NCBI RefSeq assembly: GCF_016925635.1
Contig: NZ_CP070490.1
Coordinates: 3,602,001-3,666,000 of the forward strand
Reading direction: 5' to 3'
DNA length: 64,000 bases
DNA from: Lysinibacillus fusiformis
GTDB lineage: Bacteria > Bacillota > Bacilli > Bacillales_A > Planococcaceae
Below the pieces are notes generated by a model. The model was not told the origin of the DNA. It made no database searches and saw only the letters and a program-made list of their open reading frames with translations. Position numbers and translations under genes: made by a program. Of the stretch, positions 1 through 64,000 are shown piece after piece; position 1 is the first letter of the stretch, and every line of letters starts with the position of its first letter.

Positions 1-119
1 GCAGCAGCCACAGACACCTTTAAATCATTTTTTAAAAAAGTAATCGGTATATAAAACGTGCGGCTTGTATCTTTCAAAACCTGCATCGCTTCTTTGTAAA
101 GTCTTTTTTGCTCGTTCAC
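1..119 (-). CDS. Squalene/phytoene synthase family protein, N-terminal fragment
   Basis: Partial gene running off the left edge; only about 39 N-terminal residues are visible. A GTG start at 119 lies 6 bases after GGAGGAAT. The segment TSRTFYIPITFLKNDL followed by VAA resembles the N-terminus of bacterial squalene/phytoene synthases, which condense two prenyl diphosphates head to head; there a TSRTF.lp motif precedes the first aspartate-rich substrate site. That catalytic motif lies outside the window, so the assignment rests on this short stretch. It is divergent from the SDR gene at 333. Confidence 0.6.
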   Translation of the reverse strand, partial: MNEQKRLYKEAMQVLKDTSRTFYIPITFLKNDLKVSVAA

Positions 120-241
120 TTGTATTCCTCCGTTCAAATGGTTCCACATCTATAGTATATCGTATCGTAAAAATAGGGAAAGATAAAACAGATTGTTCAT
201 ATTTAGAGAGATATTCTTTGAAAACGTTTCCTGAGAATGAT

Positions 242-299
242 ATAGTTTAATAGTAAACTATTTAAACCTATACTTTTATTGTGGACAAAAGTATAGGTT
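242..299. promoter_or_regulatory. Two adjacent inverted repeats upstream of the SDR gene
   Basis: Two palindromes lie between the divergent genes. ATAGTTTA (242-249) pairs with TAAACTAT (254-261). AACCTATACTTTT (265-277) pairs perfectly with AAAAGTATAGGTT (287-299). Neither is followed by a T-run on the plus strand, so they look more like operator sites than terminators. No TetR or MarR gene is adjacent inside the window, so the binding protein is unknown. Confidence 0.45.
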
Positions 300-332
300 A
301 AACCACATTTCAGAAGAGAGGAAGTTTAGAAA

Positions 333-1067
333 ATGGGACGTTTAGATAATAAAATTGCGATGATTACTGGTGGCGCATCTGGTATGGGTGCAGCAATGGC
401 GAAATTGTTTGCGCAAGAGGGAGCTACGGTAATTGCGGCTGATATTAATGAAGAGAACCTAGCAAAAATCTCCGAGCTAGACAATGTAGAGGGCATGAAA
501 TTAGATGTTTCCTCAGACGAAAACTGGGCAGAAGTGACGAAAGCCATTGTCGAGAAATATGGTCGCATTGATATTTTAATTAACAATGCTGGTATTTCAT
601 CCGAAAAAGGACCAGATCAAATTACACAAGCGGACTGGTCAATCATGCATAATATCAATGCTTTTGGTCCATTCCTAGGCATTAAACATGCGTCTAACTA
701 TATGAAAGAAGCTGGGAAAGGCTCTATTGTTAATACATCCTCTTACACAGCGATTATTGGCGCAGGCTTTAATGCTTATACAGCCTCTAAAGGGTCTTTA
801 CGTGCGATTGCTCGAGCAGCGGCATCAGAGCTTGGTGCTTTCAATGTTCGTGTTAATACAGTATTCCCTGGTGTCATTGAAACACCCATGACAGCTAAAT
901 TATCTGAAGCAAAAGAAGCAATGGATATGTTAGTAAGAGCAACACCAATGGGTCGCCTTGGCCAACCAGAGGAAGTAGCAAATGCTATTTTATTTTTAGC
1001 ATCAGATGAAGCTTCTTATATTACAGGTGCTGAGCTTGTCATTGACGGTGGCTATTCAGCACGCTAA
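333..1067 (+). CDS. SDR family oxidoreductase (glucose 1-dehydrogenase/FabG-like)
   Basis: A 244-residue classical short-chain dehydrogenase/reductase, cytosolic and NAD(P)-dependent. The Rossmann glycine motif TGGASGMG is at residues 12-19, NNAG at 84-87, and the catalytic Ser-Tyr-Lys set is visible as NTSS (about 134-137), Tyr149 and Lys153 in YTASK. The C-terminus (ITGAELVIDGGYSAR) is typical of the family. Length is normal. Substrate cannot be told from sequence: 3-oxoacyl-ACP reductase, glucose dehydrogenase and hydroxysteroid dehydrogenase homologues all share these motifs. It appears monocistronic, with a GAGAGGAAG ribosome site, an upstream double palindrome and a downstream terminator. 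Confidence 0.85.
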   Translation: MGRLDNKIAMITGGASGMGAAMAKLFAQEGATVIAADINEENLAKISELDNVEGMKLDVSSDENWAEVTKAIVEKYGRIDILINNAGISSEKGPDQITQADWSIMHNINAFGPFLGIKHASNYMKEAGKGSIVNTSSYTAIIGAGFNAYTASKGSLRAIARAAASELGAFNVRVNTVFPGVIETPMTAKLSEAKEAMDMLVRATPMGRLGQPEEVANAILFLASDEASYITGAELVIDGGYSAR

Positions 1068-1081
1068 TTAATCGCTATAGG

Positions 1082-1124
1082 AAAGTGAAAATGCCTGTTC
1101 AAACAGTGCATTTTCACTTTTTTT
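1082..1124 (+). terminator. Rho-independent terminator of the SDR gene
   Basis: A 13-bp perfect stem, AAAGTGAAAATGC (1082-1094) with GCATTTTCACTTT (1108-1120), ends in a T-run. Confidence 0.9.
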
Positions 1125-1480
1125 GTTTTTTTAGTAGAATAATGATAAAGCTTTAGAAATGCATTAAAATTCAGCTATCGATTAGAAAAAATTTGATATT
1201 TTTCGTGATTTTTTCATGAAAGTTTACGAAGTTATTGCACAATCATTTCAACAGCGTTAAAGTTTAGAAAGGGCGAAAATGTCATTACACAATTTGGGGG
1301 ATTGTACTGAGCGTTTAGCTTTTGTACGAACAAATTAATTGGTCAGGATTTTGGCACACAAAACTCCTTGCAAAATCCTTAGTACCAAAGAGGGCATGTA
1401 CTTTATTAGTTGCCTTAATCATCGCGTAAACGGCAATCATTGTATGAGGAAGTTACGTAATAAAAACAAAGGAGAATTGT
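1125..1480. other. Gene-free leader region before coaW
   Basis: About 355 bases with no credible open frame, long hairpin or recognisable riboswitch. A weak promoter candidate is TTGCAC (1235-1240) with TAAAGT (1258-1263) at 17-bp spacing, which would give coaW a leader of roughly 210 nt. I see no known regulatory RNA motif in that leader. Confidence 0.3.
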
Positions 1481-2317
1481 ATGCCAAAGGCTATAGGTAT
1501 TGATGCAGGCGGCACATTGACAAAGGTTGCTTATTTAGATCAACACAATGAGCTTATTTTAACAACCTTTCCGTCTAATGATTTGCAATCTGTAAAAAAA
1601 TGGATTATTGACCATCCAGATATTGAGGATATTGGTGTTACGGGGGGACGTACAGAGCAATTACTTGATGTCATTAAAACAATGAAATCGATTCATTATA
1701 TAGTGGAATTTGAAGCAACATTAAAGGGTGTCCGATTTTTATTAAATAAAGAAGGCTACTTTTTTGAGCGTAGTATGATCACCAATATTGGGACAGGCAC
1801 TTCCATTCATTATATGGAAGGCAATACCCATATTCGCGTTGGCGGAACAGGCGTTGGTGGTGGTACATTAATTGGATTGTCAGCGCTTACAACAGGTATT
1901 ACCGATTACAATGAGCTACGAGAAATGGCTGACAATGGCCATCGTGAGAGTATTGATTTATTGGTTAAGGACATTTATCAGGGCATGGATACACCGATTG
2001 ATGGTCATTTAACTGCGAGTAATTTTGGGAAAGTAGGCATTACAAAGTCCATCAAACATCCGGCCGAGGATATTATTGCGACGGTTCAGGGACTAGTAGG
2101 CGAAGTCATCACAACACTTAGCATTCAATATGCGGAAGAAAAAAAGGCTCAGCATATTGTCTATATTGGATCAACTCTCAGCAATAATGCTCATCTTGCC
2201 CGTGTGATTGCAAATTATACACGCACGAAGAAGCATACACCTGTCTTTATAAACGATCATGGCTTTTCAGGCGCTGTCGGAGCATTGTTCAACATTACAG
2301 AATATACAATTGTCTAG
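1481..2317 (+). CDS. coaW: Type II pantothenate kinase
   Basis: Phosphorylates pantothenate in the first step of coenzyme A synthesis. The 278-residue protein has the ASKHA phosphate-1 motif IGIDAGGTLTKVAY near the N-terminus, the acidic GVTGGRTEQL segment and the nucleotide-binding GTGTSIHYMEG and GGTGVGGGTLIGLS motifs around residues 105-135. This is the pattern of staphylococcal-type CoaW, which is of similar length and insensitive to CoA feedback. It is a single gene with GGAGAATTG before the ATG and a strong terminator after it. A stand-alone CoaB-like protein lies at 20596 in this window. Confidence 0.88.
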   Translation: MPKAIGIDAGGTLTKVAYLDQHNELILTTFPSNDLQSVKKWIIDHPDIEDIGVTGGRTEQLLDVIKTMKSIHYIVEFEATLKGVRFLLNKEGYFFERSMITNIGTGTSIHYMEGNTHIRVGGTGVGGGTLIGLSALTTGITDYNELREMADNGHRESIDLLVKDIYQGMDTPIDGHLTASNFGKVGITKSIKHPAEDIIATVQGLVGEVITTLSIQYAEEKKAQHIVYIGSTLSNNAHLARVIANYTRTKKHTPVFINDHGFSGAVGALFNITEYTIV

Positions 2318-2328
2318 AGACAGATAAG

Positions 2329-2370
2329 AATGAACATGACTAATGCAGATTAGTCATGTTCATTTTTTTT
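2329..2370 (+). terminator. Terminator of coaW
   Basis: A 14-16 bp stem around AATGAACATGACTAA and its complement ATTAGTCATGTTCATT, followed by a long T-run. Confidence 0.9.
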
Positions 2371-2443
2371 ACAAATAGCGAAGAAAATTACCTACATAGT
2401 AACGCCTCTACTTGAACAAATTATGTGCAGGAGGTGAAGTTAC

Positions 2444-2668
2444 GTGGGCAAACGTAATAATCGGAACAACAGTAAAACCATGAATATGCGAACACATAAT
2501 CCTTTTGGTACTTACAAAAGCAAAGATCTTGATCGAAGTAATAGCAATAATAACAACCCGAATGACAACTTGAACGAAGAGTTCGCAGCAGAATTTGATG
2601 CGAAAGCTAAAAATAAAAATAATAAAACAAATCATGATAAAAACCAGCAGTCTAATAAAACGAAATAG
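2444..2668 (+). CDS. Small Asn/Lys-rich protein with SASP-like protease motif
   Basis: A GTG start at 2444 follows a strong AGGAGGTGA site. The 74-residue product is extremely hydrophilic and basic, rich in Asn and Lys, with no membrane segment. I do not recognise a named family. Around residues 46-52 it carries EEFAAEFD, close to the E-[IF]-A-S-E-[FT] heptapeptide where the germination protease GPR cuts small acid-soluble spore proteins. The next gene, 14 bases downstream, encodes a second tiny basic protein with EEYSAEFN. A minor spore-core protein is therefore a reasonable guess, not an established function. Confidence 0.6.
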   Translation: MGKRNNRNNSKTMNMRTHNPFGTYKSKDLDRSNSNNNNPNDNLNEEFAAEFDAKAKNKNNKTNHDKNQQSNKTK

Positions 2669-2682
2669 CGGAGGTACAAATC

Positions 2683-2814
2683 ATGGCGAAAAAGAGGAAA
2701 ACAAGCTTTAAAAAGAAAAAGAAGGAAGATACACATAAAAAGAATGATCGTGAGGAGTACTCAGCAGAGTTTAACCAAGTCATTCATAATAATCCTCAAC
2801 TGCCAAAGCAATAA
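2683..2814 (+). CDS. 43-residue basic protein, tandem partner of the preceding gene
   Basis: ATG at 2683 is preceded by GCGGAGGTACAAATC. The 43-residue product opens with MAKKRKTSFKKKKKED, a dense Lys block, and then has the motif EEYSAEFN shared in form with EEFAAEFD of the gene just upstream. The small intergenic gap and single downstream terminator suggest a two-gene transcript. Basic composition, size and the motif fit a minor small acid-soluble spore protein, but I cannot name a family. Confidence 0.6.
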   Translation: MAKKRKTSFKKKKKEDTHKKNDREEYSAEFNQVIHNNPQLPKQ

Positions 2815-2823
2815 AGACAAGCT

Positions 2824-2854
2824 GCTCCAAAACTTTTTGGAGCTCTTATTTTTT
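2824..2854 (+). terminator. Terminator after the small-protein pair
   Basis: GCTCCAAA (2824-2831) pairs with TTTGGAGC (2836-2843), followed by a T-rich tract to 2854. Confidence 0.85.
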
Positions 2855-2897
2855 ACCGTATGTGCTTCTTTATACAGTCAAAAAGGGAGTGATTCAA

Positions 2898-3224
2898 GTG
2901 AGAAAATTTTATTTACTTGGACTTCTTTTTGTTTGTCTTGCTGTGTTTATACAAACACCAATGGTCGCAAATGCACAACAAGAAACACCCGCTTATGCAA
3001 AATGGGGACAGATGGCTATCAAAGAGGTAAAGGCAAAATATCCTACGGCCAAGATTGTGGATTATTTGCATGAAGGCAAGGAAGTACATGGAACATCAAC
3101 CATTGAGAAGTTTAAGCTTTGGCTTAAGCAGCCTGATAAGGAATTTGGTGTTTATGTCAGAATCAGCTATCAAACCACAACGCAAGAAGTAGAAAAAATT
3201 GAATTTCAAGAAAGTACTTCATAA
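2898..3224 (+). CDS. Secreted DUF3889 family protein
   Basis: The GTG at 2898, 8 bases after AAAGGGAG, is chosen over an upstream in-frame start because it puts a signal peptide at the very N-terminus. That peptide runs Arg-Lys, then a hydrophobic core FYLLGLLFVCLAVFIQ, and cleavage is likely after ANA. The mature part is about 80 residues with YAKWGQMAIKE, IVDYLHEG and EKFKLWLKQ, which matches my memory of DUF3889 proteins in Bacillus. Their function is unknown; the protein is expected to be exported and stable without cofactors. Confidence 0.7.
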   Translation: MRKFYLLGLLFVCLAVFIQTPMVANAQQETPAYAKWGQMAIKEVKAKYPTAKIVDYLHEGKEVHGTSTIEKFKLWLKQPDKEFGVYVRISYQTTTQEVEKIEFQESTS

Positions 3225-3225
3225 G

Positions 3226-3255
3226 ACAAGGATGCCTACAATAGGGCATCCTTGT
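3226..3255. terminator. Terminator hairpin, left copy of a duplicated pair
   Basis: ACAAGGATGCC pairs with GGCATCCTTGT around a short loop. The same 30 bases recur with one change at 3771-3800, on the other side of the repeat element. The hairpin lacks a clean T-run on either strand. Confidence 0.75.
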
Positions 3256-3260
3256 CATGT

Positions 3261-3765
3261 TGTTGAAAAAAGAGGTCGTCAACGGCAGAAAAAGCAACTT
3301 GGCAAGGCGAGGGGGTTGATTTCCGTTCCGCCAGCGTCCTTTCCAGAGGGCGTCCGATGAGCCGCTTCACTCACTGCGTTCGCTCCAGGGTCTCCTCTGT
3401 GACGCTAAATCCCCTAGGAGTGACGCTGGCTCCACTCCAATCAACCATTCTGCAAAAGTGGCTTTACTTTTTTTCATAGTAGCGATCAAACAGCCCATTA
3501 TCTGTATTCGTTAGAGGAGATAAGCTTTTATTTTCAATGTGGAGAAGTGATGCGTGAGAACTTTATTTGAAAACCTTTGCTAAAAAGGTAACACTTTTGT
3601 GGATTGGAGTGGAAGGCTACTTGACTCCCGTGGGATAGCGAGACTGTCGAAACCCTGCACGGAGCGGTAGCGGAGGAAGCGATTCGACGCTCGCCCACAG
3701 GAAAGCAAGTAGCCTGCAACGAAAATCCATTTCTACCTTTCAATTGACTGTTTTGTTTTTCAACA
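3261..3765. repeat. Inverted-module intergenic repeat element, copy 1
   Basis: A 505-bp non-coding element between convergent genes, bounded by the inverted ends TGTTGAAAAA (3261-3270) and TTTTTCAACA (3756-3765). Module A (3314-3446) is GC-rich and self-complementary: its ends GGTTGAT/ATCAACC and inner GCCAGCGTC/GACGCTGGC pair. Module B (3601-3728) has GGCTACTTG pairing with CAAGTAGCC. The reverse complement of B aligns with A along most of its length, so the element is two inverted copies of one roughly 130-bp structured unit joined by an AT-rich spacer. Further copies lie at 10318 and 23348. No transposase is encoded; translated frames here are repeats of the DNA, not genes. Confidence 0.9.
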
Positions 3766-3770
3766 CTAAA

Positions 3771-3800
3771 ACAAGGATGCCTAAAATAGGGCATCCTTGT
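3771..3800. terminator. Terminator hairpin, right copy of the duplicated pair
   Basis: Nearly identical to 3226-3255 (29 of 30 bases). It lies just after the stop of the minus-strand PfpI gene and can serve that gene. Confidence 0.75.
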
Positions 3801-3803
3801 ACT

Positions 3804-4358
3804 TTAACCTTCTAGCTTTTCAATAAATGCACGCATCAAGCCTGGTAAATCAGGCCATGCATGCCCACTTACTAAATTGCCATCTGTATGAAGATTGGCA
3901 TCAATATAAGTTGCGCCCGCCACCTGCACCTCTGGCTTGCAGGCAATATAGGCTGTTAGCTCACGTCCTTTTAGCACTTCAGGAATAGTCGCGAAAATTT
4001 GTGCTGCGTGACAAACGGCTGCAATCGGTTTATTGGTTTCGAAAAAATGGGACACGAGTGGTGGAACATGCTCATTTAAACGAATGTATTCTGGCGCACG
4101 ACCACCAGGAATAATCAATCCATCGAAATGGGTTGGATCAACATCAGCAAAAGAAGCATGTGCCTCTAAACCATAGGCAGGTCGCTCGATGTATGTATCG
4201 ACGCCATCTACAAAATCGTGTAATACGGTCTGTAATTTCTTAGCTGATGGTGCTGCAATAGTGACATCATAGCCTGCCTCAAGACAACGATAATAAGGAT
4301 AAAAAATCTCTAAAGCTTCTACTGCATCTCCTGCAAGTATTAAAACCTTTTTCCCCAT
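3804..4358 (-). CDS. DJ-1/PfpI family protein
   Basis: A 184-residue cytosolic protein of the DJ-1/PfpI class, a group that includes protein/glyoxal deglycases, glyoxalase III enzymes and some peptidases. The nucleophile elbow AAVCHAAQ places the reactive Cys at 116 with His117 next to it. Glu14/Glu17 in the first helix are candidates for the partner acid, and GLIIPGGRAPEY at about 80-91 is the typical conserved loop. Length is normal. ATG at 4358 follows AAAGGAGATGG. The substrate is not determinable. Confidence 0.82.
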   Translation of the reverse strand: MGKKVLILAGDAVEALEIFYPYYRCLEAGYDVTIAAPSAKKLQTVLHDFVDGVDTYIERPAYGLEAHASFADVDPTHFDGLIIPGGRAPEYIRLNEHVPPLVSHFFETNKPIAAVCHAAQIFATIPEVLKGRELTAYIACKPEVQVAGATYIDANLHTDGNLVSGHAWPDLPGLMRAFIEKLEG

Positions 4359-4484
4359 GATTCCATCTCCTTTACATTGTGAATCTACTAAGTTTTATTC
4401 GACACATGCAAAAAATTTCCTGCTGATGATCGAGCCATCTTTCCAAATTACTTCCTTTACAAAGAAAAAAATGAAGCGTATAGT

Positions 4485-4508
4485 ATTTATTTAGCTAGGT
4501 AAATAAAT
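4485..4508. promoter_or_regulatory. Palindromic operator before the MarR-MFS operon
   Basis: ATTTATTTA (4485-4493) and TAAATAAAT (4500-4508) form perfect 9-bp arms around a 6-base centre. The site ends about 20 bases before the marR start, the usual place for autoregulation by a MarR dimer. Confidence 0.65.
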
Positions 4509-4528
4509 TTTTCAGGAGGTAGACAGCG

Positions 4529-4927
4529 ATGAATCCAATTTTCCATGCTTTATTCCAAAAAAATCGCTATTTAACTAATTGCTTAAATGAAGTGCTGAAG
4601 CAGCATCATTTATATAGTTCTCAATGGACCATTTTATATTGCTTACATAAAAATGGGCCGATGACATTAACGCAAATTTGGAAGTATTTAAATGTAGAAG
4701 CGCCAAGTATCACAAGAGCGATTACAAGGCTTGAGTCATTGGGCTGGGTACAACGATTAGATGGTGAGGATAAACGAGAAAAGATTGTGACTTTATCTGC
4801 ACAAGCAGAGGAGCGCCTACCAGCCATTACAGCAACTATTCTAGCATTTGAAGAAGAAATGGTAGGGTCATTAACTGCTGAAGAACAGCAGCAATTTCTG
4901 AAGCTATTGGAAAAAATGAAAGGTTGA
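4529..4927 (+). CDS. MarR family transcriptional regulator
   Basis: A 132-residue winged-helix regulator of the MarR family, expected to bind DNA as a dimer. The recognition region LTQIWKYLNVEAPSITRAITRLE spans about residues 50-72, and the wing contains GWVQRLDGEDKREKIVTLS. ATG at 4529 follows AGGAGGT. The stop overlaps the start of the downstream MFS transporter, so the two are translationally coupled. The perfect palindrome at 4485-4508 is its likely operator, which suggests autorepression and ligand-induced efflux. The ligand is unknown. Confidence 0.85.
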   Translation: MNPIFHALFQKNRYLTNCLNEVLKQHHLYSSQWTILYCLHKNGPMTLTQIWKYLNVEAPSITRAITRLESLGWVQRLDGEDKREKIVTLSAQAEERLPAITATILAFEEEMVGSLTAEEQQQFLKLLEKMKG

Positions 4928-6123
4928 TGGACATGCAGCAAGAAGAGAATACACAGATATGGACGAAGCGTTTCATTAGTCTATTTTTAACGAATATCTC
5001 AGTCTTTTTTGTATTTTATGGACTTGTAACGACTTTGCCTCTTTATGCAATAGGGGAGCTACATCAGACAGATAAGGAGGCAGGACTTCTATTGTCTGGC
5101 TTTTTATTGTCAGCTATCATTGTGCGCCCGTTTTCAGGAAAACTGTTGGATGTGTTTGGTAAGAAAAAACTATTAGTCCTCTCCATAGTGGGCTATTTTA
5201 TTTGTACCGTCTTATATTTATTTATTCATCCATTTGGACTTTTACTTGGTCTTCGTTTTATTCAAGGGATTTTCTTTAGCATTATCACAACAGCCGCGGG
5301 TTCTTTAGCCGCAGATATTGTTCCTGCTAAACGAAAAGGGGCAGGGCTAGGCTATTTTACGATGTCTACGAATCTAGCAGTTGTCATCGGGCCATTTATC
5401 GGCTTATTATTAATTCAATATAGTACCTTTAACGTATTGTTCATTGTTATGAGTATTTGCGTTTTAGCAGGAGGAATTTTAGCGTTAACGGTCAATACCG
5501 ATGATTTACCGAAACCTGCCCATGAAGGAAAACTAACCTTTAAATTTGATGATTTATTTGAGCGAAAAGCATTACCTGTTGCTGCGATTGCTAGTTTAGT
5601 AGCCTTTTCATATGCCAGTGTTTTATCCTTTTTATCGGTCTATGCACAGCAAAAGGATTTAATGGCAGTGGCCAGTCTTTTTTATGCAGTGTTTGCAGCA
5701 TCCATGTTAATTACGCGTCCGTATACAGGTAAACTTTATGATACGAAGGGACCGCAATTTGTTATTATTCCTGGTATTATCTCCTTCGCCATCGGACTCG
5801 TTATGCTCGCTTTTGTAGAAGGACCCGTGTTATTTTTGAGTGCTGCTATTTTTGTAGGCTTTGGCTATGGTGCTGTGACGACAAGCTTGCAAGCATTAGC
5901 CGTTCAATCCACAGCCATCCAGCGAAGTGGCTACGCAACAGCAACCTATTTTACGATGTTTGACCTTGGGATCGCACTAGGTTCCTATATTTTGGGAATG
6001 GTGGCCGTACAGGCAGGTTATGCTTCAGTCTACTTGTCAGGTGCAGGTTTACTAGGGGTTGTCTTTATTATTTATCTAGTACGCCTTGCAAAGATGAAAC
6101 CGAAAAAAGTAGTGAATATATAG
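4927..6123 (+). CDS. MFS transporter (drug efflux type)
   Basis: About 398 residues with roughly 12 hydrophobic segments, a major facilitator superfamily permease. The loop after the second segment has RPFSGKLLDVFGKKKLL, a version of the family motif G-x3-D-x2-G-[RK]-[RK], and the matching loop of the second half has RPYTGKLYDTKG. ATG at 4927 overlaps the upstream stop (TGATG); an in-frame TTG lies one codon earlier. Pairing with a MarR regulator points to export of a toxic compound. It resembles YwoG/YfkF-like Bacillus permeases, but the substrate cannot be assigned. Confidence 0.85.
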   Translation: MDMQQEENTQIWTKRFISLFLTNISVFFVFYGLVTTLPLYAIGELHQTDKEAGLLLSGFLLSAIIVRPFSGKLLDVFGKKKLLVLSIVGYFICTVLYLFIHPFGLLLGLRFIQGIFFSIITTAAGSLAADIVPAKRKGAGLGYFTMSTNLAVVIGPFIGLLLIQYSTFNVLFIVMSICVLAGGILALTVNTDDLPKPAHEGKLTFKFDDLFERKALPVAAIASLVAFSYASVLSFLSVYAQQKDLMAVASLFYAVFAASMLITRPYTGKLYDTKGPQFVIIPGIISFAIGLVMLAFVEGPVLFLSAAIFVGFGYGAVTTSLQALAVQSTAIQRSGYATATYFTMFDLGIALGSYILGMVAVQAGYASVYLSGAGLLGVVFIIYLVRLAKMKPKKVVNI

Positions 6124-6125
6124 TA

Positions 6126-6154
6126 AAACAGTTGGGTCTGTCCCAACTGTTTTT
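6126..6154 (+). terminator. Terminator of the MarR-MFS operon
   Basis: AAACAGTTGGG pairs with CCCAACTGTTT around a 4-5 base loop, then T-rich. Confidence 0.9.
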
Positions 6155-6220
6155 ATTATTAGAAGCGATCATAGGCTATGAAAATTCAGTCATGCAGCGC
6201 GGTCGTTATTGACCAAAACA

Positions 6221-6229
6221 TGGTATAAT
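6221..6229 (+). promoter_or_regulatory. Extended -10 promoter of the toxin gene
   Basis: TGGTATAAT is an extended -10 element (TGn-TATAAT, -10 hexamer 6224-6229) with no good -35. It would start an RNA near 6236, about 78 nt before the toxin ATG. Confidence 0.55.
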
Positions 6230-6313
6230 AAGAGCGTAACTAGATAGAGGTTTCATGGGCGGTTGGCACAATTTTAACCTATCTCATTCAGCTTATTGAA
6301 GAGAAAGGAGTTG

Positions 6314-6415
6314 ATGCCATTGACTATTTTTGAAGCAATGATGGTTGCGATAAGTCTTTCAACACTTATTGTTTCGGTACTTGCATTGTCATTTACTTTT
6401 ACACAAAAAAAGTAA
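6314..6415 (+). CDS. Holin-like toxin of a type I toxin-antitoxin locus
   Basis: A 33-residue membrane peptide too short for routine calling. It starts MPLTIFEAMMVAISLSTLIV and ends in a short basic tail (QKK). This matches the 'putative holin-like toxin' family (TxpA/Hol_Tox type) of Firmicutes, which insert into the cell membrane and depolarise it. AAAGGAG sits 3-4 bases before the ATG. An antisense transcript with its own promoter and terminator overlaps the 3' end, and the sense mRNA ends in a separate strong hairpin at 6500-6534. That is the layout of TxpA/RatA of B. subtilis. Toxicity is inferred from family. Confidence 0.75.
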   Translation: MPLTIFEAMMVAISLSTLIVSVLALSFTFTQKK

Positions 6416-6550
6416 ACCGCCCCTGCCTCGCCAGCATGTGAGATGGTTTACTTTCATCACTTTGCAAATCGCCTTTGAAGCGATTCGTCTTGTTACTAGG
6501 ACCATTGGTGTTCCAGCACCAATGGTCTTATTTACTTATATACATCTTCA
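6404..6550 (-). ncRNA. RatA-like antisense antitoxin RNA
   Basis: On the minus strand a TATAAT box (plus 6557-6562) and TTGAAA (plus 6581-6586, 18-bp spacing) predict a start near 6550. Transcription runs left to a hairpin made by GTAAACC (6412-6418) and GGTTTAC (6445-6451), which on this strand is followed by seven T residues (plus 6405-6411). The roughly 146-nt RNA would be complementary to the last codons and 3' untranslated region of the toxin mRNA, as in RatA. Ends are predicted, not measured. Confidence 0.65.
6500..6534 (+). terminator. Terminator of the toxin mRNA
   Basis: Perfect 11-bp stem GACCATTGGTG (6500-6510) with CACCAATGGTC (6517-6527), then TTATTT. Confidence 0.85.
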
Positions 6551-6674
6551 CTAAGAATTATAACATGGATAAGTGGTTTTTTTCAAATAATGTAAAATTA
6601 ATTGTTATGGACTACAAATGATTTTTGGGGAATCAGTTGGTAGGGTGAAATCATAAAAAAGGATGTGATAATAA

Positions 6675-7292
6675 ATGGAACCAAAATGGCTTGAGTGGGC
6701 AAAACAACTACAATCAATTGCACAGGCAGGACTAACTTATTCGAAGGATATTTATGACTTAGAAAGGTTTGAATCATTAAGAGAAATAAGCGTGGACATC
6801 ATAGCACACCATACGGAGATGGATAAGACGGTTATATGTGATTTATTTGCTAATGAGACGGGTTATGCGACACCCAAAATAGATATTAGGGCGGTTGTTT
6901 TTAGGGACAATAAAATATTAATGGTGAGAGAAAAGATGGATGGGGATTGGTCATTACCAGGTGGCTGGGGTGACATCGGACTTACGCCTAGTGAAGTAGC
7001 CATCAAAGAAACGAAAGAAGAATCGGGATTTGATGTAAAAGCAATCAAACTCATAAGTGTACTTGATAAGAAATGCCACCCTCATCCACCATCTCTCTAC
7101 TATGTCTATAAAATGTTTATTCAATGTGAAATCATTGGGGGACAGGCAGAAGAGGGCATGGAAACTAATGCCGTTGCATTCTTTGCTGAAAATGAATTGC
7201 CCTCTCTATCAATAGCTAGAAATACAGCGTCATAAATAAAACTAGCTTTTCGTCATTTAAGGTACCCACAAGAACCTGCCTATTTTGATTAA
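6675..7292 (+). pseudogene. NUDIX hydrolase gene interrupted by an in-frame TAA
   Basis: The frame from ATG 6675 encodes 186 residues before TAA at 7233-7235. It has an N-terminal helical domain (about 1-60) like the NUDIX_N domain of ADP-sugar pyrophosphatases. The Nudix box GWGDIGLTPSEVAIKETKEE continues into SGF and has the metal-binding ETKEESG. Past the TAA the same frame stays open for 18 more codons, IKLAFRHLRYPQEPAYFD, to a second TAA at 7290-7292. Those residues follow naturally from ELPSLSIARNTAS and would make a normal 205-residue protein if the stop were CAA (Gln). The simplest reading is a recent C-to-T nonsense change; the truncated protein may still fold. Confidence 0.7.
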
Positions 7293-7338
7293 TACCTCAA
7301 GCTACATAATACCGAATTGTATATTAGATGATTAAAGG

Positions 7339-7370
7339 AGAGCCGCTCAAGCCTGCTCTCTATTTTTTAT
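7339..7370 (+). terminator. Terminator after the NUDIX gene
   Basis: GAGAGC (7339-7344) pairs with GCTCTC (7356-7361) across an 11-base loop, followed by a T-run. Confidence 0.7.
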
Positions 7371-7416
7371 TGTATTCCTCGAATTTGTATTTGACATAAA
7401 GTGTGCTTAAAGGAAA

Positions 7417-7444
7417 ACACTAAGAAAATCTTAAGAATTAGTGT
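7417..7444. promoter_or_regulatory. Inverted repeat in the promoter region of the two-component system
   Basis: ACACTAA (7417-7423) and TTAGTGT (7438-7444) are inverted around a centre that itself contains TCTTAAGA. TTGACA at 7391-7396 lies just upstream. TTAAGA recurs at 7431 and 7454. This could be the response regulator's own binding region. Confidence 0.35.
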
Positions 7445-7538
7445 CTGAGTTTGTTAAGATTTAATTAGTATTATATCCTTATACGAATCCTATAGGGGTG
7501 ATTGACATGAACCTAAAGTGGTGGAGGAGTGAATGTAG

Positions 7539-8234
7539 TTGAACATTTTGATTTGTGATGATGATAAAGAAATTGTTAGAGCGATTAGCATTTATTTAGA
7601 AAATGAGGGCTATCAAGTATTCAAAGCTTACAATGGTATAGAGGCAATCGATCTTATTCGGGATCACGTTATTCACCTTATTATTATGGATATTATGATG
7701 CCAAAAATGGATGGGATTACGGCGACGATGAAGATTCGGCAAGATAATATGATTCCGTTAATTATGCTTTCTGCTAAGTCGGAGGATTATGACAAAATAC
7801 TCGGATTAAATATCGGAGCAGATGATTATATGGCCAAGCCGTTTAATCCATTAGAACTTGTGGCTAGAGTGAAATCGCAGCTAAGAAGGTATACGACGTT
7901 TGGGAGTCTCGAGATGAGTAGTGCTGTATTTCAAACGGGCGGGCTTGTGATTGATGATGAACAAAAAGTCATTACTGTTGATAAACAAGAGGTTCATTTG
8001 ACACCAGTGCAATATAAAATCTTAAAGCTTCTGACAGCCAATGCTGGTAGGGTGTTCACGATTGAAGAGATTTATGAAAAGGTATGGAATGTCAGGGCTA
8101 TTAATCCTGAAAATACGGTTTCGGTTCATATTCGAAAGATTCGAGAAAAAATTGAAATTAATCCAAAAGAGCCGAAGTATTTAAAAGTTGTATGGGGAGT
8201 TGGGTATAAGGTTGAGAAAGTTGAGAAGTATTAG
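7539..8234 (+). CDS. OmpR/PhoB family response regulator
   Basis: A 231-residue two-component response regulator. The receiver domain (1-115) has the acidic pocket DDD at 7-9, the phospho-acceptor Asp51 in IIMDIMMPKMDG, Ser78 and Lys100 in YMAKPF. The C-terminal winged helix (about 135-230) has LTPVQYKILKLL and VSVHIRKIREKIE. The start is TTG at 7539, 11 bases after GGAGG. The histidine kinase gene overlaps its 3' end. No transporter or obvious target gene is adjacent, so the stimulus is unknown. Confidence 0.88.
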   Translation: MNILICDDDKEIVRAISIYLENEGYQVFKAYNGIEAIDLIRDHVIHLIIMDIMMPKMDGITATMKIRQDNMIPLIMLSAKSEDYDKILGLNIGADDYMAKPFNPLELVARVKSQLRRYTTFGSLEMSSAVFQTGGLVIDDEQKVITVDKQEVHLTPVQYKILKLLTANAGRVFTIEEIYEKVWNVRAINPENTVSVHIRKIREKIEINPKEPKYLKVVWGVGYKVEKVEKY

Positions 8235-10272
8235 TCATGCACTCATTACGAAAGTGGTTGTCTTCCTAATTGCCATCGCTTGTTTAACTGGTATCGCGAG
8301 GGTAATGATCAACATGGAATTTAATGAGATTCATCTTAGTAGTATAAATCAAGATCATTATTTTGAAAGCCGAGCATTCGCTGATGAAAGTTACAGCATT
8401 ATTGCTCCTTTAGCGCAATTAATCGGAAAATACAAAAGTGAAGAATATATTTTAAGTGATAAGACACTAATAGAAGAGGATAATAGAAGAATCGAAGAAG
8501 AGTTATATTATGATTTCCGTAATTCTTATAGATATAATTCGAATTTGAGTGAAGAGGAAAATAAGCATAACTATCAAGAAATATATGCAAATGACATTGC
8601 TAGAATAAAAGATAAAAGTATGAATGAACAGGTAAGAAATTTTTATCGATTACGCAGTACGCTAGAAGCCTATGAAGGAATTGTGTTTTATGCGAGTGAC
8701 GGTGAGCATGAGTTCTCCAATAGTGATCTCAATAAGAAAGAGCAATTTGAATCCTTTGATGCCTATATGTTATTTGAAAATTATCAACAAAAGCTTCATC
8801 CGAATGAAGTGAAAGAAAGTCGATACTTGGATTACTTTACACATGAAGTTGACATGTTGAACCCACAGACAGATGTTATGTATGTAGCGTTTAAAGATTC
8901 TTACCTACAACAAAAAATGTCGGAATGGGAAAAAGATAAAGCGACTGCCCAAAGCTTTCTGAATGAATTTATGGTATTTCTAGCAGGGTTTATTTTATCT
9001 TTTGTGTATTTAATCATAGTTATTGGAAGAACGTCATTTAAAGATAAAGAAATTCATTTCCATGTCATTGACAAACTTTATAATGATCTCAATATTGTGC
9101 TAATCGGATGTTTAACAGCGATGTGGATCGCCATGATTGTGGAAGTATTCCATGATATGTACATGTTCTTCAGCGTGCCTATTTTTATCATTGCCTTCCT
9201 ATTGATTTTATCGCTCGTAAAGCATATTAAAAATAGATCGTTATTGCAGCATACACTCCTCTATCAAATTTTCAAAAAGCTATTTATTTTGGTGAAACAT
9301 GTTTTTGACAGTGGTAGTACAGGCGTGAAAATTGTGCTGCTAGTCATTGGCTATCCATTAGTTGTGGCGGCAACATTTTTCGTGTTTCCCATTACGATGG
9401 GGATAGCTGCCTGGTTGGCGCTGAGAAAGGTGAAGTCGTTTAACCGCATTAAAGAGGGTGTAGAGCAAATTAAAAATGGGGATCTTCATCATCGAATTGA
9501 AGTGGATGGAAAAGGGGAGTTTAGTCAACTTGCAGAAAATATAAATCGGATTACAGATGGGTTGAAAAAGGCAGTGGATAGTGAAATCAAGAGTGAGCGT
9601 TTAAAAACAGAGCTTATTACGAATGTTTCGCATGATATCAGAACGCCTTTAACATCAATTATTACGTATGTCGATTTATTAAAATTAGAAAATGACCCTG
9701 CAATGATTGCTGAATATGTGGACGTGTTAGATCAAAAATCGAAAAGACTTCAGCACTTAACCGATGATTTATTTGAAGCGGCTAAAGCATCAAGTGGTAG
9801 TATACCTGTCCAGTTAGAACGGATTGATATCGTATCATTACTAACGCAAGGGATCGGAGAAATGGATGAAAAAATTGAAGCCTCGTCCTTAGATTTTAAA
9901 TTAGCTCATCCAACAGAAAAAGTGTATGTGAAGGCTGATGGTAAACTCCTGTGGCGCGCTATCGAAAATCTATTCTCGAATATTTTTAAATACGCACTGC
10001 CTACATCAAGGGTATATATTGGTGTGGAAGATATAGGGAATGAAATACTTGTGACATTTAAAAATATTTCAGCATACGAATTAAATATTTCAGTTGATGA
10101 GTTAATGGAACGCTTTAAACGCGGAGATGAATCAAGATCAAGCCAAGGTAGCGGATTAGGGTTGTCGATTGCTGAAAGCCTTATTCACATCCAGCACGGC
10201 AAGTTCTTAGTGCAAGTAGATGGCGATTTATTTAAGGTCATGATTTATCTACCCAAATTCCCAAATGAATAA
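8212..10272 (+). CDS. Membrane sensor histidine kinase
   Basis: Sensor partner of the preceding regulator, about 686 residues. After a first membrane segment (near residues 12-32) comes a large extracytoplasmic region of roughly 210 residues rich in charged and aromatic residues. Four to five further membrane segments follow (about 250-400), then HAMP, a HisKA domain with His in NVSHDIRTPLTS (about residue 474), and an ATPase domain with N-box ENLFSNIFKYA and GSGLGLSIAES. The start is uncertain: several in-frame TTG codons (8188, 8200, 8212, 8221) overlap the end of the regulator gene, and no ATG is suitable. The extra membrane block is unusual for a two-TM kinase and may sense through the membrane. 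Confidence 0.83.
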   Translation: MRKLRSISHALITKVVVFLIAIACLTGIARVMINMEFNEIHLSSINQDHYFESRAFADESYSIIAPLAQLIGKYKSEEYILSDKTLIEEDNRRIEEELYYDFRNSYRYNSNLSEEENKHNYQEIYANDIARIKDKSMNEQVRNFYRLRSTLEAYEGIVFYASDGEHEFSNSDLNKKEQFESFDAYMLFENYQQKLHPNEVKESRYLDYFTHEVDMLNPQTDVMYVAFKDSYLQQKMSEWEKDKATAQSFLNEFMVFLAGFILSFVYLIIVIGRTSFKDKEIHFHVIDKLYNDLNIVLIGCLTAMWIAMIVEVFHDMYMFFSVPIFIIAFLLILSLVKHIKNRSLLQHTLLYQIFKKLFILVKHVFDSGSTGVKIVLLVIGYPLVVAATFFVFPITMGIAAWLALRKVKSFNRIKEGVEQIKNGDLHHRIEVDGKGEFSQLAENINRITDGLKKAVDSEIKSERLKTELITNVSHDIRTPLTSIITYVDLLKLENDPAMIAEYVDVLDQKSKRLQHLTDDLFEAAKASSGSIPVQLERIDIVSLLTQGIGEMDEKIEASSLDFKLAHPTEKVYVKADGKLLWRAIENLFSNIFKYALPTSRVYIGVEDIGNEILVTFKNISAYELNISVDELMERFKRGDESRSSQGSGLGLSIAESLIHIQHGKFLVQVDGDLFKVMIYLPKFPNE

Positions 10273-10280
10273 TGTAATAA

Positions 10281-10317
10281 AGGAATAGGATACATGCGTG
10301 TCCTATTCCTTTTCTTT
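10281..10317 (+). terminator. Terminator of the two-component operon
   Basis: AGGAATAGGA (10281-10290) pairs with TCCTATTCCT (10301-10310), then a T-rich tract. Repeat copy 2 starts immediately after. Confidence 0.85.
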
Positions 10318-10855
10318 TGTTGAAAAAAGATCATGTCACTAGAAAAAAGGCCTTTTAACAAGGTGAGGGGTTGATTTCCGTTCCGCCAGCGTCCTTTCCA
10401 GGGGGCGCCCGATGAGCCGCTTCACTCACTGCGTTCGCTCCAGGGTCTCCTCAGTGACGCTAAATCCCCTAGGAGTGACGCTGGCTCCACTCCAATCAAC
10501 CATGCTGCAAAGTGTCTTTACTTTTTTTCATAGTAGCATAGTGATTAAATCGCCCATTATCTGTATTCTTAGAGGGGATAAGCTCTTATTGGAGAAGTAA
10601 TGCGTGACAACACCTCTTCATAAAGAGTAGTGAACACCTTCACTTTATCTGAAAACCTTTGCTAAAAGTTAAATATTTATGGGTTGGAGTGGAAGGCTAC
10701 TTGACTCCCGTGGGATAGCGAGACAGGCGAACCACTAAACGGAGCGGTAGCGGAGGAAGCGGTTCGGCGCTCGCCCACAGGAAAGGAAGTAGCCTGCAAC
10801 GGAAATTCATTTTCACTTTTCATAAAAATTCTATTGATTGTTTTGTTTTTCAACA
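10318..10855. repeat. Inverted-module intergenic repeat element, copy 2
   Basis: 538 bp between convergent genes with the same inverted ends TGTTGAAAAA (10318-10327) and TTTTTCAACA (10846-10855) as copy 1. Module A is 10369-10502 and module B 10681-10808, each closely matching copy 1. The spacer is longer than in copy 1 and contains an extra AT-rich insertion near 10605-10640. Unlike copies 1 and 3, the flanking hairpin at 10281 is not repeated on the right side. Confidence 0.9.
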
Positions 10856-10872
10856 CTAGAAAAGACCTGTAT

Positions 10873-10901
10873 AAAAAAGAGAGTGACATGAGCCAGCTCT
10901 C
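10873..10901 (-). terminator. Terminator of the amino-acid ABC operon
   Basis: On the minus strand GAGAG and CTCTC close an imperfect stem (plus 10879-10901) followed by six T residues. Confidence 0.65.
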
Positions 10902-10908
10902 CTTCAAA

Positions 10909-11655
10909 TTAGTTAAGATTCTTTTGTAAAAACGCTCGTGTACGGTCGTTTTGAGGGTTTGTAAAGAAGTTGTCTGGATGGTCGGATTCGATAATTTGAC
11001 CACCATCCATAAAGACTACCTTATTTGCTACCTCACGTGCGAAGCCCATTTCGTGTGTCACGACAATCATTGTCATCTGATCCTCTGCTAGGCTTTTCAT
11101 GACCTTTAATACTTCGCCTGTTAGCTCAGGATCTAAGGCAGAGGTAGGCTCATCAAATAATAAAATTTGAGGATTCATCATCAGGGCACGAGCGATTGCT
11201 ACACGCTGTTTTTGGCCACCAGAAAGATTGGCAGGATAAGCCTTGGCCTTGTCGGCAAGACCAATTTTTTGTAATAAATCTTGACAGCGTCTCGTAATGG
11301 CCTCTGCTGATTCGGTTTTTAATAAGCTTGGTGCCATTTCGAGGTTTTGCTGAACGGTTAAGTGGGGGAACAGGTTAAAGTGTTGAAAGACCATTCCCAT
11401 TTTAGCTGTGATTGCTTTGATGTCCTGTGGCCTTGTATAATGTCCATCTTGCACTAAATAATCGCCATCTATTAAAATACTGCCACCCTCAATTTCTTCC
11501 AAATGAATTAAGCTCCGAAGCATTGTACTTTTCCCAGATCCAGAGGGACCGATAACTGCAATGACATCATTCTTCTCTACCGAAAATGTAATTTGTTTCA
11601 GAACCTCCACCTGATCGAAAGATTTCTTCAAATTTGTTACTTCCATTAATGCCAT
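10909..11655 (-). CDS. Polar amino-acid ABC transporter, ATPase subunit
   Basis: About 248 residues, the cytoplasmic ATPase of a PAAT-type importer. Walker A is GPSGSGKST, the signature LSGGQKQR, Walker [13 protein letters not shown] and the H-loop VTHEMGFA, all in order and intact. ATG at 11655 has AGAGGTG at good distance and is preferred to the upstream in-frame GTG at 11664. It follows the permease gene with almost no gap and is the last gene of a binding protein-permease-ATPase operon. Similar Bacillus systems carry cystine, glutamine or arginine; the substrate is not decided here. Confidence 0.88.
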
Positions 11656-11666
11656 ATGTGTCACCT

Positions 11667-12323
11667 CTATTCGAATTTAAAGCGTTTTTCTAGCAATTTA
11701 AAGAATATGGTCAATACAAGGGTCATGACTAAGTAAATTGCACCAGCAATAAAGAACGGTGTAATTGTGAAGTCACGATTGACAGCTGTTTGCGCAAAAT
11801 GTAGTAATTCGGGAACAGCAACTGCATAAAGTAGGGCTGTATCCTTAATCAGTGTAACGGATTCATTTGATAAAGCGGGTAAGGCGACACGAAACATTTG
11901 TGGCAAAATAACACGTGTTGTCGTTTGCCATTTGGATAAGCCGAGTACCTGGGCTGCCTCATATTGTCCTTTATCGATGGCAAGAAGACCACCACGGAAT
12001 ATTTCTGCAAAGTAGGCAGCATAATTTAAAATAAAGCCAAGACAAGCGGCCACAAAACGATCGAGTACTAAATATTCACCGATTACTGGTAGCATAGGTA
12101 AACCGAAGCAAATTAATAATAATTGTAGTAATAGTGGTGTGCCACGCATGATATAAATATACGTATGTGCAAGCCAAGCGAGTGGTTTTATGCGACTTTT
12201 TACGGCGAGTGTTAGTAAAAAGCCGAATGGAATCGATACTAGAATGGCGATGAAAAACAGTAAAACTGTCATTTTTGCCCCTTCTAGCATCGGTAATATC
12301 ATAGTTTGCCAGTAATCCGCCAT
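11667..12323 (-). CDS. Polar amino-acid ABC transporter, permease
   Basis: A 218-residue inner-membrane permease of the His/Glu/Gln/Arg/opine family with about five membrane segments. The ATPase-contacting EAA loop is visible as [40 protein letters not shown] is the characteristic N-terminal family segment. The gene sits between the binding-protein gene and the ATPase gene. A hairpin in the gap before it may lower its expression relative to the binding protein. Confidence 0.88.
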
Positions 12324-12344
12324 AACGATGTCCCTCCAAAAAGA

Positions 12345-12372
12345 GTAAGAGTTCCACTAAGGAAACTCTTAC
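12345..12372 (-). terminator. Intra-operon hairpin between binding protein and permease genes
   Basis: GTAAGAGTTTCC pairs with GGAACTCTTAC on the minus strand with one bulge, followed by TCTTTTT. It is probably a leaky terminator or 3' stabiliser, leaving more binding-protein mRNA than permease mRNA. Confidence 0.6.
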
Positions 12373-12390
12373 AGTTGATGTATCCTGTCA

Positions 12391-13188
12391 TTACTTTAAT
12401 ACTTTATCTTCACCGAACCATTTTGTAGAAATTTCAGACGCTGTACCATCTTCATTCATTTTGTCTAACGCGGCTTGTAGTTTTTCTAATAATGCTTCAT
12501 TGCCTGGTTTCACACCAATACCGTACTGTTCAGGTGCAAGTGATTCCTCTAATAATTTGAATGTATCCGGCTCTTGTGTCATGTAATATTCTGCCACCAC
12601 TGCATCAATGACCACCGCATCAACACGGCCTGTTTTTAAGTCTGATAATGCTAATACATTATCCGTGAATTCTGTAATTTTTTTCACTTCTTTGTGAATC
12701 GGGTTCCCGTTTAATGCATCTGCCGCAGAAGAAAGAGATTGAATACCTACTTCTTGTCCAGCTAAATCACTTAGTTTTGTAATCTTTGAATCTGCCTTTG
12801 TTAGCACAACTTGAGAGTTTTCAAGATAAGGCTTTGTAAATAAAACTTTTTCCTTACGTTCATCTGTAATCGTATAACCGTTCCAAATTAAATCAATACG
12901 TCCGCTCAGTAATTCTGCCTCTTTTGTTTTCCAATCGATTGGCTGGAATTCTGCTTCAACGCCCATATGCTCGGCTGCTGCACGAGCTAAATCAATATCG
13001 AATCCAACGATGTCATTTTTATCATCGCGGAAGCCCATTGGTGCAAATTTATCGTCGATCCCAATAATAACTTTTTCTTGATCTGCTGCTTTTTCGTCTT
13101 TTTCTGCTGTCTTTTCTTTTGATGAACCACACGCTGCTAAAACGATGACAGCTGTCAGCATCATAAATAAAGTCAATACACGTTTCAT
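12391..13188 (-). CDS. Amino-acid ABC transporter substrate-binding lipoprotein
   Basis: A 265-residue extracellular solute-binding protein of family 3. The signal peptide (MKRVLTLFMMLTAVIVLAAC) ends in a lipobox LAAC, so Cys20 would be lipid-anchored to the membrane. The mature domain shows PMGFRDDKNDIVGFDIDLA, the usual ligand-pocket strand and helix, and RIDLIWNGYTITDERKEKV, the central hinge signature of amino-acid binders. It is the first gene of the operon. The promoter is at 13244-13272. Confidence 0.88.
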   Translation of the reverse strand: MKRVLTLFMMLTAVIVLAACGSSKEKTAEKDEKAADQEKVIIGIDDKFAPMGFRDDKNDIVGFDIDLARAAAEHMGVEAEFQPIDWKTKEAELLSGRIDLIWNGYTITDERKEKVLFTKPYLENSQVVLTKADSKITKLSDLAGQEVGIQSLSSAADALNGNPIHKEVKKITEFTDNVLALSDLKTGRVDAVVIDAVVAEYYMTQEPDTFKLLEESLAPEQYGIGVKPGNEALLEKLQAALDKMNEDGTASEISTKWFGEDKVLK

Positions 13189-13243
13189 TTTTGTTTCCCC
13201 CTATAATCTATCACTTTCGCTTGCTAAACTACTAATGTGTTAA

Positions 13244-13272
13244 AGGTTAACATCGTACTCTAACAATGTCAA
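13244..13272 (-). promoter_or_regulatory. Sigma-A promoter of the amino-acid ABC operon
   Basis: On the minus strand TTGACA (plus 13267-13272) and TAACCT (plus 13244-13249) are separated by 17 bp, about 55 bases before the start codon. Confidence 0.55.
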
Positions 13273-13375
13273 TATCGTTTTGGATTAATCAGAAAATGAG
13301 CGGTGTTTTCTAGCATTTTTTTGAATAGCATAAAATAATGAAATTGGGGGATAGTAAGTAACTGAAGAATAAGAA

Positions 13376-13407
13376 AAGAAAAAGGGACTGCACTTAAAGA
13401 ACAGTCC
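13376..13407 (-). terminator. Terminator of the RNase H gene
   Basis: GGACTG and CAGTCC (plus 13385-13390 and 13402-13407) close a stem followed on the minus strand by CTTTTTCTTTT. Confidence 0.65.
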
Positions 13408-13419
13408 AGTGAAATGATG

Positions 13420-13812
13420 TTAGCTATTTTTGCTGTGGATTGCTTTGCGTGCCAAAGCATCAGCCGCTTTGTTTTGTGCGTCAGGCACCCATTTGATAAA
13501 AAATAAATCAAAGCTAGTAGCAAGTGCTAAAGCTTTTTCTAAATAAGGTTTAAATTCCTCGTTTTTGACATATTCTTTTTCCATAGAAGCGACAACGATT
13601 TTGGAATCCGAACGTACTGAGACAAGAGGGGAGCCTAACTTTTGTGCTTCTTCAAGGCCACGAACTAATGCCGTGAATTCAGCAATATGGTTGTTTGTTT
13701 CGCCAATATACTCACTGATTTGGATATGGTGGCCTTCACCTTTAATAAATAACCCAATCCCACTTGGCCCAGGATTTCCTGCACTGGCAGCATCTATATA
13801 AACTTCTAACAT
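13420..13812 (-). CDS. Ribonuclease HI family protein (RnhA/YpdQ-like)
   Basis: A 130-residue RNase H-fold protein starting at ATG 13812 after a weak AGTAGGG; the open frame extends upstream, but residues before this Met do not resemble the family. The catalytic carboxylates are all visible: Asp7 in YIDAASAGNPG, Glu45 in AEFTALVRGL, Asp69 in VRSDSKIVV and Asp118 in NKAADALA. The enzyme would cut RNA in RNA-DNA hybrids. The length and lack of a basic hybrid-binding insertion match the short Bacillus YpdQ/YpeP type, some of which have little activity, so activity is not certain. Confidence 0.85.
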   Translation of the reverse strand: MLEVYIDAASAGNPGPSGIGLFIKGEGHHIQISEYIGETNNHIAEFTALVRGLEEAQKLGSPLVSVRSDSKIVVASMEKEYVKNEEFKPYLEKALALATSFDLFFIKWVPDAQNKAADALARKAIHSKNS

Positions 13813-14000
13813 ATCATCCCTACTTTGCGTTTTGACTTCCCTATAATTGTACAACAAGGCTATGGCGCAAAGCATCCTTGTGGGGCAATTCGTGTTTGAA
13901 AAAAATCCGTAGGGAGCAAACAAAATAGTTGCTTGTTGAAATTGAACGCTTCATAATAGTAGGAAGTGAATTTTGGACGTGAAAGGAGCGAGAGTTCAAC

Positions 14001-14192
14001 ATGGAGAAAGTGACGGTTATGAAGGATATTGACGAACTGCATGATACGTATTGTGCGGATTGCTTGGTGATTAAGCAATTACGTAAAGACCGTGGTAAAC
14101 CAGGGGCTCATCGTTTCTGTATTGAAGCCTGTTCAGTTGGAGAAAAGCTACAGTTCTTAGGGGAAGAGCTTTTAAAAGTTTATAGTAAATGA
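14001..14192 (+). CDS. Small zinc-finger protein (YpeQ-like, DUF2602)
   Basis: A 63-residue protein with four Cys and one or two His spaced as YCADCLVIKQLRK, then HRFCIEACSVGEKL. This pattern fits the short Bacillales zinc-finger family (zf-C2HCIx2C) that includes YpeQ. It probably binds one zinc ion; no function is known. The gene is divergent from the RNase H gene, and in B. subtilis ypdQ/ypeP and ypeQ are, from memory, also close neighbours, which supports both calls. Confidence 0.75.
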   Translation: MEKVTVMKDIDELHDTYCADCLVIKQLRKDRGKPGAHRFCIEACSVGEKLQFLGEELLKVYSK

Positions 14193-14206
14193 ACACATGA
14201 AGAAAA

Positions 14207-14247
14207 GCTACATCTATTAGCAAAAATGCTAATAAATGTAGCTTCTT
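14207..14247. terminator. Bidirectional terminator between the zinc-finger and SEC-C genes
   Basis: GCTACAT (14207-14213) and ATGTAGC (14236-14242) close a long stem with an inner ATTAGCA/TGCTAAT pairing. There is a T-rich tract on the plus side and A-rich on the other. Confidence 0.8.
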
Positions 14248-14259
14248 TAATTGTCACAA

Positions 14260-15243
14260 TTATTTCGTATCAGCATAGCTGCTTAGGTCTTGATAATACT
14301 TTGTAAGAGAGGAAGCTGAAATATCGAATGTCGCAGCGATTTCTTTCACCGTCATAGATAGAGACTCGAATAGCTCCTTTTCCTGACCATAACGAATCGC
14401 ACCAGCTGCAATGGCCGCTTCTTTGCGCGCAGTCGGTTGACCTTCAATTAAATAGTCCTCTAATAGCTCAAGCATCGGTGCTGTTTCACGCTCATTTTGC
14501 TCTAGGAAGTCTTTTACTTGTGTCAGGACATTGCTCTCAAAGTTTGAGAATTCCTCACCTTTATAGCCATTTGATACTAATAACTCCCAGAATGCTAGGT
14601 GCTCTTCTTTTAAGAATGAGCCAACCTTCTTCTCGGATGCCTCAAAGTTCTTCTTGAAATCTTCGAAGACTTTTGCATGATCCTCTGGGAAGAAAATCAG
14701 TGTGGACACAGCTAAATAATGAGCCGATTTCTTCGTACCGTCTGGTAAGATAAAGGCAAATACATGCATACCTTCAGGAATCGGTTTGTTATTTTCACGA
14801 CGAATATAAAGCTCTTCATTTGTAAGTAAATGATTAGCCTTGAAATATTTTTCCTCAACAACAGACACCGTACCAATAAATAAAGTCGGCTGAGACCAAT
14901 CTTCAAGTACTTTGACTGTAGAAGGTCTTACCGCCTTTTTCTTCGTTTTCTTTAGATAATTTTTCCAGATAGATGGCTCTTGATGGAAGAAAAAGTCGTC
15001 TAAAGCGATGGCTTCAATTAGCTCACGCTGTAGAACGCTCTCTAATTTAGGCTGCCATGTGCCCACATGCTCGATATAGGCACGAACATCTTTGCGTTCA
15101 GGATATTCTAAGTAAAATGTTTGTAGCACACGCTCTAATTCTTCGATTTGTACTGCTTCCACTGTTACTTGCTGTTTGCCTTCACAACATTTTTTATATT
15201 TTTTGCCGCTACCGCATGGGCATGGATCATTACGTTTTACCAT
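14260..15243 (-). CDS. SEC-C metal-binding motif protein
   Basis: A 327-residue protein starting at ATG 15243 after AAAGGAAGTG. Residues 4-18 (RNDPCPCGSGKKYKKCC) are the SEC-C zinc-binding motif found at the C-terminus of SecA and in YecA/YchJ-type proteins. The rest is mostly helical and of unknown function. The last 40 residues contain MTVKEIAATFDISASSLTKY, which looks like a helix-turn-helix. A SEC-C plus possible DNA-binding module suggests a zinc-dependent adaptor or regulator, but no role is established. It is monocistronic. Confidence 0.78.
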   Translation of the reverse strand: MVKRNDPCPCGSGKKYKKCCEGKQQVTVEAVQIEELERVLQTFYLEYPERKDVRAYIEHVGTWQPKLESVLQRELIEAIALDDFFFHQEPSIWKNYLKKTKKKAVRPSTVKVLEDWSQPTLFIGTVSVVEEKYFKANHLLTNEELYIRRENNKPIPEGMHVFAFILPDGTKKSAHYLAVSTLIFFPEDHAKVFEDFKKNFEASEKKVGSFLKEEHLAFWELLVSNGYKGEEFSNFESNVLTQVKDFLEQNERETAPMLELLEDYLIEGQPTARKEAAIAAGAIRYGQEKELFESLSMTVKEIAATFDISASSLTKYYQDLSSYADTK

Positions 15244-15417
15244 AATTAGAACACTTCCTTTAATCATTGTTAATCGTATATTGCTAAATAATTTGCGTAC
15301 TCTTAATAATAACGGTACTTTTGTATGAAGAAAAATAATTGTCTATTTTGAAATATCTAAAAAATATAGAGGGACGCCCTGATTCTAGTATATGTACGTA
15401 TTTTTCTACTTAGAACT

Positions 15418-15452
15418 AAAAAAAAGAAAACGGTCTCCACCTTCAATAGGCA
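15418..15452 (-). terminator. Terminator of pepF
   Basis: On the minus strand AAACGGTC pairs with GACCGTTT, followed by CTTTTTTTT. Confidence 0.8.
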
Positions 15453-15470
15453 GGACCGTTTCTAGTTAAA

Positions 15471-17285
15471 TTATTGCTGAACGGCTTCGATTTCCACTGT
15501 CAGACGTTCAAGCTCATCAATTAAATGGCCAATGTAGGCAATTGTATCACGAAGCGGTTGGTCAGTCGTGATATCAACACCTGCCATTTGTGCTAGCTCC
15601 ACTGGTGATTTTATGCCGCCAGCCTGTAGCACTGCTAGCCAATCTTCAACAGCTGGAGCGCCCTCTTTTAAAATACGTTGAGACACTTGTGTTGAGATGG
15701 TTAACCCTGCACTATATGTGTATGGGTAAAGGCCCATATAATAGTGTGGCTGACGCATCCATGTAAGTTCAGCACCTTCAGAGATCGCCACTGTATCACC
15801 CCAGAAATCTTCCAGCACAGAGCGTTTTAATTGATTGAGGATGGTTGCGTTAACTGCCTCTCCAGCATCAATTAATTCATATACTTTACGTTGATAGGCA
15901 GCTTCTAGTAAATGTGTAACAAAGTTATGATAATATGTTTTCGCTACAATATTAGAAATCACCCAACGTTTAAAGCGTAGATCATCATTATGTGTTAGTA
16001 AATAATTCGCTAACAGCATTTCATTCATTGTTGATGGCGCTTCAATAAAGTACAAAGATGGTCGACTATTCAGATAAGATTGATGTTCATACGTATTTGC
16101 AAAATGCCCAGCATGACCAAGCTCGTGAATAAGTGTAAAGACTTCATTCATTTGTTCATTCCATGACATTAAAATATACGGATGGCTACCATACGGACTT
16201 GAACAAAATGCCCCTGTAGATTTTCCTTTGTTTGGCGCATAGTCAATCCAGCGTTCATTGAAGGCTCTATCCATTAATTGATTATAGTCTTCACCCATAA
16301 CGGCTAATGCCTTTTCAATATATTCTTTTGCCTCAGCCATCGATAGTCTAGGATCATAATCAGAGTCCAGCGCAATTTTTAAATCTGCAAATGTCATTTG
16401 GTCGATACCGTTGGCTTTTTGAATTAACGTTGCATAGCGACGCATATGCGGGGCAAGCTCTTTTGTAATTAAATCAATTTGACGATTATAGAGAGAACGA
16501 TCGACATCTTGATCAAATAGTAAATAATCAATAACAGAGTTAAAGCCTCTTAGGTCAGCCATTGTTTTTTCTTGTTGAATATGTGTGTTATATACTTGTG
16601 CTGTTGTATGCTGGTAATCACGTAGCTTGCTTGAAAATGCTTCAAAGGCAGCACGACGTACATCTGCATTTGCTTCAAACTCCCAGTCATTTTCGTACAG
16701 GACGAAGCTAAGGGGATGCTTTTCGCCATTGGCTTCAAACTCGCCAAAATCCATGTCCACTAATTTCGTCGTATTGTACGTTTTATAGGGCGCGTCAAAT
16801 GTAGGGCTGAATGCTGCTAGCGCTTTTTCCACTTCAGGGTGTAGCTGGTGTGGTTTTCGTTTTAATAATTCCTCTAGATATCGTTTGTAAAGAGGGCTTG
16901 ATGTTGCTGCTTCTTGTAAAACAGCTTCATCCAATGCCAGTAACTCACTACGTACGAAGGATAGAGCACTGCTAACTTTTCCGATAGCTGTACCAAATTT
17001 AGCGGCACGCATTTGTGCTACATCATTTGTGCGATCTGTTTCGAGATTTAAGCTTGCATATGTGCCAATCGGAACAAATCTTTTTTGTAGCTCTTCAAAG
17101 GCTGTTAACACGTCGATTACTTTTTGTGCATCAGTAATTGTTCCTTTGTATTGTTGCTCGAAGCTAAGCGCATCTTCCACTAATTGTGCCAAGGTAGGTT
17201 CAAAATCAGCCTCATTGCTTAATAAATCTGTTAAATCCCAAGTTTCTTCTACTGCAACATCTTTTCGTAATGGTAAAACTTTCAT
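15471..17285 (-). CDS. pepF: Oligoendopeptidase F (M3 family)
   Basis: A 604-residue cytosolic zinc metallopeptidase that degrades short peptides. The gluzincin motif HELGH is in LIHELGHAGHF near residues 386-396, and the downstream glutamate region FIEAPSTMNEMLL supplies the third zinc ligand. An N-terminal helical domain beginning with EETWDLTDLL is typical of PepF. Length matches the family (about 600). ATG at 17285 follows AGGGGTG. The gene is monocistronic. It could help process peptides imported by systems such as the one at 47-54 kb, but nothing links them directly. Confidence 0.9.
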   Translation of the reverse strand: MKVLPLRKDVAVEETWDLTDLLSNEADFEPTLAQLVEDALSFEQQYKGTITDAQKVIDVLTAFEELQKRFVPIGTYASLNLETDRTNDVAQMRAAKFGTAIGKVSSALSFVRSELLALDEAVLQEAATSSPLYKRYLEELLKRKPHQLHPEVEKALAAFSPTFDAPYKTYNTTKLVDMDFGEFEANGEKHPLSFVLYENDWEFEANADVRRAAFEAFSSKLRDYQHTTAQVYNTHIQQEKTMADLRGFNSVIDYLLFDQDVDRSLYNRQIDLITKELAPHMRRYATLIQKANGIDQMTFADLKIALDSDYDPRLSMAEAKEYIEKALAVMGEDYNQLMDRAFNERWIDYAPNKGKSTGAFCSSPYGSHPYILMSWNEQMNEVFTLIHELGHAGHFANTYEHQSYLNSRPSLYFIEAPSTMNEMLLANYLLTHNDDLRFKRWVISNIVAKTYYHNFVTHLLEAAYQRKVYELIDAGEAVNATILNQLKRSVLEDFWGDTVAISEGAELTWMRQPHYYMGLYPYTYSAGLTISTQVSQRILKEGAPAVEDWLAVLQAGGIKSPVELAQMAGVDITTDQPLRDTIAYIGHLIDELERLTVEIEAVQQ

Positions 17286-17403
17286 TCTATGGACACCCCT
17301 TTACATGTAAGTGATTTCATTATAACGAAACTATTTCGGAAAGTGAAATAATTTCATAGAATAGTTGCAATATTCTTACTGAAGGTCGTTTCGCATGAAG
17401 TAT

Positions 17404-17428
17404 GTTTGAAATATTGTCGGTCGGGAAC
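17404..17428 (+). promoter_or_regulatory. Sigma-B-like promoter of dps
   Basis: GTTTGA (17404-17409) and GGGAAC (17423-17428), 13 bp apart, match the general-stress sigma-B consensus GTTTaa-N12-15-GGGWAW. A sigma-B-dependent Dps is known in B. subtilis. Confidence 0.6.
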
Positions 17429-17503
17429 AATGTGTGTATAGCCAACATCTTTTATTACTCATACTAATGGCTAGAACAAGACATATTGGAGGAGAAATGG
17501 ATT

Positions 17504-17944
17504 ATGACACAAAACTTAAACAAACAATTAAATAAGCTAGTGGCCACATGGTCTGTGCTTTACACAAAGCTACACAATTATCATTGGTATGTCACAGGGC
17601 CAGCCTTCTTTACACTGCATGCAAAATTTGAAGAGCTGTATAATGAAACAACGCTGAATTTAGATGAAATAGCAGAGCGTATTTTATCAAAGGATGGCAA
17701 GCCAGTGGCGACATTAAAAGAGCATCTAGAGCTATCCTATGTAGAAGAAGCAACAGGTGATGAAACGACAGAGGACATGGTTGCAACGACAATTTCCGAT
17801 TTCCAAAAGCTGATGAAAGCTTTGAATTCTACAATGGAGCTAGCCGCAGAAGAAGGGGACGACCGTACAGAGGATTTACTCAATGCGATGTATCAGTCTC
17901 TTGAAAAGCATACATGGATGTTAAAAGCCTTTCTTGACAAGTAA
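17504..17944 (+). CDS. dps: Dps/ferritin-like DNA-protection protein
   Basis: A 146-residue four-helix ferritin-like protein. The segment LHNYHWYVTGPAFFTLHAKF, followed by EELYNE, carries the His and acidic residues of the inter-subunit ferroxidase centre (H-x11/12-D/H-x3-E pattern). Members form 12-mers that store iron, consume peroxide and often coat DNA. ATG 17504 is chosen because GGAGGA lies 10 bases upstream. The sigma-B-like promoter at 17404-17428 and the nearby sigma-B-type yflT gene indicate general-stress control. No clear PerR box was seen. Confidence 0.85.
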   Translation: MTQNLNKQLNKLVATWSVLYTKLHNYHWYVTGPAFFTLHAKFEELYNETTLNLDEIAERILSKDGKPVATLKEHLELSYVEEATGDETTEDMVATTISDFQKLMKALNSTMELAAEEGDDRTEDLLNAMYQSLEKHTWMLKAFLDK

Positions 17945-18072
17945 AAATGAAACGTTCAGCATGCTGGAGAAGAAAGCCTCTCTAGCATGTTTTTTTCTGC
18001 CCTGAACGCTTTATGTCAAATCAGCAACATAGTTTAAGGCATCATAACAATTATTACAGTTTCATAAAACGG

Positions 18073-18097
18073 GTTTGCTTGTTTGCCATGAGGGTAA
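18073..18097 (+). promoter_or_regulatory. Sigma-B-like promoter of the yflT-type gene
   Basis: GTTTGC (18073-18078), a 13-bp spacer and GGGTAA (18092-18097) closely match the sigma-B consensus. Confidence 0.65.
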
Positions 18098-18134
18098 TTA
18101 CCTAGTAAGCCATACAACTTAGGAGGAATTGAAC

Positions 18135-18572
18135 ATGATGAATGAACAAAATCCAAAAATTGAGGTGGCCCATACAAGGGATGAAATGCTTCACATTTTA
18201 GAGCATATGCGAATGGAAGGTTATCACCAAGACGATATCCATATTATTGCGAGAGATCCCCAACAGTTTGAGGATGTAAAATGGGATGCCGATGTGCAAA
18301 CACATGAGGCTGGAAATTGGGTAGACCAATTCAAATCTTGGTTTACAGGCGACTCAGCTGTTACAGAGGGCTTAAAACGATTTAATCTGTCAGAGGGACA
18401 AATCGCTTACTATGCACATCTTGTAGAACAAGGAAGTATTGTCCTATATGCAGAACACGAGGATGATGTTGATACGCTTCAAACCTATCCAGAGACAGCG
18501 GAAGAGCAAGAGGAGCGTTTAAGAAATCAACAGCGTATGGCAGAGGCAGAGCAATATAGAAGATTTTTATAA
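18135..18572 (+). CDS. General stress protein, YflT family
   Basis: About 145 residues, acidic and soluble. The N-terminal half (VAHTRDEMLHILEHMRMEGYHQDDIHIIARD) matches the YflT-type 'heat induced stress protein' domain, and the remainder is charged and probably helical. ATG 18135 follows AGGAGGAATT. The molecular role is unknown, but in B. subtilis yflT belongs to the sigma-B regulon, and a good sigma-B-type promoter lies 38-62 bases upstream. The gene has its own terminator. Confidence 0.8.
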   Translation: MMNEQNPKIEVAHTRDEMLHILEHMRMEGYHQDDIHIIARDPQQFEDVKWDADVQTHEAGNWVDQFKSWFTGDSAVTEGLKRFNLSEGQIAYYAHLVEQGSIVLYAEHEDDVDTLQTYPETAEEQEERLRNQQRMAEAEQYRRFL

Positions 18573-18576
18573 AGAG

Positions 18577-18610
18577 AAAAACAGAGTGATCCCAGTGATC
18601 ACTCTGTTTT
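18577..18610. terminator. Bidirectional terminator between yflT-type and EamA genes
   Basis: AAAACAGAGTGATC pairs perfectly with GATCACTCTGTTTT. It overlaps the stop codon of the convergent EamA gene. Confidence 0.88.
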
Positions 18611-19508
18611 ATTGTATGACTTTTTCTTGTGCGTCTTTCTTTATAAAGCGTAGGGCATGGAAGTGCTCTAATTGAGCCACTAAATTCCCAATAAGAATGA
18701 AGCTACCACCAATCGCTAATTTCATAGTTAAGCCTTCTCCGATAAACATCATGGCAAACATAGCGGCAAAAATAGGTTCTAAGGAGAATATAAGGCCTGT
18801 ATGTGTAGCAGAAGTATACTGTTGTGCAACAGTTTGACCAACAAAACAAAACGCACTACAGATGATGCCAAGCCCTAAAATAGCAATCCAAGATGTTGTG
18901 GAATTTGGCAATGTCGGTGTTTCGAATAGAAATGTTAAGCCAAGCGCATAAATACCAGCAAAGCCAAGCTGATAAATTCCGTATGAAATGGATTCTACAT
19001 TTCGTGTGAATGAGCTGTTTAAAAGTAAATAAATTGAATAACATACCGCAGCAATGGCTACTAATAAATCACCTGTATGGAAAGTGAATGAGCCATGTGC
19101 TGTTAAGACAGTAATACCAATCATCGTACAAATGATCGCAAAGCTAACTGCTCGAGAAGGTAATTTTTTTTCAATAAAGCTGCTGAAAATCGGCACTAAC
19201 ACGACTGTTAGGCTCAAGATGAAGCCAGCATTTGAAGCAGAAGTAGACTGTAAACCAAATAAACTTAACGCGAACACAATGAATAATAAAAAGCCTTGAA
19301 TAGCCGCATATTTTAATGTTTTACCATTTACTTTGATCATCCGTTTGTAAAAAATAAGTCCTGCTACGAAAAATGCGATGATACAACGCAATGCCACCAC
19401 ATTATAAACTGCCAATGTTTCTAGCCCCATGACCATAAAGGTATAAGAGAGCCCCCAAAACATTGTGACAATAACCATCAATACATTTGCTTTTCCTTGG
19501 ATACTCAT
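18609..19508 (-). CDS. EamA/DMT family transporter
   Basis: About 299 residues with ten hydrophobic segments in two repeated EamA halves, typical of drug/metabolite exporters (RhaT/YdcZ-like). The first half opens with VTMFWGLSYTFMVMGLE, and each half ends in a conserved Pro/Glu-containing helix (LTVVLVPIFSSF, SLEPIFAAMFAMMFIGE). The start chosen is ATG 19508 with AGGTG upstream; an in-frame GTG lies at 19517. It is divergent from a LysR gene that probably regulates it. Substrate unknown; amino acids or cysteine metabolites are common in this group. Confidence 0.85.
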   Translation of the reverse strand: MSIQGKANVLMVIVTMFWGLSYTFMVMGLETLAVYNVVALRCIIAFFVAGLIFYKRMIKVNGKTLKYAAIQGFLLFIVFALSLFGLQSTSASNAGFILSLTVVLVPIFSSFIEKKLPSRAVSFAIICTMIGITVLTAHGSFTFHTGDLLVAIAAVCYSIYLLLNSSFTRNVESISYGIYQLGFAGIYALGLTFLFETPTLPNSTTSWIAILGLGIICSAFCFVGQTVAQQYTSATHTGLIFSLEPIFAAMFAMMFIGEGLTMKLAIGGSFILIGNLVAQLEHFHALRFIKKDAQEKVIQ

Positions 19509-19572
19509 TATGTTCACCTACCATCTGTGTACTAAAACAGTTTTTATACTAAAAATTACTATATATCTTGTA

Positions 19573-19601
19573 TTGTGATTAGTAAAACGAATGTTTATAA
19601 T
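19573..19601 (+). promoter_or_regulatory. Promoter of the lysR gene
   Basis: TTGTGA (19573-19578) and TATAAT (19596-19601) at 17-bp spacing, in the region shared with the divergent EamA gene where a LysR protein would bind. Confidence 0.55.
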
Positions 19602-19642
19602 GAATAGGATTAAAAAAATTCATGTATATAGAGGGATTGCGG

Positions 19643-20524
19643 ATGAGCTTAGTTAAATACGAGATTTTAACAAAGGTGGCAGAGGTGGCAAGCTTTACAA
19701 AAGCAGCTGATGCACTAGGGTTAACACAGTCTGCTGTGAGTCATGCCGTGTCAAGTTTAGAAAAAGAATTTGGTTTTGCTCTCATTCATCGAAGTCGTGT
19801 AGGTGTAACATTAACGAGTGAGGGACAAACGATGCTAAGGGCAATGCGTCAGGTTTTGGATGCGCAGGAATTATTACAACAGGAAGCAGCTCATATTCTT
19901 GGCGTGACACGTGGTAAGGTTCGAATTGGTGTAATTTCAAGTATTTCTTCGAATTGGATGCCAGAAATTGTTCGAATTATGGATAATCAATTTCCAGGAA
20001 TACAGGTGGAGTTACGAGAGGGAGATTACTATGAAATTGAACAATGGCTTTTAAGTGGTGAAGTGGAAGTAGGGTTCTTGAATGGTCAAAAGTCAGAGCA
20101 ATATCAATTTACTGAGTTACAACAAGACCCATTATTATGTATTGTTTCCGATAATAGTCCCTTATTTGATAAGACAGAAATTGATATCGTAGACCTAGAG
20201 GATATGCCATTTATTATGACTTCCTATAAAGGGACAAATGATGTCAAGGTGCTATTAGAGCAATATCATATAAAGCCGAATATTCGCTTTGAGCTTTCTG
20301 AGGAGGTAGGGATTCTTTCTATGATTTCACATCATTTAGGGATTAGTATTTTACCCCAATTGGTTATTCAAAATTTACCACCAACATTGAAAGCGATTCC
20401 ATTAAAGCAAGGTGGCTACCGCACCATTGGGATTGCTATGAAACACCATGCTTCACCCGTTACAAAGAAATTTGCAGAGATTTTAAGCGCTTGGTTAAAT
20501 GAACAAAACAGCTCCCTACGATAG
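19643..20524 (+). CDS. LysR family transcriptional regulator
   Basis: A 293-residue LTTR starting at ATG 19643 after GAGGGA. The N-terminal winged HTH shows VASFTKAADALGLTQSAVSH, then SSLEKEFGFALIHR, the classic LysR signature. The C-terminal periplasmic-binding-protein-like domain (about 90-290) would bind the co-inducer. Its position, divergent from the EamA transporter, suggests that it controls that exporter and itself. It has no visible terminator before the next gene (start 20596). Confidence 0.88.
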   Translation: MSLVKYEILTKVAEVASFTKAADALGLTQSAVSHAVSSLEKEFGFALIHRSRVGVTLTSEGQTMLRAMRQVLDAQELLQQEAAHILGVTRGKVRIGVISSISSNWMPEIVRIMDNQFPGIQVELREGDYYEIEQWLLSGEVEVGFLNGQKSEQYQFTELQQDPLLCIVSDNSPLFDKTEIDIVDLEDMPFIMTSYKGTNDVKVLLEQYHIKPNIRFELSEEVGILSMISHHLGISILPQLVIQNLPPTLKAIPLKQGGYRTIGIAMKHHASPVTKKFAEILSAWLNEQNSSLR

Positions 20525-20595
20525 TCGCTATTGAAGCATATCCTTACATTACGTTAAAATAGTATTTGTATATATTTCAGAAAATAGGTGAGTGT

Positions 20596-21267
20596 ATGGG
20601 GACATTACAAGGCAAAACCGTACTCATTACAAGTGGGGGAACACTTGAAAAATGGGATCGTGTACGAGGGCATACGAATTTATCAAAAGGCACAATGGGC
20701 TGTTATTTAGCAGAGGCGGCGCTGGCTGCTGGCGCTAACGTAGTATATATGCATGGTTACTTTGCACAGCTCCCAGAAAACCACAACAAAATGACATTGA
20801 TAAAATTTGAAGGCATAGAGGATTTAGGACAAAAGGTGTGTCATGCTGTCCAACAACAAGTCGATATCGTCATTATGGCTGCTGCTGGCTCTGATTGGGT
20901 CATTGACAAGGTGTATGATCAATCAGGTAATTTAATGGAGGAGGCGGGGAAAATGCCTTCCGACGAACCACCTATTATTCATTTTAAAAAGGCGCCAAAA
21001 GTGTTAGGACAAATCAAGGGCTGGCAACCAAAGGTAACATTAGTAGGCTTTAAGCTCGAAGCGACGGATGATGAGGAGTTCTTGCTAGCTCGCGCAAGAC
21101 TGCGTATGGAAACAGCCAATGCTCAATTTATGGTAGCAAATAGCTCCCAGTCTTTATACGGAGGGGACGAGCCTCATTGGATCGTGCCTGCTGAAGGCCA
21201 ACCAATCAAGGTGATGGGGAAGCAACAGACCGCACAAGCTTTAATGGCCTGTTTACAAGAACAATAA
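20596..21267 (+). CDS. Stand-alone phosphopantothenate-cysteine ligase-like (CoaB/DFP) protein
   Basis: A 223-residue Rossmann-like protein matching the CoaB half of the DFP family. TVLITSGGTLEKWDRVRGHTN is the usual CoaB N-terminus, where TSGGT.e.iD.VR.itN is conserved. MAAAGSDW stands for the MAAAVSDW strand, and IHFKKAPKVLGQIK matches the K-x-p segment that contacts the nucleotide. CoaB ligates 4'-phosphopantothenate to cysteine. No CoaC flavin domain is fused. Such free CoaB proteins exist in streptococci; this may be that type, or a paralogue beside a bifunctional coaBC elsewhere. ATG 20596 follows AGGTGAG. Confidence 0.75.
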   Translation: MGTLQGKTVLITSGGTLEKWDRVRGHTNLSKGTMGCYLAEAALAAGANVVYMHGYFAQLPENHNKMTLIKFEGIEDLGQKVCHAVQQQVDIVIMAAAGSDWVIDKVYDQSGNLMEEAGKMPSDEPPIIHFKKAPKVLGQIKGWQPKVTLVGFKLEATDDEEFLLARARLRMETANAQFMVANSSQSLYGGDEPHWIVPAEGQPIKVMGKQQTAQALMACLQEQ

Positions 21268-21274
21268 AATCAAG

Positions 21275-21310
21275 AACTGTGCAGAGGCTATATTTCTGTG
21301 CAGTTTTTTT
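21275..21310 (+). terminator. Terminator of the CoaB-like gene
   Basis: AACTGTGCAG (21275-21284) pairs with CTGTGCAGTT (21296-21305), followed by a T-run. Confidence 0.88.
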
Positions 21311-21427
21311 CTTTGCTTCTGTGGTTAGATATATTGACATAGCATACAATACGGTAGGATTATGTGTGAATAGCCTATAAAATTCTTACATTTCATAGTA
21401 TTCAACTAGGTTTTCTAATATTTTGTA

Positions 21428-21456
21428 TTGACATTCCTATAGCAGAATTATAGAAT
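21428..21456 (+). promoter_or_regulatory. Promoter of the SAM-riboswitch leader
   Basis: TTGACA (21428-21433) and TAGAAT (21451-21456) at 17-bp spacing, about 20 bases before the aptamer. Confidence 0.65.
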
Positions 21457-21476
21457 TATTTTCAAGAAACGCAGTA

Positions 21477-21607
21477 CTCTTATCAAGAGAGGTGGAGGGA
21501 CTTGGCCCAATGAAGCCTCGGCAACCGAAAAACAGGTGCCAAATCCAACAGATGGTGTCTGAGAGATAGGAGGGGCTATCAATCAGTTTGATGCGTTGGC
21601 CTCTTTA
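21477..21607 (+). promoter_or_regulatory. SAM-I (S-box) riboswitch
   Basis: The aptamer is 21477-21572. P1 is formed by CTCTTATC (21477-21484) and GATAGGAG (21565-21572). Diagnostic conserved parts are AGAGAGGTGGAGGGACT, GGCCCAATGAAGCCTCGGCA and ACC after it, GGTGCCAAATCC, and the 3' segment GAGAGATAGG. It binds S-adenosylmethionine and normally turns off sulfur genes when SAM is plentiful. A hairpin with ATCAA/TTGAT and flanking GAGG/CCTC (about 21570-21607) follows and shares bases with P1. Its T-run is poor, so the exact output mechanism is unclear. Confidence 0.93.
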
Positions 21608-21642
21608 TGATCAATAAGGATAAAAAAGAAGGGGTGTATCGT

Positions 21643-21798
21643 ATGGCTCAGTCGGTAAAAGTAGATGATAAGAAATTAGAGGCAATTGCGAAGGCGATTC
21701 AAAATCTTGAATTTGGTGAAGTGCATATTACGATTCAAGATGGTGTGATTGTGCAAATTAATAGGCTTGAAAAGCAGAGATTTCCGCAGAAAAAATAA
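21643..21798 (+). CDS. YezD family small protein (DUF2292)
   Basis: A 51-residue protein from ATG 21643, which has GAAGGGGTG upstream; the longer in-frame start at 21607 lies inside the riboswitch hairpin and is unlikely. The sequence LEAIAKAIQNLEFGEVHITI followed by QDGVIVQINRLEK matches the YezD/DUF2292 family, found beside sulfate and cysteine assimilation genes in many bacteria. Here it is alone behind a SAM riboswitch, which supports a role in sulfur or methionine metabolism. Biochemical function is unknown. Confidence 0.82.
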   Translation: MAQSVKVDDKKLEAIAKAIQNLEFGEVHITIQDGVIVQINRLEKQRFPQKK

Positions 21799-21827
21799 CA
21801 ATGATTTCAGTAGAACTTATGTCAAAC

Positions 21828-21878
21828 GGCCACCTATAAGCATGAAGGATTTCCTTTGCTTACAAGTGGCCCTTTTTT
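21828..21878 (+). terminator. Terminator of the yezD-type gene
   Basis: GGCCAC and GTGGCC close a long imperfect stem with inner TAAGCA/TGCTTA pairing, then a T-run. Confidence 0.85.
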
Positions 21879-21887
21879 GTGTAAAAG

Positions 21888-22373
21888 CTAGCTATAAAAG
21901 CTTTTTGGTATAGAACCGATATGACGGCGATGATAAAGTAAAGGCTCTTTTTGAGCATTTGTAATGTCTACCACCTGCCCAATAAAAATGGTATGGTCGC
22001 CAGCATCAATTTGCTGAAACGTTTTACATTGTAAATTAGCTGCTGTATCATGTAAAATCGGTAGTTCAAAAGAGGAAGTTGACCACTGTGCTTGTGCAAA
22101 GCGATCAGGGATTTTACTTGCAAATAGTGTACATAAATGTTCTTGATCACTCGCTAAAATATTGACCGCAAAATTTGGCGCAGCCGTAAAATAAGGATGG
22201 AGCTGAGATTTTTTATCGAGTGACCACAAAATAAGGAGCGGGTCGATTGAAACAGATGCAAAGGAATTGACGGTTAAGCCAATAGGTTTTGTGTCATGAC
22301 ATGTCGTGACAACTGTTACGCCTGTAGGATAATTACCTAATGCTAATTTAAAAGCAGCTACTAAATCTGTCAT
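21888..22373 (-). CDS. Flavin reductase family protein (HpaC-like)
   Basis: A 161-residue split-barrel FMN-binding protein. LGNYPTGVTVVTT near the N-terminus, IGLTVNSFASVSIDPLLIL in the barrel and the C-terminal DHTIFIGQVV with YHRRHIG are typical of NAD(P)H:flavin oxidoreductases that feed reduced flavin to two-component monooxygenases. No monooxygenase is adjacent, so the partner is unknown. Length is typical. ATG at 22373 follows AGAGGTGATT. It is convergent with the yezD-type gene. Confidence 0.82.
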   Translation of the reverse strand: MTDLVAAFKLALGNYPTGVTVVTTCHDTKPIGLTVNSFASVSIDPLLILWSLDKKSQLHPYFTAAPNFAVNILASDQEHLCTLFASKIPDRFAQAQWSTSSFELPILHDTAANLQCKTFQQIDAGDHTIFIGQVVDITNAQKEPLLYHRRHIGSIPKSFYS

Positions 22374-22522
22374 TCAAATCACCTCTTTATGAAATTAGTG
22401 AACGGAGTTTGTAGGTAAACGAAACTTTTTTTCATATCCTACTAGTAACTCCTTTTCTTGAGTAAATTTTAAACCAATCAAACATACAGGTAAAGGTAAT
22501 GGGGAAAGAAAGGGGAATGGCC

Positions 22523-23308
22523 ATGACTTTATATTTTGATCATCTGGTTCATCAAGTGGAATCACCAGAAAATATAAAGGTTTTCTTCAATAAACGAAAT
22601 GTCCATACAGTGAATGGTGGGCAGCACACGATGTGGGGGACTTATAATACGTTAAGCTACTTTGGCTTAAGCTATATTGAACAAATTGCTATCTATGATC
22701 GTGATTTATTTGAGCAAGCGGCACAATACCCATATTCCCTACATTATACGTTTAAACGTGATCAAGAGCGCCAGGGATTTTCTCGAATTGCCCTGCGCAC
22801 AAAAAATATTGAGGAAGAGGGTCGGCGCTTGCGAGCATTGGGCTATGAAGTATATGGGCCAGATGCATGTAGCCGAACAAGACCAGATGGCACTGTTGTA
22901 GAATGGAAGCTACTGCATTTTGGCGAGCCAGATCTTCCAATCGATTTTCCATTTTTGATTGAATGGGCGGAGGAAGATGAAGAGCGTTTGGCTCAACTAA
23001 AGGCAAGTGGTGCCATTGATGTAAAACAGGCTATAACGATGGAATCCATCCAATTCTATGTCAAGGACATGCAGGCAACCGTCCAGCTGTGGCAAGAGGC
23101 GTTGCAGCTACCAGAGCCTGTGCAATATGAGCAGTATATGTCACTACAGCTACCGAATATGCGTTTAGATTTCTATAAGGAAGAGAGCGCAGTAGCCATG
23201 ACACTCGGTCATGTCAAAGAAGGACCATTTGGCGTGACATTAAAAGATCCAAAACGTACAAAGGAAACGTTAGTTTGCCCAGGCGCTTTTTATTGGATAA
23301 ATCGATAA
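22523..23308 (+). CDS. VOC/glyoxalase-like domain protein
   Basis: About 261 residues, cytosolic. It starts LYFDHLVHQVESPE, the first strand of a glyoxalase-like domain, and has a second half beginning ITMESIQFYVKDMQATVQLW, consistent with two VOC modules as in the Glyoxalase_3 (PF13468-type) family. Metal ligands are probably the early His and Glu residues, but the set is not certain. The function is unassigned; VOC proteins include lyases, dioxygenases and resistance proteins. ATG 22523 is preferred for its distance from AGGGGA; an in-frame ATG at 22517 is possible. Confidence 0.72.
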   Translation: MTLYFDHLVHQVESPENIKVFFNKRNVHTVNGGQHTMWGTYNTLSYFGLSYIEQIAIYDRDLFEQAAQYPYSLHYTFKRDQERQGFSRIALRTKNIEEEGRRLRALGYEVYGPDACSRTRPDGTVVEWKLLHFGEPDLPIDFPFLIEWAEEDEERLAQLKASGAIDVKQAITMESIQFYVKDMQATVQLWQEALQLPEPVQYEQYMSLQLPNMRLDFYKEESAVAMTLGHVKEGPFGVTLKDPKRTKETLVCPGAFYWINR

Positions 23309-23311
23309 TGA

Positions 23312-23344
23312 GAAAAATCCACTTCATCAGAGAAGTGGATTTTT
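23312..23344. terminator. Bidirectional terminator hairpin, left copy of a duplicated pair
   Basis: AAAAATCCACTTC pairs with GAAGTGGATTTTT. A 32-base match with one change is found at 23769-23800, on the far side of repeat copy 3. Confidence 0.88.
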
Positions 23345-23347
23345 ACA

Positions 23348-23768
23348 TGTTGCTGAACTAGAAGAAAAAGACTTTTTCATAAGGCGAGAGGTTGATTTCC
23401 GTTCCGCTAGCGTCCTTTCCAGGGGGCGTCCGAGGAGCCGCTTCACTCACTTACGTTCGCTCCAGGGTCTCCTCTGTGACGCTAAATCCCCTAGGAGTGA
23501 CGCTGGCTCCACTCCAATCAACTTGCTACAAAAGTTGACTTTATTAATCTTTTATCATTTCCATAGTGTAAAGTAATTAGTCACGACAACCACTAATAAG
23601 TGAAAACCCTTCATTTGTATTTGTAAATACCTTTACTAAAACGATAACCCTTTTGTGGATTAGAGTGGAAGGCTTTTTGATTAGTAAAACCGGCGAAACC
23701 CTACACGGAGAGTCAGCGTCAAGCAAGTAGCCTGCAACGGAATTCTATCTTCACCTTTCTATTTGATA
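23348..23768. repeat. Inverted-module intergenic repeat element, copy 3 (decayed)
   Basis: About 420 bp between convergent genes. The left end is a degenerate TGTTGCTGAA and module A is intact (23390-23522). Module B (about 23657-23745) has lost roughly 45 internal bases and is diverged, and the TTTTTCAACA right end is missing. It lies exactly between two near-identical terminator hairpins (23312-23344 and 23769-23800). Confidence 0.88.
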
Positions 23769-23800
23769 GAAAAATCCACTTCAACAGAGAAGTGGATTTT
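23769..23800. terminator. Bidirectional terminator hairpin, right copy of the duplicated pair
   Basis: Matches 23312-23343 at 31 of 32 bases. It is placed to terminate the minus-strand amphi-Trp gene. Confidence 0.88.
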
Positions 23801-23812
23801 CGTTGCCTATTA

Positions 23813-24091
23813 TTATTCTATCGTCATTTTTTTCGGTGATTCTGTACCTGTATACCAATCCAATTCAATTTCAAATGAATACTTGTCGCCCTTTTTTGTA
23901 TAGGAGTATTCGATTTTGAGCTGCTCACTAGGGCTAACAACAGTTGGCTCTGTGCCTTGAACAAAAGTGAATTCACCATTTTCTTTAAGCTTTTTTGCGA
24001 TTGTTTCCAGTGTTGCGGCAAATTCTGCTACACTTTGTCGTTCTTTATGCTTCAAAATAACTTCTGTCATTGGTTTATTTTGTTTTTGCAT
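23813..24091 (-). CDS. amphi-Trp domain-containing protein
   Basis: A 92-residue protein from ATG 24091 (AAGGAGGGA upstream). HKERQSVAEFAATLETIAKK, GEFTFVQGTEPTVVSPSEQL and the C-terminal YSFEIELDWYTG match the amphi-Trp domain, a small alternating-hydrophobicity module with a conserved late Trp found in bacteria and archaea. No function is known. An extended -10 (TGTTATAAT, minus strand, plus 24122-24130) lies about 30 bases upstream. Monocistronic. Confidence 0.72.
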   Translation of the reverse strand: MQKQNKPMTEVILKHKERQSVAEFAATLETIAKKLKENGEFTFVQGTEPTVVSPSEQLKIEYSYTKKGDKYSFEIELDWYTGTESPKKMTIE

Positions 24092-24161
24092 CAAAATCCC
24101 TCCTTACGTATTGTTACTTCTATTATAACATGGAAGGGTCACTAAGCTTTTTTAACAACAC

Positions 24162-24201
24162 AAAAAGCGGATGAAGGAAACGATCCTTTTCCTAATCCGC
24201 T
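24162..24201 (-). terminator. Terminator of the cold-shock gene
   Basis: On the minus strand AGCGGAT pairs with ATCCGCT with inner GGAAA/TTTCC, then TTTTTG. Confidence 0.8.
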
Positions 24202-24236
24202 GCTAATCTGGAACTACACGGATAGCCCCATTCTGC

Positions 24237-24437
24237 TTATCGTTTTACAACATTTGATGCTTGGGGTCCACGATTGCCTTCCACAACATCAAATGAAACC
24301 TTTTGACCTTCTTCAAGTGTACGGAAGCCTTCCTCCTGGATGCCCGTAAAATGAACAAATACATCTTCGCCATCATCACATTCAATAAAGCCATAACCCT
24401 TTTCATTATTGAACCACTTTACGATCCCCTGTTGCAT
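24237..24437 (-). CDS. Cold-shock protein (CspA family)
   Basis: A 66-residue single CSD-fold protein, the usual length. RNP1 is KGYGFIE and RNP2 is VFVHFTG, both complete, so it should bind single-stranded RNA/DNA as a chaperone. The start is taken at ATG 24437 with GGAGGCG 9 bases upstream; an ATG two codons earlier is too close to that site. The region upstream to 24640 is AT-rich and may hold a long 5' leader, as is common for csp genes, but I see no specific element. Confidence 0.92.
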
Positions 24438-24649
24438 AAGCATTCGCCTCCAATGCGCTTGAATGTAAAATAAAGTTAACTAAGTCGTGCTATATTGAGA
24501 AAATGTGAAAAAATTGCATTTTCTCTTAGAACATACAGGAATTGAACAAAGTTGTCAATCGATTGTCGAAATGCTCGTATATCTGGCTTTCTTTTTTTTC
24601 ACAATTAAGACTATAATGGAAATGAACAACATAGAAAGTAGGATGCCAA

Positions 24650-26329
24650 ATGACAACGAAAAATCAACCATTATCAGATTTAGAAATCGCTAGTCAAGCA
24701 GTGATCAAACCTATTACGGAAATTGCCAATGCTGCGGGTATTCCAGACGATGCCCTTGAGCAGTATGGACGCTACAAAGCAAAGATCGATCCATTAAAAA
24801 TTACAGCTCAGGGCGAGGATGCAAAGGTTGTATTAGTCTCAGCCATTAGTCCAACCCCAGCAGGTGAAGGGAAGTCGACGGTAACGGTAGGACTGGCAGA
24901 TGCCCTTCATCAATTAGATAAGAAAGTGATGGTTGCTTTACGTGAACCATCATTGGGTCCCGTAATGGGCGTAAAAGGTGGAGCAACTGGCGGTGGCTAC
25001 GCACAGGTAGTACCGATGGAGGATATTAATTTACATTTCACTGGTGACCTTCATGCGATTACAACAGCTAATAATGCTTTATCTGCATTCATTGATAATC
25101 ATATCCATCAAGGGAATGCATTAAACATTGATCCACGACGCATTATTTGGAAGCGTGTAATGGACTTAAATGATCGTGCCCTTCGTAAGGTAGTGGTGGG
25201 ATTAGGTGGTCCTGTTCAAGGCATGCCGCGCGAGGACGGCTTTGATATTACGGTTGCCTCTGAAATTATGGCGGTATTCTGTTTAGCAACAAGCATTGAG
25301 GATTTACGCGAGCGCATTGCAAGTATCGTGATTGGCTATACTTTTGAGCGTGAGCCTGTCTTTGTGCGTGATTTACAGGTAGAGGGTGCCTTAACACTAT
25401 TATTAAAAGATGCCTTTAAGCCAAACTTAGTCCAAACATTAGAGGGAACACCTGCCATTATCCATGGTGGTCCATTTGCGAATATTGCTCATGGCTGTAA
25501 TTCCATTATGGCGACACAAACAGCTCGTAAGCTAGCTGATATTGTGGTGACAGAAGCGGGCTTCGGCTCTGATTTAGGTGCTGAAAAATTCATGAACATT
25601 AAAGCCCGTAAAGCTGGCTTTAAACCAAGTGCGGTAGTTATCGTAGCGACAATTCGTGCATTAAAAATGCATGGTGGTGTACCGAAAACAGCGCTTGTAG
25701 GTGAAAATGTGGAAGCACTTCTACAAGGAATTGAAAACTTAGCTAAACATGTTGATACAGTTCGTACATTTGGCGTTGAACCAATTATTGCCTTAAATCG
25801 TTTTATCACGGACACAGAAGCTGAGCTAGAAGCTGTTCTGAACTGGTGTCAGGAAAATCATGTTCGTATTGCTCGTACAAATGTCTGGGAAGAGGGCGGT
25901 AAAGGTGGTCTAGCCCTAGCTGAGCAAGTACTAGCTGTGCTAGAGGAAGAAAACAACTTCTCACCTTTATACGACGTAACAGAATCGATTGAAGAAAAGG
26001 TACGTACGATTGTGCAAAAGGTATATGGCGGGAAAGATGTACAATTTACAGACCAAGCTAAAAAACAAATTGCCCAAATCGAAAAATTCGGCTGGGACTC
26101 TCTTCCGGTTTGTATGGCGAAAACACAGTACTCTTTATCAGATCAACCAAGTTTACTTGGTCGTCCAGAAGGCTTTACCATCACAATTCGTGAAGTTATT
26201 CCAAAGCTTGGTGCAGGCTTCTTAGTGTGCCTAACTGGCGATATTATGACAATGCCAGGACTTCCAAAAGCACCTGCTGCCCTACGTATGAATGTCGATA
26301 ATGAAGGACATGCGGTAGGATTGTTCTAA
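24650..26329 (+). CDS. fhs: Formate-tetrahydrofolate ligase
   Basis: Forms 10-formyl-THF from formate, THF and ATP in one-carbon metabolism. The 559-residue length is right for the bacterial enzyme. The P-loop-like [14 protein letters not shown] is near residues 68-81. [20 protein letters not shown] and the C-terminal [15 protein letters not shown], an FTHFS signature, are intact. ATG 24650 follows AGTAGGATG. It is single, with a -10-like TATAAT at 24612-24617 and its own terminator. Confidence 0.96.
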
Positions 26330-26339
26330 ATGCATGTTG

Positions 26340-26372
26340 AAAGCTGCCCAAGTTAAATGGGCAGCTTTTTTT
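26340..26372 (+). terminator. Terminator of fhs
   Basis: AAAGCTGCCC pairs with GGGCAGCTTT, then a long T-run. Confidence 0.92.
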
Positions 26373-26543
26373 ATCGATAATGGAGAAACTGGGTTCCTAG
26401 ATGTTCGCTGCATTGTCTGGAAGTGACCTAACTCATCGTCTATCCACAATGCAAACATGGTATAAATGTGAAATTTTAGTTGATTCCTTCACCCGCTACA
26501 TGAGTAAAAATTCATAAAAATTAATTTTTTTTTAAAAGATTTT

Positions 26544-26573
26544 AAGATTCTAGTGAAAACTAGGATCTTTTTT
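26544..26573 (+). terminator. Hairpin with T-run in the gap before the hydantoinase operon
   Basis: AAGATTCTAG (26544-26553) pairs with CTAGGATCTT (one mismatch region), followed by six T residues. It lies upstream of the predicted promoter at 26715-26743, so it probably insulates the operon. The rest of 26373-26800 is AT-rich and shows no gene. Confidence 0.6.
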
Positions 26574-26714
26574 ATATTGTAGAAAAAACACGAGAACTTT
26601 CCTTATATAAATGTGTTTGGTATTTTTTATTAATAGTTCTCTGATTTTGGAAAGAAAGAGCGGATTTTTACAACGAAGGACAATTGTCAAATGAATTTTT
26701 ATTTAAAAAATACA

Positions 26715-26743
26715 TTGAATTTTCTTTTTCTTTTAAATATAAT
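26715..26743 (+). promoter_or_regulatory. Promoter of the hydantoinase operon
   Basis: TTGAAT (26715-26720), a 17-bp spacer and a perfect TATAAT (26738-26743). The predicted start is near 26750. Confidence 0.65.
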
Positions 26744-26758
26744 TTATTTAATTCTAAT

Positions 26759-26775
26759 TCGGAACACTGTACCGA
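26759..26775. promoter_or_regulatory. 17-bp imperfect palindrome, candidate IclR operator
   Basis: TCGGAACACTGTACCGA is self-complementary at 7 of 8 paired positions around a central C. It stands out as GC-rich in a very AT-rich stretch and lies just after the predicted transcription start, where a bound repressor would block elongation. Part of it, GGAACAC, recurs 20 bp on at 26781. Confidence 0.55.
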
Positions 26776-26801
26776 TAATAGGAACACGGAGGGATGAAGT
26801 C

Positions 26802-28838
26802 TTGAAAATCGCAACAGATATTGGCGGTACTTTTACCGACCTAGTTTTCACAGATGAAAAAGGAAATCTTCATTTTGATAAGGGCCATACGACACCTGGT
26901 CATTTTGAGGATGGCATATTAAATGTATTAGGACGACATGTAACAGAAGATTCTTTAATTGAATCATTTATTCATGGATCGACGGTTATCATCAATACAT
27001 TAACGGAAAGAAAAGGGGGCGTAGTCGGGTTAATTACAACAAAAGGCTTCCGTGACATCATAGAAATTGCTCGTGGAAATCGACCAGACTTATATAACTT
27101 TAAATATAAAAAGCCAGAACCATTTGTAGAGCGTTATTTACGACAAGAAATTGATGAGCGAATCGATTTTAAAGGAAATATTATGAAAGCGCTTAATACC
27201 GAGGAAGTTGGCGATATCGTTCATAAATTTAAGGAATTGGGTGTTGAGGCGATAGCCATTTCCTTAATACATGGCTATAAAAATCCAATTCATGAACAAC
27301 AGTTAAAAGAAGCTATTTTAAAAATTTGGCCTGAAGTGTATATCACACTTTCAAGTGAAACGATTAAAGAATACCGAGAGTATGAAAGAACAAACACAAC
27401 GGTCCTTAATTCTTATGTAAAGCCCATTGCACATGCCTACTTAAAAAGCTTAAAAGAGAAATTAAGCACAATTGGCATTACAGACCATTTAAAAATTATG
27501 CAATCGAATGGCGGAACAACAAGCTTTGATAAAGCGATGGAGCTGCCAATTAACCTTGTAGAATCTGGTCCAGTAGCAGGTATGTTTGGGGCAGCAAAAT
27601 TAGGCCAACTTCTCAATGAATCCAATATTATCGCCTTTGATGTGGGTGGGACGACAGCAAAATGCTCGCTTATTACAGATGGCAAAGTCAATGTCACAAC
27701 AGATTACTATATTGAAAAAAATGAAAAATTTGCAGGTTATCCGATTAAAACACCTGTAGTGGATATTGTTGAAATCGGCAATGGAGGTGGCTCCATCGCA
27801 CGTGTAGATCAGTTTGGCTCATTAAAGGTTGGACCAGATTCTGCGGGGGCAAATCCAGGACCTGTAGCATATGGCTTAGGGAATACACAGCCAACAATTA
27901 CAGATGCCAATGTTTATTTAGGAAGATTATCCTTAGAAAACTTTGATAACCCAGTATCTATTGACAAAGTGGAGGAGGCTCTTGTTGAAGCAATTGCGAA
28001 ACCATTTCATGTGTCAGCAGAAGAAGCAGCACAAGGTATTTTAGATATTGCAAACTCCAATATGTTAAACGCACTGAAGCTGATCTCTATTCGTAAAGGC
28101 TATGACCCTGAAGATTTTACTATGGTGGCATTTGGTGGTGGTGGCCCACTACATGCGATTAACCTAGCAGAAGAACTAGGCATGAAAAAAGTCATTATTC
28201 CTTATGGTTCATCCGTCTTCTCAGCATTAGGAATGATGATGACTGAATACCGACAAGATTATATTCAAACAAGTTTAATGGGGTTCGATCATCATCATCT
28301 AGCGGCGATTCAAGAAAATATTGATCAAGTGATTGCCAATGCCTATGCAGATGCACCATTATCAAAGGATCATTATTATTTTGAAATTAATTATGATTTA
28401 CGCTATAAAGGTCAAGAGCATGCCGTTAAATTAAATGCATCAACTATTACGCTTGATGAAGAGGGGCTACTAGAATTAGCTGAAGCCTTCCACATCAAAC
28501 ATAAACAAGAGTTTTCTTTTGATTTACCAGCTACACCAATTGAGCTAGTCAACTTACATCTTACAATCTACGGTAAAGATGAAGCGGTTCAATTTAAAGA
28601 GCTAGACTTCTCATCTATCGATGGTTCCACATGTGTCAAGGCACAACGCAATTTATATGTGAAGGGAACAGGTTGGGTAGAGGTCAATGTCTATGACCAA
28701 CAAAAATTAGTACCTGGTTATGTCATTACGGGTCCTGCTATTGTGGAAAATCCAACATCTACGGTCGTAATCAATGACAAACAATCGATTGAAATTGATA
28801 AATACGGCAACTTGATTGTAGAGATGGAGGGGAAATAA
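26802..28838 (+). CDS. hyuA: Hydantoinase/oxoprolinase subunit A
   Basis: About 678 residues from TTG 26802, which has CGGAGGGA 7 bases upstream. An open extension to 26691 encodes a low-complexity hydrophobic stretch that the family lacks. ASKHA ATP-binding motifs are visible: ATDIGGTFTDLVF at the N-terminus, FDVGGTTAKCSL near residue 279, and FGGGGPLHA near 445. Members pair with subunit B to open hydantoins or 5-oxoproline using ATP. It is first in a five-gene operon with hyuB, iclR, an OPT permease and a DUF917 gene. The specific substrate is not known. Confidence 0.88.
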   Translation: MKIATDIGGTFTDLVFTDEKGNLHFDKGHTTPGHFEDGILNVLGRHVTEDSLIESFIHGSTVIINTLTERKGGVVGLITTKGFRDIIEIARGNRPDLYNFKYKKPEPFVERYLRQEIDERIDFKGNIMKALNTEEVGDIVHKFKELGVEAIAISLIHGYKNPIHEQQLKEAILKIWPEVYITLSSETIKEYREYERTNTTVLNSYVKPIAHAYLKSLKEKLSTIGITDHLKIMQSNGGTTSFDKAMELPINLVESGPVAGMFGAAKLGQLLNESNIIAFDVGGTTAKCSLITDGKVNVTTDYYIEKNEKFAGYPIKTPVVDIVEIGNGGGSIARVDQFGSLKVGPDSAGANPGPVAYGLGNTQPTITDANVYLGRLSLENFDNPVSIDKVEEALVEAIAKPFHVSAEEAAQGILDIANSNMLNALKLISIRKGYDPEDFTMVAFGGGGPLHAINLAEELGMKKVIIPYGSSVFSALGMMMTEYRQDYIQTSLMGFDHHHLAAIQENIDQVIANAYADAPLSKDHYYFEINYDLRYKGQEHAVKLNASTITLDEEGLLELAEAFHIKHKQEFSFDLPATPIELVNLHLTIYGKDEAVQFKELDFSSIDGSTCVKAQRNLYVKGTGWVEVNVYDQQKLVPGYVITGPAIVENPTSTVVINDKQSIEIDKYGNLIVEMEGK

Positions 28839-28841
28839 AAC

Positions 28842-30521
28842 ATGAAAAAAGATGTTTTTGCAGTAGAAATTATTCAAGATTCATTGCTAGCCATAGGAGA
28901 TGAGATGTTTGTGGCCCTAGCACGCTCTTCTATGAGCCCAGTTATCTATGAAGTATTAGACTACGCTTGTGGTTTAACTGATGCCAAGGGGAATTTAATT
29001 AGTCAAGGGAACGGTGTAACGAGCTTTATTGGGATGTTAAGTCCAATGGTACAGCGTGTTATTGAAAAATTTGATAATGGGGAAAAACTACATGAAGGTG
29101 ATGTCATTATTATCAATGACCCCTATGTTGGAGGTGGATCGCATTTATCGGATGTGGGCTTAGTTCTACCTATTTTCTATAACGGTGAAATTATTGCGTA
29201 CTCTGCCAATAAAGCACACTGGACAGAGGTAGGGGGAATGGACCCTGGTTCGTTTACAAGTAATTCTAATGAAATCTATCAGGAAGGTTTACAGCTACCA
29301 GGTGTCAAACTTTATCATCAAGGTGAGCTGAACGATGCAGTCTATGAAATCATTTCTACGAATGTTCGTTTACCAGAGCTTTCAATCGGTGATATGTTTG
29401 CACAAGTAGCCGCCTTAAAAACAGGTGAAAAACGAATCGCAGAGCTTTGTCAGAAGTTTGGTGCGGAATCGGTGAAATTGTCCATTCAAAAATTATTGGA
29501 CAAGGGTGAGAAAATTGTAGAGCATGAGCTTCAACATCTACCTAAAGGTGAATTTTATGCGGAGGACTTTATTGAAGGGGACCCATTAAAAGGTGGACCT
29601 TATCCAATTAAAGTGAAAGTCACAATCAGTGATGAGGAATTTATTTGTGACTTCAGAGGCTCACATCCGGCGGTCAATGTACCAATGAACTGTTCGCAAT
29701 TTGGTTTAATGGCAAGTGTGCGCGTTATGTTCCTAGCATTACTTGGCGATATTGACGTAATTAACGAGGGTGTCTTTAAACGCTTAACGATTATCACAGA
29801 TGACAATTCCATTGTTTCCGCTAAACGTCCACATCCTGTATCGATGAACTTTGAGGCACGTATTGGGGCAGCTGATCTAATTTGGAAAGCTCTTGCACCG
29901 CATTTACCAGAACGATTATCAGCAGGGCATTTACAGTCTGTTTGTACGTTTATTCTCACAGGGAAAAATCCTGAAAATGATGAATCATTCCTAATTGTTG
30001 AGCCATCTGTCGGTGGCTGGGGCGCAGCGAATGATGAGGATGGTCAAAGTGGGCAATACTGTATGGGAGATGGTGAAACATATAATCTTCCAGTTGAAAT
30101 TGCCGAAACAAAATACGGTATTCAAATTGATGAATATAGCTTGAATTGTGACGGTGCTGGTGCTGGTCAATTTAGAGGTGGCTTAGGTGTGCGTCGCGTT
30201 TATACAGTCAATCATAACGGTCAAAAGGTTTCTGTAAACTTAGGTAGACATCAATTTGCGCCATTCGGTTTAAATGGTGGTGGAGAAGGCTCTCACAACT
30301 ATTTAATCATTCATAAAAAGGATGGAACGAAAATTGGACCAGTAGGCGTACTTGCCAATTATGAATTGCAAAAAGGCGACCGTATTGAGCTTGTTACAGC
30401 AACTGGCGGTGGTTATGGTCATCCACATGAACGAAGCACAGAGGCCATTGAACGTGATCTATTAAATGAATATATTTCAGTAGATGTAGCGAAAGAGCGC
30501 TACGGTTATCAAAACGCTTAA
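28842..30521 (+). CDS. hyuB: Hydantoinase/oxoprolinase subunit B
   Basis: A 559-residue B subunit of the HyuA/HyuB type. N-terminal VEIIQDSLLAIGDEMFVALA and the segment INDPYVGGGSHLSDVGLVLP are typical. The C-terminal GGGYGHPHERS, with Gly-rich loops around GGLGVRRVY, closes the family pattern. It starts 4 bases after hyuA ends, so the two are co-translated and presumably form one ATP-dependent amide ring-opening enzyme (N-methylhydantoinase, 5-oxoprolinase or acetophenone carboxylase type). Length is normal and no lesion is seen. Confidence 0.88.
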   Translation: MKKDVFAVEIIQDSLLAIGDEMFVALARSSMSPVIYEVLDYACGLTDAKGNLISQGNGVTSFIGMLSPMVQRVIEKFDNGEKLHEGDVIIINDPYVGGGSHLSDVGLVLPIFYNGEIIAYSANKAHWTEVGGMDPGSFTSNSNEIYQEGLQLPGVKLYHQGELNDAVYEIISTNVRLPELSIGDMFAQVAALKTGEKRIAELCQKFGAESVKLSIQKLLDKGEKIVEHELQHLPKGEFYAEDFIEGDPLKGGPYPIKVKVTISDEEFICDFRGSHPAVNVPMNCSQFGLMASVRVMFLALLGDIDVINEGVFKRLTIITDDNSIVSAKRPHPVSMNFEARIGAADLIWKALAPHLPERLSAGHLQSVCTFILTGKNPENDESFLIVEPSVGGWGAANDEDGQSGQYCMGDGETYNLPVEIAETKYGIQIDEYSLNCDGAGAGQFRGGLGVRRVYTVNHNGQKVSVNLGRHQFAPFGLNGGGEGSHNYLIIHKKDGTKIGPVGVLANYELQKGDRIELVTATGGGYGHPHERSTEAIERDLLNEYISVDVAKERYGYQNA

Positions 30522-30533
30522 AGGGAGAAATAA

Positions 30534-31286
30534 ATGACTGTCAAGACATTAAAAAACTCATTGGATATACTAGAGTGTTTTGCCACGACAGAAAATGCAT
30601 TGGGTGTTCGTGAGATTTCACGCATGATGAAACTGCCGACAAGTGTCGTGCAAAGAACCATTAATACATTTACAGAAGCGGGTTATTTAATACAGGATGA
30701 ACACACGAAAAAATATAAACTGGGTTATAAAATGTACCTTTTTTATGATGTGTTATCGAATTCCAAAGACCCTCACTCGACCATTTATGAATTGATGCAA
30801 AATCTTGCCAGTGAAATAAATGAATCAGTATTTCTTACTTATATGGACAATGAATACGGTGTCACAACGAAAATAGCCGAAAGCAATAAAAATGTAAAGT
30901 ATGCGGTGTCTTTAGGAACAAAGACACCCCTTTACATCGGTGCTTCCTGTAAGGTAATGTTTGCTTATTTAGACGAGGACAGGCAGCTAGAATTAATGGC
31001 CTTCTTTCTGGAGGAACAATCGAAAGAAGAGCATATTTCTTTCCTAGCGTCATTAAAGGGAGAGCTGCAACAAATTCGCCAAAACAACTGGTGTGTTACT
31101 GTTGGGGAGTATAATGAACATGCATTTGGCATCAGTGTACCGTTATTTAACTATAAAAAAGAAATCACTGCATCTCTTACGATTTCTGGGCTAGTATATG
31201 ATTTAGATGATCAAAGGGAGAAAAATATGCTTGAACAGTTAGTGAAAGTAGCTCAGCAAATACAATCACACATTTCAAAATTATAA
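30534..31286 (+). CDS. IclR family transcriptional regulator
   Basis: A 250-residue regulator with an N-terminal winged HTH (VREISRMMKLPTSVVQRTIN, about residues 21-41) and a C-terminal effector domain of the IclR/GAF-like fold (about 75-250) with IGASCKVMFAY. It sits inside the hydantoinase operon, 12 bases after hyuB, an arrangement that gives negative feedback on its own operon. The likely operator is the palindrome at 26759-26775. The effector would be a substrate or product of the pathway. Confidence 0.85.
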   Translation: MTVKTLKNSLDILECFATTENALGVREISRMMKLPTSVVQRTINTFTEAGYLIQDEHTKKYKLGYKMYLFYDVLSNSKDPHSTIYELMQNLASEINESVFLTYMDNEYGVTTKIAESNKNVKYAVSLGTKTPLYIGASCKVMFAYLDEDRQLELMAFFLEEQSKEEHISFLASLKGELQQIRQNNWCVTVGEYNEHAFGISVPLFNYKKEITASLTISGLVYDLDDQREKNMLEQLVKVAQQIQSHISKL

Positions 31287-31308
31287 CAACAATAGGGGAG
31301 CTGACACT

Positions 31309-32883
31309 ATGAATAATAAAGTATTACATCCAAGGGCTTTAGAGCCTGTAACTCTACTAATGATCGTCTTAACATCTGTTGTGGGGGCAATTATTGGGAT
31401 ACAACTGATTACGACTTTAGGGATTTCTGCCAATACATCGATCGTTGGGGCAATATTTGCGATGATTCTTGGAAGAATACCGATTGGCAAACTCATTGCC
31501 TTTAAATCCGTGCACAGACAAAATATTATTCAAACGGCGATTTCTTCAGCTACATTTAGTGCAGCAAGTAGCTTAATGTTGCCAATTGGTATTCCATATG
31601 TATTAGGCTATGAAAATTTAGTATTACCATTGTTTATCGGTGTTATTTTAGCGATGTTTGTCGATGCTTTATTATTATATAAATTTTTCGATACAAAGAT
31701 TTTCCCAGCAGCAGGTACTTGGCCACCAGGGATTGCAACTGCTGAAGCCATTAAAGCGGGCGATAAAGGCGGTAAGAATGCAAAGGTATTAATTGGTGGT
31801 GTATTAATCGGTATCGTGGGAGCTGTTTTGAAAATTCCAATGTCAGCTTTTGGGGTAGCGTTCATCGGTAATATTTGGGCGCTGTCGATGTTTGGAATTG
31901 GTCTTTTATTAAGAGGCTATTCTGTTCAATTATTTAATATTGATTTAAATGCTTACTATATTCCACACGGTATTATGATTGGTGCAGGAATCGTGGCTCT
32001 TTTCCAAGTAGCGTTTACATTATTGAATAAACGCTCTGCGAAAAAGTCAGAAGAGTTAAGCTATTCAAAAGATGCAAAAGAAATTCGTCAAGGTTTTGGT
32101 GTTGGATTTATTGCCTATTTAGCCATTGCATTATTAATCGCCATTTTAGGTGGGATTATTACACATATGTCTTTCGGAATGCTAATAGGATTCATCATCT
32201 TTGCAACAATTGCTGCATTTGTCCATGAGCTGATCGTTGGTATTGCAGCGATGCATGCAGGTTGGTTCCCAGCATTTGCAGTAGCGTTTATCACACTGAT
32301 TGTTGGTATTTTAATTGGTTTCCCAGCACCAGCGCTTGCGTTATTGGCAGGGTATAGTGCCGCTACAGGGGTAGCATTTGCTGATATGGGCTATGACTTA
32401 AAAACAGGTTTTATTTTACGTGGAAATGGTAGTGATCCTGCTTTAGAAAAAGAAGGACGTAAACAGCAAATGATTGCTGGTATGTTAGCCTTCTCCATTT
32501 CAGCAGTCGTTGTGCTACTTTCGTATAAATCTTATTTTGCACAAGGTTTAGTAGCACCTGTTAACCATGTATATGCAGCTACAATTCAATCGGGCGTTAC
32601 GGGCGATGTAGCGAAACAATTAATGATTTGGGCGATTCCAGGTGCGTTAATTCAGCTAATTGGTGGTTCAAAACGTCAAATGGGTATCTTATTTGCAACA
32701 GGTTTATTACTTGTCAATCCAATTGCTGGTTGGGCTGTATTAGCTGGTATCTTACTTCGTGTTATTTTCACATATGTGACGAAAGGTAAGAGAGAATCTG
32801 AAATGACTGTCTTTGCAGCGGGTGTCATCGCTGGAGATGCGTTGTATAGCTTCTTCTCTTCTATTCTAAAAATAGGGAAATAG
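31309..32883 (+). CDS. OPT family transporter
   Basis: A 524-residue integral membrane protein with about 12-14 hydrophobic segments. The opening LMIVLTSVVGAIIGIQLITT, repeated ILGRIPIGK-like loops and the motif FPAAGTWPPGIATAEA resemble the oligopeptide/YSL transporter superfamily; the last motif corresponds to the family's NPG-like substrate loop region. It is shorter than eukaryotic OPTs but similar to bacterial members. In this operon it should carry the hydantoinase substrate (a hydantoin, 5-oxoproline or related cyclic amide). That is an inference from context only. Confidence 0.75.
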   Translation: MNNKVLHPRALEPVTLLMIVLTSVVGAIIGIQLITTLGISANTSIVGAIFAMILGRIPIGKLIAFKSVHRQNIIQTAISSATFSAASSLMLPIGIPYVLGYENLVLPLFIGVILAMFVDALLLYKFFDTKIFPAAGTWPPGIATAEAIKAGDKGGKNAKVLIGGVLIGIVGAVLKIPMSAFGVAFIGNIWALSMFGIGLLLRGYSVQLFNIDLNAYYIPHGIMIGAGIVALFQVAFTLLNKRSAKKSEELSYSKDAKEIRQGFGVGFIAYLAIALLIAILGGIITHMSFGMLIGFIIFATIAAFVHELIVGIAAMHAGWFPAFAVAFITLIVGILIGFPAPALALLAGYSAATGVAFADMGYDLKTGFILRGNGSDPALEKEGRKQQMIAGMLAFSISAVVVLLSYKSYFAQGLVAPVNHVYAATIQSGVTGDVAKQLMIWAIPGALIQLIGGSKRQMGILFATGLLLVNPIAGWAVLAGILLRVIFTYVTKGKRESEMTVFAAGVIAGDALYSFFSSILKIGK

Positions 32884-32899
32884 AAAGGAGTAATGATGA

Positions 32900-33943
32900 A
32901 TGGCAAAAGGATTATCGTATGAGGATGGGATTGCTGCGGTTTATGGAGGAGCGATCCTTGGTGGAGGCGGCGGTGGTCTCCTAGAGGAAGGACTCAAGCT
33001 AGTGGAGGAAATCTTTGCAGCAGGAGAACCTCAAATCGTGGATATTAACGAATTAAACCAAGAAGATTTAGTTGCCTGTGTGGCAATGGTAGGTGCGCCA
33101 TCAGCAGTCGATCAATATATTTCGAATGAACAGCTTTGTTGGAGCTATCGCAATATGAACAACCATACCAATCAACGTCTAAAGGGCATCATTACCAATG
33201 AAAATGGTGCCATCACGACGATTAATGGCTGGTTGCAGTCCGTCTTATTAAATGTACCTGTTGTAGATGCTCCCTGTAATGGGCGAGCACATCCAACAGG
33301 AATCATGGGTTCTTTAAATCTCCATGAACAACAAGGTTATCAATCCGTACAATTTTATGCAGGAGGGAAAGATGACTTCGCCGTCCAGGGCTTTGTGGAA
33401 GGGAATTTACACAGCACCGCAAAAACAGCACGCCAAGCGTCTATTTTAGCAGGCGGGCTCGTAGGGGTAACTCGAAATCCTGTGACGATTGACTATTTAC
33501 AAAAACATGGAGCGCCAAATGCGATTACAATGGCCATAGAGCTTGGCTATCGCTTCTTAAATGGACAAATCTTTGAAGAAAAATTAGCCAATGTGTTGCA
33601 GCATTTGAATGGCGTACACATCGTATCAGGTGAAGTCATGAATTATTCGTTAATGAAGGATAATGGCTTTGATGTAGGAAAATTATCAGTGGGTGATTAC
33701 CATCTAACGTTCTGGAATGAATATATGACGTTATCGAAGGAAGGACAGGTACAATCTAAATTCCCAGACCTCATCATGACGTTCGATACGGATAAAATGA
33801 TGCCTGTTCCAAGTGCAAGTATTCAAGAGGGGATGCATGTCGCAGTTATTCATGTAGACCAATCGAACTTAAAATTAAGTTCAACAATGCAAAACGAAGC
33901 ACTTTTACAGGAAATCGATGAAGTGATCAAAGACGTTCTATAA
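32900..33943 (+). CDS. DUF917 family protein
   Basis: A 347-residue soluble protein. It opens LSYEDGIAAVYGGAILGGGG, continues GGLLEEGL, and has CNGRAHPTGIMGSLNLH and a C-terminal VIHVDQSNLKL. This fits DUF917 (S-Me-THD-like) proteins, often encoded next to hydantoinase genes. No reaction is firmly known. ATG 32900 follows GAAAGGAG. It is the last gene of the operon, ended by the hairpin at 33963-34005. Its conserved company suggests that it processes the ring-opened product or a related intermediate. Confidence 0.78.
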   Translation: MAKGLSYEDGIAAVYGGAILGGGGGGLLEEGLKLVEEIFAAGEPQIVDINELNQEDLVACVAMVGAPSAVDQYISNEQLCWSYRNMNNHTNQRLKGIITNENGAITTINGWLQSVLLNVPVVDAPCNGRAHPTGIMGSLNLHEQQGYQSVQFYAGGKDDFAVQGFVEGNLHSTAKTARQASILAGGLVGVTRNPVTIDYLQKHGAPNAITMAIELGYRFLNGQIFEEKLANVLQHLNGVHIVSGEVMNYSLMKDNGFDVGKLSVGDYHLTFWNEYMTLSKEGQVQSKFPDLIMTFDTDKMMPVPSASIQEGMHVAVIHVDQSNLKLSSTMQNEALLQEIDEVIKDVL

Positions 33944-33962
33944 AGAAAGAATACAAAACAGT

Positions 33963-34005
33963 AAAAGCTGCCATCATCTACTTGAATGTAAGATGGGCAG
34001 CTTTT
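33963..34005 (+). terminator. Terminator of the hydantoinase operon
   Basis: AAAAGCTGCC pairs with GGCAGCTTTT; inner CATCTTA/TAAGATG-like pairing extends the stem. Confidence 0.85.
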
Positions 34006-34647
34006 ATTTGTCCTTCAGCGGGAGGGTAATACATTTTATCACAATCGTTCCTACTTCCTTTTTCGCTTCATACATTGATGGCTTAAATGAATTTTAATTC
34101 TGATTTGCACGACTCCTCGAACGTGGTGTTCACAAGCTGTAAGCAAGGTTCGTGTATGATTTTCATTAAAGGGAGGAGCTACGTTCATACATACTCAAGG
34201 TATTGACTAGTAGAAGGTAACAACCGTTAATGAAAAAACAATGCACTTCTGCTACATCTGGCGAAATCCTTTTGGTCATGCAACAAACTAACTTGTTGTT
34301 CACATTTTCGGCATGTACATTTGGCTATGCGGGTTAAACAAAGAATTTCTAAGGGAAAGTGTTCACTTTTATTTGTTTAGATGATTGGTTTACAATACGC
34401 ACGTCATCTTTTAAACAGGTTATTCAATTGTAAGCCCGCTGAAGTTAATGTTAAATCTGTTAAACACACAGCTGTTGTACATTGCTGAAAAATATGAGGT
34501 ACAGAACAAATAGCTGTTCTGTACGTTTATCATACAATATTCTGAAAAATTAGTCAATTTAAATGGGTTTGATTTTTTATTTTCTCGGATTACCTCTTAT
34601 GTAATAAAATACAGTATAATTTTGTAGGAAAGGAATGAGTGTAGACT
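34006..34647. other. Gene-free stretch
   Basis: About 640 bases without a credible gene. The only clear structure is a perfect 10-bp inverted repeat GTACAGAACA/TGTTCTGTAC (34499-34524) with a 6-base loop and no T-run. A TATAAT-like box lies near 34614, before the HD-domain gene. The region might be a decayed gene, but I could not find a recognisable reading frame on either strand. Confidence 0.35.
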
Positions 34648-35262
34648 ATGAATCATTTAATGAATAAAGTACGTGAAATATATGAGCAATTTGATGCTAG
34701 TCATGATTTTCAACATATTGAACGCGTCTATCAAAATGCATTAGCAATCTTGCATTGTGAGCCAACAGCAGATGAAGAAGTTGTGAAAATAGCGGTGCTT
34801 TTACATGATGTCAGTGACAAAAAGTATACCGATAGCAAGGACAAGGAAGAACAGCTTATTGCGGAATTACCTGTTAGCGAGGAAAAAAAGCAGCATATTC
34901 GAGATTGTATTGCGCAAGTGTCGTTTAATGGTGGAAATGAGCTAGAAGCAACGTCATTGGAAGCAAAAATCGTCCGAGATGCAGATCGTTTAGATGCGAT
35001 TGGGGCCATTGGCATTGCCAGAACATTTGCCTATGGTGGAGCAAAAGGTCGCAAGCTTTATGATAAGGAAGAAGAAGCACGCAGAACTATGTCAGAGTCA
35101 GAATATCGTCAAAAAAATACCGCGTCTGTCACTCATTTTTATGAGAAATTATTACTGCTAAAAGATTTAATGGTGACGGAAAAGGGCAAACAAATGGCAC
35201 TTGAACGCCATCAATTTATGGAAAGCTTTTTAAAGCAACTCCAGCACGAAATTGGTCAGTAG
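34648..35262 (+). CDS. HD domain phosphohydrolase (YedJ-like)
   Basis: A 204-residue HD-superfamily protein. Metal ligands are visible as His in DASHDFQHIERVY (about residues 17-29), the His-Asp doublet in VLLHDVSDKKY (about 52-62) and the late Asp in VRDADRLDAIGAIG (about 110-123). It matches the YedJ-type group of uncharacterised phosphohydrolases, which probably act on nucleotides or related phosphate esters. Single gene, with AAAGGAATG upstream and a clean terminator. Confidence 0.85.
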   Translation: MNHLMNKVREIYEQFDASHDFQHIERVYQNALAILHCEPTADEEVVKIAVLLHDVSDKKYTDSKDKEEQLIAELPVSEEKKQHIRDCIAQVSFNGGNELEATSLEAKIVRDADRLDAIGAIGIARTFAYGGAKGRKLYDKEEEARRTMSESEYRQKNTASVTHFYEKLLLLKDLMVTEKGKQMALERHQFMESFLKQLQHEIGQ

Positions 35263-35270
35263 CATATAGG

Positions 35271-35308
35271 ACAAAAACCGCCTTTTCAATGAGAAGGGCG
35301 GTTTTTGT
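35271..35308 (+). terminator. Terminator of the HD-domain gene
   Basis: ACAAAAACCGCC pairs perfectly with GGCGGTTTTTGT. Confidence 0.92.
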
Positions 35309-35485
35309 GCTTCATTCGGGTAGGGCCTTCGTAGCACTAAAATTGTGAGGAGTGCTTTCAATATGACAAAAAAACGACTCCTATCGCAAGTGGCATAGCA
35401 CATCCATTGATGACGACTGCTAACGCCATTAAAAATCACTTTTTACTAACATAATAGATGGGAGGAGCAACAAGTGAGGAAACCT

Positions 35486-36886
35486 TCATCGTGTTATTTC
35501 TTTACCAATCGCTGTTGTTAATGCTTCCCAAATGATTGTCAGGTCTGCTGGAGAAGTGCGCCAATTACTGAAAGCCGCACGAATAGCTGGGATACCTTTG
35601 TAGACAGTTGGTGTCATGTATACGTTGCCTTGTTGATTTAAAGTCGTTAAAAATTGTTGGTTCATTTCAGCTGTCAGTGCCTCATGATTGACTGCGAAGC
35701 ACACGATATTTAGCCGAACAGGTGCTAGCAATGTAAAGTAGGGACTATCATCTATTTTTTGACCAAGCTGTTGTGCGAGTGATACATTTTCTTCTATTAA
35801 TTGTTGGTAGCCCAATTTACCATAGGCCTGTAAAGAAAACCAAGCAGGTAGCGCACGAAATCGACGTGAATTTTCAGGTGTAAGATCACAAAAATCTGGA
35901 TTTTCAAGGGAACTGCCAAGATAGGCAGCATTATTTTGAAAAACGGTTGCTTGCAATGATTGATGACGGGTAAATTGCATAGCGGCATCATAAGGGACGT
36001 TCAGCCATTTATGGGCGTCAATTGTAATAGAATCTGCATAATTCATGCCCTCGACAAAGTGACGATACTTTGGTGAACACGCTGCAAAGCCACCAAAAGC
36101 CGCATCTACATGAAGCCAGAAAGGATATCGCTTTTTTAGCGCGCCAATCGCTTGTAAATCATCAAAGTCAACCGTATTGACAGTTCCAGTATTTGCTACA
36201 ACTATACAAGGTTCATGTTGATTTTCTTCAAGAAACTGCTGGAATTTTGTGATGTCAATTGCTTCCCGCTGTTCCTGACATAGGATTGTATGAATAGAAT
36301 TTCTACCCATGCCAAGCATAGAAGTTGCTTTGACAATACTTGAGTGGGGCGTTCCGCTAACAATTTTTATTGGAGGGATACCATATAGACCATCCAAAGC
36401 AGTGTTTTTTCCATAGTATTGTGCAATCCATTCCCTTGCTTGAGCCAGTCCTACAAAATTAGCCATCGTAGCCCCACTGACAAATGTTCCTCGATAATCA
36501 TCGCTCAGTAGCAATAACTCCTTTAGCATGTCAATTGTCGCAAGCTCCATTGAACCAGCAATAGAGCCCTTAGAATGGGATAAATTTTGATCGTAAATAC
36601 TTACTAACCAATCTCCGACAATCGAAGCAGGGGTAGATCCACCTGTGACAAAACCCAAGTATCTTGAACCTGCACTACTATTTAAGCCCTCAGCAAATTG
36701 CTTTGTAAAATATTGAAGTGTTGCCTGAGCACCCTCACCCACTTCTGGAAGTATTGACGTAGGAAGGCTAGAGGAATGGTTCGTTACAGCTCTATGCTCC
36801 AAATTAGTAAAAAAATTGGCTGCATGATCAACTACATCCATTAAAAGCGTTTTTATTTTTTCCTGATCTTGCTTCATGCTCGTCAT
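35486..36886 (-). CDS. PLP-dependent group II decarboxylase family protein
   Basis: A 466-residue fold-type I enzyme of the aromatic-L-amino-acid/glutamate/diaminobutyrate decarboxylase family. The PLP lysine is in IDAHKWLNVPYDAA (about residue 293), preceded by HVDAAFGGFAACS with the cofactor-binding Asp. The substrate-side TGGSTPASIVGDW and SGATMANFVGL segments are typical. The substrate is not evident; 2,4-diaminobutyrate, tyrosine or glutamate are family options. It is divergent from a MocR-type regulator, which probably controls it. ATG 36886 is preceded by AAGGGA at a longish distance. Confidence 0.83.
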   Translation of the reverse strand: MTSMKQDQEKIKTLLMDVVDHAANFFTNLEHRAVTNHSSSLPTSILPEVGEGAQATLQYFTKQFAEGLNSSAGSRYLGFVTGGSTPASIVGDWLVSIYDQNLSHSKGSIAGSMELATIDMLKELLLLSDDYRGTFVSGATMANFVGLAQAREWIAQYYGKNTALDGLYGIPPIKIVSGTPHSSIVKATSMLGMGRNSIHTILCQEQREAIDITKFQQFLEENQHEPCIVVANTGTVNTVDFDDLQAIGALKKRYPFWLHVDAAFGGFAACSPKYRHFVEGMNYADSITIDAHKWLNVPYDAAMQFTRHQSLQATVFQNNAAYLGSSLENPDFCDLTPENSRRFRALPAWFSLQAYGKLGYQQLIEENVSLAQQLGQKIDDSPYFTLLAPVRLNIVCFAVNHEALTAEMNQQFLTTLNQQGNVYMTPTVYKGIPAIRAAFSNWRTSPADLTIIWEALTTAIGKEITR

Positions 36887-36948
36887 GTGTCATCATTTCC
36901 CTTCATTTTAACTTAGCTATTTCTGCCTCTACACTATATAGTGATATG

Positions 36949-36977
36949 TATAACAGTCAAATGAAGACTATAACAGT
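36949..36977 (+). promoter_or_regulatory. Direct repeats in the MocR/decarboxylase promoter region
   Basis: TATAACAGT occurs at 36949-36957 and 36969-36977, exactly 20 bp apart, just before the mocR start codon. A palindrome ACTATATAGT (36933-36942) lies next to them. MocR proteins such as GabR and PdxR bind direct repeats in the gap to a divergent target gene, so this is a good operator candidate. Confidence 0.55.
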
Positions 36978-36987
36978 TGGAGGTCCA

Positions 36988-38451
36988 ATGGAAATAAAGC
37001 TGAATCGTCAGTCCGATCAATCTTTAATCAATCAGATTTCAACTATCATTGCAGAAAAAATAAGGTCAGAATATTTACAGGAAGGGAGCCAATTACCTTC
37101 TATTCGGAGCTTTTCAAAAGAAAATCAAGTGAGCCCTGTAACGGTCAGTAAGGCGTATGCCTTATTAGAAAGAAATGGTTATATTGAAGTGATACATGGC
37201 AAGGGGGCATTTGTTCGAAAAAAAGGACAAAGAGGCACAAATGAGACCTGCAGTGATTATAACTGGCAATTAACGATCCCTGATTACATTCAACGTTCTC
37301 AATCTATGTTAAATAAAAGAATGGACTACGCGATGAAATTCTCAAGTGCTACTATCCACCCAGGGTTATTACCCTCTGTTTATTTGGTGAATGAAATTGT
37401 GGCGATATTACAGGCAGATCCTCAGATTGTGGCTCGTTATGGAACTGTTCAGGGTGATGAAGAAGTACGAAAGGCGATCCAAGACTATGTCCAAGAATAT
37501 AATCACATTGCCACAACACCGCAAGAAATTATTGTGACAAACGGTGTACAACAAGGGATAGATGTAGTGGCTAGAACATTTATTGGCCCTGGAGATATTG
37601 TTATTACCGAAGCCCCTACATATACAGCAGCCATCGATGTCTTTAGAAATCGTGGGGCCCACATTATTCCCATACCAGTAGACGAGGAGGGAATGCAGAC
37701 AACTCTTCTAGCGACACTATGCCTAAGCAAACAACCAAAGCTTATCTATACAAATCCAACATTTCAGAATCCTACAGGCACAGTTCTAAGTGAAGCGAGA
37801 AGGGGAGAGTTGCTGGATCTTGCCCAACAATATGGCTTTCTTATTGTAGAGGACGATTCATGGAATGAAATTTATTTTGACGATAACCCCCCACCACCAA
37901 CGCTCAAAGCTTTAGATACAAGTGGTCATGTTATTTATTTAAAAGGCTTTAGTAAGGCGTTAGCCCCAAGTTGTAGAATCGGCGCTATTCTTTCAAAAGG
38001 TACCGTTCATCAACGACTTTTATCTGCCAAATCCAGTGCCGATTCGGGTAACCCCTTATTAACACAAAAGGCACTGATTCCATTCTTACGTTCAGATCGA
38101 ATGCATGCCCATTTAGAAAAACTGCGTATTGCACTTGAGATAAGAAGGGATCAGACGATTGCATTGTTGAATAAGCATGCACCAAAGGGCGTTACGTGGA
38201 TCGAACCAAAGGGTGGGCTCAATATTTGGGTATCTTTACCTCGTAATGGTAATACGGATGAGCTGTTATGGAAGGCTCAACAAAACCATATTACCTTTTT
38301 ACCAAGCTCAGCTTGTTATCCAGGAGAGCCTCAATATCACCATATGAGAATTAGTTATTCTTATCCTGAACCGCATGACTTAACACAAGGAATCATCAAG
38401 CTCTGTCAGCTTATGGAATCCTATTTACAGGACATTTCACCGGCTCGCTGA
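36988..38451 (+). CDS. MocR-type regulator (GntR HTH fused to aminotransferase fold)
   Basis: A 487-residue fusion of an N-terminal GntR winged helix (about 1-75; LPSIRSFSKENQVSPVTVSK) and a class I aminotransferase-like domain. That domain keeps the PLP lysine in YLKGFSKALAPSCRIG (about residue 323) and the cofactor Asp/Tyr region TNPTFQNPTG. Such proteins use PLP, or a PLP adduct with an amino compound, as a sensor. ATG 36988 has GGAGGTCC upstream and is chosen over the far upstream frame start. Its neighbour, the divergent PLP decarboxylase, is the natural target. Confidence 0.87.
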   Translation: MEIKLNRQSDQSLINQISTIIAEKIRSEYLQEGSQLPSIRSFSKENQVSPVTVSKAYALLERNGYIEVIHGKGAFVRKKGQRGTNETCSDYNWQLTIPDYIQRSQSMLNKRMDYAMKFSSATIHPGLLPSVYLVNEIVAILQADPQIVARYGTVQGDEEVRKAIQDYVQEYNHIATTPQEIIVTNGVQQGIDVVARTFIGPGDIVITEAPTYTAAIDVFRNRGAHIIPIPVDEEGMQTTLLATLCLSKQPKLIYTNPTFQNPTGTVLSEARRGELLDLAQQYGFLIVEDDSWNEIYFDDNPPPPTLKALDTSGHVIYLKGFSKALAPSCRIGAILSKGTVHQRLLSAKSSADSGNPLLTQKALIPFLRSDRMHAHLEKLRIALEIRRDQTIALLNKHAPKGVTWIEPKGGLNIWVSLPRNGNTDELLWKAQQNHITFLPSSACYPGEPQYHHMRISYSYPEPHDLTQGIIKLCQLMESYLQDISPAR

Positions 38452-38575
38452 TAGTTTGTTGTTCTTTGTTTACCTGCCGTTTGATGTTATGATGAATAGT
38501 GGATATCAATAATCGTCTACATAAAAATCGTGTGGGCATGGACAATACCTAACATGAAAGAGATGGAATAGTGGA

Positions 38576-40462
38576 ATGAGTCATTTAATCGTACAAAATT
38601 TAACCAAAACGGTGGGCGATAAAACGCTTTTTCAAAATATTGAATTTACCATTTATGAGGGAGAGCGAGCAGGCTTAATCGGTATAAACGGAACGGGAAA
38701 ATCAACCCTGTTATCCATTTTAGCTGGGGACATGGAAGCGGATACGATGACAGTAGATCGCCCGAATAAATACCGTGTCGCCTATTTACCACAGGAGCCG
38801 ACATTTAATGCTGGGGAAACGGTTTTACAGGCTGTCTTTGCAGGCGATTCGCCCATTTTACAGCTTAATCGTCAATATGAGGAAACGGTTGCTGCACTAG
38901 CAAGTAACCCTACATCCGAAAGTTTACAAAAGACGTTATTTAGCCTGCAACAGCGCATGGATGAAGAGCAGGCATGGGATGTCAATGCCCTTGCGAAAAC
39001 GGCTTTAACAAAGCTAGGGATTGAAACATTTGAAAGAGAGGTACTAACGCTATCAGGCGGCCAGCAAAAACGGGTTGCATTAGCGAAGGTGTTAATTGAA
39101 CCAGCGGATCTTTACTTATTGGATGAGCCTACCAACCATTTAGATGTGCAGTCTACAGAATGGCTTCAAGAGATGGTATTACGACTAAAGGGTGCAGTGA
39201 TTTTCATCACCCACGATCGTTACTTCTTAGATGAATTATCAACACATATTTACGAGTTAGCGAATCAAACCTTGTATCGTCATACAGGGAATTACGGTGA
39301 TTATTTAGAGGCACGAGCTATTCGTGAGGAAATGCAAGTTGCTTCTGCGCAGAAGGATCGCAACCGTTACCGTTCAGAATTAAAATGGATTCGTCGCGGT
39401 GCGAAGGCGCGTTCAACCAAGCAAAAGGCTCGTATTCAACGCTTTGAAAAGCTAGAAGAAAACCTAGAACGCAAATCAGAGGATGTTTCATTGGATATGG
39501 GACTTGCAACAACACGCCTTGGTCGTAAAGTGCTGGAGGCTGAGAATATTTCGAAAGCCTTTGGACAGCAAAAAATCCTTGAAAACTTCTCATTTTTACT
39601 ACAGCAGGGTGACCGAATTGGCATTATCGGTGCGAACGGAGTAGGAAAATCAACTTTATTGAACATGCTAGCAGGAGAGCTGACACCAGATCAAGGTGAA
39701 ATTCTTGTTGGATCAACAGTGAAGCTGGCACATTTCAAGCAAACATTGCCGAAAATGAATGAAAATGAGCGCATGATTGAATATATACGTGAGGCTTCAA
39801 ATGATATTACGGATGCAGAGGGTGTTCGTTACTCAGCCGCTCAAATGCTGGAGCGCTTTTTATTCCCGCTGCATGCTCACGGCACACCAATTGGAAAATT
39901 ATCGGGCGGTGAGCGCAAGCGTCTTCATTTATTACGTTTATTGATGGAGCAACCGAATGTTCTGTTGCTGGACGAGCCTACCAATGACCTGGATATTGAA
40001 ACATTGGGTGTGCTAGAGGATTTCATCGAGCATTTCCCTGGCGTTGTTATCACGATTTCCCATGATCGTTTCTTCCTCGACCGTATTGCGAAAAAGCTAT
40101 GGATACTAGATGGTCAGGGACAGGTAGAAGAAACATTGGATCTTTACAGTGAGTACCTGGAGAAACGTGAGCAGGCAGCAACTGTCAAAGTAGAAACGCC
40201 AAAAGTGGAAAAGGCCAAGTCCGAAAAGCCAAAATCAGATAAGAAAAAGCTATCGTTTAAAGAGCAAAAAGAGTGGGAAACGATTGCAGACGAGATTGAA
40301 AAAACGGAGACGGCCATTATGGAGACCGAAGAAGGAATCGCGAATGCAGGCTCAGATTTTACAAAGTTACAGGAATTAACAGCCAAGTTGGATGAACTAA
40401 ATGCACACTATGAGCATCTGATTGAAAGATGGTCTTATTTAGATGAAATAGTTAACGGATAA
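38576..40462 (+). CDS. ABC-F family ATPase (YfmR/Uup-like)
   Basis: A 628-residue soluble protein with two ABC domains and no membrane segment. Walker A motifs are GINGTGKST (about 37) and GANGVGKST (about 352). Signatures are LSGGQQKR and LSGGERKR, and both Walker B sites are LLDEPTNHLD/LLDEPTNDLD, with catalytic Glu present. A charged linker between the domains (about 240-300) and a Lys/Glu-rich C-terminal coiled coil (about 540-628) match YfmR/Uup. ABC-F proteins act on the ribosome to relieve stalling. It is followed closely by cvfC. ATG 38576 has a weak upstream site. Confidence 0.9.
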   Translation: MSHLIVQNLTKTVGDKTLFQNIEFTIYEGERAGLIGINGTGKSTLLSILAGDMEADTMTVDRPNKYRVAYLPQEPTFNAGETVLQAVFAGDSPILQLNRQYEETVAALASNPTSESLQKTLFSLQQRMDEEQAWDVNALAKTALTKLGIETFEREVLTLSGGQQKRVALAKVLIEPADLYLLDEPTNHLDVQSTEWLQEMVLRLKGAVIFITHDRYFLDELSTHIYELANQTLYRHTGNYGDYLEARAIREEMQVASAQKDRNRYRSELKWIRRGAKARSTKQKARIQRFEKLEENLERKSEDVSLDMGLATTRLGRKVLEAENISKAFGQQKILENFSFLLQQGDRIGIIGANGVGKSTLLNMLAGELTPDQGEILVGSTVKLAHFKQTLPKMNENERMIEYIREASNDITDAEGVRYSAAQMLERFLFPLHAHGTPIGKLSGGERKRLHLLRLLMEQPNVLLLDEPTNDLDIETLGVLEDFIEHFPGVVITISHDRFFLDRIAKKLWILDGQGQVEETLDLYSEYLEKREQAATVKVETPKVEKAKSEKPKSDKKKLSFKEQKEWETIADEIEKTETAIMETEEGIANAGSDFTKLQELTAKLDELNAHYEHLIERWSYLDEIVNG

Positions 40463-40474
40463 GGAGCGATAGAC

Positions 40475-41602
40475 ATGAAGATTATTACAATTGAACCGAC
40501 GCCAAGTCCCAATTCTATGAAGATTGTTGTTGATACAGAGCTACCGTTCGGGAAAAGCTATAATTTTACAAAAGATAATAAAGACGAAGCAACTGGCGAG
40601 GCTGCTGCTATTTTAGCGATTGAAGGAGTAAAGGGCGTTTACCATGTAGCCGATTTCTTTGCTGTTGAGCGTAATGCCAAATATGCATGGGAAGGCATTC
40701 TAGCAAGTATTCGTCAAGTGTTAGGGGAAGATGTCCAAACACAAGAAGAAACCGTTGTAGCCAATGAATTTTATGGAGAGGTTTACGTGCATGTACAGTT
40801 TTACAAGCAGGTGCCTTTACAAGTAAAAGTTTTTGATAATCAACGCGAGTATCGTATTAGCTGTGGTGACCGTTTTGTCGATGCGTTTAATCAAATCATT
40901 GAATCAGCAGTAGATGAAAACTATATTTTCCAACGTAAGTGGATTGATTATGGTGTTCGCTACGGTGAGCTGGAAGAAATTGCAGAAACCGTCCAACAGG
41001 AGATTGATGTCACTTATTCTGCTGACCGTTTAGCAGAAATTGTCGCAGCTATCAATAATGATGGCGAAAAAGCAGTGTTGAAAACGGATAAACTAAAAGT
41101 GACGGTGGAGCAGTTCAAGCAACCAGAATGGGAGAAACGCTTCCAATTACTTGACCAAATGGCTGACCCTGAGCTAGAAGATCTACCGCTATTGGATTTG
41201 GCCTTACAGGATGAACAAATGTCCATTCGTCGATTAGCAACAGTATACTTAGGCATGATTGAGGATGTGGCTGTTGTACCTTATTTAGAAAGAGCCCTAC
41301 AGGATAAAAGCGCAGCGGTACGCCGAACAGCAGGTGACTGCATGAGTGACCTTGGCTTAGTAGAATTTGAAGAAGCCATGCTACAAGCCTTACAGGATAA
41401 AAACAAATTGGTTCGCTGGCGCGCAGCGATGTATTTATATGAAGTCGGCACGGAGCAATCCTTACCAGCATTGAAGGCTGCTGAGGATGACAAAGAATTC
41501 GAAGTGAAGCTACAAGTGAAAATGGCCATTGCCCGTATCGAACAGGGCGAAGAAGCAAAAGGCTCGGTCTGGAAGCAAATGACCGAATCCCGTCAACAAT
41601 AA
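40475..41602 (+). CDS. Conserved virulence factor C-like protein (NifU N-terminal domain plus HEAT repeats)
   Basis: A 375-residue protein. Residues 1-85 (IEPTPSPNSMKIVVDTELPF...) form a scaffold Nfu/NifU N-terminal domain. About residues 230-360 consist of short helical pairs such as EDLPLLDLALQDEQMSIRRL and VVPYLERALQDKSAAVRRTA, which are HEAT-like repeats. This layout is that of CvfC (YpgR in B. subtilis), a conserved Firmicute protein whose loss reduces virulence in S. aureus; the mechanism is unknown. It starts 12 bases after the ABC-F gene with AAGGAGCG upstream, so the two are likely co-transcribed. Confidence 0.8.
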   Translation: MKIITIEPTPSPNSMKIVVDTELPFGKSYNFTKDNKDEATGEAAAILAIEGVKGVYHVADFFAVERNAKYAWEGILASIRQVLGEDVQTQEETVVANEFYGEVYVHVQFYKQVPLQVKVFDNQREYRISCGDRFVDAFNQIIESAVDENYIFQRKWIDYGVRYGELEEIAETVQQEIDVTYSADRLAEIVAAINNDGEKAVLKTDKLKVTVEQFKQPEWEKRFQLLDQMADPELEDLPLLDLALQDEQMSIRRLATVYLGMIEDVAVVPYLERALQDKSAAVRRTAGDCMSDLGLVEFEEAMLQALQDKNKLVRWRAAMYLYEVGTEQSLPALKAAEDDKEFEVKLQVKMAIARIEQGEEAKGSVWKQMTESRQQ

Positions 41603-41607
41603 TCAGG

Positions 41608-41633
41608 AAAAACCAGCAGACGCTGGTTTTTTT
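41608..41633 (+). terminator. Terminator of the ABC-F/cvfC pair
   Basis: AAAAACCAGC pairs with GCTGGTTTTT around a short loop, followed by T residues. Confidence 0.88.
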
Positions 41634-41656
41634 CTGTTTTGTAATGGTTGGGGGTT

Positions 41657-42552
41657 GCTCTAATCAGTGGGTGAAGTTGATCCTGAATAGTGAGGGTCCG
41701 CTCCAAGAAGTTGGAAAGTCGCTCGTAAGAAATGAGGAGTCGCTCTAAAAAGAGAGAACCTGATCTAAAAAGGGGTAAGACCGCTCCTAAGAAGTGAAAG
41801 TCGCTCTTAAGAAGTGAGAACCCGCTCTAAAAAGAGAGAGAGAGAGCCACTCGTAGAAATGAGGACCTGCTCTCAAAAATGATGAAGCCGCTCCTAAGAA
41901 GTGAAAGCCCGCTCTAAAAAGAGAGAAAGCCGCTCTTAAGAAGTGAGAACCCGCTCTAAAAAGAGAGAAAGCCGCTCCTAAGAAGCGAAAGCCCGCTCTA
42001 AAAAGAGAGAAAGCCGCTCTTAAGAAGCGAATCCCCGCTCTAAAAGGTGAGAAAGTCGCTCCTAAGAAGCGAAAGCCCGCTCCAAAAAGAGAGAGAGCCG
42101 CTCCTAAGAAGCGAATCCCCGCTCTAAAAGGTGAGAAAGCTGCTCCTAAGAAGTGAATCCCCGCTCCAAAAAGAGAGAAAGCCGCTCCTAAGAAGCGAAT
42201 TCCCGCTCTAAAAAGAGAGAAAGCCGCTCCTAAGAAGCGAAAGCCTGCTCCAAAAAGAGAGAAAGCCGCTCCTAAGAAGCGAATCCCTGCTCAAAAAGTT
42301 AAGAAAGCCGCTCCTAAGAAGTGGGAACCCGCTCTAAAAAGGGGTAAGACCGCTCCTAAGAAGCGAAAGCCCGCTCCAAAAAGTTAAGAAAGCCGCTCCT
42401 AAGAAGCGAATATCCGCTCTAAAAGGTGAGAAAGCCGCTCCTAAGAAGTGAAAACCCGCTCTAAAAAGGGGTAAGACCGCTCCTAAGAAGCGAATCCCTG
42501 CTCTAAAAGGTGAGAAAGCCGCTCCTAAGAAGCGAAACCCCGCTCCAAAAAA
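41657..42552. repeat. Tandem array of about 43 units of 21 bp in two alternating types
   Basis: Almost every unit begins GCTC and is 21 bp long. Type A is GCTCCTAAGAAGYGAAWSCC plus C; type B is GCTCYAAAAAGAGAGAAAGC plus C. From about 41890 onwards they alternate strictly, giving a 42-bp period. The first ten units (41657-41870) are degenerate and include length variants, while the core is nearly uniform, as expected for repeat expansion. Each type has short self-complementary parts (CGCT...AGCG; CTCT...AGAG). There are no unique spacers, so it is not CRISPR. An A-tract recurs every 42 bp in phase with helical turns. No gene is assigned. Confidence 0.9.
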
Positions 42553-42820
42553 AGTATTGCCCTCTTCCAAACTAAAAATCTATCAACCATCCAAAACCAC
42601 TCCTATCGAAACCAATCATCTCCTGCATTCAGTGAATTCAGTGAATGGATCGAAAAAACGCGTAAAACAGAAAAAAATGTTGTTTTCTAGTGATTTATTG
42701 CTAAACAAAAAGTTAAGGGCCTACTTTGAATCATTAACATATTGTCTAGTTTCATAGAGAAAGGACAATGTTAAAATAACATAAATTCAGAATATTCTTT
42801 AAAAATAGGAGGTCCTTTGC
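42553..42820. promoter_or_regulatory. Region between the 21-bp array and the catabolic operon
   Basis: 268 bases, AT-rich, with no gene. TTGTCTAGTTTCATAGAGAA (42742-42761) contains an inverted TCTA/TAGA, and a similar string (GTCTATTTCATT...TTAGAGAAA) lies upstream of the pucR gene at 55378-55401. A -10-like TAAAAT lies near 42772. This is the probable promoter and control region of the operon. Confidence 0.4.
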
Positions 42821-44053
42821 ATGACAGTAACTAGTTTAAAGACAACGAAATCGTATGTGCGTGATCGTGAGGCGGTCATTGCCTTAACACAGAAGCTCGT
42901 ACGCATTGAAAGCGTTTACCGTGAGAACGATCCGAAGGGCAATGAGCAAGAGGTGGCAACTTTTGTAGCGGCGTATTTACGAGATATTGGGATCGAGACG
43001 CATATCGAGGAGGTTGTGCCAGGGCGACCAAATGTCATTGGTATTATTGATTCGGGCAAGCCTGGGAAAACATTACTTTTCGAAGGACATACGGATGTGG
43101 TGACAGAGGGCAATCGAGAGGCTTGGGCCTATGATCCATTTGGAGCAGAAATTGTCGATGGGCGTATGTATGGCAGGGGAACGAATGATACAAAGGGGAA
43201 TCTTGCTTGTATGATTACGGCTTGTCAGTCTTTGCTACTAGATCAAGAGGCGTTTACGGGCAAGATTATTTTATGTATTCCTTGTGATGAAGAAGGGCTT
43301 ATGCTTGGCATTAAACATTTTATTAAAAATGGCTGGGCTGATGGCGTGGATGGGGCGATTATCTGTGAGCCACAGGAAAATAATGTGTGTATTGCCCAGC
43401 GTGGGGCTATTCGTTTACAAGTAGATATTTTTGGTAAAATGGCGCATGGTGCCATTTCGTGGAGCGGTATCAATCCTAACTGGCGTATGGCACGTTTCAT
43501 CGTAGAGCTTGAAAAATTAGAAAAAGAGGAGCAAGCACGGTTAGGGCGTGATCCAATGCTGAATTGGCCTTCTATTACACCAACGATTTTACGTGCGCCG
43601 GTAAAAGGCGATGCACAAATCAATGTCATTCCTGATCATTGTATGACGACGCTCGATATTCGTACGGTGCCTGCGCAGGATCATGATGAACTGCTGGGCA
43701 AAATCGAAGCGATTATTAAACGATTACAAGCAAATGATCCTGATTTCAAAGTTGAATTAACGGTCCTTGATAACCGACCTGCAACAGCAACAGCGAAGGA
43801 AGACCCGGTTGTACAGGCTATTTATGAAGCTGTGGCAGAGGTAACAGAAAAGGAACCAAAATATAACGGTGTTCCAGGTGCGACAGATGGTACGTTTCTT
43901 CATGTGCATGGTATTCCGATTGTAACGGTTGGTGCAGGAGATCGAGAAATCCCTCATCAAATCAATGAGTATGTAGATATTGAAGAGTTGGCAGAAACAA
44001 CGGCAATTTACCGTTTGGCAGCATTAAAATTTTTGGCGGGTGATGCACAATGA
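42821..44053 (+). CDS. M20 family metallopeptidase/deacylase (ArgE/DapE-like)
   Basis: A 410-residue di-zinc amidohydrolase. Metal-site motifs are present: FEGHTDVV (about 88-95), GRGTNDTKGN (about 119-128, bridging Asp), CDEEG (catalytic Glu, about 154-158), ICEPQ and the late PHQINEY. The dimerisation lid lies between. Family members remove acyl groups or cut small peptides (acetylornithine, succinyl-diaminopimelate, carnosine). AGGAGGTCC precedes ATG 42821. It is first in a ten-gene operon with dehydrogenases and a peptide ABC transporter, so it probably hydrolyses an imported amide or dipeptide. Confidence 0.87.
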   Translation: MTVTSLKTTKSYVRDREAVIALTQKLVRIESVYRENDPKGNEQEVATFVAAYLRDIGIETHIEEVVPGRPNVIGIIDSGKPGKTLLFEGHTDVVTEGNREAWAYDPFGAEIVDGRMYGRGTNDTKGNLACMITACQSLLLDQEAFTGKIILCIPCDEEGLMLGIKHFIKNGWADGVDGAIICEPQENNVCIAQRGAIRLQVDIFGKMAHGAISWSGINPNWRMARFIVELEKLEKEEQARLGRDPMLNWPSITPTILRAPVKGDAQINVIPDHCMTTLDIRTVPAQDHDELLGKIEAIIKRLQANDPDFKVELTVLDNRPATATAKEDPVVQAIYEAVAEVTEKEPKYNGVPGATDGTFLHVHGIPIVTVGAGDREIPHQINEYVDIEELAETTAIYRLAALKFLAGDAQ

Positions 44054-45138
44054 CGGCGATCAAAATAGCGGTAATACCAGGAGATGGTATAGGAAAAGAA
44101 GTGATGCAGGAAGCGTTAAAAGTTTTAAATTGTTTGCAAGAACAACATAGCTCCTTACACATCAAAACTACCATTTTTCCTTGGAGCTCCGATTACTACG
44201 TGCAGCATGGCTATATGATGCCTGAGGATGCACTGGCAACACTTCAAACATTTGATGCGATTTTATTCGGCGCTATTGGTGATGCACGTGTGCCAGATGA
44301 TGTGACCGTTTGGGAATTGATTATGCCCATTCGGAAACATTTCCAGCAATATGTGAATTTCCGTCCTATTAAATCACTGCCAGGGATCGCGTCTCCGTTG
44401 GCTAACGGCAAAGAGATTGACTTTGTGATCTTCCGTGAAAATGCAGAGGGCGAATATTCGGACAGTGGTGGTCGACTGTACCAGCAGCAGCCACAGGAAA
44501 TGACGATTCAAAATACCATCATGACGCGAATGGGGATTGAAAAGATTGTCCAAGCCGCCTGTGATTATGCGAAGCAACACGGTAAAACCAAAATAACAAG
44601 TGCGACAAAATCGAATGCCATTATTCATTCGATGAAATTCTGGGACGAGCATACAAGAAAAACGGTGGCCCAAAGCTCACCAGCACTGCAGCTTGAATCC
44701 ATTTATATCGATGCATTAGTTGCCTATTTTGTAGAACGACCACAGGATTTCGAGGTGGTGGTGGCGTCCAATTTGTTTGGCGATATTTTATCTGATTTAG
44801 GCTCTGCCATTGTCGGAGGACTTGGTCTGTCTCCATCGGCCAATCTGAATCCAGAAAAGGATTTTCCATCGATGTTTGAGCCTGTTCATGGCTCAGCACC
44901 AGATATTGCAGGCAAGGGCATTGCCAATCCAATCGCACAAATTTGGTCGCTTGCCTTGCTTCTTGGACATCAGGGTAGACCAGATTTAGAACAGCTCATT
45001 GTCAAAGCTATTACAGCAGTGCTGCAAGAAGGCGTTGTGAAAACAGCAGATATTGGTGGACAAGCGACAACAGCACAAATGGGCGATGCGATTTGTCAGG
45101 AAATCATTAATAGAACGTTAACAGCAGGAGGTGTTTAG
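44050..45138 (+). CDS. Isocitrate/isopropylmalate dehydrogenase family protein (YcsA/tartrate dehydrogenase-like)
   Basis: A 362-residue NAD-dependent beta-decarboxylating dehydrogenase. PGDGIGKEV is at the N-terminus, FRENAEGEYSDSGGRLY at about 128-144, the metal-binding NLFGDILSDLG near 245 and the cofactor loop EPVHGSAPDIAGKGIANP near 280. The FRENAEGEYS segment, in place of the leuB pattern, fits tartrate/D-malate dehydrogenases such as YcsA and TtuC. It would oxidise and decarboxylate a 2-hydroxy acid bearing a second carboxylate. It overlaps the upstream gene by 4 bases (ATGA). Confidence 0.85.
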   Translation: MTAIKIAVIPGDGIGKEVMQEALKVLNCLQEQHSSLHIKTTIFPWSSDYYVQHGYMMPEDALATLQTFDAILFGAIGDARVPDDVTVWELIMPIRKHFQQYVNFRPIKSLPGIASPLANGKEIDFVIFRENAEGEYSDSGGRLYQQQPQEMTIQNTIMTRMGIEKIVQAACDYAKQHGKTKITSATKSNAIIHSMKFWDEHTRKTVAQSSPALQLESIYIDALVAYFVERPQDFEVVVASNLFGDILSDLGSAIVGGLGLSPSANLNPEKDFPSMFEPVHGSAPDIAGKGIANPIAQIWSLALLLGHQGRPDLEQLIVKAITAVLQEGVVKTADIGGQATTAQMGDAICQEIINRTLTAGGV

Positions 45139-45139
45139 C

Positions 45140-45886
45140 ATGACAGTTGAGCAAAAGGTGATTGTGGTTACAGGTGCAGGAGGCGGTATGGGCAAGGCCA
45201 TTATTCAAGAGCAATTAAAGCAGGGCAACCGAGTCGTAGGGCTTGATTTATCGATTGATGCCTTATCCGATATTGCACAGGATGCCCTCCAATGCTTTGA
45301 AGTCAATGTGTTGCAGGAGGAGCGTGTGCAAGCCATCTGCCAGCAGGTTTTTGACAAGTATGGCAGAATTGATGGCCTTGTGAATGCACTGGGCATTGCC
45401 CAGTCAGCTACACCGATTGAAGAGGTCTCGATGGATGAATGGAATCGTTTGATGGATGTGAATGTGAAAAGTTTATTTATCACGACAAAGGCAGTGGTCC
45501 CTTTTATGAAAAAACAGCAAAGGGGTTCTATTATTACAATTGCCTCGATTTCAGCGGTGCGACCTAGACCGGGCTTACAAGCCTATATTGCGTCGAAGGG
45601 TGCAGCAGAGAGCTTTACAAGAGGGCTTGCGATTGAGCTTGCTTCCAGTCAAATTCGTGTTAATACGATTCATCCAGGCCCAGCCGACACACAGATGCTT
45701 GGTCAATTTGCCGCACAGGGTGCTGATGTAGGGCAAACGAAGCAAAGTGTGTTTGTGCAGTCTGTCCCACTTGGGCGATTGGTGAAGCCATCAGATATAG
45801 CAGGGGCAGTTAGTTATTTACTGTCGGACGCAGCAAGCATGGTTACAGGGACGACATTACATGTAGATGGTGGTCGTGGATTATAG
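45140..45886 (+). CDS. SDR family oxidoreductase
   Basis: A 248-residue classical SDR. TGAGGGMG near residues 10-17 binds NAD(P), NALG replaces the usual NNAG, and Tyr/Lys of the active site are in AYIASKGAAESF (about 148-159). ATG 45140 with AGGAGGTG upstream is chosen over the earlier in-frame GTG. It lies between the YcsA-like dehydrogenase and the aldehyde dehydrogenase in the catabolic operon and probably interconverts an alcohol and a carbonyl intermediate. The substrate is unknown. Confidence 0.85.
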   Translation: MTVEQKVIVVTGAGGGMGKAIIQEQLKQGNRVVGLDLSIDALSDIAQDALQCFEVNVLQEERVQAICQQVFDKYGRIDGLVNALGIAQSATPIEEVSMDEWNRLMDVNVKSLFITTKAVVPFMKKQQRGSIITIASISAVRPRPGLQAYIASKGAAESFTRGLAIELASSQIRVNTIHPGPADTQMLGQFAAQGADVGQTKQSVFVQSVPLGRLVKPSDIAGAVSYLLSDAASMVTGTTLHVDGGRGL

Positions 45887-45896
45887 GAGGGGTACG

Positions 45897-47351
45897 ATGA
45901 AAAAAATTCCTATGTTGATAGATGGCGAGTGGGTTCACGGTGATGCAGAGGCATACCTAGATGTTAAGAATCCCTCAACAGGTGAAGTGATTGCACAAAT
46001 TAGTAACGCGAGTAAAGAACATGTAGAAGAGGCAGTACGTGCAGCTCGTATAGCATTTGAACGAGAGGACTGGCGTCAATGGAAAGCCTATGAACGTGGG
46101 CAGTTATTGATCGAATTTGCTCATTATATTCGTAAGCATGCTGAGGAATGGAGTTTACTCGAATGTCGGGATGTAGGAAAGCCCTTATCACAGGCAAGAG
46201 CAGATATTGAAGCAGCGGCTCGCTATTTTGAATTTTACGGCGGTGCAGCGGATAAGGTGATGGGGGATACCATTCCGATTGAGGATGGGCTATTAAATGC
46301 AGTAGTGCTAGAGCCAGTCGGCATTACGGTACATATTGTGCCATGGAATTATCCGATTCAAATTACGGCAAGAAGTGTCGCAGCGGCTATAGCGACTGGT
46401 AATGCAGTCATTGTGAAAAGTGCGGAAGATACACCGCTGACAACCCATGCCATTGCACAATGGTTCGCGGATAAGCTACCAAAAGGGATTTTCCAGCATA
46501 TTACGGGCTTGGGACGAGATGTTGGCCCTTATTTAACATCACAACCCGATATTAATCATATTACGTTTACAGGTTCTGTTCCAACAGGGATTGCGGTGAT
46601 GAAGGCGGCAGCGGAAAATGTTGTGCCTGTGACATTAGAGCTTGGAGGGAAATCACCTAATATTGTTTTTGCGGATGCTAACATCGAGCAGGCATTAGAG
46701 GGGGTTGTACGTGCGATTATCCAAAATGCTGGTCAAACTTGTTCAGCAGGGGCACGTTTACTCATTGAGGAACGTATCAAAGAGTCCTTCATTGCACAAT
46801 TAGCGCAAAAATTCCAAGCGATACAAGTAGGGCCAGGTGAAGCGGATATGGATATGGGGCCGCTACTAAATGAACAACAATATACGAAAATCACTGCATT
46901 ATTACAGCAAGCAAAGGTAGATGGCTATGTAGTTACGGGTGGAGAACCATTGACATTGGCAGGCTATGAAAATGGCTTTTATGTACAGCCAACTATACTA
47001 GATGGCGTTGATCCAAAAGATCCATTAGCGCAGGAAGAAATCTTTGGCCCTGTGTTAACCGTCTTGACATTTTCCACTGTAGAAGAAGCTATCGCATTAG
47101 CCAATAGCACAGACTATGGCTTAGTGGCGGGCATTTGGTCGCAAAATATTGATACGGCTCATTATGTGGCAAGTCGTGTGCAGGCTGGCCAAGTATTTGT
47201 CAATAATTATGGGGCTGCTGGAGGCATTCAAATGCCGTTTGGAGGCTATAAAAAAAGCGGAATTGGTCGAGAGAAGGGCTTTGTTGCACTGCGAAACTAT
47301 ACGCAAATGAAAAACATCGCTATACGCTATGCACCACCTAATCAACACTGA
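45897..47351 (+). CDS. Aldehyde dehydrogenase family protein
   Basis: A 484-residue NAD(P)-dependent aldehyde dehydrogenase. The catalytic Cys is in NAGQTCSAGARL (about residue 281) and the general-base Glu in VTLELGGKSPNIV (about 246-258). PWNYPIQITARS and the cofactor-binding FTGSVPTG are intact, and GGYKKSGIGREKG closes the family pattern. ATG 45897 follows ATAGGAGGGG; the open frame upstream overlaps the SDR gene and is ignored. In this operon it would oxidise an aldehyde, perhaps the semialdehyde made by the aminotransferase at 55488. Confidence 0.9.
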   Translation: MKKIPMLIDGEWVHGDAEAYLDVKNPSTGEVIAQISNASKEHVEEAVRAARIAFEREDWRQWKAYERGQLLIEFAHYIRKHAEEWSLLECRDVGKPLSQARADIEAAARYFEFYGGAADKVMGDTIPIEDGLLNAVVLEPVGITVHIVPWNYPIQITARSVAAAIATGNAVIVKSAEDTPLTTHAIAQWFADKLPKGIFQHITGLGRDVGPYLTSQPDINHITFTGSVPTGIAVMKAAAENVVPVTLELGGKSPNIVFADANIEQALEGVVRAIIQNAGQTCSAGARLLIEERIKESFIAQLAQKFQAIQVGPGEADMDMGPLLNEQQYTKITALLQQAKVDGYVVTGGEPLTLAGYENGFYVQPTILDGVDPKDPLAQEEIFGPVLTVLTFSTVEEAIALANSTDYGLVAGIWSQNIDTAHYVASRVQAGQVFVNNYGAAGGIQMPFGGYKKSGIGREKGFVALRNYTQMKNIAIRYAPPNQH

Positions 47352-47366
47352 GATGGAGGGACGCAT

Positions 47367-48401
47367 ATGGAACAGCCAAAAGAAAAAGAAGTGCTTTTAG
47401 AGGTCAATCAATTATCAATCAAATTCCATCTGAAAAATGGAAAAGAGGCTAAAGTTGTTGAAGATGTAAATTTTGCCATTCACAAAGGAGAAACCGTTGC
47501 ACTAGTAGGTGAATCGGGTAGTGGCAAAAGCATTACATCCTTAGCCATCATGCGGTTGCTGCCCATACCACCAGGAGAAATTACAGCAGGTTCTATAACC
47601 TTCAACGGCAAAAATCTACTTAGCTATAAAAATAAAGAGATGAGCCGTATTCGTGGTAATGAAATGAGTATGATTTTTCAAGAGCCCATGACCTCTTTAG
47701 ATCCCGTTTTTACGATTGGCAATCAAATGATAGAAGGCATACGCAGACATCAAAAGGTATCAAAAAAAGAGGCGTGGCATAAAGCGCTTCAGCTCTTAAA
47801 GGAAGTCGGGATTGCGAATGCAGAAAAGGTCATCGCTGAATATCCTCACCAATTATCAGGCGGGATGCGGCAACGTGTCATGATTGCCATCGCGATGTCC
47901 AATAATCCGCAGCTATTGATTGCGGATGAGCCAACTACTGCGCTGGATGTCACGGTACAGGCACAGATATTAAAGCTAATGCTGAAAATGAAGGAAGAGC
48001 ATCGGTCAGCCATTTTATTCATCACCCATGATATGAGTGTTGTCGCAGAAACAGCTGACCGTGTCATGGTGATGTATGCAGGGCAGATAGTCGAGGAAGC
48101 GCCAGTAAGAGAGCTATTTTTAAATCCACAGCATCCTTATACAACGGCTCTTTTAAAGACGATGCCAAGCCTTGAAACAGATGTCAAAAGGCTGCCGTCG
48201 ATTCCTGGGACTGTGCCACCAGCATATGCATTACCTGACGGCTGTCGCTTTGCCCCTCGCTGTCCACATGCGATGCAGCATTGTCATCAGGAGCAACCCG
48301 CAGTTCATTACATTCAAGAGGCACATAAGGTGCGCTGTCATTTATTCACAGAGAAAGGAGAGCTGGCTCATGACGAAGAAAGAAGTTTTGCTGGAAATTA
48401 A
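47367..48401 (+). CDS. Dipeptide/oligopeptide ABC transporter ATPase (DppD/OppD-like)
   Basis: A 344-residue cytoplasmic ATPase. Walker A is GESGSGKSITS, the signature LSGGMRQRVMIA and Walker B LLIADEPTTALD. A C-terminal oligopeptide-type extension has PDGCRFAPRCPHAM, with cysteines that in relatives bind an iron-sulfur cluster. It works with the OppF-like ATPase next to it and the permeases at 51940 and 52894. The 3' end overlaps the next gene by 32 bases. Confidence 0.92.
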   Translation: MEQPKEKEVLLEVNQLSIKFHLKNGKEAKVVEDVNFAIHKGETVALVGESGSGKSITSLAIMRLLPIPPGEITAGSITFNGKNLLSYKNKEMSRIRGNEMSMIFQEPMTSLDPVFTIGNQMIEGIRRHQKVSKKEAWHKALQLLKEVGIANAEKVIAEYPHQLSGGMRQRVMIAIAMSNNPQLLIADEPTTALDVTVQAQILKLMLKMKEEHRSAILFITHDMSVVAETADRVMVMYAGQIVEEAPVRELFLNPQHPYTTALLKTMPSLETDVKRLPSIPGTVPPAYALPDGCRFAPRCPHAMQHCHQEQPAVHYIQEAHKVRCHLFTEKGELAHDEERSFAGN

Positions 48402-49344
48402 TCATTTAAAAGCCTACTTTCCTGTGAAGCGCAAGTCGATGAAGGAAGAGAAAAAAGTCATCAAGGCAGTTGACGATATTTCAATAGAGATTTATAGAGG
48501 AGAAACACTTGGTATTGTTGGCGAATCAGGTTCAGGAAAATCCACCTTTGGACGAACAATTTTAAAGCTCGTTGAACCAACGGCAGGGGAAGTGTTGTAT
48601 AAAGGGCAGCCCATCCAGCATTTAAAGGGGAATAAGCTGCAAAGTTACCGCAATCAAATGCAAATGATTTTTCAGGATCCCTTCGCCTCACTCAATCCTC
48701 GGATGCGAATCGGTTCTATTATCGAAGAACCGATGAAGCTGCAATTAACCTTGACGAAGGAGCAACGAAAAGAGCGTGTGAGGGAGCTGTTACAAAAGGT
48801 AGGGCTACCTGAGGATGCCATGCAAAAGTTTCCGCATGAGTTTTCTGGTGGACAACGACAGCGAATTGGGATTGCACGGGCATTAGCGATTCATCCAGAA
48901 TTCATTATTGCCGATGAGCCCGTATCTGCACTGGATGTGTCGGTGCAATCGCAAGTGCTCAATCTCATGATGGATTTACAGGATGAATTTCAATTAACCT
49001 ATTTATTTATCTCACATGACTTAAGCGTTGTGAAGCATATTAGTGACCGTGTGGCAGTGCTGTATTTAGGTAGAGTGGTAGAAGTTGGAACAAAGAAGGA
49101 GCTATATGCCAATCCATTGCATCCCTATACACAAGCATTACTATCTGCGATACCAGTGGTTAATTTTGATGAGCCAAAACAAGAAATACTTTTACAGGGC
49201 GAGTTACCAAGCCCGATGAATCCACCTGTCGGCTGTGTCTTTCATACACGTTGCCCATTTGTGATGGAAAGATGTCATCAGGAAAGACCGGTGCTTCAGA
49301 ATGAAAATGATCATCAACGCGTAGCTTGCTTTTTGTATGATTAA
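48370..49344 (+). CDS. Dipeptide/oligopeptide ABC transporter ATPase (DppF/OppF-like)
   Basis: A 324-residue ATPase from ATG 48370, with AAAGGAGAG upstream inside the end of the oppD-like gene. Walker A is GESGSGKSTFGR, the signature FSGGQRQRIGIA and Walker B FIIADEPVSALD. The C-terminal CVFHTRCPFVMERC carries the family cysteines. It is the second ATPase of the importer. Unusually, the ATPase genes come before the binding protein and permeases, with a peptidase gene between. Confidence 0.92.
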   Translation: MTKKEVLLEINHLKAYFPVKRKSMKEEKKVIKAVDDISIEIYRGETLGIVGESGSGKSTFGRTILKLVEPTAGEVLYKGQPIQHLKGNKLQSYRNQMQMIFQDPFASLNPRMRIGSIIEEPMKLQLTLTKEQRKERVRELLQKVGLPEDAMQKFPHEFSGGQRQRIGIARALAIHPEFIIADEPVSALDVSVQSQVLNLMMDLQDEFQLTYLFISHDLSVVKHISDRVAVLYLGRVVEVGTKKELYANPLHPYTQALLSAIPVVNFDEPKQEILLQGELPSPMNPPVGCVFHTRCPFVMERCHQERPVLQNENDHQRVACFLYD

Positions 49345-49386
49345 TAATCAGAATATTAAATTTATTTAAGAATCGAGGTGTTGATG

Positions 49387-50358
49387 ATGTTTGGCAATAT
49401 AACAGATGTGCCAGGTGTTAAGGTGGGACATCGTGAAAACAAGGAGGGCATCACTGGCTGCACGGCGCTATTAGTGGAAAACGGGGCGGTGTGTGGAGTG
49501 GATGTTCGGGGCTCTGCACCAGGTACTCGTGAAACAGACGCGTTAGATCCCATCAATGAGATTGATCGAGTCCATGCCATTTGTTTAGCTGGTGGCAGTG
49601 CGTTTGGATTAGACGCTGCTACAGGTGTGATGCAATTTTTAGAGGAGCAAGGGATTGGGGTCGATGCAGGTGTGGCAAAAATACCGATTGTGCCAAGTGC
49701 GGTCCTCTTTGACTTATTTATCGGTGATCCGCATGCTCGACCTACTGCACAAATGGGCTATGAAGCGGCACAAGCAGCACAAGTTGGGTTATTTCCAAAT
49801 GGCAATGTAGGCGCTGGCTACGGAGCAACTGTAGGCAAATTAGCAGGTCCAGCGTTTGCGATGAAAGGTGGGCTTGGTAGTGCTTCCTATGCGGGGAAAG
49901 GTGGTCTTGTAGCAGGTGCAATCGTGGCTGTCAATGCAGTAGGAGATGTCAAGGACCCTACGACAAGGCAAATTTTAGCTGGAGCAAGAGATGCGCATTC
50001 TGGTCAATGGGTGGATTGCTGTGCCTATCTGGAGGAGCATGCGCAATCAGAGGCATTAGCTGGTACCAATACAACCATTGGTGTGGTGGCAGTGAATGCC
50101 AAGCTAACGAAGGCAGAGGCTAAAAAGATTGCGCAGCTTACACAAAATGCCTTAGCACGAACGATTTATCCTGTTCATACGATGCTGGATGGCGATACGA
50201 TTTTTGTGCTCGGGACGGGCGATCAATCCTATGCACTTGATTATTTAGGTCAACTAGCAACAAAGGTGATGGAGGAAGCGATTCTTGCTGGTATTAAAGC
50301 CGCTGATCGATTGGCGGATGTTGAAAGTTATACAAGCATTCAAAAGATAAGCACTTAG
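49387..50358 (+). CDS. P1 family (DmpA/BapA-type) aminopeptidase
   Basis: A 323-residue Ntn-type hydrolase of the P1/S58 family, which self-cleaves to an active heterodimer. ITDVPGVKVGH is the classic N-terminus, and CLAGGSAFGLDAATGVM and NVGAGYGATVGKL are conserved. Autocleavage is predicted before Thr229 in AGTNTTIGVVAVNAKL, making that Thr the nucleophile. Family members release N-terminal residues from D-, beta- or L-amino acid peptides. ATG 49387 is chosen for its spacing from GAGGTG. Placed within a peptide ABC transporter operon, it is likely the enzyme acting on the imported compound. Confidence 0.87.
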   Translation: MFGNITDVPGVKVGHRENKEGITGCTALLVENGAVCGVDVRGSAPGTRETDALDPINEIDRVHAICLAGGSAFGLDAATGVMQFLEEQGIGVDAGVAKIPIVPSAVLFDLFIGDPHARPTAQMGYEAAQAAQVGLFPNGNVGAGYGATVGKLAGPAFAMKGGLGSASYAGKGGLVAGAIVAVNAVGDVKDPTTRQILAGARDAHSGQWVDCCAYLEEHAQSEALAGTNTTIGVVAVNAKLTKAEAKKIAQLTQNALARTIYPVHTMLDGDTIFVLGTGDQSYALDYLGQLATKVMEEAILAGIKAADRLADVESYTSIQKIST

Positions 50359-50375
50359 GAAAAGGGGGAACGGCC

Positions 50376-51923
50376 ATGCAATGGAAAAAAAGCGGATTGA
50401 TACTAATAACAGTGTTAATGGCAATCGTTATGGCGGCGTGTTCAAGTGATGGAGAGAAAAATACGACAACTACGGATGGTCAAACGGCAGCAGATGTTCC
50501 ACAGGAAATTGTTGTACGTGTCAATGATGATCCAGATTTTTTAGATCCACATAAAGCGACAGCGTCCATTTCGTATCAAATGATTCTTAATATCTTTGAG
50601 GGGCTAATGGCTCCTGAAACAGATGGCTCGTTAAAAGAGGGACTTGCTGAAAGCCATGAAATCTCTGAGGATGGCTTAACGTATACGTTTAAAATTCGCC
50701 AAGGTGTGAAGTTTCATAATGGTGATGACTTAACGATGGAGGATATTCAATATTCCTTTGACCGTTTAATGGGAAAAAATGGTGGGGAAAAAATGTCCAA
50801 TAGCTTTGATAACGTGGCATCTACAGAGGCACCTGATGCGAGTACATTTGTGATCAAGCTAAAAGAGCCAAATTCAAATTTCCTCTATTCATTAACAGGA
50901 AGACAATCAGCTATTATTCCGAAGCGCAATGATGGGAAGCATAATGAAAATCCAATTGGTACAGGCCCATTTGCCTTTGTGAAATATGCACCAGGTACAA
51001 ATTTAGAGCTTAAGAAAAATGAGCAGTACTGGCAGGAAGGATTACCTTATTTGAATAAAGTAACCTTTGCCTTCCAATCAGATGATCAGGCAGCCATTAT
51101 GAGCTTGATGGCCAATGAAGTTGATTTAACGAGTGTTCCTTGGCACCGTGTGAGCGAGGTAGAGGGAAGCTATAATTTATCACATCAAAATAATAACTCA
51201 TCTCTTATTGTGACATTTAACGAAACAAAGGCACCATTTGATAATGTGAAGGTTCGTCAAGCAATCAATTACGCTATTAGTAAAGCTGATATTATTGACT
51301 CTGTGTTTGCAGGCTACGCCGTGCCACTTGGCTCTAATATGAGTCCAGCAATGGGCGATTTCCAAAAGAAGGGCTTAGAAAGCATGTATGAGCGAGATGT
51401 GGAAAAAGCGAAGGCCTTATTAGCGGAAGCGGGATATCCTGATGGCTTTAAAACAAAAATTACAGTGTCTTCACACAATGATATTTACTCAAACATTGCA
51501 CAAATTGTCGTGGCTAATTTGCAAGAAATCGGCATTGATGTAGAAATTGAAGTCGTGGAATGGGGAATTTGGCTAGATCGCGTTTACTTTGGTCGTGATT
51601 ATGCAATGACAACGATTGATTTAACGGGTCGTGCATCTGCTTTTGAAGTGTTGAATGATTACATTTCTACAAATGATAGTGAAAACTTCTTCTTATTTAA
51701 AAATGAAGAATACGACAAAATTATGGCCGATGTTTTAAAGGAAACAGATCAAGCCAAACAAATAGATTACTATCATCGTGCACAGGAAATTTTAGCAGAG
51801 CAGGCGACAGCGGTATATATTGCGGATTATCAAATCGTTTGGGGCTCTGATAAACAAGTGACGGGGCTGAAGAGCTATCCATTCTGGTTCCACGATATGT
51901 CAGAGGTCAAGTTTTCAAACTAG
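50376..51923 (+). CDS. Peptide ABC transporter substrate-binding lipoprotein (family 5)
   Basis: A 515-residue extracellular solute-binding protein. The signal peptide ends in the lipobox MAAC (Cys22). The domain shows DPDFLDPHKATASISYQMI, the family-5 N-terminal strand, and GTGPFAFVKYAPGTNLELKK, with FHDMSEVKF at the end. It resembles DppA/GsiB-type binders of peptides, glutathione, nickel or opines. It follows the P1 peptidase by 17 bases and precedes the two permease genes. Confidence 0.9.
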   Translation: MQWKKSGLILITVLMAIVMAACSSDGEKNTTTTDGQTAADVPQEIVVRVNDDPDFLDPHKATASISYQMILNIFEGLMAPETDGSLKEGLAESHEISEDGLTYTFKIRQGVKFHNGDDLTMEDIQYSFDRLMGKNGGEKMSNSFDNVASTEAPDASTFVIKLKEPNSNFLYSLTGRQSAIIPKRNDGKHNENPIGTGPFAFVKYAPGTNLELKKNEQYWQEGLPYLNKVTFAFQSDDQAAIMSLMANEVDLTSVPWHRVSEVEGSYNLSHQNNNSSLIVTFNETKAPFDNVKVRQAINYAISKADIIDSVFAGYAVPLGSNMSPAMGDFQKKGLESMYERDVEKAKALLAEAGYPDGFKTKITVSSHNDIYSNIAQIVVANLQEIGIDVEIEVVEWGIWLDRVYFGRDYAMTTIDLTGRASAFEVLNDYISTNDSENFFLFKNEEYDKIMADVLKETDQAKQIDYYHRAQEILAEQATAVYIADYQIVWGSDKQVTGLKSYPFWFHDMSEVKFSN

Positions 51924-51939
51924 AAAGGGATGAGTGCTT

Positions 51940-52881
51940 ATGATGTATATCCTACGTCGAATCATCCTGTTAATAACAACCATCCTTCTAGTATCCATTA
52001 TTACATTTGGTGTTTTTCAAATATTACCTGGTGATCCGGTTCGAACGATGCTAGGGACAGAAGCGGATCCCACTCAAATTGAAAATTTACGATCTGAGCT
52101 TGGCTTGGATCGTCCTCTTTATGAACAATATGTGGATTGGATGAAGGGCTTATTGACAGGGCAATTAGGGAATTCCATTCGATTTTCCATGCCAGTAAAA
52201 GAATTACTATTTGATCGACTTCCTGTCACCATGTCATTAGCAGGGCTCACCCTTATCATTGTCTTAATCATCTCCTTACCTTTAGGGATGTTTGCAGCAA
52301 GAAGACAAAATAAATTAAGTGATGTGTCCTTATCGACTGTAACCCAAATCGGTATGGCCGTGCCTTCCTTTTGGCTTGGGATGATGCTTATTCTTTACAT
52401 TGGCTTACAGTTCAGCTTCTTTAAAATTAGTGGCTATATTCCTTGGACACAAAGTTTAGCAGGGGCGCTCAGTACGCTCATACTTCCAGCTTTAACGATT
52501 GCGATTCCCCAAATTGCGGTGAATTTTCGTTATGTCCGTACAGCTATATTGGAGCAGGTCCAGCTCGATTATGTCCGCACAATACGCAGTAAAGGGATGT
52601 CTGAACAAAATGTGATGTATAAGCATGTTTTGAAAAATTCAATGATCCCGATATTGACGGTTTTTGGTTTGATTATGGCGGAGGTTGTGGCAGGGACGAT
52701 TATTGTGGAGCAGGTGTTTTCATTACCAGGGATTGGTCAATTATTGATTACGGCTATCAGTAATCGCGATTTCCCACTCGTACAGGGGATCGTTATGTAT
52801 ATTACAGTAGCTGTCGTCATGATTAATTTTATCGTCGATGTTTTATATTCTGTGTTGGACCCTAGAATTCGATTACGTTAA
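51940..52881 (+). CDS. Peptide ABC transporter permease (DppB/OppB-like)
   Basis: About 313 residues with six membrane segments. FQILPGDPVRTMLG and LGLDRPLYEQYVDW in the large outer loop and the EAA-type coupling loop DYVRTIRSKGMSEQNVMYKH are typical of DppB-type permeases. ATG 51940 after AAAGGGA is chosen over an in-frame GTG two codons earlier. Confidence 0.9.
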   Translation: MMYILRRIILLITTILLVSIITFGVFQILPGDPVRTMLGTEADPTQIENLRSELGLDRPLYEQYVDWMKGLLTGQLGNSIRFSMPVKELLFDRLPVTMSLAGLTLIIVLIISLPLGMFAARRQNKLSDVSLSTVTQIGMAVPSFWLGMMLILYIGLQFSFFKISGYIPWTQSLAGALSTLILPALTIAIPQIAVNFRYVRTAILEQVQLDYVRTIRSKGMSEQNVMYKHVLKNSMIPILTVFGLIMAEVVAGTIIVEQVFSLPGIGQLLITAISNRDFPLVQGIVMYITVAVVMINFIVDVLYSVLDPRIRLR

Positions 52882-52893
52882 GAGGTGACTACC

Positions 52894-53721
52894 ATGAAAC
52901 AACTACAGCGCTATACTAAAAAAATCAATTTAGTCATTGGTCTCCTCGTCATTGTTGGCTTTCTGCTCGTCATGCTTGTTAGCTTTTTTTATACACCCCA
53001 TGATGTCAACGCGATGAATATACCGGAAAAATTGCGTGGTCCAGGTGGTGCTTATATGTTTGGAACAGATGAATTCGGGCGAGATATTTTTAGCCGCATT
53101 ATGAAGGGGACACAAACAGCCTTTGCCGTTGGTCTATTAACGGTTGCAATCGGAACGGTGTTTGGCATTCTCATAGGCGGGATTGCAGGCTATGTTGGTG
53201 GCTGGGTCGATGAAATATTTATGCGCACGATGGACGCTTTAATGGCCTTTCCAGGGATCATTTTAGCATTAATGCTTGTAGCGGTATTCGGCCCAGGAAT
53301 AACGAATACAGCCATAGCGCTTGGCATTATCGCGATACCTGCTATTGCTAGGATTGCCCGCAGTGGCTTTGTGCAACAACGTGACTCAGAATATGTGCTG
53401 GCAGCGAAATTAATTGGGGTTAAGCCTTATAGCATCATGTTCCGCCATATTTTGCCGAACATTTCATCGCAAATTATTGTTGCGGCAACCGTAACATTTG
53501 CGACGGCTATGCTGGCCGAGGCAGCATTGAGCTATTTAGGGCTTGGGGTACAGCCACCAAACCCTAGCTGGGGCAGAATGTTAAAAGATTCACAAGCCTA
53601 TTTAATCGGTGCCCCATGGTATACGTACGCCCCTGGTGGAGCCATTACGATTCTTGTTCTAGGCTTATATATGCTCAGTAATGCTTTACGAGATTTTATG
53701 GACCCACGTTCAAAATCGTAA
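52894..53721 (+). CDS. Peptide ABC transporter permease (DppC/OppC-like)
   Basis: About 275 residues. An N-terminal segment is followed by FGTDEFGRDIFSRIMKGT, the family's outer loop motif, then five membrane segments and the coupling loop SEYVLAAKLIGVKPYSIMFR. ATG 52894 follows AGAGGTG. It is the last gene of the operon. Its final 12 bases overlap the end of the convergent pucR-type gene, and no terminator hairpin is visible. Confidence 0.9.
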   Translation: MKQLQRYTKKINLVIGLLVIVGFLLVMLVSFFYTPHDVNAMNIPEKLRGPGGAYMFGTDEFGRDIFSRIMKGTQTAFAVGLLTVAIGTVFGILIGGIAGYVGGWVDEIFMRTMDALMAFPGIILALMLVAVFGPGITNTAIALGIIAIPAIARIARSGFVQQRDSEYVLAAKLIGVKPYSIMFRHILPNISSQIIVAATVTFATAMLAEAALSYLGLGVQPPNPSWGRMLKDSQAYLIGAPWYTYAPGGAITILVLGLYMLSNALRDFMDPRSKS

Positions 53722-55347
53722 TAGATCAGGTGCTGTTTTTTGCAACAGTTCATATGCCTTAACAGCCATTTCAATATTGAGGCGATGGGGAGCTTGTAAA
53801 AAATCAGCACCTAATATACTTTCCAGCCGTTCAATTCGTTTATAGAGTGTTTGACGGACAATAAACAGTTGTTCTGCCGTATCATTTTTAGCCCCATTAC
53901 AGGTTAGATACACAGCTAATGTTTGAAATAAATCATGGCTACTTTTTTGATCTAATACTAAAATTTCTTGCAAGTAATCTTTTACAAATTGTAGGAGGGC
54001 TGTTTGATCCTGCTGTAATAACAATCGATAAACACCTAAATCCTTATAATAGATGGAGCTCGTCAATTGATGATGCTGCATGTGGATGGCTGATTTGGCT
54101 TCCTTATAGCCCAGATGAACACTTTCAATCGTTTGATAGACATTGCTAATACCACAGCTAAGGGTAAGTTGCTCAAAAAATTGTGCTGCTTTTCGTGCAA
54201 CAATCTGTGAAATCGCTTGATCAAAGGCGTCGCGATTGTCTTTCATATAATCTGCCGCAATGTAAAAGGCTAAAATAATAATCTCATGCTGTCTTACAGA
54301 AACAGTAGGGAAAAACCCTAGCTTTTTCAGAATCGAACGAACATACATGGCATTTTGGAGCTGTATTTCCTGCCATTCTTCTTCAGGCACAGTATTGGCC
54401 TCATCATGTAGATTGAACACGACGACTCGGTAAAATAAATTACGACTTTCGATTGGTAAATAGCTTTGATAGTATTGAATATCTACTGGCTGACCTTGAA
54501 TTAAGGCTAGGATAAATTCATCCTCACGGCTTTGCTGTCGCTCCTGAAGCATACGGTTACGCATTAAAATATGGGCTATCGACATGGTCGCCCGTTCAAG
54601 ATTTAACAAGGTGTAATCACTCGGCTTTGGCAGTCCAGAATGCATACATAAATAGCCCCAAACTTGTCCAAGCCCATTAACAGGAATAATGACAAAATGG
54701 TCTTTGTCCAAGGACAAAAGGTGCAAGGGCTCTTGTAGTTCTAACTGCTGACAATGCTCTTCCATGACACGTAAGTATTTTTTAGCTTCCATCGGGTAAT
54801 AAAAGCTTTTTGTATCTTCTGAGACAAATAAAAATGGCGCATCTGCATCTTGGTGGAGCACTTGTAATATTTTTAAAATACCATTGGGCATTAATGATAA
54901 TTCCATAAAAGTTTTGGATAGTGTATCTAGCTGTGTAAGTGCCTGTTGGTGTTGATTAATTATGTACGTGTGCAAATCTTGCGTAATATCAATAAATCGT
55001 ACAATTTCTTCAAAGATAATGATAGGGAAATGATGGGCATTTGCCATGGCAATCAATTCTACGGGGACATGGTCAAAATAGTCTCCAATTTCTATACAAA
55101 GACCAGCTGCCTCATTACGAATAAGGTTTTGTAAGTAGGCGATTTGTGTTTCTCGTTCTAGCTGTAAACCGACACCGGTGGTTAAAATTAATTCACCACC
55201 ATTGATCAATGTGTCAAAATCTTTAATTTCTAATATATGTGTCCACAATACTTGTCGATCAAGGCCATGCTGCCCTGCGATAAGCTTCGCCGATTCAAAA
55301 TGCTTGCGCTTGAGGACATCACGTACGAGTAGAGGATGTTTCGACAT
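53710..55347 (-). CDS. PucR family transcriptional regulator
   Basis: A 545-residue regulator starting at ATG 55347 (GCAGGTG upstream). The N-terminal PucR domain (about 5-125) begins LLVRDVLKRKHFESAKLIAG. A GGDEF-like/CdaR central part follows (about 270-410). The C-terminal PucR HTH region shows DLFQTLAVYLTCNGAKNDTA followed by EQLFIVRQTLYKRIERLE. Relatives activate genes for purine, GABA and amino-acid use. It lies between the catabolic operon (convergent) and the aminotransferase gene (divergent) and probably controls both. Confidence 0.87.
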   Translation of the reverse strand: MSKHPLLVRDVLKRKHFESAKLIAGQHGLDRQVLWTHILEIKDFDTLINGGELILTTGVGLQLERETQIAYLQNLIRNEAAGLCIEIGDYFDHVPVELIAMANAHHFPIIIFEEIVRFIDITQDLHTYIINQHQQALTQLDTLSKTFMELSLMPNGILKILQVLHQDADAPFLFVSEDTKSFYYPMEAKKYLRVMEEHCQQLELQEPLHLLSLDKDHFVIIPVNGLGQVWGYLCMHSGLPKPSDYTLLNLERATMSIAHILMRNRMLQERQQSREDEFILALIQGQPVDIQYYQSYLPIESRNLFYRVVVFNLHDEANTVPEEEWQEIQLQNAMYVRSILKKLGFFPTVSVRQHEIIILAFYIAADYMKDNRDAFDQAISQIVARKAAQFFEQLTLSCGISNVYQTIESVHLGYKEAKSAIHMQHHQLTSSIYYKDLGVYRLLLQQDQTALLQFVKDYLQEILVLDQKSSHDLFQTLAVYLTCNGAKNDTAEQLFIVRQTLYKRIERLESILGADFLQAPHRLNIEMAVKAYELLQKTAPDLLRF

Positions 55348-55440
55348 CAATTAGCACCTGCCCTTCGAATGTACAATGTCTATTTCATTATGTTAGAGAA
55401 ATCAGAAAATTTCAATATTAACTAGCTTAATAGGGAAAAT

Positions 55441-55471
55441 GGTGATAGACAAAAAGGCACCGATGATAGAC
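55441..55471 (+). promoter_or_regulatory. Direct repeats before the aminotransferase gene
   Basis: GGTGATAGAC (55441-55450) and GATGATAGAC (55462-55471) are 21 bp apart, about two helical turns, just before the ribosome site. A reverse-oriented relative, GTCTAT, lies at 55378-55383 beside the pucR start. These are candidate PucR-type binding sites. Confidence 0.45.
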
Positions 55472-55487
55472 GATTGGAGGTCATGAT

Positions 55488-56843
55488 ATGGAGCGAAATG
55501 ATCAGTTTACACATACTTTACAACAAAAAGATCATGAAAATGTTTGGCATCACATGTCCATGCACAACGACAAAGCACCGCCCATTATTGAACAGGGAGA
55601 AGGGGCATGGATTACAGATAGTTTAGGCAATCGCTTTTTAGATGGCATGTCAGGCTTATGGGCAGTGAATGTAGGGTATGGGCGTGAGCGTCTTGCAAAG
55701 GTTGCGTATGAGCAGCTGAAAAAGCTCTGCTATGCTCCCCTAACACAAAGCCATGAACCTGCCATCAGACTCGCTGAAAAAATTAACAGCTTACTTGATG
55801 ATGACTATATGATGTTTTATTCCAATAGTGGCTCAGATGCGAATGAGGTGGCGTTTAAGTTAATACGTCAATACCATCAACAAAATGGGGAAGGGAACCG
55901 CTACAAAATCATTGCTCGTTATCGGGGCTATCATGGCAGTTCACTTGGGGCTTTAGCTGCTACAGGACAAGCATTACGTAAATTTAAGTATGAGCCGTTG
56001 ACACCAGGCTTCTTACATGTTGCTCCACCTGATCACTATCGTCGTCCAAAAGGGCAGTCCATTGAGGCATACAGCTTAGCACTTGCCCGAGAAATGGAAG
56101 AAAAGATTATTTGGGAGCAAAAAGAAACCATTGCGGCTGTCATTATGGAGCCACTCATCACGGGTGGTGGAGTGCTTATTCCACATCCAACATATGTCAA
56201 AGAAGTCGAGCACATTTGTAGAAAGCATGGGGTATTACTCATCATGGATGAAGTTATATGTGGCTTCGGACGGACAGGTAAGCTATTTGGCCATCAGCAT
56301 TTTGATATTCGACCAGATGTCATTACCATGGCGAAAGGATTAACGAGTGCCTACCTACCACTATCCATTACAGCTATACGTAAAGAGATTTATGAAAAAT
56401 TTAAAGAGACGGACGGCTATAGTCATTTCCGCCATATTAATACATTTGGCGGCAATCCGGCAGCTTGTGCAGTGGCCTTAGAAAATATAAAAATCCTGGA
56501 AGAAGAAGGACTTGTGCAACGAGCAAGAGATTTAGGAATTCAATTCCTACATGATTTGCAAGACTTATTAGAGCTGCCCTTCGTTGGCGATATACGTGGG
56601 CTTGGGTTACTCATTGGCATCGAGCTGGTCGAAGATAAACAATCTCAAACACCTGCCAAGCCTGAGCTTGTAGCGAAAATTATGGCTGATTGTCAAGCAA
56701 ATGGCTTAATTGTTGGAAGAAATGGTGATACAGTCGAAGGTTTCAATAATATCATTACGTTAAGTCCACCGCTTTGCTGTACAGACGAGGACTTTGACTT
56801 TATGGTTGCTGTATTAAAAAGAGTATTTGCAGCCAATGTCTAG
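55488..56843 (+). CDS. Class III aminotransferase (omega-amino acid:pyruvate type)
   Basis: A 451-residue PLP enzyme. The N-terminal VWHHMSMHN, GMSGLWAVNVGYGRERLAK and YSNSGSDANEVAFKLIRQYH (cofactor phosphate loop) match beta-alanine/taurine/omega-amino acid-pyruvate transaminases. The PLP Lys is in TMAKGLTSAYLPLS (about 283), with the cofactor Asp in LIMDEVICGFGRTG. GGAGGTC precedes ATG 55488. It is divergent from pucR, with direct repeats in the gap. It may convert the amino product of the P1/M20 enzymes to a semialdehyde for the aldehyde dehydrogenase. Confidence 0.88.
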   Translation: MERNDQFTHTLQQKDHENVWHHMSMHNDKAPPIIEQGEGAWITDSLGNRFLDGMSGLWAVNVGYGRERLAKVAYEQLKKLCYAPLTQSHEPAIRLAEKINSLLDDDYMMFYSNSGSDANEVAFKLIRQYHQQNGEGNRYKIIARYRGYHGSSLGALAATGQALRKFKYEPLTPGFLHVAPPDHYRRPKGQSIEAYSLALAREMEEKIIWEQKETIAAVIMEPLITGGGVLIPHPTYVKEVEHICRKHGVLLIMDEVICGFGRTGKLFGHQHFDIRPDVITMAKGLTSAYLPLSITAIRKEIYEKFKETDGYSHFRHINTFGGNPAACAVALENIKILEEEGLVQRARDLGIQFLHDLQDLLELPFVGDIRGLGLLIGIELVEDKQSQTPAKPELVAKIMADCQANGLIVGRNGDTVEGFNNIITLSPPLCCTDEDFDFMVAVLKRVFAANV

Positions 56844-56887
56844 CTTAAGGCGATTCCAAGTGTGCGATAAACCACATGGGATCGTCT

Positions 56888-57340
56888 TTAATACTGTCGT
56901 TTATGCCCTTTTTTTACCTCTTCCCAGTCAATTTCGATGTTATGCAACACACGTGTTAGTAGACTGTGAATGCTGTCCATCTCCTCATTGGAAAATCCCT
57001 CAAGCGCACGAGCATTGGAATATTCGCCCTCCCGTTTTAAAAAAGGATAGATGTCCATGCTTTTGGCTGTTGGAAAGAGCAATTTATTTTTCTTATTGCC
57101 TTGTTCAATCCGTTTTTCAATAAAGCCTTTGGTCTCCAATTTTTGAATAGCCCGTGAAGCCGTTGTACGATCCACCTTTAATAGCTCTGCGACCTTTTCT
57201 TGAATAATACCAGGATTTTCACAAATACGGATGACATATAAATATTGCCCCTTCGTCAAATCCAATTCCTTAAATTCAATATTGCTAATCGAGTCCAATG
57301 CCCGTGCAATGGCACCTATTTCACGTAAGATTTCTTTCAT
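56888..57340 (-). CDS. MarR family transcriptional regulator
   Basis: A 150-residue MarR regulator. The HTH and wing are EKVAELLKVDRTTASRAIQK, then LETKGFIEKRIEQGNKKNKL. ATG 57340 follows GGAGGATCG. It is divergent from a GNAT acetyltransferase, and a perfect 10-bp-arm palindrome (57357-57382) sits between them, starting 16 bases from this ATG. That makes autoregulation and control of the acetyltransferase likely. It is convergent with the aminotransferase gene, with a 44-base gap and no clear hairpin. Confidence 0.87.
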   Translation of the reverse strand: MKEILREIGAIARALDSISNIEFKELDLTKGQYLYVIRICENPGIIQEKVAELLKVDRTTASRAIQKLETKGFIEKRIEQGNKKNKLLFPTAKSMDIYPFLKREGEYSNARALEGFSNEEMDSIHSLLTRVLHNIEIDWEEVKKGHKRQY

Positions 57341-57356
57341 GTTCGATCCTCCTGAG

Positions 57357-57382
57357 ATTTTTATTGTAATTGCAATAAAAAT
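57357..57382. promoter_or_regulatory. Perfect MarR-type palindrome
   Basis: ATTTTTATTG (57357-57366) and CAATAAAAAT (57373-57382) are perfect inverted arms around TAATTG. The core TTGTAATTGCAA strongly resembles known MarR operators (TTGCAATTGCAA-like). Confidence 0.75.
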
Positions 57383-57466
57383 CGTTCTATACTAATACTA
57401 TCATCTTCGAAGTGAAATTGCACCTAGGGAAGATGATAAGGCAGGAGAAACTAGGAGGATTAGTTT

Positions 57467-57898
57467 ATGCGTATAAAAAAAGTAACAACTGAAGCGGAAT
57501 TACAAACAGCGTTCGATTTTCGACGAAACGTTTTTATTGAAGAGCAGCAAGTGCCTGAGGAAGAAGAGTATGATGAATTTGATGCGCTAGATGCTCCATG
57601 CGACCATATTTTGGTGTATTACAATGAGCAACCCGTTGGAACAGGTAGACTTCGAGTTGTGGACGGCTATGGCAAATTAGAGCGTATTTGTATATTGGAA
57701 GAATACCGCAAATTTGGCCTTGGCAAAGAAGTTATTGTGGGCCTAGAGCAAATTGCACGAGATAAAGGACTAACAAAAGCAAAATTAAATGCCCAGTCCT
57801 ATGCGGAGGGCTTTTATGAAAAATTAGGCTATCAGCGTGAAGGCGAAGAATTTATGGATTGTGGCATTCCCCATATTCTAATGAAGAAATACTGGTAG
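57467..57898 (+). CDS. GNAT family N-acetyltransferase
   Basis: A 143-residue acetyltransferase. FDFRRNVFIEEQQVPEEEEY is the early ElaA/YjcF-type motif, and LERICILEEYRKFGLGKEVI contains the acetyl-CoA pyrophosphate loop (R-x-x-G-x-G/K type). AQSYAEGFYEKLGYQREGEEF is the last motif of the fold. The family member nearest in pattern is B. subtilis YjcF. The substrate is unknown. The divergent MarR gene and shared palindrome suggest inducible expression. Confidence 0.85.
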   Translation: MRIKKVTTEAELQTAFDFRRNVFIEEQQVPEEEEYDEFDALDAPCDHILVYYNEQPVGTGRLRVVDGYGKLERICILEEYRKFGLGKEVIVGLEQIARDKGLTKAKLNAQSYAEGFYEKLGYQREGEEFMDCGIPHILMKKYW

Positions 57899-57998
57899 TA
57901 GATGAAATTACCGTTTTTCACTAACATGCCAGATTAGCGGAATACTTTGTAACTTTTCAATTGTTGCTTGGGTCTACTGCAAAAAGGGGGGGATGTTG

Positions 57999-58676
57999 TT
58001 GAAGAAATGGATATTCCTTTGTACCATGTGTTTGTTGCTGACTGCTTGCGGTAGTCAAGTCATAATCGAATGGGTCGATTTAATCAAATGGGATGGTAAA
58101 CAATATGAAGCTGTTTATGAAGTAGCGTTAGCCGATCGTTCATTCATTGATAAGGAAATAGGGGAAGTTAATTTTAAAGTGGCTGATCAGATCAAAAGGA
58201 CCTCCTATCGTTTTAAGGATGGCGATGCAGCCTTTCATGAGAAAGGAACGAAGCTTTATGCGATAAAGGGTCTTGACGATGCCATTGCGGTAGAGGATCA
58301 GTCGGTGATTAATGGCTATCGAATTTATATGGTAAGAGATGAGGCGCCGCCACGACGGCATTTTGATCAGGTTCCATTAGCACAAGTGAAGAAAATAGAA
58401 TTTTACACATTCTCTCTGGAAGAAGGCAATCGAAAAACGGCTAGCTATACAGATCCGTCTGACATGGAAGCTATACAGTCGATTTTAGCCAACAGTAAAC
58501 TAGCCCCATCCTTTGAACCAAATGGTGATACAAGTCGTTATGATGTACTCCTTTATACAGACGAAGCCATTGCTTTTCAATATGGCATCCAATTTGATGG
58601 CACTACTTATTTTTGGTTTCCTTCAGAAAAAGCGATTTTATCGAATGATATACAGCAGTTTATTGCGAAAGATTAG
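57999..58676 (+). CDS. Putative lipoprotein of unknown function
   Basis: About 225 residues. The signal peptide KKWIFLCTMCLLLTACGS has a lipobox LTAC, so the protein should be membrane-anchored outside the cell. The TTG at 57999 is chosen because AAGGGGGGG runs directly into the ATG at 57993, leaving no spacing for that start; both give the same signal peptide. The mature part is predicted mostly beta and polar. I recognise no domain. It stands alone, with a terminator shared with the convergent RDD gene. Confidence 0.7.
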   Translation: MKKWIFLCTMCLLLTACGSQVIIEWVDLIKWDGKQYEAVYEVALADRSFIDKEIGEVNFKVADQIKRTSYRFKDGDAAFHEKGTKLYAIKGLDDAIAVEDQSVINGYRIYMVRDEAPPRRHFDQVPLAQVKKIEFYTFSLEEGNRKTASYTDPSDMEAIQSILANSKLAPSFEPNGDTSRYDVLLYTDEAIAFQYGIQFDGTTYFWFPSEKAILSNDIQQFIAKD

Positions 58677-58773
58677 CGTACTTCTCTAAAGAGGCAGTAT
58701 AATTCCTTCCTACTTTTTGTAATGGTTCAGGCGATAAGGAAGATTAACACTTTAGCAAAATGCTCCAATTAAA

Positions 58774-58804
58774 GAAAGCTGCCCAATCTAATTAGGCAGC
58801 TTTC
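58774..58804. terminator. Bidirectional terminator between lipoprotein and RDD genes
   Basis: GAAAGCTGCC pairs perfectly with GGCAGCTTTC. The stem core is the same as in the fhs and hydantoinase-operon terminators. Confidence 0.88.
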
Positions 58805-58806
58805 AT

Positions 58807-59196
58807 TTATTTTTCCTTTACAACTGTACCAGCAAAGCTGTCATGAGGAAGACGTTGTCCATGCTGTTGCTCAAAGGCTTGGCGATCTTTTAGATAATCA
58901 AACGTACTGATGGTGTCTCGATAAGCCATGCGTTTCATAATTTGCCCTTCTGTTAATGGACGACCATCTTCATTTTCAAGTGTTAATCCCATTGCTTTGT
59001 AGCCAATGGTTTGTCCATTTTTACGAAGTTGTGCATATTCTAGTGCCCACAATACGACAGTTGGCGTAACAAGTGCATGAACAGCCTCATTTTTTACTTT
59101 TTTTCGTAGGAAATGTTCAACACCAAACGTGACAGCCGTTGAAATAGCTGTATCGATTAAAAATGCTGCTGTGCGTTTTTTTGTTATCGATTCCAT
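58807..59196 (-). CDS. RDD family membrane protein
   Basis: A 129-residue protein. It opens KKRTAAFLIDTAISTAVTF, matching the Arg...Asp start of RDD domains, followed by two short hydrophobic stretches and GQTIGYKAMGLTLENEDGRP, the usual conserved segment after the second helix. RDD proteins are small membrane proteins of unclear role, in some cases linked to ion tolerance. AAAGGAGGAC precedes ATG 59196. Confidence 0.75.
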   Translation of the reverse strand: MESITKKRTAAFLIDTAISTAVTFGVEHFLRKKVKNEAVHALVTPTVVLWALEYAQLRKNGQTIGYKAMGLTLENEDGRPLTEGQIMKRMAYRDTISTFDYLKDRQAFEQQHGQRLPHDSFAGTVVKEK

Positions 59197-59260
59197 ATAA
59201 GTCCTCCTTTAATTGACCTGTCACTAGTACATACGAACAATAAGGACAAAAAGTTTCGAT

Positions 59261-60223
59261 TTATCCTAGATTCATATCTAATGAAAGTACAGGATAGGAG
59301 GGAATCGCCCCATGCTTGGTTGTCGAAATGCCTGCATAACGGTTTGCAAAAGATAGCAGTGACATCGCATGCTGCTCACAATGGGCTACCACATAATCCA
59401 ATGATAGTTCATGATGGAGAAATTGACTTAAAATAGCGCCTATAAATGCATCACCAGCCCCAGTTGTATCAACGGTTTGTACCTTATCAGCAGGAGCCTT
59501 CACATGATGCTTCTTCGTATATAAAGTAGCCCCAGCAGCGCCATGTGTAATGATGATGATGGCTACATGCTCCTGGAATAATGTTTGGACAGCCGCCTGT
59601 TCATCTTTTAGTGCAGTTAAAAACAATAGCTCTTCCTCTGAAAGCTTGACAATATGGGCTTTAGGTAAGAAGGCTAAAATGGTTTCACGACACGCAGCCT
59701 CATCCTGCCATAAAGGAAGGCGCACATTCGGATCAAAGGATACGAGGCTCCCTGCTCGATGTGCCTGCTCAATAAAGGCAAGATGTGCTTGCTTCATAGG
59801 ACTCCCCACAAGATTAACAGAGCAAAAGTGAACGATATCTTGCGCTGTTAATAGCTGTGAGGGGAGGTATTCCTGTTTGTACAAGAGATCTGCAGCATGT
59901 CGGCGATAAAATTGAAAATCTCGATCGCCATGTTCGTTTAATGAAACAAAAGCAAGACTTGTCTCGCCATCCGTTGTTTGACGAATAAACTGCGTATCTA
60001 CACCTGCTTGCTGCAACGTTTTAATCAGGAAATCACCAAAGGCATCCTGACCAACTTGTGTGAGAAGAGCTGCCTGTTGACCTAGCTTTGCACAGACAGC
60101 GGCTACATTGGCAGGGGCTCCTCCTGCATGTTTAGTAAAATGCTCGATATTGGCAAGGGAGCCGCGTTGCTGTGTCGGTGTAAAGTCAATTAATAATTCC
60201 CCAATTGTGAAGAGCTTGCCCAT
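59261..60223 (-). CDS. PfkB family carbohydrate kinase (fructokinase-like)
   Basis: A 320-residue ribokinase-fold sugar kinase. GELLIDFTPTQ and HAGGAPANVAAVCAKLG (PfkB signature 1) are at the N-terminus, and VDTTGAGDAFIGAIL (signature 2, catalytic Asp about residue 256) near the C-terminus. This pattern fits fructokinases of the ScrK type; 2-keto-3-deoxygluconate kinase is an alternative. Its ATG overlaps the stop of the upstream EamA gene (TAATG), so the two are coupled. No sucrose or PTS gene is nearby. Confidence 0.85.
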   Translation of the reverse strand: MGKLFTIGELLIDFTPTQQRGSLANIEHFTKHAGGAPANVAAVCAKLGQQAALLTQVGQDAFGDFLIKTLQQAGVDTQFIRQTTDGETSLAFVSLNEHGDRDFQFYRRHAADLLYKQEYLPSQLLTAQDIVHFCSVNLVGSPMKQAHLAFIEQAHRAGSLVSFDPNVRLPLWQDEAACRETILAFLPKAHIVKLSEEELLFLTALKDEQAAVQTLFQEHVAIIIITHGAAGATLYTKKHHVKAPADKVQTVDTTGAGDAFIGAILSQFLHHELSLDYVVAHCEQHAMSLLSFANRYAGISTTKHGAIPSYPVLSLDMNLG

Positions 60224-61107
60224 TATGAGACCTCCTGTGGTAGCCGCTTTTTCTTCGGAACATAAATCGTATAAAAAATACCAGCAAAAATGAGAAGGAT
60301 CCCCATCGTTTGCATAAAGCTTGGCATAAAATCAAGCAGTAGCATATCTAGTAAAATGGCGACAACAGGGTCGACGAAAACTAATACGGATACAAGAATG
60401 GTAGAAAGACTGCGTATACTATCAAAAAATAAATAGTAAACAAATCCTGTATGAATAAAGCCTGTACCAAGTATATAAAACCAATTGCTTGTCGTTAATC
60501 CATCAAACAGCGAGAAGTCGATAAAAGGAAGTAGTATCACGATTCCAACCGTTGTTTGAATATAGGTTAACGCATAGGAGCTAAGCTTCGTAATGGTTTT
60601 GCTTGTTAGCATGGTGAGGGCATAAAATACTGCTGACAGTAATGCCCAGACAAAGCCAGATTGCATAAACTCTGATAACGACACAAAATTATTGAGACCA
60701 ATGATAAAAATACTACCGATAAAGCAAGTGATTGTTGCTACAAGTGCCTGAATGGTCATTTTTTCCTTCAAAAAAACAGCGCCTAAAATTAACACAAATA
60801 TAGGGGCTAAATTATAGATGGAAATGGCAATTGAAATGGACATTTCTTCAAAAGCTTTAAATAAAAATACCCAGTTTAACACAATAAAGACACCGCAAAT
60901 AAGTGTTTGGAGAATTTCTTTCTTATCCCAAACTTCTGTTTTATGTCCACCCGTGATGAGCCACATGCCACCTAGAAAGAGGGTTGCGCAAATGCATCTA
61001 ACAAAGACAAGCTCTGTAGCGGGAACACCAGTATGAACGGTAAAAAAGCCGATGGAACCAAACAGCGCCATGGAGACTGTTAGTTTAATGATTGCTGAGA
61101 TGTTCAT
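60223..61107 (-). CDS. EamA/DMT family transporter
   Basis: A 294-residue protein with ten predicted membrane segments in two EamA repeats; GSIGFFTVHTGVPATELVFV is the first helix and IYNLAPIFVLILGAVFLKE ends the first repeat. AAGGAAGG precedes ATG 61107. It is coupled to the fructokinase-like gene by a one-base overlap, so the two may deal with a common metabolite, possibly a sugar. EamA substrates are hard to predict. Confidence 0.82.
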   Translation of the reverse strand: MNISAIIKLTVSMALFGSIGFFTVHTGVPATELVFVRCICATLFLGGMWLITGGHKTEVWDKKEILQTLICGVFIVLNWVFLFKAFEEMSISIAISIYNLAPIFVLILGAVFLKEKMTIQALVATITCFIGSIFIIGLNNFVSLSEFMQSGFVWALLSAVFYALTMLTSKTITKLSSYALTYIQTTVGIVILLPFIDFSLFDGLTTSNWFYILGTGFIHTGFVYYLFFDSIRSLSTILVSVLVFVDPVVAILLDMLLLDFMPSFMQTMGILLIFAGIFYTIYVPKKKRLPQEVS

Positions 61108-61156
61108 ACGAAACCTTCCTTCTATTTTTTATTAAACTATTAAGTAAGAAAACCAT

Positions 61157-62407
61157 CTATTCACGAGTTTGGCCATTGCCATGAATAACATATTTTGTTG
61201 ATGTTAATGCAGGCAAGCCCATTGGCCCACGGGCATGTAGCTTTTGCGTACTAATGCCGATTTCTGCTCCATAGCCAAATTCAAAGCCGTCCGTGAAGCG
61301 GGTAGAGGCATTATGATACACTGCCGCCGCATCGACATTGTTTAAAAACGTCTCGGCAGTTAATTGATCTTCTGTAATGATGGCCTCAGAATGATTCGTC
61401 CCAAAGTAATGAATATGCTCAATAGCTTCATAGACATTCTCTACCAATTTAACACTTATTTTTAAGTCAAGGTATTCTGTCGCATAATCATCCTCCGTAG
61501 CTGGAAGGGCAGCTTCAAAACGCTGACATACTTGGTCATCACCAATGATCGTTACGCCTGCGTTGTGAAGGGACGTTAAAAGCTGGCCACCGTGTTCCTT
61601 AAACCAAGCAGGGTGAATGAGTAAGCTTTCTGCTGCATTACAAACAGAAGGACGCTGTGTTTTAGCATTCAGACAGATTTTTTCTGCTTTTATGTAATCC
61701 GCCATTTGATCCACGTAAATGTGACAGTTGCCCGCACCTGTTTCGAGTACAGGGACAGTCGCTTCATTGACAACTAAATCAATCAGCGCTTTGCCACCAC
61801 GAGGAATAAGTACATCTAAGTACTCTTTTAAATGAAATAGTTCTTTAGCTGTTTCGCGGCTTGTATCCTCAATTAATTGCACAGCATCGGTAGGGATGGA
61901 TGTTTTAGCAAGGGCGCGATGAATACTTGCGACAAGAGCGATATTTGAATACTTAGCGGAGGAGCTTCCGCGCAAAATGACTGCATTGCCCGTTTTCAGA
62001 GAAAGTGTCGCTGCATCGACTGTGACATTTGGTCGAGCCTCATAGATCATACCGATGACACCAAGCGGCACGATTCTTTTTTCAATGCGTAGACCGTTGT
62101 CTTTATCAATACGTTCAACAATTGTGCCTACTGGATCGTTTAAGGAGATGAGTAAATGAATGGCATCTGCCATTGCCGCTATACGCTCTTCATTGAGCAT
62201 GATGCGATCCAACGTAGAAGCAGGCATGCCTTGTTGCTCACCCTGTGCCAAATCCTTGGCATTTTCAGCCATGATGTCATGCTGATCGATTAATAGCTGT
62301 TCAGCAATTTTTTTCAGTGCTTCATTTTTTTCGCAGGTCGTTTTAATATTTAACACGTAGCTTGCGGCCTTAGCGCGTTGTCCTTTTTCTTGAATTTCAT
62401 TTGTCAT
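61157..62407 (-). CDS. proA: Gamma-glutamyl phosphate reductase
   Basis: Reduces gamma-glutamyl phosphate to glutamate semialdehyde, the second step of proline synthesis. 416 residues, the usual length. [20 protein letters not shown] and [14 protein letters not shown] are conserved, the catalytic Cys is in [14 protein letters not shown], and [15 protein letters not shown] closes the family pattern. It follows proB by 13 bases and is under the same T-box. Confidence 0.95.
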
Positions 62408-62420
62408 TTGTCATTCCTCC

Positions 62421-63515
62421 TTAATTTGTTTGAATTTTCAGCCACTTATCTCGGTGAATCACCTCAATAGGGCATTTCGACAATGTATCTGTCCGTTTTC
62501 CCATGGCAGAGATAAGCTCTTGGGAGGAGTACAGCACTTCGCCACGTCCTAATAAGTCCTTCTCACTATAGACTTCTACAACATCACCATTGACAAAATC
62601 ACCCTCAACACGATAGACGCCAGCAGGTAATAAGCTTTTGCCATTGTCCATTAAAGCTTGTTCAGCGCCACTATCTATAAAAATTTTACCAGAAACTTCC
62701 GTAAGTGCAATCCACTGTTTATGATTTGTTAACACGGCAAGCTCATCATGCTCCACATACGTGCCATCACCATGTCCTGTTAAAATATCAACGAGCTTCT
62801 GTGCACCATGACCTGTTCCAATAAATACCTTCACTCCTGCACGGAGCGCTGTTCGTGCTGCCAGTAGCTTAGAGGCCATGCCACCCGTGCCAACTTTTGA
62901 CCCTGTACCATCTGCAAAGCTTAACAGCTCATCCGTAATGGCTGTTAACCGATCAATGCGCTCTGCCTCTGGATTTTTATTGGGATTGGCATTATAAAGG
63001 CCATTGATATCAGTTAAAATGATGAGCTGATCTGCATGGACAAGCCCACTTACGAGTGCGGACAGCATATCATTATCACCAAAGGTTAACTCACTAATAG
63101 ACACAGTATCATTCTCATTAATAATCGGTAGCATTGATCGTTCTAACAATTCCTCGAAAGTGGCATAGGCGTTTTTATAGCATTCTTTTTTAGAAAAATC
63201 CGTGCGTGTCAGTAAAATCTGGGCAGGCATGATATCGTAAATACTAAATAAAGCACTATACGTTTGAATGAGTAGGCTCTGCCCTACAGCAGCAGCTGCC
63301 TGCTTTCCTTTCACCGTCACAGGACGAGCAGGGTAGCCAAGTTGTTTAAAGCCCGCCGCTACGGCACCTGACGAGACAAGTAAAACTTCATGTCCCAGTT
63401 TCTTCAATTCAGCGATTGCCTGTACATGGTCCATTAAGCGAACTTTATCGATTTCACCTTTTGCGTTCGTTAAAGAGCTACTGCCAATTTTAACAACGAT
63501 CCTTTTTCTCTCCAT
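62421..63515 (-). CDS. proB: Glutamate 5-kinase
   Basis: Phosphorylates glutamate in the first step of proline synthesis. The N-terminal amino acid kinase domain (1-255) has VVKIGSSSLTN, LLVSSGAVAAGF, INENDTVS and the GTGGMASKLLAARTALRAGV segment. A C-terminal PUA domain (about 275-360) follows, as in E. coli ProB. In relatives proline inhibits the enzyme. ATG 63515 follows GGAGGTAG. Expression is set by the proline-type T-box upstream. Confidence 0.95.
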   Translation of the reverse strand: MERKRIVVKIGSSSLTNAKGEIDKVRLMDHVQAIAELKKLGHEVLLVSSGAVAAGFKQLGYPARPVTVKGKQAAAAVGQSLLIQTYSALFSIYDIMPAQILLTRTDFSKKECYKNAYATFEELLERSMLPIINENDTVSISELTFGDNDMLSALVSGLVHADQLIILTDINGLYNANPNKNPEAERIDRLTAITDELLSFADGTGSKVGTGGMASKLLAARTALRAGVKVFIGTGHGAQKLVDILTGHGDGTYVEHDELAVLTNHKQWIALTEVSGKIFIDSGAEQALMDNGKSLLPAGVYRVEGDFVNGDVVEVYSEKDLLGRGEVLYSSQELISAMGKRTDTLSKCPIEVIHRDKWLKIQTN

Positions 63516-63540
63516 TTCACTACCTCCATCATTACTGAAT

Positions 63541-63800
63541 CAAAAAAAGCCTTCTCATCCTAAAAATTAGGACGAAAAGACTTGCCTTCCGTGGTACCAC
63601 CTACATTGAATATCATGCGACATTCCACTTTTCTCATAACGCTAGAGACTGCGCCTAGTTTGGCTAGGACGATTCACGAAGTAGGTTTCATCAGTCTTTC
63701 TTGTACAATGCCTTGCAGCCGATGGGCATCGCTCTCTTTTCAAGCAGTGGCTAATTACTGGTCTTCGTTCGTTTTCTCATCTATTGACTAAAGGATGCAC
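63541..63800 (-). promoter_or_regulatory. T-box riboswitch of proBA, proline specifier
   Basis: On the minus strand the T-box core reads AGGTGGTACCACGG (plus 63589-63602), next to the antiterminator. The competing terminator has a 17-bp stem (plus 63547-63563 with 63567-63583, G-U pairs included) followed by a run of seven T (plus 63542-63548). Stem I contains AGAGAG and AGTAA (specifier-loop side) motifs. Opposite lies GATGAAACCTAC, with the specifier CCT, a proline codon (plus 63683-63685). Uncharged tRNA-Pro would stabilise antitermination and switch on proBA. A TTGACA lies at plus 63815-63820; the matching -10 is weak. Confidence 0.9.
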
Positions 63801-63876
63801 TACTTCTATTAGTCTGTCAAGCTGAATGGATAAATTACTTGAAAGTTTTGATAAATTAAGAAAGGGATGCACTAAA

Positions 63877-64000
63877 ATGATGAAGAGGCAACCTAATCGA
63901 TTATTTAAACCACCAAATCGCGATGAAAAGGGGAAGCATAGCCAACACAATGACAAAGAAGCTCCAAATGACTTGTTTCCCAGAGGACATATTTTTTGGT
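63877..64000 (+). CDS. Possible start of a gene at the right edge
   Basis: ATG 63877 with AAGGGATG upstream opens a frame that runs off the window. The 41 visible residues are hydrophilic (MMKRQPNRLFKPPNRDEKGK...). On the opposite strand, positions 63990-63901 also form an open frame, hydrophobic (VIWSFFVIVLAMLPLFIAIW) and ending in TAA at 63901, which could be the end of a small membrane protein. Only one is likely real. The ribosome site favours the plus strand, while the membrane-like composition favours the minus strand. Confidence 0.3.
   Translation, partial: MMKRQPNRLFKPPNRDEKGKHSQHNDKEAPNDLFPRGHIFW

Follow-up and report, generated by a model that had tools for sequence, protein, structure and literature searches.

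Helically phased 21-bp repeat arrays in Lysinibacillus fusiformis and its relatives: candidate rows of recognition sites with satellite-like evolution

The tandem array described here lies in a stretch of 64,000 nucleotides of the Lysinibacillus fusiformis chromosome (the window), in the gap between two called genes of the same strand; the features of the locus are collected in Table 1. The sequence itself, TRF and a table of the individual units all bear out that the array is real, and a terminator-like stem precedes it, as the preliminary description of this DNA had reported. TRF assigns periods of 42, 84 and 126 bp across the array, with scores of 812-985.

Table 1. Features at the array locus (positions in the window)
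Feature	Positions	Strand	Remarks
Upstream gene	40475..41602	+	375 aa; Nfu_N, Virulence_fact and HEAT repeats; array behind its 3' end
Intrinsic-terminator-like stem-loop and T run	41606..41633	+	behind the upstream gene
Degenerate 5' part of the array	41657..41888	+	irregular unit lengths; unit table; TRF rows begin at 41698-41796
Homogeneous core of the array	41889..42552	+	32 units of two alternating types; sequence, TRF and unit table
Downstream gene	42821..44053	+	410 aa; M20 peptidase family; context only

All units of the core are 21 bp long except for one of 22 bp and a truncated last one, the anchor [CT]GCTC occurs once per 21 bp, and 16 units of a TAAGAAG type strictly alternate with 16 units of a second type. 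The latter comprises several subtypes (AAAAAGAGAG, AAAAGGTGAG, AAAAAGGGGTAAG and AAAAAGTTAAG), which fits the higher-order periods of 84 and 126 bp. The strict alternation claimed at the outset for the whole array therefore holds in the core but not in the 5' part, which includes pieces of 43, 41, 25 and 20 bp and has two consecutive units of the TAAGAAG type (41782 and 41802); the contrast of a degenerate 5' edge with a homogenised core was correctly recognised. The array is likewise no simple one-unit VNTR, and no CRISPR, as its units run head-to-tail without unique spacers. Head-to-tail homogenised repeats with a higher order are those of a minisatellite or satellite.

The upstream protein shows up to 98% identity to proteins at named Lysinibacillus loci. 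Behind the same gene in these relatives, 25 loci were of sufficient length for a test of repeat lag, and a lag of 21 was the best (p<=0.01) in four of them, namely in L. capsici, where the array at this site is degenerate, L. boronitolerans, L. contaminans and L. mangiferihumi. The OT4b.31 locus gave a lag of 17 (p 0.010), and no significant repeat lag was found at the remaining 20, which argues that the array is dispensable at its site. The units of L. contaminans and L. mangiferihumi are unlike those of the window, indicating repeated origin or replacement of 21-bp arrays downstream of this gene. In the same two species the next called gene differs from the 410-aa gene; the downstream operon is thus not the constant, and the proposed link of the array to a catabolic operon loses its support because 21-bp repeats behind the same upstream gene precede different genes.

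The array belongs to a family. DNA searches with two arrays, combined with TRF, identified at least 33 arrays that are non-coding, 150 bp or longer and periodic in multiples of 21 in the genome of the window itself (G000; 5.01 Mb in a single contig), at least 31 of which carry the anchor [CT]G[CA]TC every 21 bp; both counts are lower bounds, since the genome was read in part. Arrays were compared with those of a second, close species (G010) and a third species (G013), for which all counts are among the arrays listed, reaching 3.05 Mb. Arrays shorter than 150 bp or lying more than half inside a called ORF were dropped before counting (rows G000 675752 and G013 2357279, 2979614 and 3046530, the first of the G013 rows being anti-oriented), and the weak arrays 199758 and 2392858 were left out of the final table. 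Three arrays that lack the anchor (G000 2588436 and 3508017, G010 2320306), each with one chance anchor on the other strand, stand outside the 31 and 17 anchor arrays of these two genomes. The pattern CGCTCN{36,38}CGCTCN{36,38}CGCTC gave 297+212 matches in G000 against 3+1 for a reversed control, which excludes a chance origin.

When used as a DNA query the window array matched five of the 32 genomes of the genus, its own included. The anchor pattern was present in 25 of the 32, and in only 11 were there at least 10 matches clearly exceeding the reversed control. In G007, G008 and G030 the reversed control (CTCGC every 42 bp) was itself abundant, and these genomes may carry arrays with another anchor. 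A stricter pattern was found in 48 of 261 family genomes and six of 19 genera, again counting the window's own; matches occurred in 30 of the 68 genomes of genus g17. Recurrence at many G000 sites and in other species means that the array is not peculiar to one strain, which, together with the lack of a conserved position and of transcription, was the case in which the preliminary description would have taken it for probable neutral expansion. All 48 positive genomes are among the 197 with SpoIVA and none is among the 64 without it; by genus the figures are 6/13 and 0/6, and a link with spore formation is at most suggestive, being weak at this level and confounded by phylogeny.

Twelve pairs of sites in G000 and G010, accounting for 12 of the 18 G010 arrays and including the site in the window, are orthologous as judged by the proteins on both sides. 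Every G000 array has its own homogenised dimer consensus, the best G010 match of an orthologous G000 array is the ortholog in five cases out of 12, and in 10 out of 12 another G000 array outscores it. Such behaviour, along with the homogenisation at 42, 84 and 126 bp, the degenerate edge, the 20 of 25 relatives without a significant lag and the degenerate L. capsici array, would be expected of a neutral or selfish satellite which expands by slippage and unequal exchange, spreads by ectopic recombination, survives largely in one orientation owing to the different treatment of the two strands in leading and lagging replication, and serves no function in the host. Such a replication-polarised neutral satellite is the principal and a serious rival to the reading developed below; we regard it as possible, albeit doubtful.

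The behaviour of the anchor speaks against neutrality, as column-specific constraint is foreign to a neutral satellite. The distance from anchor to anchor is 21 bp in 800 of 875 cases in G000, 363 of 401 in G010 and 205 of 264 in the listed arrays of G013. In arrays that were 200 bp or longer and had eight or more units, mean disagreement was 3.5% in the anchor columns versus 16.3% in the rest for G000, 2.8% versus 18.7% for G010, and 5.1% versus 13.1% elsewhere for the G013 arrays listed; across the three species the anchor columns are thus 2.6 to 6.7 times less variable than the others. The anchor was the quieter part in 31/31, 17/17 and 12/14 (arrays listed) arrays, respectively, or 60 of 62 overall. 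Phasing the units by the anchor gives the anchor columns an advantage, so a control placed pseudo-anchors at each of the remaining columns: those at columns 8-18 brought little or no gain in G000 and G010, and those at columns adjoining the anchor brought some of the gain. The quietest block of G013 is displaced, beginning at column 2 or 3 and covering columns 2-7. The bases that follow the anchor also differ, being A-rich at positions 7-9 in G000 and G010, with G at position 7 and mostly GT at 8-9 in G013.

The recurrence of the 21-bp step with unrelated sequences also weighs against a neutral satellite. A second family has CGCGGGT at steps of 21 bp and was present in 13 of the 32 genus genomes with zero control matches, and 21-bp-period arrays with unrelated anchors exist (CGCGGGTATT; GGGAATCGCCACTAAA). 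Some genomes of genus g17 carry CGCTC[AG]TAAA followed by some 10-11 differing bases, with a step of 21 bp in G182 and of 20 bp in G171, the latter being not exactly two helical turns; the [AG]TAAA pair pattern was matched in three of 10 chosen genomes.

In G000 the second-family unit (CGCGGGTATT plus 11 bp, 21-bp step) occurs at C1:675752 (L221), 2588436 (L207), 2448164, 3454892 and 4134544, with CGCGGGT on the lagging strand at four of the five loci; in G001 seven of eight loci among those listed are on the minus strand in the first replichore. In G005 (assembly 86% complete) numerous arrays of a 21-bp monomer, of the form CGCTCAACnnnnnnnnAAGT, are spread over several loci.

The orientation of the arrays was compared with the direction of replication. 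In G000 dnaA is located at 1.803 Mb, and the GC skew of the sampled stretches flips there and at about 4.30-4.40 Mb. Among sampled anchor arrays the leading strand carries the anchor in 31/31 (G000) and 17/17 (G010); in G013 the count is 12/16 among the arrays listed, or 14/19 with the dropped rows. The purine-rich strand is leading in 33/33, 17/18 and, among the arrays listed, 16/16, respectively. Among 133 gaps of G000 that contain no array, the purine fraction exceeds 0.5 in 74%, with a mean of 0.525 against 0.629 for the arrays. The leading strand of the G000 arrays has 48% G+C and 15% T versus 31% and 34% in ++ gaps, a composition so far from local non-coding DNA that strand-biased mutation alone is insufficient to explain it and that it counts against the neutral satellite. 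Two anchorless arrays may be added: G000 C1:3508017-3508334 (L219), of period 21 and directly behind a called gene, has a leading strand with 73% purines, and G010 C1:2320306-2320555 (L160), with a period of 126 bp, breaks the purine rule and is probably another kind of repeat.

Outside these species the picture is mixed. In G182, of genus g17, nine out of nine loci are codirectional with the fork, assuming that the contig starts at the origin, as a dnaA fragment at its start suggests; its anchor strand is not purine-rich (0.41-0.54), and the purine rule fails. In G164, from a third genus, one of four loci is codirectional, and in G171 two loci only 26 kb apart (326487 and 352310, the latter with two anchors only) have opposite orientations. 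The two close species G000 and G010 thus show very strong fork polarity, but the rule is not universal. The G000 arrays lie 0.22-2.38 Mb from dnaA, and no significant enrichment towards the terminus was found (61-64% in the ter half; KS p 0.11, 0.25 and 0.59).

Most arrays are also aligned with genes, as called by a simple ORF rule and not from annotation. In G000 30 of 33 arrays lie behind a gene codirectional with the fork, as against 76 of the 134 gaps that contain no array (Fisher p 0.0002), in a sample with 231 codirectional and 102 head-on genes; divergent gaps house two of the 32 arrays with both neighbours called and 41 of 134 control gaps. Both figures would suit a 3'-end element of transcription or supercoiling, a functional analogue of BIMEs that absorbs supercoils or blocks read-through or antisense transcription, as would the strong curvature predicted in the window's clade and the minus strand of the window array, which has six hairpin-plus-T sites. 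We consider this account unlikely, because antisense terminator-like sites across all arrays are no more frequent than in shuffled sequences (54 vs 54.0, 21 vs 18.7 and 9 vs 16.3), whereby a general role as antisense intrinsic terminators was rejected, because terminators before arrays are no commoner than in control gaps (10/30 in G000 vs 28/76), and because some arrays between head-on genes keep the orientation of the fork.

Most arrays are in keeping with gene direction as the origin of the polarity; some are discordant. In four anchor arrays of the two close species the upstream ORF opposes the fork (G000 2021358, 3844321 and 4941454; G010 2772681), and all four arrays follow the fork. For the first the opposing ORF has only 71 aa, and under a limit of 80 aa the gene upstream becomes a codirectional one; sizeable genes that oppose the fork (463, 517 and 451 aa) precede the other three, of which the last two are the same orthologous site. 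In G013 the discordant arrays 521062 and 2033043 follow the fork, three arrays in convergent gaps (384474, 565245 and 993469) follow the head-on gene, and array 1035447 follows neither. Fork direction is thus the better predictor of orientation in two species, and not in G013.

DNA curvature was predicted with a wedge model. The ratio of end-to-end to contour length over 105 bp was 0.846 for the window array against 0.948 for column-permuted repeats, and among periods of 15-27 the curvature of the window dimer was greatest at 21. The equation of 21 bp with two helical turns in the preliminary description is supported. Arrays were more curved than their permuted controls in 29/30 cases in G000, 17/18 in G010 and 8/11 in G013, and dimers fell into the top 10% of dinucleotide shuffles in 22/30, 12/16 and 2/15, respectively (both G013 counts among the arrays listed). 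Out of eleven other units two, both from g17 (G175 and G176), reached the top 10%, and in the same model the units of CGCGGGT, L. mangiferihumi, L. contaminans, G005 and G008 were not curved beyond shuffles. Curvature as a property common to all arrays was rejected on this basis, as it holds in the window's clade and not in G013; the suggestion of bending therefore stands for the strongly curved window array but does not extend to related arrays in general.

Folded as RNA, the G000 and G010 arrays surpass shuffled sequences on either strand, but the leading strand of the G013 arrays listed shows no such excess, so that a string of mini-hairpins, another early suggestion, is not supported as a general role. 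This folding, the equivalence of 21 bp to seven codons and the ORFs of up to 329 aa in several sister arrays might point to a structured RNA or a protein-coding repeat, a possibility which is scarcely credible. The window array contains no ORF of 80 aa, differences between TGA and CGA place stops in its sole open-looking frame, and the periods of some arrays are no multiple of three (83, 125 and 167 bp, and 20 or 41 bp in g17), which led to the rejection of a coding array; Rfam gave two matches, both far below the cut-off.

Fork polarity could also mean that the arrays are polar motifs for DNA translocation by FtsK or SpoIIIE. The SpoIIIE octamer of Bacillus is GAGAAGGG and GAAGAAG is the Lactococcus-type heptamer. 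GAAGAAG occurs on the leading strand of the arrays at 119.7 per 100 kb against 23.2 outside, a five-fold enrichment in sequences that are purine-rich anyway, and is absent from the lagging strand; the restriction of arrays to genomes with SpoIVA (48/197 vs 0/64, though by genus only 6/13 vs 0/6) points the same way. The octamer is not enriched in the arrays (4.8 per 100 kb, from one site, vs 4.1 outside) despite being fully polar outside them, GGGNAGGG is absent from the arrays, enrichment at the terminus is not significant, and polarity is partly lost in G013 and G164, all of which makes a role in translocation very unlikely. In the sampled non-array DNA of G000, GAGAAGGG reaches a leading-strand density of 4.1 per 100 kb, with 0 on the lagging strand, and it may be the translocation motif of this genome. 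The Chi site of Bacillus is AGCGG, which was considered and rejected: it is frequent on the lagging strand of the arrays (2302.9 vs 14.4 per 100 kb), i.e. in the wrong orientation.

The reading that we favour, tentatively and with somewhat less than even confidence, is that the arrays are helically phased rows of recognition sites for a putative DNA-binding protein, curved in this clade and evolving like satellites. It builds on properties established by computation, namely the spacing, the lower variability of the anchor, recurrence, orthologous sites, polarity in two species and predicted curvature, from which we infer both the bound protein and any effect on the cell. The some thirty related blocks suggest protein-binding or bending sites and not random repeats, and a protein array, one of the roles first proposed, is plausible for the window array. 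The site would consist of the anchor [CT]G[CA]TC and a clade-specific extension (A-rich, NGGT in G013, or [AG]TAAA in some genomes of the related genus). As anchors repeat every two helical turns they come to lie on one face of the DNA, along which the protein could load as a polar nucleoprotein row, with predicted curvature as an addition in the window's clade. The position of arrays behind genes and their fork polarity make chromosome architecture a likelier task than regulation of one operon, and this task might be insulation, handling of supercoils or marking of fork direction. The arrays would be born, homogenised and lost like satellites. One common protein is hard to square with the 21-bp arrays that have unrelated anchors. 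The dispensability of the array at the window's site, the limited spread of curvature and of fork polarity, the failing purine rule in G182 and the 20-bp step of G171 also weigh against this reading.

A bolder version, which we hold to be rather improbable, is that the arrays mark chromosome polarity in spore-forming relatives of Lysinibacillus: a protein would read anchors two turns apart, the arrays would record fork direction behind genes, and the 3' extension would change by clade (NNAAA, NGGT, [AG]TAAA) because protein specificity and satellite co-evolve, as in the fast-evolving centromere DNA of eukaryotes. Intergenic tandem repeats of bacteria are usually attributed to slippage; the G000 chromosome contains dozens with a common two-turn step, a constrained anchor, sites conserved across two species and a replication-linked strand bias. 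Should a protein bind to these arrays, they would constitute a tractable bacterial satellite DNA with an architectural task and fast co-evolution of repeat and reader; if nothing binds, they offer a clean system for measuring the effect of replication polarity on repeat survival.

In the parts of the literature that were searched no description of these arrays was found. Among known systems, REP and BIME elements have many extragenic copies, regularly spaced tandem forms and several binding proteins (gyrase for BIME-2), and REP units are palindromic with alternating orientation (PMC2817692). The likeness lies in many extragenic copies per genome (at least 33 non-coding arrays in the parts of G000 that were read) and in regular tandem spacing; units of the window type differ in being direct repeats of one orientation (40 anchors on one strand of the window array, 0 on the other) with a two-turn phase, and in being fork-polar in two species. 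Prokaryotic satellites are intergenic tandem repeats with families scattered across a genome (PMC6749651, a paper whose main text lacks the words Lysinibacillus, '21 bp' and helical). The arrays resemble them in this, and are set apart by a constrained anchor and the fork polarity of many arrays. Phased A-tract curved DNA has A-rich blocks in helical phase; the arrays share the A-rich blocks and, in the window dimer, a predicted curvature peak at period 21, but curvature holds for only part of the related arrays. The iterons of plasmid origins are direct repeats of about 19-22 bp bound by protein on one face of the DNA; the arrays have direct repeats of similar length with a protein row on one face that is only putative, but form dozens of chromosomal arrays behind genes, and the window array has no BLASTN match in plasmid records, nor any in phage records. 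Finally, the KOPS and SRS sequences of FtsK and SpoIIIE are short, with an orientation fixed to replication, and are dispersed single octamers without a spacing rule; the Bacillus octamer is not enriched in the arrays, which come close to such a fixed orientation in G000, G010 and G182 (if its contig starts at the origin) and less so in G013 and G164.
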